Shown: positions 1-39,702 of the stretch, in pieces | Layout of the letters: each line of letters begins with the position of its first letter | Position numbering within the stretch: position 1 is the first letter of the stretch | Assembly: GCF_000423425.1 (NCBI RefSeq) | Contig: NZ_AUHY01000023.1 | Span: forward strand, 1 to 39,702 | DNA length: 39,702 nt | Source of the DNA: Meiothermus rufus DSM 22234 | Lineage (GTDB): Bacteria > Deinococcota > Deinococci > Deinococcales > Thermaceae | Reading direction: 5' to 3' | The notes under the pieces: generated by a model | Database searches by the model: none | The model's input: only the letters and a program-made list of their open reading frames with translations | What the model was told of the DNA's origin: nothing | Made by a program: the position numbers and the translations under genes

Positions 1-450
1 CACGGTGGAGGCCGAAACAGGCGCCTCCTCCCCCAAAAGACCCCGCAGGGCCAGGTCAAAATCCCCTTCCGCCAGCCCATGCAGGTATAGCTCCGGCAAA
101 AGCGCTGACACCTCCTGCGTGCGCCGCACAAAAAGGGGGAGAATCCGGCTCTCGAACCGCTCCTCCACCCCCCGGACCCGGGGCCGCCGCACCTCGATGG
201 TGCCCATGGAGGTAGTCAGCTTCCGCGGCTTGCCGTAGCCGTTGCGGTAACCGCACGCATCGACGGCCGCCCGCCTCTCATACCGGGCACGGCCCAGAAA
301 TTCCGTCACTTCCTCCTCCAGCAGCCCCTGCATCAACTCCCGGATCTTCCCCCTCAGCCAATCCCGCAACGTCTCCCAGGTGGGAGATGACGAACGGGCC
401 TCAAGGTGTTCGCCTATCGGCGAAGCAGCCACTTTGGTACGCTTCCCCAT
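1..450 (-). CDS. IS256-family (Mutator-type) transposase, N-terminal part
   Basis: This is the first 150 codons of a DDE transposase that would excise and insert the element. It starts at ATG 450-448 and stays open to the window edge. The N-terminus carries the family pattern: a helical region, LLEEEVTEFLGRARYER, then GYRNGYGKPRKL and a segment reading GTIEVRRPRVRG, followed by a FESRILP block and LYLHGLAEGDF. These match the N-terminal DNA-binding part of IS256/Mutator transposases. The catalytic DDE residues would lie beyond the window, so intactness cannot be judged. The gene runs opposite to the pilT remnant it interrupts. Confidence 0.85.
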   Translation of the reverse strand, partial: MGKRTKVAASPIGEHLEARSSSPTWETLRDWLRGKIRELMQGLLEEEVTEFLGRARYERRAAVDACGYRNGYGKPRKLTTSMGTIEVRRPRVRGVEERFESRILPLFVRRTQEVSALLPELYLHGLAEGDFDLALRGLLGEEAPVSASTV

Positions 451-553
451 GGCGGTGTGCCTCCTCCCTCGGGCTTCAAGCCCTCACTTTTTTGCCAGGA
501 GGAAGGATACACCGCCCTCAGCGTATTTCCACACCCCTTGATGGTATCTCTCC
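1..553 (-). mobile_element. IS256-family insertion sequence, one end only
   Basis: The transposase gene on the minus strand starts at 450 and runs off the window. Between it and the pilT remnant lies a leader of about 100 bp. By analogy with IS256-family ends, the stretch around 528-550 (TTTCCACACCCCTTGATGGT) is probably the terminal inverted repeat. The exact outer end is inferred to lie at about 545-556 because recognisable PilT codons begin there. The second end and the target duplication are outside the window, so the boundary is approximate. Confidence 0.7.
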
Positions 554-828
554 ACCAACGCTTGGTACCTACCCTTCACCAAGAGCGGGTAGCGGTGATG
601 GAGGTGATTACCCTCACCCCACGTCTACGTGAGGCCCTCAAACAACCCAGCCAGACCGACCGTTTGCGCGAGGTTCTGCGTGAGGAGAGTCTCGAGGGCT
701 ACCAAAGCTTCGACCAAAACCTGCTCGAGCTATACCAGCGAGGCCTGATAGACTACCAAACCGCCCGCCTACACGCGCAAAATCCCACCCAGTTCGAACT
801 GGCCATCCTACGCCAGTCCGAGCGTTGA
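554..828 (+). pseudogene. PilT-like twitching-motility ATPase, C-terminal remnant
   Basis: About 90 codons ending at TGA 826-828 resemble the extreme C-terminus of PilT/PilU retraction ATPases. QRLVP and ERVAVMEVITLTPRLREAL match the conserved QRLvp...gRva..Evl..tprvr block. DQNLLELYQRGLIDYQTA matches the final helices. The Walker A and B ATPase core is absent because IS256-type DNA lies directly upstream. The reading frame stays open into the element, so a hybrid peptide is possible, but no ATPase activity would remain. Type IV pilus retraction is the inferred original role. Whether another pilT copy exists cannot be seen here. Confidence 0.7.
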
Positions 829-863
829 AGGCACACAATGGTGCTGGTTCAGCTTTTCCACGG

Positions 864-869
864 TAAAGT
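864..869 (+). promoter_or_regulatory. -10 box of a leaderless deoD promoter
   Basis: TAAAGT ends 6 nt before the deoD ATG at 876 and no Shine-Dalgarno sequence is present. This is the usual spacing of leaderless promoters in Thermus and Deinococcus. No convincing -35 hexamer is visible. Confidence 0.5.
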
Positions 870-875
870 ACGGGC

Positions 876-1577
876 ATGACGCCTCATATCTCCGCCCCGC
901 CCGGGGCCATCGCCGAAGCGGTTCTGCTCCCCGGAGACCCCCTGCGGGCCAAGCACATCGCCGAAACCTACCTAGAGAACCCTGTGCTATACAACCAAGT
1001 ACGCAACATGTTCGGCTATACTGGAAGCTACAAGGGCAAGCGGGTCAGCGTGCAGGGAACCGGCATGGGCATTCCCTCGGCCAGCATCTACATTCACGAA
1101 CTAATCCATTTCTACGGCTGCAAGACCCTTATCCGGGTGGGTACCGCCGGGGCCATCCAGCCCCACCTGGAACTACGCGACCTGGTCATCGCTCAGGCCG
1201 CTAGCACCGACTCGGGTATCAACCACACCCGCTTTTTGGGGCAGACCTTTGCCCCCATTGCTAACTTTGAGCTGATGCGTCGGGCCTACGACCAGGCCCG
1301 GGCCCGGGGCCTGCCAGTGCACGTGGGCAACGTGCTTTCCTCGGACTTCTTCTACAACGACGAGCCCACTAGCCTCGAGCGCTGGGCGCAGTTCGGTGTG
1401 CTAGCGGTGGAGATGGAAGCCGCCGGGCTTTACACCCTGGCCGCCAAGTTCGGCGTGCGGGCTTTGTGCATCCTGACCATCAGCGACCAACTGGTCAAGG
1501 GGCAGCGCAGCACCCCCCTAGAACGGCAGGAAAGCTTCAACCAGATGGTCGAGGTGGCCCTGGAGACCCTATTGTAA
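876..1577 (+). CDS. deoD: Purine nucleoside phosphorylase, DeoD type
   Basis: Reversible phosphorolysis of purine (deoxy)nucleosides to base and ribose-1-phosphate, in the cytoplasm. The protein has 233 residues against 239 in E. coli. It keeps the hexameric DeoD signature residues at the same numbers: H4, GDPLRAK with R24, the RVGTAGA block, VEMEAAGLY in the nucleoside site, and the proton donor D204 with R217 (ISDQL...LER). It starts at ATG 876 without an SD sequence, behind a leaderless-type -10 box. It ends 57 bp before argF, which has its own promoter-like region. Identification is firm. Confidence 0.95.
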
Positions 1578-1585
1578 AGCCCAGG

Positions 1586-1623
1586 CTGTATAATCAAGCC
1601 CCTAACCTGTGTTTTTATACAGG
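1586..1623 (+). promoter_or_regulatory. Inverted repeat and TATAAT box in the argF leader
   Basis: CTGTATAA (1586-1593) and TTATACAG (1615-1622) form a perfect 8-bp inverted repeat with a 21-nt gap. The left arm contains a TATAAT-like -10 box at 1589-1594. A second, shorter pairing, CCTGT (1606-1610) with ACAGG (1619-1623), uses the same right arm and would cover the start of the AGGAGG ribosome site at 1621-1626. It could be an arginine-repressor operator or an RNA switch; neither is shown. Confidence 0.4.
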
Positions 1624-1634
1624 AGGTCAAACCC

Positions 1635-2576
1635 GTGTCGGAGATCATCCCCCCCCTGCCCAGCCTAAAAGGACGCGACTTCCTTTCCAACCTCGACCTT
1701 TCGCCCCAGGAGTACCGGGTGGTGCTGGATACCGCCCATGCTATGAAGAAAGGGGCCTACAAGGGGTTGCGCCCCCTCGAGGGCCAGACCCTGGCCATGA
1801 TCTTCGAGAAACCCTCCCTGCGCACCCGTACCACCTTCGAGGTGGCCATGAACCAGCTCGGCGGGCATGCCGTCAACCTGACCAACGCCGAGATCGGGCT
1901 AGGCACCCGCGAACCGGTGCGGGATATCGCCCTGAACCTCGAGCGCTGGGTGGACGCCATCATGGCCCGGGTCTACCTGCATTCCACCCTGGAGGAGCTG
2001 GCCCGCTACTCCTCCAAACCGGTCATCAACGGCCTTTCCGACCTGTTGCACCCGGTGCAGCTTCTGGCCGACTACCAGACCATCGAGGAGCACTTCCCTC
2101 AGACCCGGGGTCTCAAGGTGGCCTACATTGGCGATGGCAACAACATGGCCAACGCCCACATCCAGTGTGCGGTGCTTTCCGGGGCTAAGCTCACCATCGC
2201 TACCCCCCGGGGCTACGAACCCAACGCGGTCATCTACATGGAGGCCCTCAAGCTGGGGGCCGAGGTCACCCTCACCCACGACCCCCGCGCCGCGGCCAAG
2301 GACGCCCAGGTGCTCTACACCGACGTGTGGGTGAGCATGGGCCAGGAACAGGAGGCCAGCCAACGGCGCAAAATCAAAGACTTCGCGGGTTTCCAGGTTA
2401 ACCCCGAGATGCTCGACCTAATCGACCCTGACGGTATCTTCTTACACTGCCTGCCCGCCCACTACGGCGAGGAGGTGGTGGAGGAGGCCACCTTGCACAA
2501 AAAGTCCAGGGTCTTCGACCAGGCGGAAAACCGGCTGCATGCCCAAAAGGCGCTACTATACCATCTACTAGGTTAG
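1635..2576 (+). CDS. argF: Ornithine carbamoyltransferase
   Basis: Transfers the carbamoyl group from carbamoyl phosphate to ornithine to give citrulline, the sixth step of arginine synthesis. The 313 residues show the carbamoyl phosphate loop S61-x-R-T-R, the HPVQ motif, the SMG motif (VWVSMGQE) and the HCLPAH motif that binds ornithine. Length is normal for the family. GTG at 1635 is chosen because a perfect AGGAGG lies 8 nt upstream. argC lies two genes downstream, so this is a small arginine cluster with a Uma2-type gene between the two. Confidence 0.95.
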   Translation: MSEIIPPLPSLKGRDFLSNLDLSPQEYRVVLDTAHAMKKGAYKGLRPLEGQTLAMIFEKPSLRTRTTFEVAMNQLGGHAVNLTNAEIGLGTREPVRDIALNLERWVDAIMARVYLHSTLEELARYSSKPVINGLSDLLHPVQLLADYQTIEEHFPQTRGLKVAYIGDGNNMANAHIQCAVLSGAKLTIATPRGYEPNAVIYMEALKLGAEVTLTHDPRAAAKDAQVLYTDVWVSMGQEQEASQRRKIKDFAGFQVNPEMLDLIDPDGIFLHCLPAHYGEEVVEEATLHKKSRVFDQAENRLHAQKALLYHLLG

Positions 2577-2595
2577 CGGGAGTAAACTAAAGACT

Positions 2596-3141
2596 ATGGC
2601 GGTACTTGAACCTCAAAGCCCATCCCGTCGCTACAGATTGACGGTGGAAGACTTTTACCGCCTGAACTTGCCGCCGGACAAACGCTATGAACTTATCGAG
2701 GGAGTTGTCTACGAGATGCCGGCTATTGAACCGCTTCACGCCACCCTGGTACGCAAGTTTCAGGCAGTGCTCCACGAGTATTTCCGGGGCAGGGCCTTGG
2801 TTAGCACGCAGAATCCCCTCCATCTGGGGCAACACTCCATGCCTCAGCCTGATCTGGCCCTGATCCGCGTGGCTGACTATCGCCACGAACACCCCAAAGG
2901 GGAGGACGTATACCTGGTTACTGAGATAGCGGTGAGCACCCTCGAGGACGATCGCAAAAAGCTCATTGTCTACGCGAAGACAGGCATCCCTGAGGTCTGG
3001 ATCGTACATCTCGAGGCTTACCGGGTTGAAATCTACCGCCAACCCACGGGAGATCGTTGCCTATCCCACGTAGACCACGATCCCACCAAGCCGGTAACCC
3101 CCTTGGCCTTTCCCGACACACCCCGGGTGCTGTCCTGGTAA
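2596..3141 (+). CDS. Uma2-family putative endonuclease
   Basis: A 181-residue protein of the Uma2 (DUF820) family, which has a PD-(D/E)XK nuclease fold. Supporting motifs are YELIEGVVYEMP, the central QPDLALI with the metal-binding Asp, LVTEIAVSTLEDDRKK with the Glu and a Lys, and YAKTGIPEVWIVHL. These genes are numerous in Thermus, Deinococcus and cyanobacteria, and their biological role is unsettled. The gene starts 19 bp after argF and ends 3 bp before argC, so it is probably co-transcribed with them, although no link to arginine synthesis is known. Confidence 0.8.
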   Translation: MAVLEPQSPSRRYRLTVEDFYRLNLPPDKRYELIEGVVYEMPAIEPLHATLVRKFQAVLHEYFRGRALVSTQNPLHLGQHSMPQPDLALIRVADYRHEHPKGEDVYLVTEIAVSTLEDDRKKLIVYAKTGIPEVWIVHLEAYRVEIYRQPTGDRCLSHVDHDPTKPVTPLAFPDTPRVLSW

Positions 3142-3144
3142 TCC

Positions 3145-4110
3145 ATGCGCAAGCCCAAGATTTTCATCGACGGTGAGGCTGGAACCACCGGCCTGCAAAT
3201 CCGGGGGCGGCTGCAAGGGCGAAACGATCTACAGCTCCTCTCCATCGACCCCGCCAAGCGCAAGGACGAGGCCGAGCGCAAGCGCCTGATCAACGAGGCC
3301 GACGTGGCCATCCTCTGCCTACCCGATGAGGCAGCCAAGGCCACCTTAAGCCTCTTGGAGAATCCCCAAACCCGCATCCTGGACGCTAGCTCGGCCCACC
3401 GAGTGGCCGAGGGCTGGGTCTATGGTTTCCCCGAGCTTGGCCCAGAGCAACCCGAGCGAATCCGCCAGGCCCGCTTTGTGGCCAACCCCGGCTGCTACCC
3501 CACCGGAGTGATTGCCCTGCTGCGGCCCTTGGTGGACGCGGGCCTATTGCCCAGCAGCTTTGCCGCTTCGGTTAGCGCCATCTCCGGCTACTCTGGCGGC
3601 GGGCGGCCGCTCATCGAGGCCATGGAAGGGCAGGGAACCCACCGCCTAGCCGGGGCCTACCGGGCCTATGGCCTCGAGCTAACCCATAAGCACCTGCCCG
3701 AGATGACGCTCTACTCCCGGCTAGAACGCCCGCCCATCTTCACCCCGGCAGTAGCCCGCTTCCGCCAGGGCATGCTGGACTTCATCCCGGTGCACCTGTG
3801 GGCCCTACCGAAGAAGGTTCACGGGGCTGAGCTGCACGAGGTGCTGGCCCAGCGCTATCAGGGCCAACGCTTCGTGCGGGTCATGCCCCTGGAAACCTAT
3901 GCCCAGCACCACCCGGTGCTAGATCCCCAGGCCCTCAACGGAACCAACCTGCTCGAGCTCTTCGTCTTCGAGAACCCCCAACAGGAACAGGCCCTACTGG
4001 TAGCCCGTTTTGACAACCTAGGCAAGGGGGCTTCAGGGGCCGCGGTGCAGAACCTGGATCTCATGCTCGGCCTGGAGGGTCCCTACACCTACGAGTATCT
4101 GGGAGACTAG
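3145..4110 (+). CDS. argC: N-acetyl-gamma-glutamyl-phosphate reductase, type 2
   Basis: NADPH-dependent reduction of N-acetylglutamyl phosphate to the semialdehyde, third step of arginine synthesis. The 321 residues begin with a nucleotide-binding segment [12 protein letters not shown] typical of the short type 2 enzymes, then show LDASSAHRV and the catalytic cysteine in NPGCYPTG, followed by [13 protein letters not shown] or other upstream starts are unlikely; ATG 3145 follows the Uma2-like stop by 3 bp. The next gene starts 2 bp after its stop, so argF to 4736 reads as one transcription unit. Confidence 0.9.
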
Positions 4111-4112
4111 CC

Positions 4113-4736
4113 GTGCAGAGCGTGACGGTGTACCTAGACTACCTGTGCCCCTTTGCCTGGCGGGGCCTCGAGCTGGCCCATGTGGTGGCTCCCCAGCTTG
4201 GGCTAACCCTAAAGCTACGCCACTACAGCCTGGAGCAGGCCCACCACCCCGACAAAGCCGGCCTGCCCCCCCAGGCCCCGTCCTGGCACCTGGCCCAACA
4301 GCCTCTGGAAGGCCCCAGGAGTCTGCGGGCCTTCCTAGGCTCGCACGCTGCGCGGCAGCAGGGCCAGGCAGCCCACCTGCGCTTCGCCTTGGAGCTATTT
4401 CGCCTGCGCCATCAGGATGGCCGCGAGCTGGACGAGGAAGCCCTGGTGGAGGCGGTGGGCCGGGCTGGGTTGGATTTGGAGCGCTTTATGGCCGATTTTG
4501 AGGAGGAGGAAAGCCGCCGCCTCGAGCTTGCGCGCGACCTCGAGGCCGCCGCCCAGCTGGGGGTATTCGGCACCCCTACCTTCGTGCTGCCTTCAGGCGA
4601 CGCAGCCTATTTCCGCTTCACCCAGCTCACCACCGAGCCGGAGCTGGCTCTAGAGCTATGGGAACTGTTCACCGCGGTACTGCACAACGGCGCCCACATC
4701 GAGACCATCCGACGCCCCCGTATCACCTCCGCCTAA
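4113..4736 (+). CDS. DsbA-like thioredoxin-fold protein (single-Cys motif)
   Basis: A 207-residue protein of the DsbA/FrnE/HCCA-isomerase superfamily. The N-terminal strand leads into DYLCPFAWRG, the position of the usual CPxC motif, and a cis-proline-type segment FGTPTFVL lies near the C-terminus. The second active-site Cys is replaced by Ala, so a normal disulfide exchange cycle is unlikely; an isomerase or monothiol role fits better. No signal peptide is visible, so it should be cytoplasmic. GTG 4113 is the start in the coding frame directly after argC. The substrate cannot be inferred. Confidence 0.75.
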   Translation: MQSVTVYLDYLCPFAWRGLELAHVVAPQLGLTLKLRHYSLEQAHHPDKAGLPPQAPSWHLAQQPLEGPRSLRAFLGSHAARQQGQAAHLRFALELFRLRHQDGRELDEEALVEAVGRAGLDLERFMADFEEEESRRLELARDLEAAAQLGVFGTPTFVLPSGDAAYFRFTQLTTEPELALELWELFTAVLHNGAHIETIRRPRITSA

Positions 4737-4760
4737 CCAAGCGAACGTAACCTAAGGGGG

Positions 4761-5708
4761 ATGCGACAGCTTCCCCGCGGGCTAGGAGTTTTATTGACGC
4801 TGTTGGGGCTGGCCCAAGCCCAACACCCTTTGTCCATCGAGGCCCTGCGCCAGGGACACTACCCGGGCAGCACTATTACCATCGAACAAACCCTGGCCCC
4901 TGGAGCGACCTACCGCCGCTACATCGCTTCCTACCGCTCGGAGGGGCTAAAAATTTATGGACTGCTGACCATCCCTAACGGAAACCGCCCCAAAGCAGGC
5001 TGGCCAGCCATCGTATTCCTCCACGGCTACATCCCCCCAGCCCAGTACCGTACCACCGAGCGCTACGAGGCCTACGTGGATAGCCTGGCCCGGGCGGGCT
5101 ATATCGTCTTCAAAATCGATCTGCGCGGGCACGGCAACTCCGAAGGTAGCCCCAGCGGGGCCTACTGGTCCCCCGACTACACTGTCGACACCCTCAACGC
5201 CTTTGCCTCGCTAGCCCGCTTTCCCCAGGCCAACCCTGAGCGAATCGGCCTGTGGGGCCACTCCATGGGGGGTTTCCTGACCTTGCGGGCCATGGTGGTC
5301 GAGCCGCGCATCCGGGTCGGGGTAATCTGGGCCGGGGTGGTGGGCACCTACGAGGACCTGCTGTACCGCTGGCGGCGTGGGCCTGGAAGCCAGGCTCCGC
5401 CCGGGGCCCTCAGGCGGCGGGAGATGTTCTTAGCCCGCTACGGCTCGCCCCAAACCAACCCCCAGTTCTGGCAGGCCCTCACGCCCCATAACTACTTGGA
5501 GCGGGTAGGGCCCATCCAGCTCCACCATGGCTTGGCCGATACCGTGGTACCGGTAGCCTTTTCCCAGCGCCTAGCCCAGGCCCTAGACCAGGCCGGGCGG
5601 CCCTTCGAGCTATACACTTACCCCGGCAACGACCACAACCTGCGCCAAAGCTTCACCCTGGCCATGCAGCGCTCGGTGGCTTTTTTCGACCGCTACTTGA
5701 AGCGCTAA
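4761..5708 (+). CDS. Exported alpha/beta hydrolase (prolyl-oligopeptidase-like)
   Basis: A 315-residue serine hydrolase with an N-terminal signal peptide (basic MRQLPR, hydrophobic GVLLTLLGLAQA, cleavage probably near AQA-QH). The catalytic triad is visible: S168 in GHSMGG, D260 in GLADTVVP and H292 in GNDHNL. FLHGY provides the oxyanion region, and DLRGHGNSEG is typical of peptidase S9/dienelactone hydrolase relatives. It is probably secreted or periplasmic. An AGGGGG stretch lies just before ATG 4761. The substrate (peptide, ester or acyl group) is unknown. The gene lies between the arginine cluster and the copper operon and shows no functional tie to either. Confidence 0.8.
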   Translation: MRQLPRGLGVLLTLLGLAQAQHPLSIEALRQGHYPGSTITIEQTLAPGATYRRYIASYRSEGLKIYGLLTIPNGNRPKAGWPAIVFLHGYIPPAQYRTTERYEAYVDSLARAGYIVFKIDLRGHGNSEGSPSGAYWSPDYTVDTLNAFASLARFPQANPERIGLWGHSMGGFLTLRAMVVEPRIRVGVIWAGVVGTYEDLLYRWRRGPGSQAPPGALRRREMFLARYGSPQTNPQFWQALTPHNYLERVGPIQLHHGLADTVVPVAFSQRLAQALDQAGRPFELYTYPGNDHNLRQSFTLAMQRSVAFFDRYLKR

Positions 5709-5745
5709 AGGCAAGAGGTTGGCCATTGTAATCCACAGCCCTACT

Positions 5746-5770
5746 CCACCCCAGGAGGGGTGGGTATACT
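5746..5770 (+). promoter_or_regulatory. CsoR-type operator and -10 box of the copper operon
   Basis: CCACCCC (5746-5752) and GGGGTGG (5757-5763) form a perfect palindrome around AGGA, the C-tract/G-tract layout known for CsoR operators. TATACT at 5765-5770 follows directly and ends 6 nt before the copZ ATG, so copZ is leaderless and a repressor on the palindrome would block the polymerase. CsoR is encoded in the same operon, which suggests autoregulation by copper. Confidence 0.7.
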
Positions 5771-5776
5771 GAACCT

Positions 5777-5986
5777 ATGGGAAACAGAAGCGTTCAACTC
5801 AAGATTGAAGGCATGAGCTGCAACAACTGCGTGCGCCACGTAACGGAAGCCCTGAAAAGGATCCGGGGCGTGGAGGAAGTAGAGGTCTCCCTGTCGGAAG
5901 GGCGGGCGATAGTGGTCGGCCAGGCCCCTCTGGAGCAACTCATTGCGGCGGTGCAGGAGGAAGGCTACACCGCCCGGGAGGTCTGA
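5777..5986 (+). CDS. copZ: Copper chaperone CopZ (HMA domain)
   Basis: A 69-residue single heavy-metal-associated domain with the Cu(I) site GMSCNNC near residue 15, normal length for CopZ. It binds cytosolic copper and passes it to the CopA ATPase encoded two genes on. The ATG at 5777 is leaderless, with TATACT 6 nt upstream. csoR starts 1 bp after its stop, so the genes form one operon. Confidence is high from the motif and the context. Confidence 0.9.
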   Translation: MGNRSVQLKIEGMSCNNCVRHVTEALKRIRGVEEVEVSLSEGRAIVVGQAPLEQLIAAVQEEGYTAREV

Positions 5987-5987
5987 A

Positions 5988-6272
5988 GTGCCTCACCCCC
6001 ATGCCCTGCACCTCGAGCCTAAGGTGCGGCAGGAGGCCCGCAATCGCCTGCTCTCGGCCAAGGGGCACCTCGAGGGCATCCTCAAGATGCTGGAAGGCGA
6101 GCCCTACTGCGTGGATGTGCTCAAGCAGATCAAGGCCGTGCAGGGGGTACTGGACCGGGTGGGCGAGATGGTGCTCAAAAGCCACCTCGAGCACCACGTA
6201 GCCAGCGCCGCCCAGCGCGGCGATGCCCAGGTCATGGTCGACGAGCTGATGGAAGTGCTGAAGTACCGCTAG
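5988..6272 (+). CDS. csoR: Copper-sensing repressor CsoR
   Basis: A 94-residue all-helical repressor of the CsoR/RcnR (DUF156) family that releases DNA when it binds Cu(I). With GTG 5988 as start, the ligands fall at C41, H66 and H70, the C-H-H set described for the Thermus thermophilus CsoR, where Mycobacterium has C-H-C. Conserved helix residues such as [16 protein letters not shown] and [12 protein letters not shown] are present. A longer upstream start would overlap copZ and add unrelated residues, so GTG 5988 is preferred. The palindrome before copZ is the likely operator. Confidence 0.92.
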
Positions 6273-6276
6273 GCCC

Positions 6277-8790
6277 ATGAAAGAGCTGACCATAGGCGTT
6301 CAAGGCATGACCTGCGCGGCCTGCGTGCGCCGTGTGGAGGGAAGCCTGAAAAAGGTAGCGGGAGTGGAAGCGGTACAGGTCAACCTGGCCACCGAACGGG
6401 CCCATGTGGCCTACGACCCCGCCAAAACCGACCTCGGCGCCCTGGTGGCCCAGATCGCGGCGGCAGGTTACCAGCCCGTGGTGGCCGAGGCTGAACTAGG
6501 CATTACCGGCATGACCTGCGCGGCCTGCGCAACGCGGGTCGAGCGGGCCTTGCGGAAGGTACCCGGGGTGCTCGAGGCCCGCGTCAACCTCGCTACCGAG
6601 CGAGCCTGGGTGCGCTACCTGCCCGCCTCAGCCGGGCTGGCAGAGTTCAAGCAGGCACTGCGGGAAGCGGGCTATGGGGTACGGGAAACCACCCCAGGCA
6701 AGGCCCCTGCCGACCTGGAGCACCAGGCCCGCCAGCAAGAGCTGGCCGCCTTGCGGCAGGCCTTTCGGGTAGCCTACTACTTCTCGGTACCCCTCTTTCT
6801 ACTGGCCATGCTGCCTATGCTGTGGATGCCGGCACACATGTTTTTGCTTTCACTGGCCCCAGCGGAGGTGTGGCACTGGGTCATGCTGGCGTTGGCTACC
6901 CCGGTGCAGTTTGGGCCTGGATTGCGCTTCTACCGCCACGGCTGGAAGGCTTTGCGCGCACGCTCCCCCGACATGAACAGCCTGGTGATGATGGGCACCA
7001 GCGCGGCCTATTTTTACAGCCTGGGCGTGGTGCTATTCCCTCAGCTATATCCCCCTTCAGCCCGGCATGTCTACTTCGAGGCAGCGGCGGTGGTCATAAC
7101 CCTGGTGCTCCTGGGCAAGTACCTCGAGGCCATCGCCAAGGGCCGGGCCAGCCAGGCCATGCGCAGGCTGCTGGGATTGCAACCCCGCACTGCCCGGGTG
7201 CTCCGGGTGGGGCAGACCGAGCGGGAAGTGCCGATAGACGAGGTGCAGGTAGGCGATCTCCTCATCGTTCGCCCTGGCGAGAAAATCGCAGTGGACGGGG
7301 TAGTGGTGGCCGGCGAGAGCTACGTGGACGAGTCGATGATCAGCGGCGAACCGATTCCCGTTCTCAAAAACGAAGGCGCCAAGGTGGTGGGCGGAACCCT
7401 CAACCAGAGCGGATCCTTCACTTTCCGGGCCACCGCCGTAGGCGAAGGCACCGTGCTGGCCCAGATCATCCGCCTGGTCGAGAAGGCCCAGGCCTCCAAA
7501 GCCCCCATCCAGAACCTAGCTGACCAGGTGGTGGCGGTATTTACTCCTATTGTACTGGGCATCGCCCTACTCACCGCCCTGGCCTGGCTCCTTCTAGGGG
7601 GGGAAAACGCCTTGACCTTCGCTCTGGTCAACACGGTGGCGGTGCTCATCATCGCCTGCCCCTGCGCCATGGGCCTGGCCACCCCCACCAGCCTGATGGT
7701 GGCCAGCGGCAAAGCCGCCGAACTGGGCGTGCTGTTTCGCAAAAGCGAGGCCTTGCAGCGGCTGGCCGAAGCCCGGGTGGTGGCCTTCGACAAGACCGGC
7801 ACCCTCACCCAAGGCCAGCCCGAGCTCACCACCCTGCGGGTGCTCGAGGGCTTTGACCAGGCTGAGGTACTGCGTCTGGTGGCCTCCCTCGAGCAGAAGT
7901 CCGAGCACCCCATCGCTCGAGCCATCGTGAAAGCGGCGCAAGCCAGAGGGCTGGAGTTGGTGGAACCGCTGGGTTTTGAGGCCCTCCCCGGCCTCGGGGT
8001 GAGCGCTCAGGTGGGCATCTACCGGGTAGGGGTGGGAGCGGATCGATACATGGCGCGGCTAGGCGTCGACGTGAGCCCCTTCGCCGCCGAGGCTGCCCGG
8101 CTGGCCGACCAGGGCCAAACCCCCCTCTATGCCGCCATCAACGGGCAGCTCTCAGCTATCCTGGCGGTCTCCGACCCCATTAAAGCGGAAGCCCCTCAGG
8201 TTATTGCCACCCTGCATCGCTTAGGGCTTCAGATAGCCATGGTCACCGGTGACAATGCCCGCACCGCACGCTCCATCGCCCATCCACTGGGCATCGACGA
8301 GGTGCTGGCCGAGGTCTTGCCCGAAGACAAAGCCGAAGCGGTGAGAAAGCTCCAGGGCAAGGGGTATAAGGTGGCCTTCGTGGGCGACGGTATCAACGAC
8401 GCCCCGGCTTTGGCCCAGGCCGACGCAGGTCTAGCCATCGGCACCGGCACCGACGTGGCCATCGAGACCGCCGACGTGATCCTGATGTCGGGCAACCTAC
8501 GGGGCGTGCCCAATGCCATCGCCCTCTCGAGGGCCACCCTCAGAAACATCAAGCTCAACCTCTTCTGGGCCTTTGCCTACAACACGCTTCTGATTCCGGT
8601 GGCAGCTGGGGCTCTGTACCCTTTCACCGGCTGGTTGCTCTCGCCCATGCTGGCCGGAGCAGCCATGGGGCTTTCCTCACTTTTCGTTCTTTCCAATGCC
8701 TTAGGGCTGCGCAGGTTTAAGCCCATTTTCACCAACCTACAGCCCTCGAGGCCCCCTCTGGCTTTGGGGATTCCTGAGAAAGCCCGCTAA
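6277..8790 (+). CDS. copA: Copper-exporting P1B-type ATPase CopA
   Basis: An 837-residue inner-membrane Cu(I) export pump. Two N-terminal HMA domains carry MTCAAC at residues 11-16 and 79-84. The transmembrane metal site is C461-P-C463, the phosphorylation site D505 lies in DKTGT, SGEP marks the actuator domain, and TGDN and GDGINDAP mark the hinge. The HP motif is in SEHPIA. Length and order are standard for CopA, and there is no sign of disruption. ATG 6277 follows csoR by 4 bp. It works with CopZ as donor; the next gene probably acts outside the membrane. Confidence 0.95.
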
Positions 8791-8806
8791 GTATGAGGAG
8801 GAACCT

Positions 8807-9403
8807 ATGTACAAACACCTGATGACCCTTGCCTTGAGCGCCGTTTTTTACCTTGGCAGTGCCCTGGCCCAGCCCAGCCACGCCGGGCACAACAGCATGG
8901 CCATGCAGTCCATGGGCGAGCTACAGAAGCTCTCGGGGCGAAACTTCGACATCGCCTATATGTCCATGATGATTGAACACCACAAAGGCGCGGTGGAGAT
9001 GGCCCAAGCCATCCTGAAAACGAGCAAAGATGCCCGCATTCGCAAGGCTGCACAGGAAATCGTGACGGTGCAGAAAAAGGAAATAGCCCAGCTCGAGGGC
9101 TGGCTCAAAGCCTGGTACGGCATCTCTCCCAGCCAGCGCTACATGCAGATGATGCGTGCCGACATGCAACCCATGATGGAGGCTTCTATGAAGGGAATGC
9201 AGGTTATGCCGGGACATGCCATGCCGGTTGATCGGGCCTTTTTGGAAGGGATGATTCCCCATCACCAAGATGCGGTAGACATGTCGCGGCTTTGCCTGCA
9301 GAAAGCCGCTAGAAGCGAGCTTAGGCGCTTTTGCCAGGGGGTCATCGAGTTGCAAAGCCGGGAGATCGCCCAGTTCAAAGGCTGGCTGGAAGGACTACGC
9401 TGA
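8807..9403 (+). CDS. Exported DUF305 protein, probably copper-related
   Basis: A 198-residue protein with a signal peptide ([21 protein letters not shown], cut near ALA-QP) followed by two ferritin-like DUF305 repeats. Each repeat has the His-rich pattern [13 protein letters not shown] or [13 protein letters not shown], and both end in a helix before a GWL motif. The Met- and His-rich linker (residues about 105-135) suggests metal binding. DUF305 proteins commonly sit next to copper export genes, so a periplasmic copper-binding role is inferred. An AGGAGG site precedes ATG 8807, only 16 bp after copA, so it closes the copper operon. Confidence 0.85.
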
Positions 9404-9444
9404 AAAAACCGAAGCCCCGCTCGAGAGAACTCGAGCGGGGTTGC
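9404..9444 (-). terminator. Terminator of tRNA-Pro (also faces DUF305)
   Basis: An 11-bp perfect stem (9415-9425 with 9430-9440) around a 4-nt loop begins 4 nt after the tRNA-Pro 3' end. On the minus strand it is followed by CTTCGG and a run of six T. On the plus strand the T-run is poor, so it serves mainly tRNA-Pro but could also slow the copper operon transcript. Confidence 0.8.
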
Positions 9445-9521
9445 TGGTCGAGGCGAGAGGATTTGAACCTCCGACCACACCCACCCCAAAGGTGTGCGCT
9501 ACCAGGCTGCGCTACGCCTCG
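9445..9521 (-). tRNA. tRNA-Pro (anticodon GGG)
   Basis: A 77-nt gene with encoded CCA. The acceptor stem CGAGGCG/CGCCTCG, the D arm, the anticodon stem CACCT/GGGTG around loop TTGGGGT, and the T arm GGAGG/CCTCT all pair. The GGG anticodon reads CCC and CCU proline codons. It is divergent from tRNA-Ile, with both promoters between them. Confidence 0.93.
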
Positions 9522-9561
9522 GAACTGTCCAACCTGGGCCTAGGCCGCAGGTGCACAGTCA

Positions 9562-9590
9562 AGTCTAGCGACCCTAGGCCAAATCGTCAA
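9562..9590 (-). promoter_or_regulatory. Promoter of tRNA-Pro
   Basis: On the minus strand TTGACG (9590-9585) and TAGACT (9567-9562) are separated by 17 bp. Transcription would start about 35 nt before the mature tRNA. Confidence 0.7.
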
Positions 9591-9600
9591 CATCTACGGC

Positions 9601-9629
9601 TTGACCTAAAGCAAACCCCCAGCTATACT
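9601..9629 (+). promoter_or_regulatory. Promoter of tRNA-Ile
   Basis: TTGACC (9601-9606) and TATACT (9624-9629) are separated by exactly 17 bp, and the tRNA begins at 9647. This is a near-consensus housekeeping promoter. Confidence 0.8.
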
Positions 9630-9646
9630 CGTATGCGCTGATGCGG

Positions 9647-9723
9647 GGGCGGTTAGCTCAGCTGGTTAGAGCACACGCCTGATAAGCGTGAGGTCCCCGG
9701 TTCGAGTCCGGGATCGCCCACCA
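9647..9723 (+). tRNA. tRNA-Ile (anticodon GAU), target of the integrative element
   Basis: A 77-nt gene with encoded CCA. The acceptor GGGCGGT/ATCGCCC, D stem GCTC/GAGC, anticodon stem CACGC/GCGTG with loop CTGATAA, and T stem CCCGG/CCGGG all pair. Its 3' part from 9678 is repeated at 18691-18736, so the end of this gene was probably supplied by the integrated element and the original end was displaced. The gene stays fully functional on paper. Confidence 0.95.
9678..9723 (+). repeat. attL, within tRNA-Ile
   Basis: This 46-bp segment from the anticodon stem to CCA matches 18691-18736 at 44 of 46 positions. The first 20 bases are identical. The two differences are the partners of one T-stem base pair. 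Confidence 0.88.
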
Positions 9724-9735
9724 GCACCAGGACGC

Positions 9736-9766
9736 AAAAAACCGGAGTCGCTTAGGCTCCGGTTTT
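9736..9766. terminator. Bidirectional terminator between tRNA-Ile and int
   Basis: AAAACCGGAG (9738-9747) pairs perfectly with CTCCGGTTTT (9757-9766). It has A and T runs on both sides, so it can end the tRNA-Ile transcript and the minus-strand int operon. It belongs to the element. Confidence 0.8.
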
Positions 9767-9772
9767 CGCTTG

Positions 9773-9792
9773 TACCCCCGAGTTTTACCCCC
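9773..9792 (+). repeat. Left pair of TACCCCC repeats, candidate integrase arm sites
   Basis: TACCCCC occurs at 9773 and 9786, 13 bp apart, between the int stop and attL. The same heptamer occurs four times near attR, again with 13-bp pair spacing. Confidence 0.55.
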
Positions 9793-9805
9793 ATTGGGCC
9801 TCGAG

Positions 9806-10969
9806 CTAGGCTCGGTGGCGGGGGCCATCCAGCAGGTCTTCCAGAGGCAACACCCCCTGTTGCCGCTCCTCGCTCAGCAGGTGACGGTATATCGAGAGGG
9901 TCACGTTGACGTTGCCGTGCCCCAACCGCTCCGACACCAGGCTCACATCCACCCCTCGGGCCAGCAGCAGGCTAGCGGCGGTGTGCCGCAAATCGTGGAT
10001 GCGCACCTGGGGAAAGTCGGGGTGCTCCAGCCGGATACGCTCGACCAGGCGGCGTAGGTAGTGGTTGGGTGCGTTGATGTCTAAGGGCCTGTCCAGGCCG
10101 AACACGAACGCCCCTTGCAGCCCTCGAGGGGTATACCCCTCGGCTAGCAAGCCGTCATAGCGGGCCTTCAGCCGGGCCAGCAGGTCAGCCGGAATCGGAA
10201 CCAGCCGCCTGGCCGCGCGGGTCTTCAAGGGGCCTAGGGCAGCCTTGCTCCCTTGCAGGGTGTACTGTCGCTCGACCTTCAGCGTGGCCCCTACGAAGTC
10301 CACATCCCGCCATTGCAGCCCCAGCGCCTCGCCCTTGCGCAAACCGAGTTGCACCAGCACCCGCAACAACAGGGCCATGAGCGGGCTTTGGGACGCATCG
10401 GCGTATTCCAGCAAAACCCTTACTTGGGAGGGCTCGAGGTGCTGAGCGGCCTTCTCCCGCTCCGACGCTCGGGGTAGCCGCACCGCAGTGCTCGGGTCAC
10501 GGTGGATCAGTTCGAGGGCCAGGGCCTCCCGCAGCACCAGCCGGACGCGCTCCAGCACCTTAGCTGTGGTTCTGAGGCTGTACGCCTCGCTCACCCGATC
10601 CAGCATCCGGCGCAGATCGTGGGGGGTGAGCCGTTGCAGCGGGATGTCGCCTAGGTGCTCCAGGGCCAGGGCCAGTTCTCTTGCGTAGTTGCGCCTCGTG
10701 TTGGCGGCCTTGCCCCGAGTATGCCGCTCCAGCACCTCTTTAGCGAAATCCCCGAAGCGTCGGCGGTCAGGACGCGCTACCAGCCCCCGGCTGTGCTGCA
10801 CCTGGTACTCGTGGGCTTTTTGCAATGCCTCCTTCTGCGTCGGGCCGTACACCGACACCCGGCGGCGGTGAACGCCGTCCGGCTCGGTTACGTAAAAGCG
10901 GCATTCCCACAGCCCGTTAGGGCGTTGCCGGACGTTGCCTTGCAGGTTAGCGGTTCGCCTCTTGCCCAT
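9806..10969 (-). CDS. int: Tyrosine-recombinase integrase
   Basis: A 387-residue site-specific recombinase that inserts the element into tRNA-Ile. The N-terminal 60 residues form an arm-binding-like domain, residues about 70-165 the core-binding SAM-like domain, and the rest the catalytic domain. The catalytic set is complete: R211 in GLRKGEALGL, K249, H325-x-x-R328 in HDLRHTAA, H351 in LGHGNVNV and the nucleophile Y361. The gene lies 83 bp from attL, the usual place for tRNA-targeting integrases. Its start overlaps the upstream small gene by 23 bp. It is therefore last in the replication operon, which may tie integrase supply to replication. Confidence 0.95.
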   Translation of the reverse strand: MGKRRTANLQGNVRQRPNGLWECRFYVTEPDGVHRRRVSVYGPTQKEALQKAHEYQVQHSRGLVARPDRRRFGDFAKEVLERHTRGKAANTRRNYARELALALEHLGDIPLQRLTPHDLRRMLDRVSEAYSLRTTAKVLERVRLVLREALALELIHRDPSTAVRLPRASEREKAAQHLEPSQVRVLLEYADASQSPLMALLLRVLVQLGLRKGEALGLQWRDVDFVGATLKVERQYTLQGSKAALGPLKTRAARRLVPIPADLLARLKARYDGLLAEGYTPRGLQGAFVFGLDRPLDINAPNHYLRRLVERIRLEHPDFPQVRIHDLRHTAASLLLARGVDVSLVSERLGHGNVNVTLSIYRHLLSEERQQGVLPLEDLLDGPRHRA

Positions 10970-11168
10970 CCTGCACCCCCTTCAGCAACCCTAAAACCTC
11001 GAGCCCCTTGAGCAGCGCTTCCCCGCGTTGTTTGGGGGTCAGCCTGAACACCCGGCGGCGGTCCAGCTTCCCGTCAGGACGGCGGCCTAGGGTTACCTGC
11101 ATCGTCCAACGGCTGCCCCGCTTGGTGGGCTTGGTGCCTGCCCCACGGGGGCGTTTCCTACTCGCCAT
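10947..11168 (-). CDS. Small basic protein resembling an integrase arm domain
   Basis: A 73-residue, strongly basic protein. GSRWTMQVTLGRRPDGKLDR resembles the three-stranded arm-binding (AP2-like) domain at the start of many tyrosine integrases, and the integrase downstream has a comparable N-terminus of its own. It overlaps int by 23 bp and the upstream gene by 11 bp, so translation is probably coupled. It could bind att or arm DNA as an accessory or competing factor, but this is inference. No other domain is recognisable. Confidence 0.6.
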   Translation of the reverse strand: MASRKRPRGAGTKPTKRGSRWTMQVTLGRRPDGKLDRRRVFRLTPKQRGEALLKGLEVLGLLKGVQDGQEANR

Positions 11169-11556
11169 CCCCTACCTCCACCTCCAGGGCCTTCAGCCCG
11201 GCCTCCTCGTCCGGCCAGCGGAGAACAATCTCCATCGCCTGCCGGCCAGACACCTCCACGTGGTCGCCGTAGCCGCGATGGCGGCCCAAGCGGGACAGCA
11301 GCCATTTCGCCGACTGGACGTCCCCCTCATGGATAGCGCGGTGGATGAGGCTTTCGGCAGCGTCCAGGAGGCCCTCTCGCTCGGCCTCAAATGCGGCTTG
11401 GGTTTCAGGCCAGCGCTGGATAAGCGCCCGAGCAGTGCTCCAGCTAGCCCCAAGGCGCTCAGCCACGGTGCTCACGATTCCGCCGCAGTCCTCAATCGAT
11501 CTGAGAACTTCCCCTTTGCCGTATCTAGGCCTTTTACCCATTCTCGGTTTTCTCAT
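11158..11556 (-). CDS. HTH protein resembling phage small terminase
   Basis: A 132-residue protein. It opens with a basic segment and a helix-turn-helix-like stretch (residues about 15-50: EVLRSIEDCGGIVSTVAERL then a second helix), followed by a helical part AESLIHRAIHEGDVQSAKWL and LGRHRGYGDHVEV. That middle part resembles HTH small-terminase proteins of phages, which recognise pac DNA. No large terminase is present, as in phage satellites that borrow the helper's motor. A plain DNA-binding regulator is the alternative. ATG 11556 overlaps the stop of the preceding 44-codon gene as ATGA. Confidence 0.55.
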   Translation of the reverse strand: MRKPRMGKRPRYGKGEVLRSIEDCGGIVSTVAERLGASWSTARALIQRWPETQAAFEAEREGLLDAAESLIHRAIHEGDVQSAKWLLSRLGRHRGYGDHVEVSGRQAMEIVLRWPDEEAGLKALEVEVGDGE

Positions 11557-11687
11557 ATATTTCTCTCCAAGGTTAGCAGGGGGTGGCCTATCTCCTCGAG
11601 CAGCAGCCGGGCCACCAGTTGGGGCAGCCGGTCGAAGAGGGCCTCCCAGAGGGCATCAGTCTCGATTGTCTCAGGTTTCTTTGGCAT
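11553..11687 (-). CDS. 44-residue protein between polA and the terminase-like gene
   Basis: A short gene starting at ATG 11687-11685 inside the last codons of the polymerase gene and ending in TGA at 11553. GGAG lies 5 nt before the start, and the stop shares an ATGA with the next gene. The product begins MPKKPETIETDALWEAL, continues with a Leu-rich helix DRLPQLVARLLLEEI, and ends in ERNI. It looks like one amphipathic helix. Function is unknown. The tight overlaps at both ends and the SD sequence are the reasons for calling it real. Confidence 0.6.
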   Translation of the reverse strand: MPKKPETIETDALWEALFDRLPQLVARLLLEEIGHPLLTLERNI

Positions 11688-13686
11688 ATTGTCTCCAGCT
11701 AGTGACCCCCCAGTCTTCATAAACCCCGGCTTCCACCTCTACCGGTACCCGGCCGTTCAAAACTTCCTGCATGGCTTCCTTCATACAGCACACGAGTTCG
11801 AGCGCTACCCCCTCTACCACGTCCCGGGGGGCCTCGAGCACGATTTCGTCATGCACCGCCAGCACCGGGAAGGCACCCTGCAAACGCTCCCGGCGTTCCC
11901 ACAACAGTGCCAGGGCCAACTTCAGCCCGTCCGCGCCCGACCCCTGGACCGGCGTGTTGAGTCTCTCGGTGTGCCGGGAAGTTACCCGGCGGCGTCCGGT
12001 GAGGGTGCGTACCTCGGTCTCGCCCTCGGGTTGGCGGCGGTGCCAGGCCCGTAGGCCGGGGTAGGCCCTGAAGAAAGCCTCACGCAGGGCCTCGGCCTCC
12101 TGGGGGGAGAGCTCCAGGCCGTAGTTCGCGCGGGCGTAGGTGCGCAGCCCCTCGGACCCCATGCCGTAGAGCAGGCCGAAGTTTAGCGCCTTGGCTAACT
12201 GCCTGTCCCCACGGCTGGGCTCGGCCTTGCCGGTGATGAGCCGGGCGGTGAGGGTGTGCAAGTCCTCACCCTGCTCGAAGGCCTCGAGCATGCGCTTCTC
12301 CCCGGCGATTTGCGCGGCCAGCCGTAGCTCAATCTGCGAATAGTCGGCTTTGACGAGCAATCTACCGATAGGGGCGCGGAAGCAGGCGCGGTAGGCCGGC
12401 TCACGCGGCACCTGCTGGAGGTTGGGCCTGGAGCAGGACATTCTTCCCGACTCGGCCCCAATCTGCTGCCAGGAGGGGTGGATGCGGCCGGTGAGGGGGT
12501 GCAGGTTCTCGAGCCAGGCCGGGCCGTAGGTGCCCACCCGCTTGCGGTGCTCCCGGTAGGCGAGCAGGGCCGCCACGGCGGGGTGAGTGCGGTAGCGAGA
12601 TAGAGTCTCTTCCCGGGTATCGCTGAGCTCGAGCCCCGCCCGGCGCAGGGCCTCGAGCACCTGCCTGGGGCTGTCCCAGTTGGTACGCCAATCGAGCCGC
12701 TTCAGGGCTTCCTGGGCGCTAAGCTCGGCCTCCCGGGCTGCCGTTAGCCAGCGCTCGGGATCGAAGGGCACGCCCATGAGCCCCATCCAGGCCACGGCAG
12801 GCAGGGCGCGGGACTCAATCTCCAGGACCCGCACGAGCCCTAGCCGCCGGGATTCCTCCTGCTGCTGGTGGTAGAGGGGCAGGAGCACCTGCGCGTCTTT
12901 GGCGGCGTAGGCCAGCTGGGCCTCGCTGAGGGGGCCGGACCAGTCGGAGGTTTGCAGACGCTTATCCAGGCCCGGTGCCAGGTCGGCCAGGGCGGGCATG
13001 CGGGCCTGGGCGTGAATGACTTGGTGGGCCAGGCCGGTGCACCAGAGCCGCCGGCCCTCGGGCCACAGCCCGGCTTTGAGGAGAAAGGCGAGGTCGAACT
13101 TGAGGTTATGGCCCACCAGAACCGGGCCGGTAGTGGCCTCGAAGAGGGGCCGCAGGGCCTCGAGGGCGCGGGGTAGGGCAAGCATGTCGAGCAGGTAGGC
13201 ACCCCGCTCCGTGCTCAGGCTCAGCAGCCGGGGCCGGTCCTGGTGGGGGTCCAGTCCGCTGGTCTCGAGGTCGAGCCCCAGCACCGGCGCGGCCATCAGG
13301 CGGGGTAGCAGGCCCTCCAGCTGGTGGGGCTCGGTGACGAGGGTGTACGCTCGCGGTGTTTGCGGCGCTTGTTCGCCTATTCCATTTATGGGCAGGTGGG
13401 CGTCCAGGGCCAGCAGTAGGGGTTGCAGGCCATAGTCTTTGGTGAGTCCAGAGCACAGGCGCAGTTCCTCGGGGGTGAGCGTCCCGCCGCTACGGGCCAG
13501 CAGCGCGAGCAGGGCGGGTTTGTGGTGGCGTATGGCGTCCTCGAGCCCCAAAGCTACACCCTTAGGACTAACCCGCAAGGTGTTGCCGTGGCGCTCCAGT
13601 GTAGCCTTACGCTGCGCCAAGGTCTCGAGTAAACCTGCCGGGTTAGAAGTAGTCTGCATCATCCTCTGCCTCACGAATCGGGTCAT
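11671..13686 (-). CDS. Family A DNA polymerase with TubC-like N-terminus
   Basis: A 671-residue replicative-type polymerase I relative without a 5' nuclease domain. Residues about 15-65 (NPAGLLETL to HHKPALLALL) resemble a TubC docking domain. The 3'-5' exonuclease is intact: D139-x-E141, D198 in GHNLKFDLAF and Y260-x3-D264. Polymerase motif A is D448YSQIE, motif B is R495-x3-K499-x3-F503GLLYG and motif C is HD613E. It should therefore proofread. The start is uncertain: 13686, or the tandem ATGs near 13662, all overlapping the upstream gene. It probably copies the element together with the neighbouring primase and ATPase. Confidence 0.9.
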   Translation of the reverse strand: MTRFVRQRMMQTTSNPAGLLETLAQRKATLERHGNTLRVSPKGVALGLEDAIRHHKPALLALLARSGGTLTPEELRLCSGLTKDYGLQPLLLALDAHLPINGIGEQAPQTPRAYTLVTEPHQLEGLLPRLMAAPVLGLDLETSGLDPHQDRPRLLSLSTERGAYLLDMLALPRALEALRPLFEATTGPVLVGHNLKFDLAFLLKAGLWPEGRRLWCTGLAHQVIHAQARMPALADLAPGLDKRLQTSDWSGPLSEAQLAYAAKDAQVLLPLYHQQQEESRRLGLVRVLEIESRALPAVAWMGLMGVPFDPERWLTAAREAELSAQEALKRLDWRTNWDSPRQVLEALRRAGLELSDTREETLSRYRTHPAVAALLAYREHRKRVGTYGPAWLENLHPLTGRIHPSWQQIGAESGRMSCSRPNLQQVPREPAYRACFRAPIGRLLVKADYSQIELRLAAQIAGEKRMLEAFEQGEDLHTLTARLITGKAEPSRGDRQLAKALNFGLLYGMGSEGLRTYARANYGLELSPQEAEALREAFFRAYPGLRAWHRRQPEGETEVRTLTGRRRVTSRHTERLNTPVQGSGADGLKLALALLWERRERLQGAFPVLAVHDEIVLEAPRDVVEGVALELVCCMKEAMQEVLNGRVPVEVEAGVYEDWGVTSWRQYAKET

Positions 13687-15637
13687 CCAACCCGGCGAAC
13701 AACCCTTGCGGTTTAGTGGCGTCGTTTGTTTTTAGAATTTGAGGGTACTCAACCACCGCAACCACCGCATCCACCGCAGAACCCGTGCTGGACGGTGTTT
13801 CTGTTTGCGGTGGTTGTTGTGAACCCCAAGAGTCATCCACCGCAACCACCGTCGAGGTGGGGGGTTTTAGCGGTGGTTGCGGTGGTTGGGCTGAAACCCA
13901 CCGCTCAACCACCGCAGTATTTTCTGTCGTGCTGGACGCTGTTTGCGGTGGTTGCGGTGGATGCGGTGGTTGTTCCCCCCTATTTTCTAAACAAACCGAC
14001 CACCGCAGGTTCTTGGTTCGGGGGTCACGGGTTCCCCTGACCGCCACCCCCACGCCCCGAAGCGCGGTCTGAAGTCGGGGTAAATGCTTACCCAAACCAG
14101 CTGCCGTTCTAGGCCACCCCTCGGGTTTGCGGTTGCTGTCCGATAATCCTGCGGCGGTCTCAAGCTCCTTGAGAAGCTCGGAGGTGGTGTACTCCCGGCG
14201 CTCTCCCTCGCTGAAGGTAAGGGTGAGTTCGAGGATGGCACGCGCTACCGGGTCATTGTCCAACAAATCCTGCTCAAGTCCAGCTTGAACGGCAAAGGTT
14301 GCCTCCACGACCTCCCCGTGCCTGAGCCCCAACACCGGCGCAGCGGCTTCGGCCCAGATGGCCCAGTCTGCCAGCCGGGGGAGTTGGGGCAGCTCCCTGG
14401 AGGTAGTTTCCAGGTTGGCTAGCGCCGTGACTGCTGCGTCCAGCAAGACCCCCAGGGTCTTAGCGCGAATGTGTTCAAACTCAGCCAAAAGCTCCCGTTC
14501 GGGTTTGCGCTCGGTGTCCTCGATGCGCTCGAGGTTCAGGGTCAGCGCTCGGTCTGCCAGGTCGTCCCGGAGCAACCCCAGGCTAATACCGGTGATCAAA
14601 ACGGGTCGGGTAGCCTCCAAGACGTGCTCGTCCGAGTCGGTGTACAGCGCTCTTTTGCTCAAGCCTGCGCCGGTGGATAACCGGCACAACGAGTCGGAGA
14701 GTTTGGCGCTCACCCCGCTTAGGTTGTCCAACGCCAAAACGTGACCCGCGCTAGCCGCCACCATCAGGTCGGTCTCATCGCGCGGTTCTGAACGGAGTGG
14801 TGCCTTGGCGGGGTCAACCAGGTTCTTTAGCAGTTTAGCCGCAAAACTCTTCCCCGCACCCTTCGCCCCCAGAAACACGAGAACGGGATAGCCGCCATGT
14901 GGGTTGAGCGTGCCGATGAGCCAGCCCAACAAAATCACGCGGTCCCGGCGTTCCCGCAGGGGCAACAGTTTCAAGAAGTCCTCGAGGTTCCCGCCCCGCT
15001 CAGGCAGCGGTAGGGGGAGTTGGTGCGGAGTCCGGCGAAAGCGCACCGGGCACTCGTCCGAGTGAATCACCCGCCAGCCCGAAGGGGTAATCTCGACCAC
15101 CTGGCGGTCGGGCCGGGACAGGTCGTAATAGACACGCCTTTCGTGGAGTGCCAACCGGAGATACACCGGATGCTCGGGTCCTTGGAACCGCGCTCGGGCT
15201 TCCAGCGCGGCTAGCGCGTCCTGCAACGCTTGTGCGTACAAAGGCTTGTTGTTTCTCTCGAAATAGATGCCGGATAGCCACGTGCGAAAGTCTTTGTGCC
15301 GGATGGAGAGGTGATGAAGCACCCCACCAACGGTGACTGAAGCCCATCCGTCACCTTCGGGAGTGTGCCAAAGCTCTAAACCCGCTTCCAGCGCTAACTG
15401 CACCGCTTCCCCGGCGGCGTTCTGGTCGAGGTTTGGCGATTCTCCTAAATAGACCTGAAAATCCTTACGCACGGCGGCAATCGGGGTTTTGAGCCTATTA
15501 GCGACGGCTTTCAACACGCTGTCGGTCTCAACCGCGTTGAGTCCGCTACTAACTATTAGTTGGAAAAGTTCCGAGGATTTGGTGGCCCAGTCCTCGAGGG
15601 TTAGCGAGTCGATAAGGTATCGAAAATCAGCATTCAC
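13643..15637 (-). CDS. P-loop ATPase, putative replicative helicase
   Basis: About 664 residues. Walker A (FLGAKGAGKS, near residue 255) and a Walker B-like VLALDN lie in a central ATPase domain, with VLITGISL as a possible sensor and LRDDLADRAL as a possible arginine finger. The layout resembles ATPases next to primase-polymerases in phages and plasmids, probably superfamily 3 or AAA+. Residues about 570-640 are Pro/Gln- and Val-rich (HPPQPPQT, AVVAVVEY) because the DNA there is an array of 9-bp repeats. The GTG at 15637 overlaps the primase gene by 11 bp; another GTG at 15658 is possible. Helicase activity is inferred. Confidence 0.7.
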   Translation of the reverse strand: MNADFRYLIDSLTLEDWATKSSELFQLIVSSGLNAVETDSVLKAVANRLKTPIAAVRKDFQVYLGESPNLDQNAAGEAVQLALEAGLELWHTPEGDGWASVTVGGVLHHLSIRHKDFRTWLSGIYFERNNKPLYAQALQDALAALEARARFQGPEHPVYLRLALHERRVYYDLSRPDRQVVEITPSGWRVIHSDECPVRFRRTPHQLPLPLPERGGNLEDFLKLLPLRERRDRVILLGWLIGTLNPHGGYPVLVFLGAKGAGKSFAAKLLKNLVDPAKAPLRSEPRDETDLMVAASAGHVLALDNLSGVSAKLSDSLCRLSTGAGLSKRALYTDSDEHVLEATRPVLITGISLGLLRDDLADRALTLNLERIEDTERKPERELLAEFEHIRAKTLGVLLDAAVTALANLETTSRELPQLPRLADWAIWAEAAAPVLGLRHGEVVEATFAVQAGLEQDLLDNDPVARAILELTLTFSEGERREYTTSELLKELETAAGLSDSNRKPEGWPRTAAGLGKHLPRLQTALRGVGVAVRGTRDPRTKNLRWSVCLENRGEQPPHPPQPPQTASSTTENTAVVERWVSAQPPQPPLKPPTSTVVAVDDSWGSQQPPQTETPSSTGSAVDAVVAVVEYPQILKTNDATKPQGLFAGLDDPIREAEDDADYF
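13752..14007. repeat. Array of fourteen 9-bp repeats, candidate replication origin
   Basis: The motif ACCACCGCA (one or two changes allowed) occurs on the plus strand at 13752, 13761, 13770, 13836, 13845, 13897, 13908 and 13999. Its complement TGCGGTGGT occurs at 13806, 13869, 13878, 13944, 13953 and 13962. Two blocks of three tandem copies face each other. AT-rich stretches flank the array (about 13723-13741 and 13980-13996), unusual in this GC-rich DNA. It lies inside the helicase-like gene. Iterons next to a DNA-unwinding element are the typical form of a plasmid or satellite origin; this function is inferred. Confidence 0.65.
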
Positions 15638-16487
15638 GCCGCACCCCCAAGCGTTCACGACGGTTTATCCAAAGACGAAGGCGGGGTGGGAGTTCCCGCA
15701 CCAATGCCGGGGTATCTTTGCCGCGCTCGAGACCCCAAAGAATAGCGGAAGCGGCCTCGTCTTCCGGCAAACCCACGCTCAAAGCCGCCCGAAGCAGGGT
15801 GTTATAGCAGTGCTCCCGGTCGAGTCCCTGAGCCACCAATCCCCCCACGCGGGCAGCCGAGCGTACAAGCTGGTTGTGCCGGTTGCCAACGGCAGCCGAG
15901 CGTACCCGGAGGGCCTCAAGGCGCAGCGCGTCCATTAGTGCTTCCCGGCTTGGAGTGCCGGTAGCTGCACCCAGCACCGGCACTTGCAGCGCGGCGAGCA
16001 GGTCTCTAGGCATCTCCGGCAAATCCGACGGAGCGCGCAAAGGCACGATCCATTGGTAAGAGCCACGTTCGGTGCGGGAAGGGTACTCGAGCAAATAATT
16101 TTTGCTGGACTTTATCTCGAAACCCGGAAGCGCCCTACCACTGTGGTTACGCAGCGCAGCGCCTTCGGGAACCCGAAGGTACACGTGCGCTCCACCACGC
16201 GGTGTTCTTGAGTGAGGGGCTTTCTCCAGGACGGGCCAGCGGCGCAGGAAGCGGGAAAACTCGCCCACCTCGTCAAAGTCGAGGGCCACGACCCCTACGG
16301 GCGGAACGATGGCGACATTAGCCGAAGGCTCGAGCCGATACCAGGCCGAGATGACGTGAGGGTTCAGGCTAGCGGTATGGAGCCCGCGCGGGGCGAGGTA
16401 GGCGATAGGTCTTTTGGATTCGGGCGCTATGGGCAACACGGGGTAGCCCATCGCGGCGAAGTGGAGGGCGGCCTCGAGGTTAGTCAC
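15627..16487 (-). CDS. Bifunctional primase-polymerase (archaeo-eukaryotic type)
   Basis: About 286 residues from GTG 16487, which overlaps the previous gene by 8 bp; ATG/GTG starts further up would overlap much more. The N-terminal prim-pol domain begins AALHFAAMGYPVLPI and shows the metal-binding LDFDEVGE, the PRGGAHVYLR histidine motif and FEIKSSKNYLLEYPS, as in prim-pol proteins of phages and plasmids. The C-terminal third is a helical region resembling primase C-terminal domains. It should make primers and perhaps short DNA for the element. It sits directly upstream of the helicase-like and polymerase genes. Confidence 0.85.
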   Translation of the reverse strand: MTNLEAALHFAAMGYPVLPIAPESKRPIAYLAPRGLHTASLNPHVISAWYRLEPSANVAIVPPVGVVALDFDEVGEFSRFLRRWPVLEKAPHSRTPRGGAHVYLRVPEGAALRNHSGRALPGFEIKSSKNYLLEYPSRTERGSYQWIVPLRAPSDLPEMPRDLLAALQVPVLGAATGTPSREALMDALRLEALRVRSAAVGNRHNQLVRSAARVGGLVAQGLDREHCYNTLLRAALSVGLPEDEAASAILWGLERGKDTPALVRELPPRLRLWINRRERLGVRREC

Positions 16488-16677
16488 GCCGGGCCTCCTC
16501 GTGGCCGCAGCAGGGGCAGTACACCGCAGGCCCATCGTCGCGCTCGAGGTTGTAGCGCTCGAGCTCGGCGGGCAGGGGCCGGCCGCAGCGGGGGCAGTGA
16601 CCGTACTGGATCATTACGCCCGCGATGGTGCGGCGAATCGCGCGCAGTTCGTGTAAAATGCTCTCCGGGATAAGCAC
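16480..16677 (-). CDS. Small zinc-ribbon protein
   Basis: A 65-residue protein with two Cys pairs, CPRC near residue 29 and CPCC near residue 54, forming a zinc ribbon. The start GTG 16677-16675 has an excellent AAGGAGGT site 5-6 nt upstream. It overlaps the primase gene by 8 bp. Small zinc ribbons are common among phage early genes and may bind DNA or RNA; the exact role is unknown. Confidence 0.75.
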   Translation of the reverse strand: MLIPESILHELRAIRRTIAGVMIQYGHCPRCGRPLPAELERYNLERDDGPAVYCPCCGHEEARRD

Positions 16678-16688
16678 AGTACACCTCC

Positions 16689-16925
16689 TTACCGAACCCC
16701 GCCCTCCCCGGCGGGGTTTTTACCGGCCTCGAGGTCGTCCGCCCGAATATCCCGGCGCCAACGAGCGGCTTCGGCCAGATACGCCTCGAGGTCAGAACGG
16801 CGCATCATCATGACCTGTCCCACCTTGATGTGGGGAAGCCGCTTCATCAAGCGGTAGGCAGTCTCGCGCCCTATTCCGTACTCTTTCCTGATTCCTTCTA
16901 CCGTGAGCAGTTCTTTTCGTTCCAT
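16689..16925 (-). CDS. HTH DNA-binding protein (excisionase/MerR-like)
   Basis: A 78-residue protein with a winged-helix HTH_17-type domain: LTVEGIRKEYGIGRETAYRL, then a wing with HIKVGQVMMMRRSDLEAYL. ATG 16925 is chosen because the HTH starts right after it and the start lies beside the divergent promoter. As first gene of the replication operon, facing the opposite gene at 16957, it could be the regulator that decides between the two directions. Its last codons are encoded by a terminator-like hairpin (16697-16716). Confidence 0.75.
   Translation of the reverse strand: MERKELLTVEGIRKEYGIGRETAYRLMKRLPHIKVGQVMMMRRSDLEAYLAEAARWRRDIRADDLEAGKNPAGEGGVR
16697..16721 (+). terminator. Terminator-like hairpin within the HTH gene end
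   Basis: CCCCGCC (16697-16703) and GGCGGGG (16710-16716) pair and are followed by TTTTT on the plus strand. It overlaps the last codons of the minus-strand HTH gene. It could stop plus-strand antisense transcription into the operon. On the minus strand there is no T-run. Confidence 0.5.
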
Positions 16926-16933
16926 ACAGCCAT

Positions 16934-16950
16934 ACCCTAGGTTGTAGAAT
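16934..16950. promoter_or_regulatory. Divergent promoter region of the element
   Basis: On the plus strand TAGAAT (16945-16950) ends 6 nt before the GTG at 16957, a leaderless layout. On the minus strand TAGGGT (16939-16934) lies 8 nt before the HTH start at 16925. Only 31 bp separate the two genes, so the promoters must overlap and probably exclude each other. Confidence 0.5.
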
Positions 16951-16956
16951 GAGGTT

Positions 16957-18150
16957 GTGCCAGAGTCATTTAGCGTAACAGTTAGCGTTACACCCCTTGC
17001 TTTGAGGCCCCCTGTAAAGTGGGCAGACTCAGCACAAGAGCTTCTGCCTCTTGACCCCGGTCGCACCTGGAGTGTGGTTAATTTCGTGGGGCTGTATAGA
17101 CCATACCTGGAAGAACTTTTGAGGGCTTATACCATGTCTCGCCCCGACGACCTCGAGGCAAAGAGGTTTGCATTAGGGCCTGACCCTGATTACAAACCAG
17201 ACGCACACTCCTTTTTGGTGTTCGAATCGTGGGAGCTCACCAAAAATTACGCAACGGTGAAGCGCCCTGTTGCACTTCCACCCCCACCCACATATTGGGA
17301 ATATCCCCGCTTAACCATCACAGCGGTGCCTAGCGCAATCGCAGGTGTATTCATTGAGTGGGACGGCCCTCCCCCCGTCCCCGTGTTGGAAGGCTTTTAT
17401 TGGCTTTGGCGGGCTCTCCAAAAGTCTCTCAAAGCAAAGGACGACCTAGCCCACTTCAAAGAGAAAGTGCTCGAGCTTGCCCCAAGGCTCGGATTGCTGG
17501 AGCTACACCCTGGGGTAGGGCGTATGTTTGCACGGTGGAAAGGCTTAGGTGCGCACACGCACATTCAAGATTCCCTCTTTGGGTGGGTCAATGCAACGGT
17601 GACGGTGCGCTTTTGGAGGGAAGTCCTATCGTCTGGGGTGGGAGAACCGGTCTGGGGGTTTCTCGAGTCCCTACACGGTTTTTTACCACCAGCGGCGGGT
17701 GACTGGGAGAAATATCTAAAGCTCTTAGCAAACCCCTCAAACGAATTTGTGATCGATTCTTTTTGGCCCCTCTATGCGGTCGTTGAGTTATTGCACCTTC
17801 ACGAGGGGGTAGACCCAAAGAGCCATCGGCGCTTTCAAGCTCCCCGCCAAAACATAAGCGAGAGACTGGTGCGCGAATACTTACAGCTTGAAGGATTACG
17901 GGGGCTTGTTGTTCCTGGGCCTGTCAGTCCTGCACCTCGCATAGGTAAAGACCCCGGCAAAATTCTAAACTTGACAGGCTACATGGGCAGCTACCACCGG
18001 GCGTTGCTCGAGTTATCAAGGTATGAAGGTCACAGGGCGACTTGCAACCATTGTGGCAAGGCTTTCATGCGTGAACGTAAGACCGGGAAGTACTGCTCGA
18101 CGGCCTGCCGTGTGGCGGCCTCGAGGGAGCGGAAGAGGGGTTCAAGCTAG
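16957..18150 (+). CDS. Unknown protein with C-terminal zinc finger
   Basis: A 397-residue protein not recognised by eye. The body is rich in aromatic residues (FYWLWRALQKS, WKGLGAHTHIQDSLFGW, SFWPLYAVVELLHLH). It ends in a Cys4 finger, CNHCGKAF...YCSTACRVAASRERKR, resembling the CGNR-type finger in which basic residues follow the last Cys. The coding sequence is visibly less GC-rich than its neighbours. It is the only plus-strand gene of the element, divergent from the replication operon and leaderless. In satellites and prophages this position often holds cargo such as anti-phage defence, but nothing in the sequence proves that here. Confidence 0.75.
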   Translation: MPESFSVTVSVTPLALRPPVKWADSAQELLPLDPGRTWSVVNFVGLYRPYLEELLRAYTMSRPDDLEAKRFALGPDPDYKPDAHSFLVFESWELTKNYATVKRPVALPPPPTYWEYPRLTITAVPSAIAGVFIEWDGPPPVPVLEGFYWLWRALQKSLKAKDDLAHFKEKVLELAPRLGLLELHPGVGRMFARWKGLGAHTHIQDSLFGWVNATVTVRFWREVLSSGVGEPVWGFLESLHGFLPPAAGDWEKYLKLLANPSNEFVIDSFWPLYAVVELLHLHEGVDPKSHRRFQAPRQNISERLVREYLQLEGLRGLVVPGPVSPAPRIGKDPGKILNLTGYMGSYHRALLELSRYEGHRATCNHCGKAFMRERKTGKYCSTACRVAASRERKRGSS

Positions 18151-18188
18151 CCCCAAGGTTGGGTGCAATAAGGGTGCAATGCACACCC

Positions 18189-18386
18189 CTAACGCTCCCC
18201 GCCCTGCTCGGCGGGGTTTTCCAACTTGTGGCCTAAAACGCGCTCGAGTTCGGCTCGAGGGATAACGAGCCGCTTGCCGACCTTCGTAGCGCGAAGCTCC
18301 CCACGCCAAATCGCGCGGTACACGGTGTTCTTGTGGGTTCCTAGTGCCTGAGCAACCTCTTCAACGGACAGCGCTAACCTTTGCAT
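18189..18386 (-). CDS. Excisionase-like HTH protein
   Basis: A 65-residue HTH_17 protein: LSVEEVAQALGTHKNTVYRA, then LRATKVGKRLVIPRAELERVL. ATG 18386 has GGAGG 5 nt upstream and the domain begins right behind it. Small proteins of this family act as excisionases or regulators. The position near attR and the candidate arm sites favours a role in excision. A terminator hairpin stands directly upstream of its ribosome site. Its last codons lie in the terminator of the opposite gene, as in the other HTH gene. Confidence 0.7.
   Translation of the reverse strand: MQRLALSVEEVAQALGTHKNTVYRAIWRGELRATKVGKRLVIPRAELERVLGHKLENPAEQGGER
18197..18220 (+). terminator. Terminator of the 16957-18150 gene
   Basis: CCCCGCC (18197-18203) and GGCGGGG (18210-18216) followed by TTTT lie 47 bp after the plus-strand stop. 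The stem also encodes the C-terminus (NPAEQGGER) of the minus-strand excisionase-like gene. Confidence 0.7.
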
Positions 18387-18400
18387 TTGGCCTCCAATGC

Positions 18401-18444
18401 AAAAAAACCCGGAACCCCCCCGACTCGGGGTAAGTTTCCGGGTT
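18401..18444 (-). terminator. Terminator or attenuator before the excisionase-like gene
   Basis: On the minus strand AACCCGGAA (18444-18436) pairs with TTCCGGGTT (18414-18406), with a nested CCCCGA/TCGGGG stem inside. A run of seven T (18407-18401) follows. The SD and ATG of the excisionase-like gene come 15-20 nt later, so this could block host read-through or work as an attenuator. Confidence 0.65.
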
Positions 18445-18690
18445 GTCCGCGCCACGTATTCGCGGCAGAGCCGCTTAGCCTCGTCGCGGGCGCGGCATGG
18501 GCCGCGCCATGAGGCACCCTCACTTTACCACACTTTTTGTGTATTGCCGTACCCCCATTTCGTACCCCCATTACCCCCAAAAACTACCCCCAACAGGCGG
18601 TTACAGGTGGTTACGGCCACCTGGCAAAAAGCCCGTATTTATCGGGTTTTGCGTTGATTGTTGGTTACGGCGGGTAATGTAGCTTTTACT
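18445..18690. other. Non-coding end of the element next to attR
   Basis: This stretch of about 245 bp contains no convincing gene. It holds the right-hand TACCCCC repeats, an inverted repeat CAGGTGG/CCACCTG (18604-18610 with 18617-18623), a hairpin CCCG-tatttat-CGGG with A and T flanks (about 18625-18650) that may terminate in both directions, and repeated GGTTAC(GG) words. It is probably the recombination-control region. Confidence 0.6.
18550..18591 (+). repeat. Right TACCCCC repeats, candidate integrase arm sites
   Basis: TACCCCC occurs at 18550, 18563, 18572 and 18585. They form two pairs, each spaced 13 bp, the same spacing as the pair beside attL. Confidence 0.6.
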
Positions 18691-18736
18691 CCTGATAAGC
18701 GTGAGGTCCCGGGTTCGAGTCCCGGATCGCCCACCA
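18691..18736 (+). repeat. attR, displaced 3' end of tRNA-Ile
   Basis: A copy of the tRNA-Ile 3' half without a 5' half, so it is not a tRNA gene. It differs from attL only at the two partners of T-stem pair 51-63 (G-C here, C-G in attL), so pairing is kept. Confidence 0.88.
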
Positions 18737-18740
18737 AGCC

Positions 18741-18777
18741 CCAACCCCTGGTCGCATCCGGCCGGGGGTTGGTCTTT
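18741..18777 (+). terminator. Probable original terminator of tRNA-Ile
   Basis: CCAACCCC (18741-18748) pairs with GGGGTTGG (18765-18772), with more pairs inside, followed by TCTTTAT. It begins 4 bp after the displaced tRNA end, where the host tRNA terminator would be expected before integration. Confidence 0.55.
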
Positions 18778-19132
18778 ATCTCAGATTCAGCGCCGGGCAG
18801 TCGTCGAGCTGTACTGCGGTGGCCGGGGCAGGGGTGCGAATGCGGTACTCGCCAGCGCTACCGGCCTCTGTGGTATTGACGGTCAGGTTGCCCTGGTCCG
18901 TGTAGATGATGATGCGTTCCGCACTGCCTTTGATGCGCAGGCGCAGCTCGTAGCTGGTTAGGCCCACCTGTTCTATCTGGGCAGCACAGGCGGTAGGCAT
19001 AGGGTGGGCAGATTGGGTTTGGGTGGTTGTGGGGGCCCCTGGCTGCCCGGGCCGCAAGACCAGGAAAATAAAGTAGGCCCCAATACCCAGGGCGATGAGC
19101 AGGCGGAGAGGGTTTAGCTTTCGATCGTCCAT
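18776..19132 (-). CDS. Membrane-anchored protein of unknown function
   Basis: A 118-residue protein. One N-terminal transmembrane helix (residues about 9-26, LRLLIALGIGAYFIFLVL) is followed by a Pro/Thr/Gln-rich linker and a small beta-rich domain with two Cys residues (CAAQIEQVGLTSYELRLRIKG and DDCPALN). The layout suggests an exposed domain, perhaps with a disulfide. No family was recognised. It is the first host gene after the element. Confidence 0.6.
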   Translation of the reverse strand: MDDRKLNPLRLLIALGIGAYFIFLVLRPGQPGAPTTTQTQSAHPMPTACAAQIEQVGLTSYELRLRIKGSAERIIIYTDQGNLTVNTTEAGSAGEYRIRTPAPATAVQLDDCPALNLR

Positions 19133-19157
19133 GCCCTAATCCCTCTAGGTTTTCCCC

Positions 19158-19664
19158 TCAATCAAAGGAGTAGTCCTGGACAAGCTGGGCCACCGGGCGA
19201 CCGGTAATGCGCTGCACTGCGGCAGGAATCAGGGGTAAGATGACCTCGAGGGCGTCGCGGCAACCCTGGGGCCCCCCCGGAAGGTTGATGATCAGGGTTC
19301 TGCCCCGCAACCCCGCCACCCCCCGGGAAAGCACAGCCAGGGGGTTTTTCTTGTAACTTTCCATCCGGATTAGCTCGGCAATGCCTGGAGCCTCTTTGTC
19401 TAGCATCTCCCGGGTGGCCTCAGGCACGTGGTCACGGCTGCTTAGGCGGATACTCCCGTTGGTAAGGATGAGATCTAAGCCATCGCGGTCGGTCCAAAGG
19501 CGTAGCACACGTTTGATCTGGGCTGGCTCGTCGGGGATAATCTCGTAGCGGGCAACCTCATAAGGGCCCAGGGCTAAGGCTTCTCGCAGAACCGCGTAGG
19601 TGCGGTCTTCGACCTCGCCTCGAGCCCCCTGGTCGGAGATGGTCAGAATACCCACGCGAATCAT
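19158..19664 (-). CDS. MoaB/MogA-like protein with altered active loop
   Basis: A 168-residue protein of the molybdopterin-binding MoaB/MogA fold. It begins VGILTISDQGARGEVEDRT and ends in LIINLPGGPQGCRDALEVILP, both as in molybdopterin adenylyltransferases. The conserved TTGGTGxxxRDxTPEAT loop reads LTNGSIRLSSRDHVPEAT here, so the GGTG turn is lost while RD and PEAT remain. The enzyme may be inactive or may use a different ligand. No other cofactor genes are in the window. Confidence 0.75.
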   Translation of the reverse strand: MIRVGILTISDQGARGEVEDRTYAVLREALALGPYEVARYEIIPDEPAQIKRVLRLWTDRDGLDLILTNGSIRLSSRDHVPEATREMLDKEAPGIAELIRMESYKKNPLAVLSRGVAGLRGRTLIINLPGGPQGCRDALEVILPLIPAAVQRITGRPVAQLVQDYSFD

Positions 19665-19706
19665 CTACTCCCAGTTTAGAGCAGACGGGTGATAGCTTTG
19701 GGTTAT

Positions 19707-20288
19707 ATGTGGCACCAGAGCATCCCCCTGGAAGGCCGGTATGTCCGGTTAGTACCCCTGGGCCTAGAACATGCCCCTGCCTTGCTCGAGCACTTCGACC
19801 CCCAGATGGTGCAGTACCTGAGCAACGCCCCCCAGAAGGCCACCCTCGAGGCTATGGAGGCCTACATCCGCTCCTTGCTTATGGCTCCAGACCGGGTGAA
19901 CTGGGCCATCCTCGACAAGGCCAGCGGCCAGATGGCCGGACGCACCGGCTACGTACGGGTTAATCCGGCCTATCGTTCGGTAGAGACCACCACCTGGATT
20001 TTCACCCCCTTCCAGGGGGGGTATGCCAACCCCGAGAGCAAGTACCTGCTGCTTCGTCATGCCTTCGAGACCCTGAAAGCCATCCGGGTGCAGTTTCGGG
20101 CCGATGCCCGCAACCAACGCAGCCGCAGAGCCATCGAGAAGCTCGGGGCCACCCTCGAGGGCATCCTGCGCAAAGATCAGATCTACCCCAACGGCATCAT
20201 CCGCGACACCGCGGTTTACGCCATCATTGACGAGGAGTGGCCTCAGGTCAAAAAGCAGCTCGAGGCCCGGCTCTATGCCCACGGCTAG
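19707..20288 (+). CDS. GNAT-family acetyltransferase (RimJ/RimL-like)
   Basis: A 193-residue N-acetyltransferase of the RimJ/RimL type: EGRYVRLVPLGLEHAPALLEH at the start, GYVRVNPAYRSVETTTWIF in the middle, and the acetyl-CoA-associated DARNQRSRRAIEKLGATLEG near residue 145. The acceptor (ribosomal protein, other protein or small molecule) is unknown. ATG 19707 is preferred; a GTG at 19689 in the same frame would add six residues. A TAGCTT box 8 nt before the ATG suggests a leaderless transcript. Its last 4 bp overlap the convergent regulator gene. Confidence 0.8.
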   Translation: MWHQSIPLEGRYVRLVPLGLEHAPALLEHFDPQMVQYLSNAPQKATLEAMEAYIRSLLMAPDRVNWAILDKASGQMAGRTGYVRVNPAYRSVETTTWIFTPFQGGYANPESKYLLLRHAFETLKAIRVQFRADARNQRSRRAIEKLGATLEGILRKDQIYPNGIIRDTAVYAIIDEEWPQVKKQLEARLYAHG

Positions 20289-20929
20289 GGGGCTGGGGCA
20301 AGGCCCAGGTGTAACACGTACTTTTCCGCACCGCCGCGGTGAGCGTAGCGCTCATAGAGTTCCCATAGCTCCCGTTGCAAAGCCTTTGCATCGGCCCGGC
20401 TCAAGGCCAGCCCGCCGATCCAAAGGTTGAGCACCGCAGGATGCTCGGGAGCCAGTAGCACGGCCCCCTCTTCCCAGTCGTACAGGCTCGAGCCCCAGGT
20501 CAACAGACCATCCTTGCTCAGGTACACCACCATCTGGCCCTGAAAACCCCTTCCCCCCAGGGCCCGCGCAAGACCCCGCTCGAGCTGCGACTTCCAAGAG
20601 ACGTGGTCGGTCAAACTTTCCAGCAGGTTATGCGGAATTAAGCCCAGGGGAACCTGAAAAGCAAGCGCGGTAGCCTGGTAGTGCTTGATGGCCCGGCCCT
20701 GCCGAGGCTTCACCCCCACCACCTCCAGCAGTCCGGCCCGCAGCATCTGTAAAACGCGGTAGTGCATGGCCTGAAGGGGCAGCTTGAACTCCTGGGCAGC
20801 GGCTTTTACGGTGGTCGGGCCCCGCATAAAGGGCTTGAGGAAGAGCGCCACCTCAGGGTTGGCCAAAATGCGGGCTGCAAGGGGGTTGCTGACCTCGAGC
20901 AGCAAAGCTTTTTCCAGCGTTCCAGGCAC
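20285..20929 (-). CDS. Winged-helix transcriptional regulator
   Basis: A 214-residue regulator. A winged HTH resembling ArsR-type domains occupies residues about 20-85 (ANPEVALFLKPFMRGPTTVKAAAQEF, then MHYRVLQMLRAGLLEVVG), followed by a C-terminal domain of about 120 residues that may sense a ligand. The start GTG 20929 lies 6 nt after a TAGAAT -10 box, so it is leaderless. It is divergent from an MFS exporter across an 88-bp gap with an inverted repeat, so it probably controls that exporter and itself. Confidence 0.7.
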   Translation of the reverse strand: MPGTLEKALLLEVSNPLAARILANPEVALFLKPFMRGPTTVKAAAQEFKLPLQAMHYRVLQMLRAGLLEVVGVKPRQGRAIKHYQATALAFQVPLGLIPHNLLESLTDHVSWKSQLERGLARALGGRGFQGQMVVYLSKDGLLTWGSSLYDWEEGAVLLAPEHPAVLNLWIGGLALSRADAKALQRELWELYERYAHRGGAEKYVLHLGLAPAP

Positions 20930-20935
20930 CGCATG

Positions 20936-20970
20936 ATTCTACTCCAGAAACCAGCTTTTTTATGGAGTAG
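20936..20970. promoter_or_regulatory. Inverted repeat over the regulator promoter
   Basis: CTACTCCA (20939-20946) and TGGAGTAG (20963-20970) form a perfect 8-bp inverted repeat with a 16-bp gap. The left arm overlaps the minus-strand -10 box TAGAAT (20941-20936), so a bound dimer would block the regulator's own promoter. Confidence 0.55.
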
Positions 20971-21017
20971 GCCCCACCTAAACTTGGTAAGGGCCAATAG
21001 CAGGCCATAGGAGAACG

Positions 21018-22367
21018 ATGCAACCCTACCTATCCGGACTCAGGGGATTCACACTGGTAGCCCTGGGGCAGCTAGTCTCCCTGGTGGGCAGTGGCATGAG
21101 CCAGTTCGCCCTGACCATCTGGGCCTTTGAAAAAACCGGGCTGGCCACCTCGCTGGCCCTGATGGGCTTCTTTTACATGGTGCCCCTCATTCTCATCTCC
21201 CCTTTTGCCGGGGCCTGGGTCGACCGGGGCAACCGCAAGCGGATGATGATGGTCTCGGACCTGGGGGCAGCCCTGGGCACGCTGGTGGTGCTGCTGTTGT
21301 ACCTGAGCGGAAATCTGGAAATCTGGCACCTATACACGGTAGGGGTGCTTAATGGCCTGACCAGCGCCTTCCAGTGGCCGGCCTACTCGGCGGCCATCTC
21401 GACCATGGTGGATAAGAAAGATTACGCCCGGGCCAACGGCCTCCTGGCGCTGGCCGAGTCGGCCTCGGGGATTGGGGCCCCCATCCTGGCGGGCATTCTT
21501 CTGGGGCTGGTGGGGCTGGGGGGCATCCTGCTCATAGACCTCGTAACCTTCGCCGCCGCTTTCCTGACCTTGATACTGGTGCACGTACCACAACCTAAGC
21601 AGAGTGCAGCAGGGCTGGAAAGCCGTGGAAGCCTGCTTCTAGAGGCCTTCTATGGTTTCCGCTTCATCTTCGCCAGACCCAGTCTGCTAGGTTTGCAAAC
21701 GGTGTTCTTGCTGGGCAATCTGGTGGCCAACCTGGGCTCGGCGGTGATGGCCGCCATGATTTTAGCCCGCACTGCCTCGAGCGAAGCCGCGCTGGCCACC
21801 GTGCAGAGCGCTGCTGGCATGGGCGGGGTACTGGGCGGCATCCTGCTTTCAACCTGGGGCGGGCCCAAGCGCAAGGTCCACGGGGTGCTTCTGGGCTGGG
21901 TCGTCTCGAGCTTTTTCGGGAGCGTGCTTTTGGGACTGGGTCAAAGCGTATGGGTCTGGGCTGTTTCCGCTTTCGTCTTTGCCCTGGTTGTCCCCATCCT
22001 GAACGGCTCCAACCAGGCCATCTGGCAGGCCAAAGTGCCGCCCGATGTGCAGGGCAAGGTGTTTTCCGCCCGGCGCATGATTGCCTGGGTCGCTGGGCCG
22101 CTGGCCATGCTGGTCGCAGGGCCCCTGGCCGACCGGGTACTTACCCCCGCCATGATGCCTGGCGGCGCACTGGTGGGTCTGTTTGGCGGCCTGGTAGGGG
22201 TAGGATCAGGGGCCGGAATGGCGTTGTTGCTGGTGTTAAGCGGACTGCTAGGGATGGCCGTAGGCCTGGGTGGCTACTTGTTCCGGGTGGTACGCGAGGC
22301 CGAAGACCTGATTCCCGACCACGACCAAGCCCCTACAAAAACCCAGCCTAGGGCCCCCGCTCCTTAG
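21018..22367 (+). CDS. MFS efflux transporter
   Basis: A 449-residue inner-membrane protein with about twelve hydrophobic segments. The motif between helices 2 and 3 reads AGAWVDRGNRKRMMMVSDLG, the MFS A-motif as found in the macrolide-efflux/enterobactin-exporter branch. WVAGPLAMLVAGPLADRV repeats the pattern in the second half. The soluble tail is polar and Pro-rich. It probably exports a toxic compound or metabolite under the divergent regulator. Its end overlaps the convergent next gene by 4 bp. Confidence 0.85.
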   Translation: MQPYLSGLRGFTLVALGQLVSLVGSGMSQFALTIWAFEKTGLATSLALMGFFYMVPLILISPFAGAWVDRGNRKRMMMVSDLGAALGTLVVLLLYLSGNLEIWHLYTVGVLNGLTSAFQWPAYSAAISTMVDKKDYARANGLLALAESASGIGAPILAGILLGLVGLGGILLIDLVTFAAAFLTLILVHVPQPKQSAAGLESRGSLLLEAFYGFRFIFARPSLLGLQTVFLLGNLVANLGSAVMAAMILARTASSEAALATVQSAAGMGGVLGGILLSTWGGPKRKVHGVLLGWVVSSFFGSVLLGLGQSVWVWAVSAFVFALVVPILNGSNQAIWQAKVPPDVQGKVFSARRMIAWVAGPLAMLVAGPLADRVLTPAMMPGGALVGLFGGLVGVGSGAGMALLLVLSGLLGMAVGLGGYLFRVVREAEDLIPDHDQAPTKTQPRAPAP

Positions 22368-22693
22368 AGCGGACGCAGATCCTCCAAAAGCTGCCACCCT
22401 ACTTCCTGCGGGGTGGCCTGCAGGTAGGTGTTGAGTTCCTGGCTCACCCGCTGGGCCAGCGGCCCCAGCTCCCTTGGCTCCAGCTCGGTACGCACCAACA
22501 GGGTGACCTGGTAGAACTGCTGGGTCTCGGTGGGGGTACCATCGTCGAAAAAGGCCATGGGGGCCCGCACCTTGTCGATCAACACGTGCACCTCCCCCAG
22601 TTGGCGGGGGATAGCCCCGCGAGGATCGAAGGGCAGGTCCTTGGGGTGCCACAGGTATCCCTGGAACAGCTTAATGGCTTTGAGCGTACCCAC
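22364..22693 (-). CDS. Small conserved protein, possibly DUF3208
   Basis: A 109-residue acidic cytoplasmic protein without signal or membrane segments: KLFQGYLWHPKDLPFDPRG, VHVLIDKVRAPMAFFDDGTP, then TQQFYQVTLLVRTELEPREL. The pattern fits the DUF3208 family I recall from Thermus and Deinococcus, but this is from memory. The GTG 22693 start lies 6 nt after a CAGAAT box, so it may be leaderless. No function is known. Confidence 0.6.
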   Translation of the reverse strand: MGTLKAIKLFQGYLWHPKDLPFDPRGAIPRQLGEVHVLIDKVRAPMAFFDDGTPTETQQFYQVTLLVRTELEPRELGPLAQRVSQELNTYLQATPQEVGWQLLEDLRPL

Positions 22694-22750
22694 CCTTTGA
22701 TTCTGCCCGAAACAAGGTCAAAGGAAAGTGGTCTCGGTCAGGCCCACACC

Positions 22751-23863
22751 TCAGCCAAAGGGCTCTACCCGGGCCACCTCTTCCCCCGCCCGTACATACA
22801 CTCGAGGCAGCCGCGCCGCCAGCCGCACCGCTGGCTCATAGCTCACGCTGCCAGTTAGCTCGGCCCAGCCCCACAGGCTGCTGTGGGGGTCAAAGTCGGG
22901 GGTGGCCACCTCAAACACCTGCTCCAAGCCCACCGGCTCAGGAAGCCGCACGGTAATCTGATCCATCGAGACCCGGCCCACCACCGGACAGACGCAAGGC
23001 TCGAGGCTTTCGGCCCGGAAGTAGCGCACCGTGGCCCGGTTGAAGACCAGCCGGGGCATTCCGTCGGCGTAGCCCACCGGTAGGGTGGCGATCCACTCCG
23101 GGCCCTGGGTGGTATAGAGGCCGCCATAGCCGATTCTGCGCCCGGCAGGCAATTGTTTGACCTGGGTAGGCTTGGCCAGCAGACGAGCGATGGGCCTTAG
23201 ACCCAGGTTGGGCAGCAGACCGTAGAGCCCGATGCCGGGTCGCACCGCACTCAGGCCGTACTGGCCATAGTTGACCACACCGGCGGTGTTGCACAGGTGG
23301 TAGAAATACCCCGGCCCAAAGACCTGTTGCACATACTGGAAGCGTTCTATCTGCTCTTTGGTCCAGGGCTCATCCTCTTCGGCATCAGCAAAGTGGGAGT
23401 AGATGCCCTGGATGAGTAGGTTTTCGTAGTGGGCAAAGCGTTCCCTGACCATGCGGGCTTCCTCGGGCTGGAAGCCCACCCGGCCCATCCCGGTATCGAA
23501 CTCGAGGTGCACTGCCAGGGGCCGGCCCAGGGCGTTGAGGGCCTCGGCGGCCTCGAGGGTCGAGAGGGAGGGAATCAAGTCCAGCTCCACCACGTCCTGG
23601 GCTTCCTGGGGATGCAGGCTGCCCATCAGCAGAATCCGGGCTACAATCCCCGCCCGGCGCAGCTCGCGGGCCTCGGCGGTGGTGGCCACCGCCAGCCCCC
23701 AGGCACCCAGACGCAGCAATTCCTTGCCCACCTCCACCGCCCCGTGGCCGTAGGCATTGGCCTTGACCACCCCGATCACCTGTACCTGGCCTGCGGCCGC
23801 ACGCAAAAGGTTAAAGTTATGGGCTAGGGCATCGAAATTCACCTCCAACCAGGCCGGGCGCAT
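22751..23863 (-). CDS. alr: Alanine racemase
   Basis: Converts L-alanine to D-alanine for peptidoglycan. The 370-residue PLP enzyme has the lysine K34 in VVKANAYGHG, the catalytic tyrosine in RIGYGGLY, the SMDQ motif (GRVSMDQITV) and RPGIGLYG, all typical of fold III alanine racemases of normal length. ATG 23863 lies 7 nt after TAAACT, so the transcript is probably leaderless. It stands alone between an unrelated small gene and a lipoprotein gene. Confidence 0.93.
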   Translation of the reverse strand: MRPAWLEVNFDALAHNFNLLRAAAGQVQVIGVVKANAYGHGAVEVGKELLRLGAWGLAVATTAEARELRRAGIVARILLMGSLHPQEAQDVVELDLIPSLSTLEAAEALNALGRPLAVHLEFDTGMGRVGFQPEEARMVRERFAHYENLLIQGIYSHFADAEEDEPWTKEQIERFQYVQQVFGPGYFYHLCNTAGVVNYGQYGLSAVRPGIGLYGLLPNLGLRPIARLLAKPTQVKQLPAGRRIGYGGLYTTQGPEWIATLPVGYADGMPRLVFNRATVRYFRAESLEPCVCPVVGRVSMDQITVRLPEPVGLEQVFEVATPDFDPHSSLWGWAELTGSVSYEPAVRLAARLPRVYVRAGEEVARVEPFG

Positions 23864-23997
23864 GGGGGATAGTTTATCGCCGATGGCCCCAGACTTGCTT
23901 GCCCGCAGGAACAGACCGCCTCACACCGCACCCTGGTGCGATGCCTGTGCTTCAGGTAATCCTTGCTAACCCGGCTTTGCCGCGGACTCAAAACCAA

Positions 23998-24023
23998 CTT
24001 CCCCAGCGGCCTGGGGAGGCCTT
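23998..24023. terminator. Weak terminator-like hairpin after the lipoprotein gene
   Basis: CCCCAG-CGGC-CTGGGG lies 3-25 bp beyond the stop of the minus-strand lipoprotein gene, with TTGGTTTT after it on that strand and CCTTTT on the other. Confidence 0.35.
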
Positions 24024-25184
24024 TTACCTCAGTTCAATTTCCAGGCGGGTCATCCTATAGTCTTCCACCACTACCCCCGTGGCCTGCCCGCTCACCGGCG
24101 TCCCCCCCAGGGTAGCCCCCACACGCACACTGTAGAGGCCAGGAGGAAGGGTGCTGAAGACATACTGGCCCTGGGCGTCGGCCTCCTGGCTCGAAGCCAC
24201 CGTGGCCTGGCTGGCATCCTTGATTTCTACCGTCACATCGCTGGGAGGGGTAGCCGGCTTGAGCGAGACCGTGATCCCGCCGGTAGGCTCAAACTCGGCA
24301 TCGACCGTAGTGACGGTATTGGCGGGTACATCAAGGGTTTTCTTGCTCAGATAAACCACGTTCTCAGGTGTTTGAAGGCGGAAGGTGAAGGCGTAGGTAG
24401 CCGGCGCGGCTACTGCAGGAAAGCTATACAGGCCGTCGGCATTGGTCATGGTGAGGTAGGTATTGTCGGCGGACTTGGCCTCTACCCCCGCATCCTGCAC
24501 GGCCCGGCCCCCTTTGAAGGTTACTTTGCCCTTCACCATGGCGGAAGACACATCGCCGCTGGCTCTAACCACGGGCTTCAGCATGTAGCGCCCATTGCCC
24601 GTCTGTACCAGCGAGCGGCCCAGGTCGAAGGCCAGCGTGAGGGTGGTGGTGGCCTCTACTTGCACCCTGACCCCCCCCTGGATGACCAGCTTGAGGCCGG
24701 TCTGCTGGCCGCTGGGAATACGCAGCGGCACTTTGCTGCCGTTGTTCATCACCAGGTAGACCGACTGGGCCTCCGCACCCTGTTCGAGCGGCGAAAACAG
24801 GCGGAACTGGGTGTAAACCCCTGCCGGTACTGTACCTTTCACAAGGGGTGTCGGCTGGCCTGACAAGGTCATCAGGTCGATATCGGGCCTGCCATCGCCG
24901 TCGCTATCGCCCAGCTCGGGATTAGGCGCCAGCCCAACTACCCGGCCCCCTTCACCTACCAGCTCGATGCGCTCCAGGTTCACTATTACCCTGGCTATCT
25001 GAGATAAATCGGTCTTGGGGCCACCCAGCGGGTCAGGGGTAGGAATGCCCTGCGCCAGCGAGCCGGAGAGGTTGGCCGCTACCAGCAGAACCTGAAAGTT
25101 AGGCCTAGGGGCATCGGTTGACCAAAAGCCGCAGCCGCTCAGAAACAGGGCTAGGGCGATAGGTATAAGTACGGTTGGCTTCAT
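24024..25184 (-). CDS. DUF4382 lipoprotein with carboxypeptidase-like domains
   Basis: A 386-residue lipoprotein: signal MKPTVLIPIALALFLSGC with the lipobox LSGC (C18), so it is anchored to a membrane outside the cytoplasm. Residues about 30-210 resemble DUF4382 (ARVIVNLERIELV, DLMTLSGQPTPLV, VPAGVYTQFRLF), with a GDSDGDGRPDI insert that may bind calcium. The rest holds two carboxypeptidase-regulatory-like beta-sandwich repeats (GLYSFPAVAAPATYAFTF and GQYVFSTLPPGLYSVRV). Such proteins are probably cell-surface or adhesion factors; no partner is visible. Confidence 0.8.
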   Translation of the reverse strand: MKPTVLIPIALALFLSGCGFWSTDAPRPNFQVLLVAANLSGSLAQGIPTPDPLGGPKTDLSQIARVIVNLERIELVGEGGRVVGLAPNPELGDSDGDGRPDIDLMTLSGQPTPLVKGTVPAGVYTQFRLFSPLEQGAEAQSVYLVMNNGSKVPLRIPSGQQTGLKLVIQGGVRVQVEATTTLTLAFDLGRSLVQTGNGRYMLKPVVRASGDVSSAMVKGKVTFKGGRAVQDAGVEAKSADNTYLTMTNADGLYSFPAVAAPATYAFTFRLQTPENVVYLSKKTLDVPANTVTTVDAEFEPTGGITVSLKPATPPSDVTVEIKDASQATVASSQEADAQGQYVFSTLPPGLYSVRVGATLGGTPVSGQATGVVVEDYRMTRLEIELR

Positions 25185-25293
25185 GGTTCCTCCGCTTCTT
25201 GGGGTTTAGGCCAACCGCAGTCTAGCCGGCAGCAATTAACCGGCGGTAAACAGGAAAGGCTGGATGAGGGAAAGTTAAAGCTTTCCCGAAGGG

Positions 25294-25557
25294 CTAGACC
25301 TTACGAATCTTCATGCTCTGCACCTGTCCGGTCTCGGCGTTGATGCGAAAGACCTTGTACTCGCGGGTGCGGGCCGCCTCGCCCAGGCTCAAATAGGCGG
25401 TGGGCTCGCGCACCACAAAGGAAAGGGTCACCTCCCAAAACTGGTTGTCGGGGGATAGCTCGACCTCTTCTAGCCTTAGCTCGGGAATCTGCCGCTCGGC
25501 GAACAGGGTTTGGATATACTCGGTGGCGATCTTGACCGCTTCCTTGGCGTCTATCAT
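25294..25557 (-). CDS. Small cytoplasmic protein of unknown function
   Basis: An 87-residue protein that begins with an amphipathic helix (DAKEAVKIATEYIQTLFAE) and continues with strands EVELSPDNQFWEVTLSFV and EYKVFRINAETGQVQSMKI. This helix-plus-sheet layout resembles PepSY-like domains, but no signal peptide is present. An AGAGGTG site precedes ATG 25557. It is divergent from the nucleoside hydrolase, with -10-like boxes for both directions in the 62-bp gap. Confidence 0.65.
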   Translation of the reverse strand: MIDAKEAVKIATEYIQTLFAERQIPELRLEEVELSPDNQFWEVTLSFVVREPTAYLSLGEAARTREYKVFRINAETGQVQSMKIRKV

Positions 25558-25619
25558 GGCCGCACCTCTATAGAGTTTATCCCGCTCTAGCCTAGCGAAT
25601 CTGCGGTAAGCTAAAGGCC

Positions 25620-26546
25620 GTGCGGCGAAAGATTATTCTCGACTGCGACCCCGGCCACGACGACGCCATTGCCATTTTGCTGGCTTTGGCTAGCCCCGAG
25701 CTGGAGGTGCTGGGTATCACCACGGTTTTCGGCAACGTGGGCCTCGAGCACACCACCCGCAACGCCTTGGTGGTGCGGGAGGTGGCCGGCGTACAGGTAC
25801 CCGTCTACGCCGGGGCCGACCGTCCTTTGGTGCGCGATCGCATCAGCGCTGAGGCCGTGCATGGGGCCTCCGGGCTGGGGGGCCCCCACCTGCCTACCCC
25901 TACCGGCCAGGCCGAACCCAAACACGCCGTGCTCTTCATTATCGAACAAGTGTTGCAACACCCCGGTCAGGTCACCCTGGTGCCCACCGGCGCCCTGACC
26001 AACATCGCCCTGGCTCTTCGCCTCGAGCCCCGCATCATCCCCCAGATCAGAGAAATCGTGCTGATGGGTGGCTCGATTGACATTGGCAACTGGACCCCCA
26101 GCGCCGAGTTCAATATACTGTGCGACCCCCATGCTGCCCGGATTGTTTTTGAGGCCGGGGTTCCCCTGGTGATGATGGGCCTCAACCTGACCCACCAGAC
26201 CGTGGCCCACCCCGCCCGCATCGCCCGCTTCCGCGCCTTGGGTACGCCGGTAGGCCGTTTTGTGGCCGAGCTTTTGGAGTTTTTCCGCGAGCACCATAGA
26301 CGGCGCTACAAGTGGGAGGGTGCCCCCATCCACGACGCCTGCACCATCGCTTACCTGCTGCGCCCCGAGCTGTTCAAAACCGGCCTGTTCAACGTGGAAA
26401 TCGAGAGCAACGAAGGGCTAGCCTTTGGCCGCACGGTCTGCGACTACTGGCACGTTACAGGTAAACCCCCCAACTGCACCGTGGGGTTGGAGGTTGATGT
26501 GGAGGGCTTTTACGACCTGTTGGTCGAGCGCATCGGAGGCTACTAG
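25620..26546 (+). CDS. Ribonucleoside hydrolase (inosine/uridine-preferring type)
   Basis: Hydrolyses nucleosides to free base and ribose. The 308-residue protein has the calcium and ribose motif D8CDPGHDDA, ITTVFGNVGLEHTTRNAL, the VPTGALTNIALAL loop, EFNILCDPHAAR and a catalytic-region IHDACTIAYLL. The start GTG 25620 lies 7 nt after TAAGCT, so it is leaderless. The next gene is a ribokinase 8 bp downstream, which would phosphorylate the released ribose; together they form a nucleoside salvage pair. Confidence 0.92.
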   Translation: MRRKIILDCDPGHDDAIAILLALASPELEVLGITTVFGNVGLEHTTRNALVVREVAGVQVPVYAGADRPLVRDRISAEAVHGASGLGGPHLPTPTGQAEPKHAVLFIIEQVLQHPGQVTLVPTGALTNIALALRLEPRIIPQIREIVLMGGSIDIGNWTPSAEFNILCDPHAARIVFEAGVPLVMMGLNLTHQTVAHPARIARFRALGTPVGRFVAELLEFFREHHRRRYKWEGAPIHDACTIAYLLRPELFKTGLFNVEIESNEGLAFGRTVCDYWHVTGKPPNCTVGLEVDVEGFYDLLVERIGGY

Positions 26547-26554
26547 GAGGAAGG

Positions 26555-27487
26555 ATGGGCATCGTGGTGGTTGGCAGCCTCAACATGGACCTGGTGGTCA
26601 AGGTTAAGCGGCACCCCCTGCCCGGGGAAACCCTGCTGGGTTCGGACTACCAGACCTACCACGGCGGCAAAGGGGCCAACCAGGCGGTGGCCGCAGCCCG
26701 CCTGAGCCAGCGACAAGTGGTGCCGGGAAAGGGCAGTACCCCCAGTGTGGGGGTACGGATGATCGGGCGGGTGGGGCAGGACGCCTTTGGTCATGAGCTG
26801 CGCAACGCATTGAAACGAGAAGGCATCAACGTTCACGCCACCCTACCCATCGCGGCGCCCACTGGGGTGGCCTTTATCGCCGTGGACGAGGCGGGTCAGA
26901 ACACCATCATCGTCTCGCCCGGAGCCAACCACCGTCTCCGGCCTGAAAACCTCACCCTCACCGAGTTCGAGGGGGCCCGGGTAGTGGTGTTACAGCTCGA
27001 GATTCCCCTCGACACCGTGCGCCGGGCCGCCGAGCTAGGCCGCCAGGCCGGGGCCACGGTGCTATTGAACGCCGCCCCAGCCCAGCGGCTGCCGGATAGG
27101 CTGCTGGAGTGCATAGACATCCTGGTGGTCAACGACAAGGAGGCCCTAGGGCTATGTGGGGTTCTGCCCGACTCGCCCGAGATGGGCCTCGAGGTGGCCC
27201 GGGAGCTAAGCCAGAAAGTCCCCAGGGTCATTGTAACCCTGGGCGAACAGGGGGCCGTCTGGGTGGGGCCGGAAGGGTCGGGCCACCAGCCTGCCCTGAG
27301 GGTGGAAGCGGTAGACGCCACCGGTGCGGGAGACGCCTTTGTGGGGGCTTTGGCGGTGGCCCTGTGCGAAGGAGAAACCCTGCCACGGGCCATCCGGTTA
27401 GGCTGTGTCGCCGGGGCTTTGGCCGTCACCCGGGTAGGAGCCCAGTCCTCCTTGCCCTCGCGCGAAGAGGTTATGGCCTGGCTTTAG
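26555..27487 (+). CDS. rbsK: Ribokinase (PfkB family)
   Basis: Phosphorylates ribose to ribose-5-phosphate. The 310 residues show the PfkB signatures GSLNMDLVVKV, GGKGANQAVAAARL and DATGAGDAFVGAL with the catalytic Asp. An AGGAGG site lies between the stop of the hydrolase gene and ATG 26555. Odd: between ARL and MIGRVGQDAFG there are about 14 extra residues (RQVVPGKGSTPSVGV), encoded in part by a perfect 8-bp palindrome GTACCCCC-agtgt-GGGGGTAC at 26736-26756. The frame is kept, so the enzyme is probably active. Confidence 0.9.
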   Translation: MGIVVVGSLNMDLVVKVKRHPLPGETLLGSDYQTYHGGKGANQAVAAARLSQRQVVPGKGSTPSVGVRMIGRVGQDAFGHELRNALKREGINVHATLPIAAPTGVAFIAVDEAGQNTIIVSPGANHRLRPENLTLTEFEGARVVVLQLEIPLDTVRRAAELGRQAGATVLLNAAPAQRLPDRLLECIDILVVNDKEALGLCGVLPDSPEMGLEVARELSQKVPRVIVTLGEQGAVWVGPEGSGHQPALRVEAVDATGAGDAFVGALAVALCEGETLPRAIRLGCVAGALAVTRVGAQSSLPSREEVMAWL

Positions 27488-27504
27488 CCCTAAAGCAGGG
27501 TAAC

Positions 27505-28329
27505 GTGCGGCTATTGGTGCATCACCTTACCGAGTATACCTACCCGGAGGAAGCGCGAGACTCCTTCAACGAGCTGTGGCTCTGCCCGGTAGACGACCAC
27601 CGCCAGGGCCTGCTGGACTTCCGCCTGCGTATCTTGCCTGAGGTCATACCGCGTAGTCGCCTGGACTACTTCCACAACCGGGTCTACGAGGTTCACATCA
27701 CCAAACCTCACCGGCGGCTACTGGTGGAGATGCGGGCCACAGTGGTTACCTTCCCGACCCCCCGCCCTCCTGCCGTAGCGGTACAGGCCCTGCGCCCCCT
27801 AGCGGCGCGCTTCTTCGAGTTTCTGGCCCCCACCCCGCGGGTACCCCTGCACCCCAACTGGCTCGAGCTCCTAAAGCTCCGCCCTCCCGAGGCCCGCGAG
27901 GACCTTCACGGTTATCTGCTGAAGGTGACCACCCACCTTCACCACCTCTTCCGCTACGACCCTAGGGCCACCCAGCTCGACACCCCCTTGCTCCAGTTCG
28001 TACAGGGGCGGGCCGGGGTCTGCCAGGACTACGCCCAGGCCATGCTGGCAGCGCTGCGCAGCGTGGGCATTCCAGCCCGCTACGTCTCGGGCTACCTGGC
28101 CACCGGGGTGGGCTCCGAGGGCAGCCACGCCTGGGTCGAGGCTTTCGTGCCAGGGGCGGGCTGGTGCGGCTACGACCCTACCAACAACACCCCCATCACC
28201 GAGCAGTACATCAAGAAAGCCCACGGACGCGACTACGACGACTGTCCACCGCTCAAGGGGCTGCGCCGGGGTGGTGGTCAGGAAAAGCTAGTGGTGCAGG
28301 TACAGGTACTGCCCCTGCCCAACCCCTAG
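27505..28329 (+). CDS. Transglutaminase-like cysteine protein
   Basis: A 274-residue protein with an N-terminal beta domain (LLVHHLTEYTYPEEARDSFNE, typical of bacterial transglutaminase-like proteins) and a papain-like core. The triad is C173 in RAGVCQDYAQ, H208 in SHAWVEAF and D224 in YDPTNN. It may act as a protease or amide hydrolase in the cytoplasm; no signal peptide is seen. The start GTG 27505 is 18 bp after the ribokinase stop, so it may share the transcript. A strong terminator follows. Confidence 0.85.
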   Translation: MRLLVHHLTEYTYPEEARDSFNELWLCPVDDHRQGLLDFRLRILPEVIPRSRLDYFHNRVYEVHITKPHRRLLVEMRATVVTFPTPRPPAVAVQALRPLAARFFEFLAPTPRVPLHPNWLELLKLRPPEAREDLHGYLLKVTTHLHHLFRYDPRATQLDTPLLQFVQGRAGVCQDYAQAMLAALRSVGIPARYVSGYLATGVGSEGSHAWVEAFVPGAGWCGYDPTNNTPITEQYIKKAHGRDYDDCPPLKGLRRGGGQEKLVVQVQVLPLPNP

Positions 28330-28339
28330 CCCCCAACAA

Positions 28340-28376
28340 GCAACCCAGGCCCTCGGGCCTGGGTTGCGCAGGGTTT
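28340..28376. terminator. Strong terminator between convergent genes
   Basis: A 12-bp perfect stem (28340-28351 with 28356-28367) around a CTCG loop, followed by GCAGGGTTTTTT on the plus strand. It ends the transglutaminase transcript and lies just beyond carD on the other strand. Confidence 0.88.
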
Positions 28377-28382
28377 TTTGCT

Positions 28383-28877
28383 TCAGTTAAGGCCCTCGCC
28401 CACCGCTTCTTCAAAGAGCTTGCGGGCTTCCTCGAGGCTGATCTCCAACACCTGGGCAATCTCCTCGGCCAAAAGATGCAAGGCCCGCCGCAACGCCTGG
28501 CGGTCAAGGTCAGGCAGACCCTTCTCCAGCTCCCAGGCCCTAAGCTGCCCCGCCAGGGTGGCGATGCGGAAAGGATCGCCTTCGGCCAGTATCTCGGTGG
28601 TCTTACGGTGACGGGCCGCCCACTGGCGAGGCAGCGGCAGGCGCCCTTCGCGCAGCAAGGCTAGCACCTCTTTGACCTGATCCGGCGACAAGGCCCGCCG
28701 CAAACGGGTGGTTTGTGGTGCCTCCACCGGCACATACGCTTTGGAACGGGTTCCGGGAAAGTCCACCTGGTAGTAGGACTTGTCCGAACCGGCAACCGAA
28801 CGCTGGGCGATCCCCGCCACCACACCTACGCCATACGGCGGCAGCACGACCTTATCTCCTGGACGGTATTCGCTCAC
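28383..28877 (-). CDS. carD: CarD-family RNA polymerase-binding regulator
   Basis: A 164-residue global transcription factor, the length known for Thermus CarD. The N-terminal RNA polymerase-interacting Tudor-like domain begins EYRPGDKVVLPPYGVGVV and contains YYQVDFPGTRSKAYVPV. The helical C-terminal DNA-binding domain includes RQWAARHRKTTEIL and the end ISLEEARKLFEEAV. It stabilises open promoter complexes. The start GTG 28877 overlaps the TetR stop as GTGA, with AGGAG about 8 nt upstream, so translation is coupled to the TetR-type gene. Confidence 0.92.
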   Translation of the reverse strand: MSEYRPGDKVVLPPYGVGVVAGIAQRSVAGSDKSYYQVDFPGTRSKAYVPVEAPQTTRLRRALSPDQVKEVLALLREGRLPLPRQWAARHRKTTEILAEGDPFRIATLAGQLRAWELEKGLPDLDRQALRRALHLLAEEIAQVLEISLEEARKLFEEAVGEGLN

Positions 28878-29437
28878 AACGCCACTCCTTTCAACAAAAC
28901 CTCGAGCAGGTGCTCGAGGTAGACTTCCCGTGGAAACTCGAGTTGCGGGCTGCAGGCCAGCGCAGCTATGCTGGCTGCGGTAAGGCTGGTGTCCAGCTCC
29001 GGGCGCACCTCGCCTCCGGCCTTGCCATCCTGCACCAGCTTTTCCAGCAGACGCTGGTAGTGCTCGTGCATTTCTCTGAGCCAGTCTACGGTATTTACCG
29101 GTTGCGCTTCCCGCGCCACCGCAGCCCATAGGCCGCGCCACTCCTCCACCCAGGCCACGCGAAGCTGCAACACCTCGGCCAGCCGGTTTCGGAAAGAGTC
29201 TTCCCGCTCCACCACCCCTTCTACCTTACGGTAGTAGGCAAAGGTGTAGTGCTCCACCAGGGCTTTGAGTAGGTCTTGTTTATCCCGGAAATACAGATAA
29301 ACCGTGCCCTTTCCGACCTCAGCCTCCCTAGCGACTTCCTCGACTTTTAGACCCGACAACCCCCGGTCTCTTAGAACTCGGATGGTTGCCTCGAGGATGG
29401 CTTCGCGTTTGGGGGCAGCCCGAGCCTCCACGGTCAC
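28874..29437 (-). CDS. TetR-family transcriptional regulator
   Basis: A 187-residue repressor. The HTH domain is at residues about 9-55 (REAILEATIRVLRDRGLSGL, then VEEVAREAEVGKGTVYLYF and KQDLLKALVEHY). The C-terminal ligand domain is all helical. The start is GTG 29437 or GTG 29431, with TAGACT 8 nt upstream of the former suggesting a leaderless transcript; earlier starts would add an unrelated stretch. The ligand is unknown. It is co-transcribed with carD, an unusual pairing. Confidence 0.85.
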   Translation of the reverse strand: MTVEARAAPKREAILEATIRVLRDRGLSGLKVEEVAREAEVGKGTVYLYFRDKQDLLKALVEHYTFAYYRKVEGVVEREDSFRNRLAEVLQLRVAWVEEWRGLWAAVAREAQPVNTVDWLREMHEHYQRLLEKLVQDGKAGGEVRPELDTSLTAASIAALACSPQLEFPREVYLEHLLEVLLKGVAL

Positions 29438-29687
29438 GGCTACAAAGTCTATCAGAAGCCCAGAGGGTATGGATGAGACTCCCCTTTTCTCATCATTTGG
29501 TCCAGCGGAAAGTGCGTGCTGGAGGCGTAAAAAGAATATTGGTAAGCTTGCTTGAGTATTGGACAACAGGCTGGGCTCCCCAGCCAAACCCGCCCATTTT
29601 CTGTCTTTGGCAAAAATCAACAGACATTTCCAGCAAAAACATGCTTTTGCCCCTGTGACCTCGAGGCTGGCTAGGTAAACTAGGAAG

Positions 29688-30206
29688 GTGCCATCGGGGC
29701 GCGTGCACGAAGTCATCAACCTAAGCGTGCTGGGGCTGGCCTCGGCTGCCTACTGGATCCACCAGCAGGCCATCCCTATTCCCCAGCCCGCCGCGGTGGC
29801 CTTCGTTGGGGGGTTCCTGGTAGGAACGTTCCTGATTACCCCCGACCTAGATTTAGCCGAACAGCGGGTGCGGCCCAAGGAACGCTGGGGCTGGCTAGGA
29901 TTTTTCTGGGTTCCCTATGGCTGGCTGTTTGCCCACCGGGGACTTTCCCACACCTGGGTTGTAGGCCCCCTGACCCGCCTTCTGTACCTGGGGGGGGTCG
30001 GGTTGGCTTTGTATGGGCTGGCCCACGTCCTGGCCGAATACCTGGGGCTGCGCCTCGAGCTACAGGCCCAGCTCAAAGCTCCTCCCCAGGAAATTCTGTG
30101 GGCCCTTGTGCTGGGGTACTATGCCTCGCAGTGGCTGCATCTGATGGCCGATGGCCTCTGGCCCGATAGGCCAAGGTTACCGCGCCTAGGCAGGCCCCGC
30201 CGATAG
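29688..30206 (+). CDS. DUF2227 membrane protein with metal-binding motifs
   Basis: A 172-residue integral membrane protein of the DUF2227 type. It begins PSGRVHEVINLSVLG, has three or four hydrophobic segments, and carries LITPDLDLAEQRVRPKERWG and AHRGLSHTWVVGPLTRLLYL. The His and Asp residues (H-E, D-L-D, HRGLSH) are arranged like those of membrane metal-dependent hydrolases. The start GTG 29688 lies 6 nt after TAAACT, a clear leaderless promoter. The function is unproven. Confidence 0.75.
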   Translation: MPSGRVHEVINLSVLGLASAAYWIHQQAIPIPQPAAVAFVGGFLVGTFLITPDLDLAEQRVRPKERWGWLGFFWVPYGWLFAHRGLSHTWVVGPLTRLLYLGGVGLALYGLAHVLAEYLGLRLELQAQLKAPPQEILWALVLGYYASQWLHLMADGLWPDRPRLPRLGRPRR

Positions 30207-30215
30207 GAGCCTAGT

Positions 30216-30734
30216 TTGGATTCTACGAACCATATGCACAGCGCGAATTTTTGGAAAGATCAGCTCTCGCTAGAACCGCACCCGGAGGGAGGGTTCTACC
30301 GCCAGACCTACATCGCCCAGGAAAGTATCCCCCAAGCTTGTCTGCCCAGCCGCTATAGAGGCCAGCGGGCTTTTTCCACCGCTATCTACTTTCTGCTGGA
30401 GTACCCCGATTTTTCCGCCTTCCATCGGCTTAAAAGCGACGAGATATGGCACTTCTACGCTGGCCAGCCCCTCCACCTCTGGCAAATCTCGCCCCAGGGC
30501 CAGCTAAAGCACCTTCGGCTAGGCCCCGACCCCAGCCAGGGACAGGTTTTCCAGGCAGTAGTACCCGCAGGGCACTGGTTTGCGGCCAGCCTGGAGGCAC
30601 CCGGCAGCTATGCCCTGGTAGGCTGTACGGTGGCCCCTGGCTTCGATTTTGCCGACCTCGAGCTGGCCTCTCGTACAGCACTGGCTGAGCAGTTTCCCCA
30701 GCACCGTGCCCTTATCGAAAAGCTCACCCGCTAA
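30216..30734 (+). CDS. DUF985 cupin protein
   Basis: A 172-residue cupin of the DUF985 type: LEPHPEGGFYRQTYIA, AIYFLLEYPDFSAFHRLKSDEIWHFYAGQPL, VPAGHWFAASL and YALVGCTVAPGFDFADLEL. The His and Glu of HRLKSDEIWHF form the usual cupin metal or ligand site. The TTG 30216 start has AGGAG 6 nt upstream; an in-frame ATG at 30234 is the alternative. The biological substrate is unknown. It follows the DUF2227 gene by 9 bp, probably as an operon. Confidence 0.8.
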   Translation: MDSTNHMHSANFWKDQLSLEPHPEGGFYRQTYIAQESIPQACLPSRYRGQRAFSTAIYFLLEYPDFSAFHRLKSDEIWHFYAGQPLHLWQISPQGQLKHLRLGPDPSQGQVFQAVVPAGHWFAASLEAPGSYALVGCTVAPGFDFADLELASRTALAEQFPQHRALIEKLTR

Positions 30735-30767
30735 TGGTCAGAAAACCGTTCAAGTTGAAAGCACCCC

Positions 30768-31916
30768 ATGTCCTCTCCCCCAACCATCCACCTTTCTCTG
30801 GCCAGAAGAGCCATCTATCTGATTTTCTTTATCTGCGGCTTCGTTTTTGCTGCTTGGGTCTCGCGCATACCTGCTATCAAGGAAAGCCTGGGCCTCCATA
30901 CGGGCGAGCTAGGGCTGGTGCTGCTGGGCGCACCGCTGGGGCTGGTTCTGGCCATGCCGCTCACCGGGGGGTTAATTGCCCAGTGGGGCAGCCGTCCGGT
31001 GCTGGTACTGTCTGCCCTAGCCAACGGCCTGTTGCTGCCGCCATTGGCCCTAGCCCCCAGCGGATGGGTACTGGCTGTAGCGCTTTTCGCTTTCGGCTTC
31101 GCCAACGCCGCTATGGACATCTCGATGAATACCCAGGCGGTGGAAGCTGAAAAACGCTATGCCCGACCGATTATGTCCAGTTTTCATGCCCTCTTCAGTC
31201 TGGGAGGCTTGGCAGGAGCGGCCCTAGGCGGTGCAGCCGCCGCAGCTGGGATAGGGCCCCTGGCATTTTTTAGCTGGGTGGCTATTGGATTGCTCCCACC
31301 CATACTCTGGGCTAGGACGCACCTGCTACCGGTCCGACCCGCGGCCCGCGGACCACGCTTCGTCTGGCCTCGAGGTGCCCTGCTGGGGCTTGGACTTATC
31401 GTATTTTGCACCGGTCTGGGGGAGGGCGCGGTCGCTGACTGGAGCGCGGTGTACATGAAGCAGGTGATCGACAGCAACGAAGCCGTGGCTGCCCTAGCCT
31501 TCTCGGCCTTCTCTTTGGCCATGGTGTTGGGCCGCCTAACGGGGGATGCCCTCACTCATCGGCTGGGCGCAGTGATGCTGGCCCGGATGGGGGGACTGCT
31601 CGCTGCCGCTGGGTTTTTCACCGTACTACTGGCTAGCCGTCCCAGTGTAGCCTTAGGAGGGTTTGCCCTGGTCGGCCTGGGTTACTGTACCCTGTTCCCC
31701 TTGGTGTTCAGCAGCGCAGGACGGGTGGCTGGGGTACCCCCTGGGGTCGCGCTGGCCTCAGTCGCCACCTTGGGCTATCTGGGCTTTTTGCTGGGGCCAC
31801 CCCTTATCGGGCTGGTGGCGCACACCACCTCCCTACGGGTCTCGTTTGGGCTGGTAGCGGCTTTGGCCCTGGTCATCGCCCTGTTGGCTGGCTTGCTGCG
31901 ACCCAAAACCGCATAG
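30768..31916 (+). CDS. MFS transporter (YbjJ-like)
   Basis: A 382-residue inner-membrane protein with about twelve hydrophobic helices. The start ARRAIYLIFFICGFVFAAWV and SRIPAIKESLGLHTGELGLV, plus FGFANAAMDISMNTQAVEAE, resemble the sugar-transporter-like YbjJ branch. GGLIAQWGSRPVLVLSALA is the MFS loop motif. The substrate is unknown. It may be the last gene of the operon beginning at 29688. Confidence 0.8.
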   Translation: MSSPPTIHLSLARRAIYLIFFICGFVFAAWVSRIPAIKESLGLHTGELGLVLLGAPLGLVLAMPLTGGLIAQWGSRPVLVLSALANGLLLPPLALAPSGWVLAVALFAFGFANAAMDISMNTQAVEAEKRYARPIMSSFHALFSLGGLAGAALGGAAAAAGIGPLAFFSWVAIGLLPPILWARTHLLPVRPAARGPRFVWPRGALLGLGLIVFCTGLGEGAVADWSAVYMKQVIDSNEAVAALAFSAFSLAMVLGRLTGDALTHRLGAVMLARMGGLLAAAGFFTVLLASRPSVALGGFALVGLGYCTLFPLVFSSAGRVAGVPPGVALASVATLGYLGFLLGPPLIGLVAHTTSLRVSFGLVAALALVIALLAGLLRPKTA

Positions 31917-32129
31917 GCCCCGTAACTAGGCTGGGCCTGGCATTAACGTAGGTCTGCGCTCAAAAACCCCTCTTTATAGCTTGTGGGCCACGGCATGGCA
32001 GACTCTCCACAACGTTAATCTAGCGTTACCGCGTTAAAAACGCCCTATTTTGCATGGCTTTTTGCCCCAAATGCTCTACCATTCTTGTGAGAGAAGGTTT
32101 AGCGAACACCTTGCATTGAGGAGGGAACT
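31917..32129. promoter_or_regulatory. Upstream region of the polysaccharide cluster
   Basis: This 213-bp gap is rather AT-rich for the window. ATTAACGT (31942-31949) and ACGTTAAT (32012-32019) form a perfect but distant inverted repeat, and GCGTT-AAA-AACGC (32031-32043) is a small hairpin. These may be regulator sites; no clear -35/-10 pair was found. AGGAGG precedes the WbaP-like start. Confidence 0.35.
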
Positions 32130-33602
32130 ATGGCGCAGCATGGCGCTCCTTGGATCACATCCCCCGCCGAAGACACCCTAGCCACAGCGCCAGCGGCCTG
32201 GCGAAGACCTGGCTGGGTTCCTGTCATCCTGTGGCTGAGCGATGTCTTCGCCCTCGAGCTCTCCCTCTTGCTGGCCCTGGGTGTCCATACAGGCCTTTTT
32301 ACCGTGTGGCCCCAGGCCATTCCTTTAGGAGAATACACCCCCTTGGCGCTGGTCTTGACCGGATTCCCCCTGGGCTATTTCCTATGGGCCCTATATCCAG
32401 GGTACGGCCTGCACCCGGTCGAGCGTATGCGGCAAACCCTGATCATCACCACCCTGCTGTTTGGCTGTATTGGGCTGGGCCTGGCCTTGATCCCTGCCAC
32501 GCAAAAATACGCAGGGGTCATGGCTCTGACAGGAGGCTTTGCCCTGTTGCTGGTTCCGCTGCTCAACGCTCTGGTCAGGGAATTGCTCATTAGGGCCGGC
32601 TACTGGGGGCAGCCGGTGGTCATCCTCGGGGCAGGTCTGACCGGGGCTATGGTGGCTCGAGCCCTCAAGCGGGATCGGTACCTGGGCTTGGTGCCGGTGG
32701 CTTTTCTCGACGACGACCCCAACAAACAGCACCGCCTAGTGGAGGGTATCCCCGTAGTGGGCGCCCTCGAGCAGGCCGAGCAGCTCAGCCGACAAGGGGT
32801 GCGTGAGGCCTTGGTGGCCATTTCGAGCATCAGCCGGGCTGAGCTTAAGGCGCTGGTTCATCGCCTGCCTTTCCTGCAGGTAATTGTGGTGCCCGACCTG
32901 GGCGAACAAACCATAGACTGGTTCATGGTGCGCGACCTGGGCCGAATCCACGGCCTTTCGGTGCGCAAAAATCTTTTACTGCCACATAATCGGGCCATTA
33001 AGTGGTGGATAGACCGGCTTTTAGGCTGGCCATTGTTTGTATTGAGCCTGCCTTTGATCGGGTTGTTGGCCCTCTGGATTCGCCTAGTAAGCCCCGGATC
33101 GCCCTTCTTTACCCAGGTTCGCGAAGGCTACAAGGGCCAGCCCATCCGGATTCTCAAGCTACGCACCATGTACCCCGACGCCGAAGAACGCCTCACGCGC
33201 TACTTGGCGGAAAACCCTCAGGCCCAAGCCGAGTGGGAGCGCACCTTCAAGCTCAAGCACGACCCCCGCATCCTACCGGGGGTGGGTTCCTTCCTGCGCA
33301 AAACCAGCCTGGACGAGCTGCCCCAACTTTACAACGTGGTGCGGGGCGAGATGAGCCTGGTAGGCCCCCGCCCTTTTCCGATTTATCACCTCGAGCGTTT
33401 CTCTCCCGAGTTTCGCCAACTGCGCTACAGCGTCCTGCCAGGCATGACCGGCCTCTGGCAGGTGCTGGCCCGTGCCGATAGCGACCTTAAGCTGCAAGAA
33501 GAGCTCGACACCTACTACATCCGCAACTGGTCGCCATGGCTAGACATATACCTTCTTTTCCGCACGGTGCTGGCCGTGTTGGGGGCCAAGGGAGCCTATT
33601 GA
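32130..33602 (+). CDS. Polyprenyl glycosylphosphotransferase (WbaP-like)
   Basis: Starts exopolysaccharide or O-antigen synthesis by moving a sugar phosphate onto undecaprenyl phosphate at the inner membrane. The 490 residues have four to five N-terminal transmembrane helices, a nucleotide-binding-like middle domain (VVILGAGLTGAMVARAL), another hydrophobic helix (near residue 305) and the catalytic C-terminal domain: RILKLRTMYPDAEERL, LRKTSLDELPQLYNVVRGEM, LVGPRPFP and LPGMTGLWQVLAR. The full two-part layout fits WbaP/galactosyl-phosphate transferases. AGGAGG precedes ATG 32130. It is the first gene of the cluster. Confidence 0.9.
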   Translation: MAQHGAPWITSPAEDTLATAPAAWRRPGWVPVILWLSDVFALELSLLLALGVHTGLFTVWPQAIPLGEYTPLALVLTGFPLGYFLWALYPGYGLHPVERMRQTLIITTLLFGCIGLGLALIPATQKYAGVMALTGGFALLLVPLLNALVRELLIRAGYWGQPVVILGAGLTGAMVARALKRDRYLGLVPVAFLDDDPNKQHRLVEGIPVVGALEQAEQLSRQGVREALVAISSISRAELKALVHRLPFLQVIVVPDLGEQTIDWFMVRDLGRIHGLSVRKNLLLPHNRAIKWWIDRLLGWPLFVLSLPLIGLLALWIRLVSPGSPFFTQVREGYKGQPIRILKLRTMYPDAEERLTRYLAENPQAQAEWERTFKLKHDPRILPGVGSFLRKTSLDELPQLYNVVRGEMSLVGPRPFPIYHLERFSPEFRQLRYSVLPGMTGLWQVLARADSDLKLQEELDTYYIRNWSPWLDIYLLFRTVLAVLGAKGAY

Positions 33603-33604
33603 GG

Positions 33605-34381
33605 ATGGAACCCAAAGTAGCGCGAACCAACGTGCTTGGCGTGGGCATCAGCGCCATTAACCTGCCTTTGGCTCTGGAAATCCTGGATACCTGGATCCAG
33701 CTAAAACACCAGACCTACGTGTGCGTTACCGGGGTACACGGGGTTATGGAGAGCCAGACCGACCCCGAATTGCGCAAAATCCACAACCGGGCTGGCCTGG
33801 TCACTCCCGACGGCATGCCCATGGTGTGGCTGAGCCGCCTGGCCGGGCATAAGCACGCGCAGCGGGTTTATGGCCCCGACCTGATGCTGGCGGTATGTGC
33901 GGCCTCGAGGGAAAAAGGCTACCGGCACTTCTTCTATGGGGGTAACCCGGGCGTGCCCGAACTGCTGCGCGACAGACTGCAAGAGCGGTTCCCCGGTTTG
34001 CAGGTGGTGGGCACCTACTCACCCCCTTTCCGCCCCCTGACCCCCGAAGAAGACGCCGCCATTGTGGCCCAGATCAACGCAGCCCAGCCCGATATCGTTT
34101 GGGTGGGTCTCAGCACCCCCAAGCAGGAGCGCTGGATGGCGGCCCACCTGGGCAAGATACAGGCCCCAGTGATGATTGGGGTCGGAGCCGCCTTCGATTT
34201 CCACGCAGGGCTCAAGCCGCAGGCCCCCCGCTGGATGCAGCAAAGCGGGCTGGAGTGGTTCTTCCGCATGCTTTCCGAACCCAAACGCCTGGCCCGGCGC
34301 TATCTGAAAAATAACCCCCGCTTTGTGCTGGCTGTGCTAATGCAATGGCTGGGCTTGCGTCGTTATCCGATGGAGAGCTAA
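33605..34381 (+). CDS. WecG/TagA/CpsF-family glycosyltransferase
   Basis: A 258-residue GT26 enzyme that adds the second sugar, in known members ManNAc or ManNAcA, to the lipid-linked first sugar. The signatures are VCVTGVHGVMESQTDPEL, TPDGMPMVWL, RVYGPDLMLAV, the FFYGGNPGV motif, and VGLSTPKQERWMA with IGVGAAFDFHAG. ATG 33605 lies 2 bp after the WbaP-like stop. The UDP-GlcNAc 2-epimerase encoded two genes later would supply UDP-ManNAc, so the context fits. Confidence 0.9.
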   Translation: MEPKVARTNVLGVGISAINLPLALEILDTWIQLKHQTYVCVTGVHGVMESQTDPELRKIHNRAGLVTPDGMPMVWLSRLAGHKHAQRVYGPDLMLAVCAASREKGYRHFFYGGNPGVPELLRDRLQERFPGLQVVGTYSPPFRPLTPEEDAAIVAQINAAQPDIVWVGLSTPKQERWMAAHLGKIQAPVMIGVGAAFDFHAGLKPQAPRWMQQSGLEWFFRMLSEPKRLARRYLKNNPRFVLAVLMQWLGLRRYPMES

Positions 34382-34392
34382 AGGAGGTTCGA

Positions 34393-35382
34393 ATGAAGAC
34401 AGCTTTGGTTTGTGGGGCCGGTGGATTTATTGGAGGACATTTGGTCAAAAAGCTCAAGGCCCAAGGCTACTGGGTACGGGGGGTGGACCTCAAATACCCC
34501 GAGTTCTCCCCCAGTCCTGCCGACGACTTTGTACTAGGCGACCTGCGTGACCCCCGTCTGGTAGCCCAGGTCATCGACCGCCGCTTTGATGAGGTCTATC
34601 AACTGGCGGCCGATATGGGCGGGGCTGGCTTTGTCTTCACCGGCGAAAACGACGCGGCCATCATGCACAACTCGGCTCTGATCAACCTCAACGTGCTGGA
34701 AGAGTTGCGTCACAAGGGGGTGGGCAAGGTCTTTTACTCCTCCTCGGCCTGCATCTATCCGGAGTACAACCAGCTCGACCCCTCCAAACCGGTCACCGCC
34801 GAGGACTCGGCTTATCCCGCCATGCCCGACAGCGAGTACGGCTGGGAAAAACTTTTCAGCGAGCGCCTCTACTTCGCTTATCACCGCAACTACGGCCTAG
34901 ATGTTCGGGTAGCCCGTTTTCACAACATCTTCGGCCCCGAAGGAACCTGGGAGGGGGGACGCGAAAAGGCCCCCGCTGCTATGTGCCGCAAGGTGGCCGA
35001 GGCCCCAGAGGGTGGGGCGATTGAGGTATGGGGTAGTGGCACCCAAACCCGCTCGTTCCTGTATATCGACGAGTGCCTGGAAGCCGTGGAACGCTTTATG
35101 AACAGCGACTACATCGGTCCCCTCAACATTGGTTCCGAGGAGATGATTAGCATCAACGACCTGGCCCGCATGGTTATCGAAATCTCCGGCAAGAACCTCT
35201 ACATCCGCAATGTACCTGGCCCCACCGGTGTGCAGGGGCGCAACTCCGACAACACCCGCATCCGCGAGAAGCTGGGCTGGGCTCCCCAGCAACCCCTGCG
35301 CCAGGGCATGGAGCGCACCTACGCTTGGGTGGCTGAGCAGGTGGCCAAGAAAAAAGCTAGGGAAGCCCTGGCACAGCAATAG
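34393..35382 (+). CDS. GDP-mannose 3,5-epimerase, plant-like
   Basis: A 329-residue SDR-type sugar nucleotide epimerase closely resembling plant GME. The Rossmann motif [10 protein letters not shown] is followed by [14 protein letters not shown], the active-site segment [13 protein letters not shown] with C120, Y149-x3-K153, and [20 protein letters not shown] with K192. [31 protein letters not shown] and [10 protein letters not shown] also match. The plant enzyme makes GDP-L-galactose from GDP-D-mannose; here the product probably enters a polysaccharide. AGGAGG stands before ATG 34393. Confidence 0.85.
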
Positions 35383-35462
35383 CCAACGGCCCCTTCTGGC
35401 AAAACCCGCTGCCCTATAAACTAGGGCATGGGCGGACCCTCGAGGAACCGCCGGAGAAGCCC

Positions 35463-36614
35463 ATGCCTAAACATGTTGTCGTTGCTTTTGGAACCCGCCC
35501 TGAGGCCATCAAGATGGCCCCGGTGGTCTTTGCCCTGCGCCAGCAGGCCGGCATCCGCACCACGGTGCTTTCTACCGGACAGCACCGCACCCAGCTCGAG
35601 GACGCCCTGCGGGTTTTCCGCCTCGAGCCCGACGCAGACCTGCGGGCCATGACCGAGCGCCAGACGCTGCCTGCTCTGATGGGCCGCATCGTGCCAGCCG
35701 CAGCCCACAAACTTAAGGAGCTACGGGCCGATTATGTATTGGTTCATGGCGATACCCTCACCACCTTTGCAGTAACCCTGGCCGCTTTTTTCGAAGGCAT
35801 TCCGGTGGCCCATGTAGAGGCCGGTCTGCGCAGCTTCAACCTGCTGGAACCCTTCCCCGAAGAGGCCAACCGTCGCCTGACCGATGTGCTAACCGACCTG
35901 GATCTACCGCCTACCCCCACCGCCAAGGCCAACCTGTTGCGGGAAGGCAAGCCCGAGCAAAACATCATCGTGACCGGCCAGACCGAGGTGGATGCCGTAC
36001 TCTATGCCAGTGCGCGCGGTACCCCTCCACCCCTGCCCGAGGGTAAGCGAATCGTGGGGGTGACCATGCATCGGCGCGAGAACCTGCCCGTTATGCGCGA
36101 ACTGGCCTCGGCCCTGGCACGGGTGGCCCGGGCTCACCCTGAGTGCCACTTTGTCTACCCGGTACACCTGAACCCTGCGGTGCGGGAGGCGGTCTATCCC
36201 GAGCTGGAGGGCCTACCCAACTTTGCCCTGCTGGAGCCGCTGGATTTCGGCACCATGGCAGCTTTGATGAAGCGCGCCACCCTGTTGGTCACCGACTCCG
36301 GGGGCGTGCAGGAAAGCGGGGCCACCCTGGGGGTGCCAGTAGTGGTGCTGCGCAACGTTACCGAGCGGCCTGAAGGGCTTTTGGTAGGGGCCTTGAAGCT
36401 GGCCGGAACTGACCCCGAACAAGTCTTTGCCACTGTGCATGCCCTCCTTTCCGACGAGACCGCCCTGGAAGCCATGCGCAACCGCCCCAACCCCTACGGC
36501 GATGGTCGGGCAGCCGAGCGTTGCGCCCAGGGGGTGGCCTGGCGCTTGGGCCTGGGGGAACGCCCTGCCGACTGGGAAGGCCCTGTGACCCACGCCTATG
36601 CCGGACAACCCTAA
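35463..36614 (+). CDS. wecB: UDP-N-acetylglucosamine 2-epimerase
   Basis: Interconverts UDP-GlcNAc and UDP-ManNAc. The 383 residues follow the non-hydrolysing family: [91 protein letters not shown] and [11 protein letters not shown]. All catalytic regions are present and the length is normal. The product would feed the WecG/TagA-type transferase encoded upstream. An 80-bp gap separates it from the epimerase before it; the next gene overlaps its end by 17 bp. Confidence 0.93.
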
Positions 36615-37140
36615 GGTTTCCCTCCTAACCGAGCTGGGTGAGATAGGCCTCGAGCTTTTCCCTCGGCAAGCCCCCCTCACCGTGGCCAATTTCCTGCGCT
36701 ACGTGGATGAAGCACGCTACCAGGGGGCCAGCTTTTATCGCGCTGTGCGCGCGGACAACCAACCCCATAGCCCGGTGAAGATTGAGGTCATTCAAGGAGG
36801 GCTGGGTATGGGCCCCCACCCGGCCAAGCTGCCCCCCATCCCGCTAGAGACCACCGCCCAGACCGGCCTGCGCCACATCGACGGCACTATCTCCATGGCC
36901 CGGCTGGGCCCGGACTCAGCCCACTCGGAGTTCTTCATCTGCATCGGCGACCAGCCCGAGCTAGACTTCGCCGGGCGGCGTAACCCCGATGGGCTAGGCT
37001 TTGCCGCTTTTGGCCGGGTGGTGTGGGGCCTCGAGGTGGTGCGGCAGATTCAAGCCCAGCCCACCGGCGGCGACACCCCCCCAGTCCAGGGTCAGTGGTT
37101 GCTTAAGCCGGTTCGAATCCTGGCTGTTCGCCGCGTATAA
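36598..37140 (+). CDS. Cyclophilin-type peptidyl-prolyl isomerase
   Basis: A 180-residue cyclophilin without signal peptide, so cytoplasmic. The fold motifs are [26 protein letters not shown] (partial), [34 protein letters not shown] and [15 protein letters not shown]. The residues that bind proline (FYR, QGG, SEFFI) are mostly kept. Its start lies 17 bp inside the end of the epimerase gene. It probably helps protein folding and has no obvious link to the polysaccharide genes. Confidence 0.88.
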
Positions 37141-37141
37141 T
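37136..37141 (+). promoter_or_regulatory. -10 box of the 37154 hydrolase gene
   Basis: A perfect TATAAT overlaps the stop of the cyclophilin gene, with a poor -35 (TTCGAA, 37112-37117) 18 bp upstream. Transcription would start a few bases before ATG 37154. Confidence 0.5.
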
Positions 37142-37153
37142 GCCTTCATCCAT

Positions 37154-37987
37154 ATGCATCATGAAGAAGGTTATTTCCCCGCCCCGGACGGCCTAAGGCT
37201 GTTTTTCCAGGGCTGGCGGCCAAAAGCAACCGCCCGGGCCGCTGTGCTGGTGGTCCACGGGTTTGGCGAGCACAGCGGGCGGTATGGCCACCTGGCTGGC
37301 TACCTGGTTCCCCAAGGTTTTGCTGTGTATGCCCTGGATCACCGGGGGCATGGCCGTTCCCCAGGACAACGAGGGCATATCCTCCGCTGGAGCCAGTACC
37401 GGGCCGACCTCGAGCGCTTCCAGCAGGAAGTAGCCGCCTGGGAAAGCGGAAAGCCGCTTTTCCTCTACGGGCACAGCATGGGTAGCCTGATTGTGCTGGA
37501 CTACCTGCTAACACAGCCCAGTAGTCTACGGGGAGCCATTGTGAGTGGGGTGTTGCTCGAGCCCGGCCAGACTGCTAAGCCCCTGCTGGTCGCCCTGGCC
37601 CGGCTCTTCTCCCAGCTCTGGCCCAGCTTCTCGCTCAAGTTGGGCCTGGACCCCCAGGCCCTTTCCCGCCATGAAGCGGTGGTACAGGCCTACCGCACCG
37701 ACCCGCTGGTGCACGGCCAGGCCAGCGCCCGCTGGGGCACCGAGGTCTTGCGAATCATCCAGGCCGTCAAGGCTCGAGCCCAGGATATCCGCACTCCCCT
37801 GCTCATCCTGCACGGTGAGGCCGACACCATTAACCGGGTGGAAGGAGCCCGCTGGCTGTGGCAAAAAGTGGCCACTCCCGACAAGGTGCTGCGGGTCTAC
37901 CCCGGTGGCTTTCACGAACCCCACAACGACTTAAACCAAGCCCAGGTTCTGCAGGACGTGGCAGCCTGGCTCGAGCAGCACCTTTAG
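37154..37987 (+). CDS. Monoacylglycerol-lipase-like alpha/beta hydrolase
   Basis: A 277-residue serine hydrolase. VHGFGEHSGRYGHLA and YALDHRGHGRSPGQRG are typical of the monoglyceride lipase/lysophospholipase (hydrolase_4) family. The triad is S108 in GHSMGS, D224 in GEADTI and H254 in GFHEPHN. No signal peptide is visible, so it is probably cytoplasmic. The start ATG 37154 lies 12 nt after a TATAAT box, so it may have its own promoter. Confidence 0.88.
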   Translation: MHHEEGYFPAPDGLRLFFQGWRPKATARAAVLVVHGFGEHSGRYGHLAGYLVPQGFAVYALDHRGHGRSPGQRGHILRWSQYRADLERFQQEVAAWESGKPLFLYGHSMGSLIVLDYLLTQPSSLRGAIVSGVLLEPGQTAKPLLVALARLFSQLWPSFSLKLGLDPQALSRHEAVVQAYRTDPLVHGQASARWGTEVLRIIQAVKARAQDIRTPLLILHGEADTINRVEGARWLWQKVATPDKVLRVYPGGFHEPHNDLNQAQVLQDVAAWLEQHL

Positions 37988-38171
37988 CCCAATCCCCAAA
38001 ACCTGGCCTCAATGGAGGTTACGTCCGGCCACCAGCGCAGTCTGACCTAGCTAAAGACCTCCGTCGTTGGGTGGCACCGGGTAGAACATAGCTGGCTCAA
38101 TGAACAGGACAAACGTCCACCCCAAGAAGCTATAGCCTGGCCCGGAGGAGTCATTCTAGACGGGGGTCAAG

Positions 38172-39458
38172 GTGAACCGCCAGCGCATCCAGGGTCTCCG
38201 TGAACAGGAAGCCCAGCAACGCCTGCGCCTCCATGGCCCCAACGCCTTGCCAGGAAAGCCCCCTGAGGCTTTGTGGCGCCGCTTTTTGCGCCAGTTCAAA
38301 AGCCCCCTCATCTACATCCTGCTATTTGCCTTGGCGGTGGACTTTGCCGCCTGGTGGCTCGAGGATCGGCATGGCTGGCCGCTGGAGTCTTTGGTGATCG
38401 GGCTGATCTTGTTGCTCAACGCCGGGCTGGGCACCTGGCAGGAGCGAAAGTCGGAAGCCGCTTTGGGTCAGCTCAAACGCCTGGCCAGCCCACTGGTCTG
38501 GGTGGAGCGCGACGGGGTCTGGGAGCAGCGGCCTAGCTGGGCTCTGGTTCCAGGCGATCTGATCCGCCTCGAGGCTGGCGACCGCGTGCCTGCCGACGTG
38601 CGGCTGCTGGAAGGCAGCCCCCTGGTCGACGAGTCGGTTCTGACCGGGGAAAGCCTGCCAGTGGAAAAAGAAACTGGAGAAGAGCTTTTTAGCGGAACCC
38701 TGTTGGTGCGGGGTAAGGCTTTTGCCCAGGTGCTCCGCACCGGCTCCCAAAGTGCCCTGGGTAGGCTGGCCACCCTGCTGGGAGAAATACGCCCCGAGCC
38801 TACCCCCCTCGAGCGCGACCTGCATCGCTTTGGCAACCAAGTAGCCCGCTGGGTCCTGTTGCTGGCAGCTAGCTTGGTGCTGCTGGGCTTGCTCCTTGAG
38901 GGGATTGGGCGGCTTCCCCAGGTCTTTCTCTTTGCCATCGCTCTGGCAGTCGCCGCAGTACCCGAGGGGCTACCGGCGGTGCTTACCCTCACCCTCTCCC
39001 TGGGGGTAGAGCGCATGGCCCAGCGGAAGGCCATTGTGCGCAAGCTATCCGCGGTAGAGGCCCTGGGCTCGGTCACGGTTATCGCCACCGACAAGACCGG
39101 CACCCTCACCGAAAACCGCATGGAGGTACGGGCCCTGGATAGCCCCGACCCCCCCAAGGCCCAAGAGGCCCTGGCCCTAGCCAACGACGCCGACCACGGC
39201 ATTGGCGATCCCCTCGACCTGGCCTTGCTACAATTCCTGGAGCAACAGGGAATAAGGCCCGAAGCGCTGCGGCAGCACCACCCTCGGCTCTCAGAGCGGG
39301 CCTTCGAGAGCAGCCACAAGTTCCAGCGGGTCACCGTACAAAGCCATCAAGGCCCGGTAAGCTACCTAAAAGGGGCACCGGAGGTCTTGCTACAGCGCTC
39401 GTCGCTGCCTGACCTCGAGCGCCAGTCCTGGCAGGAAAAAGCCCTAGCTCGACTTTGA
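38172..39458 (+). pseudogene. P2-type cation ATPase, C-terminal half missing
   Basis: The first 428 residues of a calcium-type (P2A) P-type ATPase that is normally about 850-900 long. Present are the N-terminal RLRLHGPNALP, the first transmembrane helices, [16 protein letters not shown], the membrane motif [28 protein letters not shown] and the nucleotide-domain KGAPEVLL. The reading frame ends after ALARL at a TGA in DNA of a different character. The hinge motifs TGD and GDGxNDxP and the last transmembrane helices are absent, so the pump cannot work. The start GTG 38172 fits the family N-terminus. Confidence 0.8.
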
Positions 39459-39702
39459 CACCGTGATCCTTGAGAACCCTTGAAACACAAGGCTTTCTTG
39501 GGCACACGGGGGTCGCGTACCACTACACTACCCGGCGGGGGTCGTCTCGGGACGTGGCAGCGGCTGGACCCGCGCCGGCGGCCGCAGGCCCACGGCCTTG
39601 AAGGCCTCGTAGGCCTGCCCGACCAGCTCGGTGCGGGTGAGGCAGGCCTCGCCGTCCAGCTCCACGGCCACGGCGTGCAGCTGCGAGAGGTCGTGGAGCA
39701 CG
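39459..39702 (-). mobile_element. Insertion sequence end, class uncertain
   Basis: DNA after about 39455 no longer encodes the ATPase, has no CTCGAG and carries the end of an opposite-strand gene that reads like a transposase tail. The element end is probably near 39453-39470; its terminal repeat cannot be confirmed with one end. Confidence 0.5.
39528..39702 (-). CDS. Probable transposase, C-terminal end only
   Basis: The minus strand is open from the window edge to TAG at 39530-39528. The peptide reads LHDLSQLHAVAVELDGEACL and then LVGQAYEAFKAVGLRPPARV, ending PETTPAG. This looks like the tail of an IS4/IS1634-type DDE transposase, in which a strand with VELDG precedes a last helix and a Leu-Arg-Pro-Pro segment. 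The assignment is weak because only 58 residues are visible; the position inside a broken ATPase gene supports it. Confidence 0.45.
   Translation of the reverse strand, partial: VLHDLSQLHAVAVELDGEACLTRTELVGQAYEAFKAVGLRPPARVQPLPRPETTPAG

Follow-up and report, generated by a model that had tools for sequence, protein, structure and literature searches.

What kind of mobile DNA occupies the tRNA-Ile(GAT) gene of Meiothermus rufus DSM 22234, and by what means might it replicate? Within the window (the whole 39,702-nucleotide stretch of DNA analysed here, an entire contig, to which all positions refer) this gene contains a 9,013-bp insertion, which the original prediction described as a tRNA-borne element carrying a complete replisome and, by inference, representing a new family of thermophile phage satellites. 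Its borders and length are borne out by the tRNA gene located with ARAGORN and by a 49-bp direct repeat:

9647–9723, plus strand: tRNA-Ile(GAT) gene (ARAGORN), the integration target, its 3′ half now derived from the element
9675–9723, plus strand: attL, left copy of the 49-bp repeat, with the crossover most likely inside the identical stretch 9678–9697
18688–18736, plus strand: attR, right copy of the 49-bp repeat, with the genus-typical tRNA-Ile 3′ end that integration displaced

The two copies are 94% identical and lie 9,013 bp apart from start to start. The repeat is far above chance expectation, because its core has no further match anywhere else in the 2.74-Mb genome and because the copies differ by a compensated T-stem pair. 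The mismatches (3 of 49 positions) are one base at the left together with this pair (CCCGG/CCGGG versus CCGGG/CCCGG). The T-stem variant now at attR is the tRNA-Ile variant of all 12 of the 12 other genus genomes in which the site was found, and the 3′-end variant at attL differs from that in all other matched genomes of the genus. With the genus-typical variant at the far end, the present tRNA-Ile 3′ end was therefore supplied by the element and the resident host end displaced to attR, and the donor host carried another tRNA-Ile allele. This T-stem footprint directly attests that the DNA was acquired horizontally and integrated site-specifically. The genus relatives examined show no synteny on the right flank, so the empty-site comparison is limited to the tRNA and the left flank. 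Both flanks are ordinary chromosomal genes, and a decayed prophage is ruled out by the absence of virion genes inside or beside the element. The attR-side arm (TGGTTAYGGCGGGTAATG..GCTTTTACTC) is almost identical to that of a related element, L034, which is located in tRNA-Val(CAC) and whose integrase is 89% identical to the one here; one integrase clade therefore uses both tRNA-Ile and tRNA-Val, as has been reported likewise for Int2 of ICETh1/ICETh2 (PMC7693054).

The genes between these borders are as follows:

9806–10969, minus strand: tyrosine integrase (PF00589, 4.7e-24; phrog_1, 3.2e-67)
10947–11168, minus strand: 73-aa protein, the first 46 codons 76% identical to a region of relative L024 overlapping the integrase start
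11158–11556, minus strand: HTH protein, the 'TerS-like' gene (HTH_23, 0.0017, below cutoff)
11553–11720, minus strand: 55-aa ORF with a short motif kept in polymerase-less relatives
11671–13686, minus strand: family A DNA polymerase with 3′-5′ exonuclease and without 5′ nuclease (PF00476, PF01612, NF011539)
13643–15658, minus strand: predicted AAA+ replicative helicase (AlphaFold model; fold match to the SaPI5 primase-helicase 7ola)
15627–16535, minus strand: AEP primase-polymerase, PrimPol (PF09250, 1.1e-27)
16480–16677, minus strand: small zinc-ribbon protein with a CPRC...CPCC motif and homologues in the polymerase-bearing relatives L024, L071 and L072
16689–16928, minus strand: HTH_17 regulator, excisionase-like (PF12728, 2e-7; phrog_66)
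16957–18150, plus strand: 397-aa protein with a zinc finger (CxxC...CxxxC) at its C terminus, its gene oriented divergently from the operon
18189–18455, minus strand: excisionase-like HTH protein adjoining attR (phrog_66, 4e-8; phrog_1840, 1.4e-4), with homologues in most relatives

Read from right to left, the minus-strand genes run from the excisionase-like HTH protein through the HTH_17 regulator, zinc ribbon, PrimPol, helicase and polymerase to the small ORFs (including the 'TerS-like' gene), the 73-aa ORF and the integrase. The single overlapping operon that had been proposed holds for this order and these overlaps, but the gene at 16957–18150 lies on the opposite strand; its product matches no curated family and has homologues in L024 (35%) and, for the C-terminal part only, in L072 and L211. 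The PrimPol, helicase and polymerase genes overlap by about 20–45 nt, which suggests translational coupling. The HTH_17 ORF is open to 17066, with the domain implying a start near 16928, and the motif of the 55-aa ORF is 64–75% identical over 28 aa in L025, L034, L036, L212 and L220. Profiles support the integrase, the excisionase-like gene, the PrimPol and the family A polymerase of the earlier gene list, leaving its small-terminase-like gene without a match above cutoff, and the complete replisome is better described as a near-complete replication module (PrimPol, helicase and polymerase). As had been claimed, virion and conjugation genes were not found in the element ORFs scanned against Pfam, PHROGs and NCBIfam, and no relaxase or transfer domain was found among them with Pfam and PHROGs, so that the transfer apparatus of its own which marks an integrative and conjugative element in the strict sense is missing. 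A genome-wide search for ICETh1-type DNA donation genes returned no NurA and weak, generic matches to DUF87.

The protein encoded between PrimPol and polymerase has no match in Pfam, PHROG or NCBIfam, and a profile of it compared by sequence with solved structures recovers generic P-loop ATPases only (PrimPol gives no match in such a comparison). The P-loop ATPase originally predicted here is thus without a profile match, but its structural model fits primase-helicases. An AlphaFold model built from 16 sequences (mean pLDDT 76, about 30 in the tail) has a folded body at residues 1–557 and a tail predicted to be disordered at residues 561–671. The closest fold match is the SaPI5 primase-helicase 7ola (Z 20.0, rmsd 7.9 over 375 residues), followed by poxvirus D5/E5 (Z about 18), PriRep1 (Z 14.7) and, at Z 13.6, SCCmec Cch 5dgk; with alignments about 10% identical, these matches point to a common fold and are not functional proof. 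The polymerase scores 870 bits against NF011539 (cutoff 640) and contains DNA_pol_A (6.6e-68) and 3′-5′ exonuclease (1.8e-23) domains in which the exonuclease and polymerase motifs are intact (DLET, GHNLKFD and YAAKD can be read in the sequence). Its translation probably starts at the ATG at 13662, overlapping the helicase stop. Members of this polymerase clade are present in 4 of 111 genomes of the order, namely in the M. rufus element, L024, Thermus brockianus YIM 77927 (L071) and genome G070 (L072, where the gene is interrupted by a transposase gene). In a tree the four group with a Chloroflexota sequence and one further contig with 99/98 support, far from host PolA, which rules out a duplicate of the host enzyme.

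A probable replication origin lies inside the 3′ coding region of the helicase gene:

13729–13991, no strand assigned: putative replication origin, an array of iterons with 9-bp phasing that occur in either orientation (core CCACCGCAA)
13729–13737: left flank of the putative origin, TTCTAAAAA
13983–13991: right flank of the putative origin, TTTAGAAAA
13784–13794, no strand assigned: palindrome CGTCCAGCACG, first copy of a pair 144 bp apart
13928–13938, no strand assigned: palindrome CGTCCAGCACG, second copy

The array has a period of 9 with twelve near-copies of CAACCACCGCAA, and it scores 166 for repeats, whereas none of 500 first-order Markov simulations exceeded 10. By sliding-window repeat counts, 12 of 13 elements have their densest array at the 3′ end of the helicase gene or immediately beyond its stop, and the thirteenth (L030) has its second-best array at the helicase 3′ end; the iteron sequence varies among elements while the layout of the array is constant. 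Paired palindromes of the form CGTSCWGSACG occur at 1.6/kb within arrays versus 0.05/kb outside, and the pair is exactly 144 bp apart in five elements (several members lack it at the exact consensus). The array is encoded in the disordered helicase tail, and comparison of the M. rufus element with L024 finds synonymous change in 0 of 88 codons there (556–643) versus 67 of 541 codons in the body (Fisher p=4e-5); at fourfold sites the counts are 0 of 53 versus 34 of 275 (p=0.003). Such a synonymous freeze is what selection on the DNA sequence itself would be expected to give; it is seen in this one pair and not in the second pair tested, L026/L027. Arrays are similarly placed at the helicase homologues of several viral contigs and of a Chloroflexota contig, and are absent or weak near several other homologues in viral contigs and Methylobacterium plasmids. 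We therefore read the array as a putative replication origin. In PICIs, iteron origins accompanying pri-rep genes are already known (PMC6092414), and the iterons bound by SCCmec Cch2 lie downstream of the gene encoding it (PMC7581432); the novel aspect here is the conserved location within coding sequence.

A search of relatives for the same gene order, which the original prediction had proposed, yielded homologous tRNA-borne loci with conserved borders. Among the 111 genomes of the order, 15 contain matches to the helicase, and in the regions fetched at least nine helicase-sharing elements have a second copy of a tRNA 3′ end (Val, Met, Arg, Leu or Lys). These elements are about 7–13 kb long and most are ordered integrase, variable genes, helicase, PrimPol, excisionase; further tRNA-borne relatives share PrimPol alone. 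Integrase relatives in tRNA-borne elements are 40–89% identical (the set searched is without Int2 itself), the two closest, at 89% and 83%, being in elements at tRNA-Val. The closest relative, L024, has a helicase 91% and a polymerase 80–83% identical to those of the M. rufus element, and at tRNA-Val an integrase of only 31%; L034 has the reverse combination, with an integrase of 89% and a helicase of only 38%. In L071 and L072 the polymerase follows a different, DUF3987-type helicase, so that the polymerase clade is paired with two helicase types; the zinc ribbon is common to both of these elements and the plus-strand zinc-finger gene to L072. These comparisons show that integrases and replication modules are exchanged freely, and that the replication module moves independently of the integrase.

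The proposal of a new family does not survive, because the architecture matches tRNA-borne elements with PrimPol and helicase already described from Thermus and Meiothermus as ICETh2-like (PMC7693054), to which the M. rufus element would belong. The shared features are a tRNA 3′-end att of 45–50 bp as a direct repeat at both borders (49 bp and 94% here, and alike in relatives), a tyrosine integrase, an excisionase, PrimPol followed by a helicase/P-loop gene, a size of 7.5–12 kb, the same bacterial order, and the lack of any described conjugation apparatus of their own (PMC7693054, PMC9751324). Of the two described partners, ICETh2 itself occupies tRNA-Val, and tRNA-Ile is the site of ICETh1. 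In contrast to the M. rufus element, no family A polymerase, origin or iteron array is reported for these elements in PMC7693054 and PMC9751324, and the polymerase and the putative helicase-embedded origin are thus features beyond those reported for the family.

A proofreading polymerase of its own is unusual for such an element, as originally noted, but it has precedents. SCCmec with CCPol-MP-Cch2 (PMC7581432) is likewise integrative; its A-family polymerase is active, its AAA+ helicase binds iterons that lie near the gene for that helicase, and it serves as a functional precedent. Its primase is CCPol-MP and not an AEP PrimPol, the element, host and integration machinery are different, and the likeness of the helicases is by fold only. 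Small cyanobacterial plasmids (e.g. pAL20118a, 12.2 kb) encode an AEP/DnaB-like primase-helicase and, directly after it, an exonuclease/family A polymerase of such type, but are free plasmids with a DnaB-type helicase and an array that is not at the helicase/polymerase junction. The enzyme also resembles PolA3, an exonuclease-proficient, phage-linked group of bacterial and phage family A polymerases (PMC12926913), in lacking a 5′ nuclease and in its intact exonuclease motifs (from Pfam domains and motif reading), scattered distribution and phage relatives; the likeness is one of domains and motifs, and the polymerase here is found in small tRNA-borne elements.

We consider it probable that the element is of the ICETh2-like kind, tRNA-borne and non-conjugative, and behaves as an integrative plasmid that has a replisome of its own and an origin within its helicase gene. 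The integrase and an excisionase-like HTH protein would excise a circle of about 9 kb via the tRNA-Ile repeat (crossover at 9678–9697), and the helicase, with its SaPI/D5/SCCmec primase-helicase fold, would assemble on the 9-bp iterons that the 3′ end of its gene contains. PrimPol would then lay primers for the element's exonuclease-proficient family A polymerase to extend, and with a polymerase of its own the element would be less dependent on the host replisome. Copies could return to tRNA-Ile or spread to other Thermaceae, for which natural competence is the most plausible route.

The part assigned to PrimPol needs particular care. Deletion of the ICETh2 PrimPol left the excised form unreduced, with replication low if existent, and raised natural transformation 100–1000 fold (PMC7693054). 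Since that PrimPol is not needed for the circular form, we only infer a replicative role for the one here, and it may serve another, such as the proposed defence function. That the whole locus might be a defence island, in which the main task of PrimPol, helicase and polymerase is to counter phages or incoming DNA, is a reading to which the same ICETh2 results lend some weight; we think it quite improbable, given that PADLOC has no model for the helicase, PrimPol or zinc-finger gene and returns generic polymerase/exonuclease-domain matches only, that the iterons at the helicase gene and the phage and plasmid homologues point to replication, and that a secondary loss of addAB was later found in ppol mutants (PMC9751324). 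We give very little credence to an immobile, domesticated remnant of a single past integration that no longer excises. The differences between attL and attR and the broken polymerase of L072 would fit such decay, but the reading frames of the M. rufus element are intact and overlapping, and its att differences are accounted for by another tRNA allele in the donor and fall outside the likely crossover.

The integrative plasmid also has to be weighed against the phage satellite originally envisaged, a PICI- or P4-like element induced by a helper, replicating with its own replisome and packaged in helper capsids via the 'TerS-like' protein. The size, the integrase and excisionase, the HTH regulators and a replication module without structural or lytic genes are as in PICIs; so is the primase, rep helicase and iteron arrangement of PICI/SaPI pri-rep-ori (PMC6092414), present here at the sequence level with a predicted origin, and the SaPI5 primase-helicase is the nearest fold to the helicase model. 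Distant phage homologues of the 'TerS-like' gene, annotated as DNA-binding or hypothetical, lie between replication genes and TerL, with no other small terminase annotated in the phage stretches read, which is a weak positional hint of a TerS role. Nonetheless, we think a satellite unlikely. The 'TerS-like' protein matches no terminase in Pfam, PHROGs or NCBIfam, so that its identity as TerS lacks profile support, its one domain hit being the weak HTH_23 match, and its single-sequence AlphaFold model is poor and uninformative (pLDDT 52.8). The gene is absent from L024, and apart from a copy of 84–85% on a second element of this genome (contig C98, where its neighbours are a DUF3987 helicase and a Toprim protein), only distant matches were found. 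TerL family PF03354, the only terminase family sought, is absent from the genome, no interference or capsid-remodelling genes are recognised, and the element differs from PICIs in having no proven TerS/cos or known helper and in having its own proofreading polymerase. For satellite biology there is a caution here: an integrase, a primase and an HTH gene are insufficient for a phage satellite call.

It is also possible, though we put it at slightly less than even odds and hold it more tentatively than the integrative plasmid itself, that a single self-contained cassette, made up of the PrimPol, the AAA+ helicase with its embedded iteron origin and the proofreading family A polymerase, travels both whole and in pieces among phages, small plasmids and tRNA-borne elements of different phyla. 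An origin in the disordered helicase tail would mean that initiator and origin are co-inherited, and iterons co-diverging with the helicase would create compatibility groups. If so, the cassette would amount to a compact thermostable replisome of about 5 kb (primase, helicase, proofreading polymerase and origin) and would supply a mechanism for the replication suspected of ICETh2-type elements; the prediction of an origin in the helicase gene would extend to elements, plasmids and viral contigs for which the cited literature assigns none. Beyond the order, the helicase reading frame of a Chloroflexota MAG contig continues directly into an exonuclease domain, and in a viral contig that also has terminase and tail-like genes, PrimPol, D5 helicase, exonuclease and PolA are joined in a single 1,520-aa reading frame; 9-bp iterons are present on this same phage contig.

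The host genome also carries a fragment of a second, related element on another contig (L243), with the following gene content:

G000:C98:1-5627, Toprim primase-like, DUF3987 helicase, excisionase-like and TerS-like genes

Its TerS-like gene is 84-85% identical to the window copy, and its repeat array sits in the open reading frame that follows the DUF3987 helicase.

A 55-aa open reading frame at window positions 11553-11720 keeps a short motif (64-75%) in relatives that have no polymerase, and this conservation suggests, on sequence comparison, that the polymerase was gained by insertion between the helicase gene and this frame, or was lost from there. In the G070 element (L072) the polymerase is interrupted by a gene for a 365-aa transposase (L072:8928-11724), and the tRNA-Val borders are retained despite this split. 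A transposase-like gene separates PrimPol from the helicase in L024, the closest relative (L024:8163-9194).

Since the iterons run both ways, the helicase tail (window 13711-13992), when read on its antisense strand, also gives a weak match to the helicase protein in translated searches (E 1e-6). The 12-kb archaeal plasmid pH6Ac of Methanothrix harundinacea (L244) codes for a 39% helicase homologue (1608-4982), directly past whose helicase domain lies a repeat array, the second strongest on the plasmid. On a viral contig that also has TerL (L261), a single open frame of 1,520 aa (L261:7211-11773) joins PrimPol to a D5 helicase, a stretch of 9-bp iterons, an exonuclease and a family A polymerase. 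In a Chloroflexota MAG contig (L109:7006-10711) the polymerase exonuclease domain directly continues the helicase frame, with a repeat array at the junction and the rest of the polymerase in a different frame.

Finally, the tRNA-Ile 3′ end occurs twice in another species of the genus (G028:C1:57881-92569), and since 34.6 kb lies between the copies, a larger element probably occupies the same tRNA gene there.
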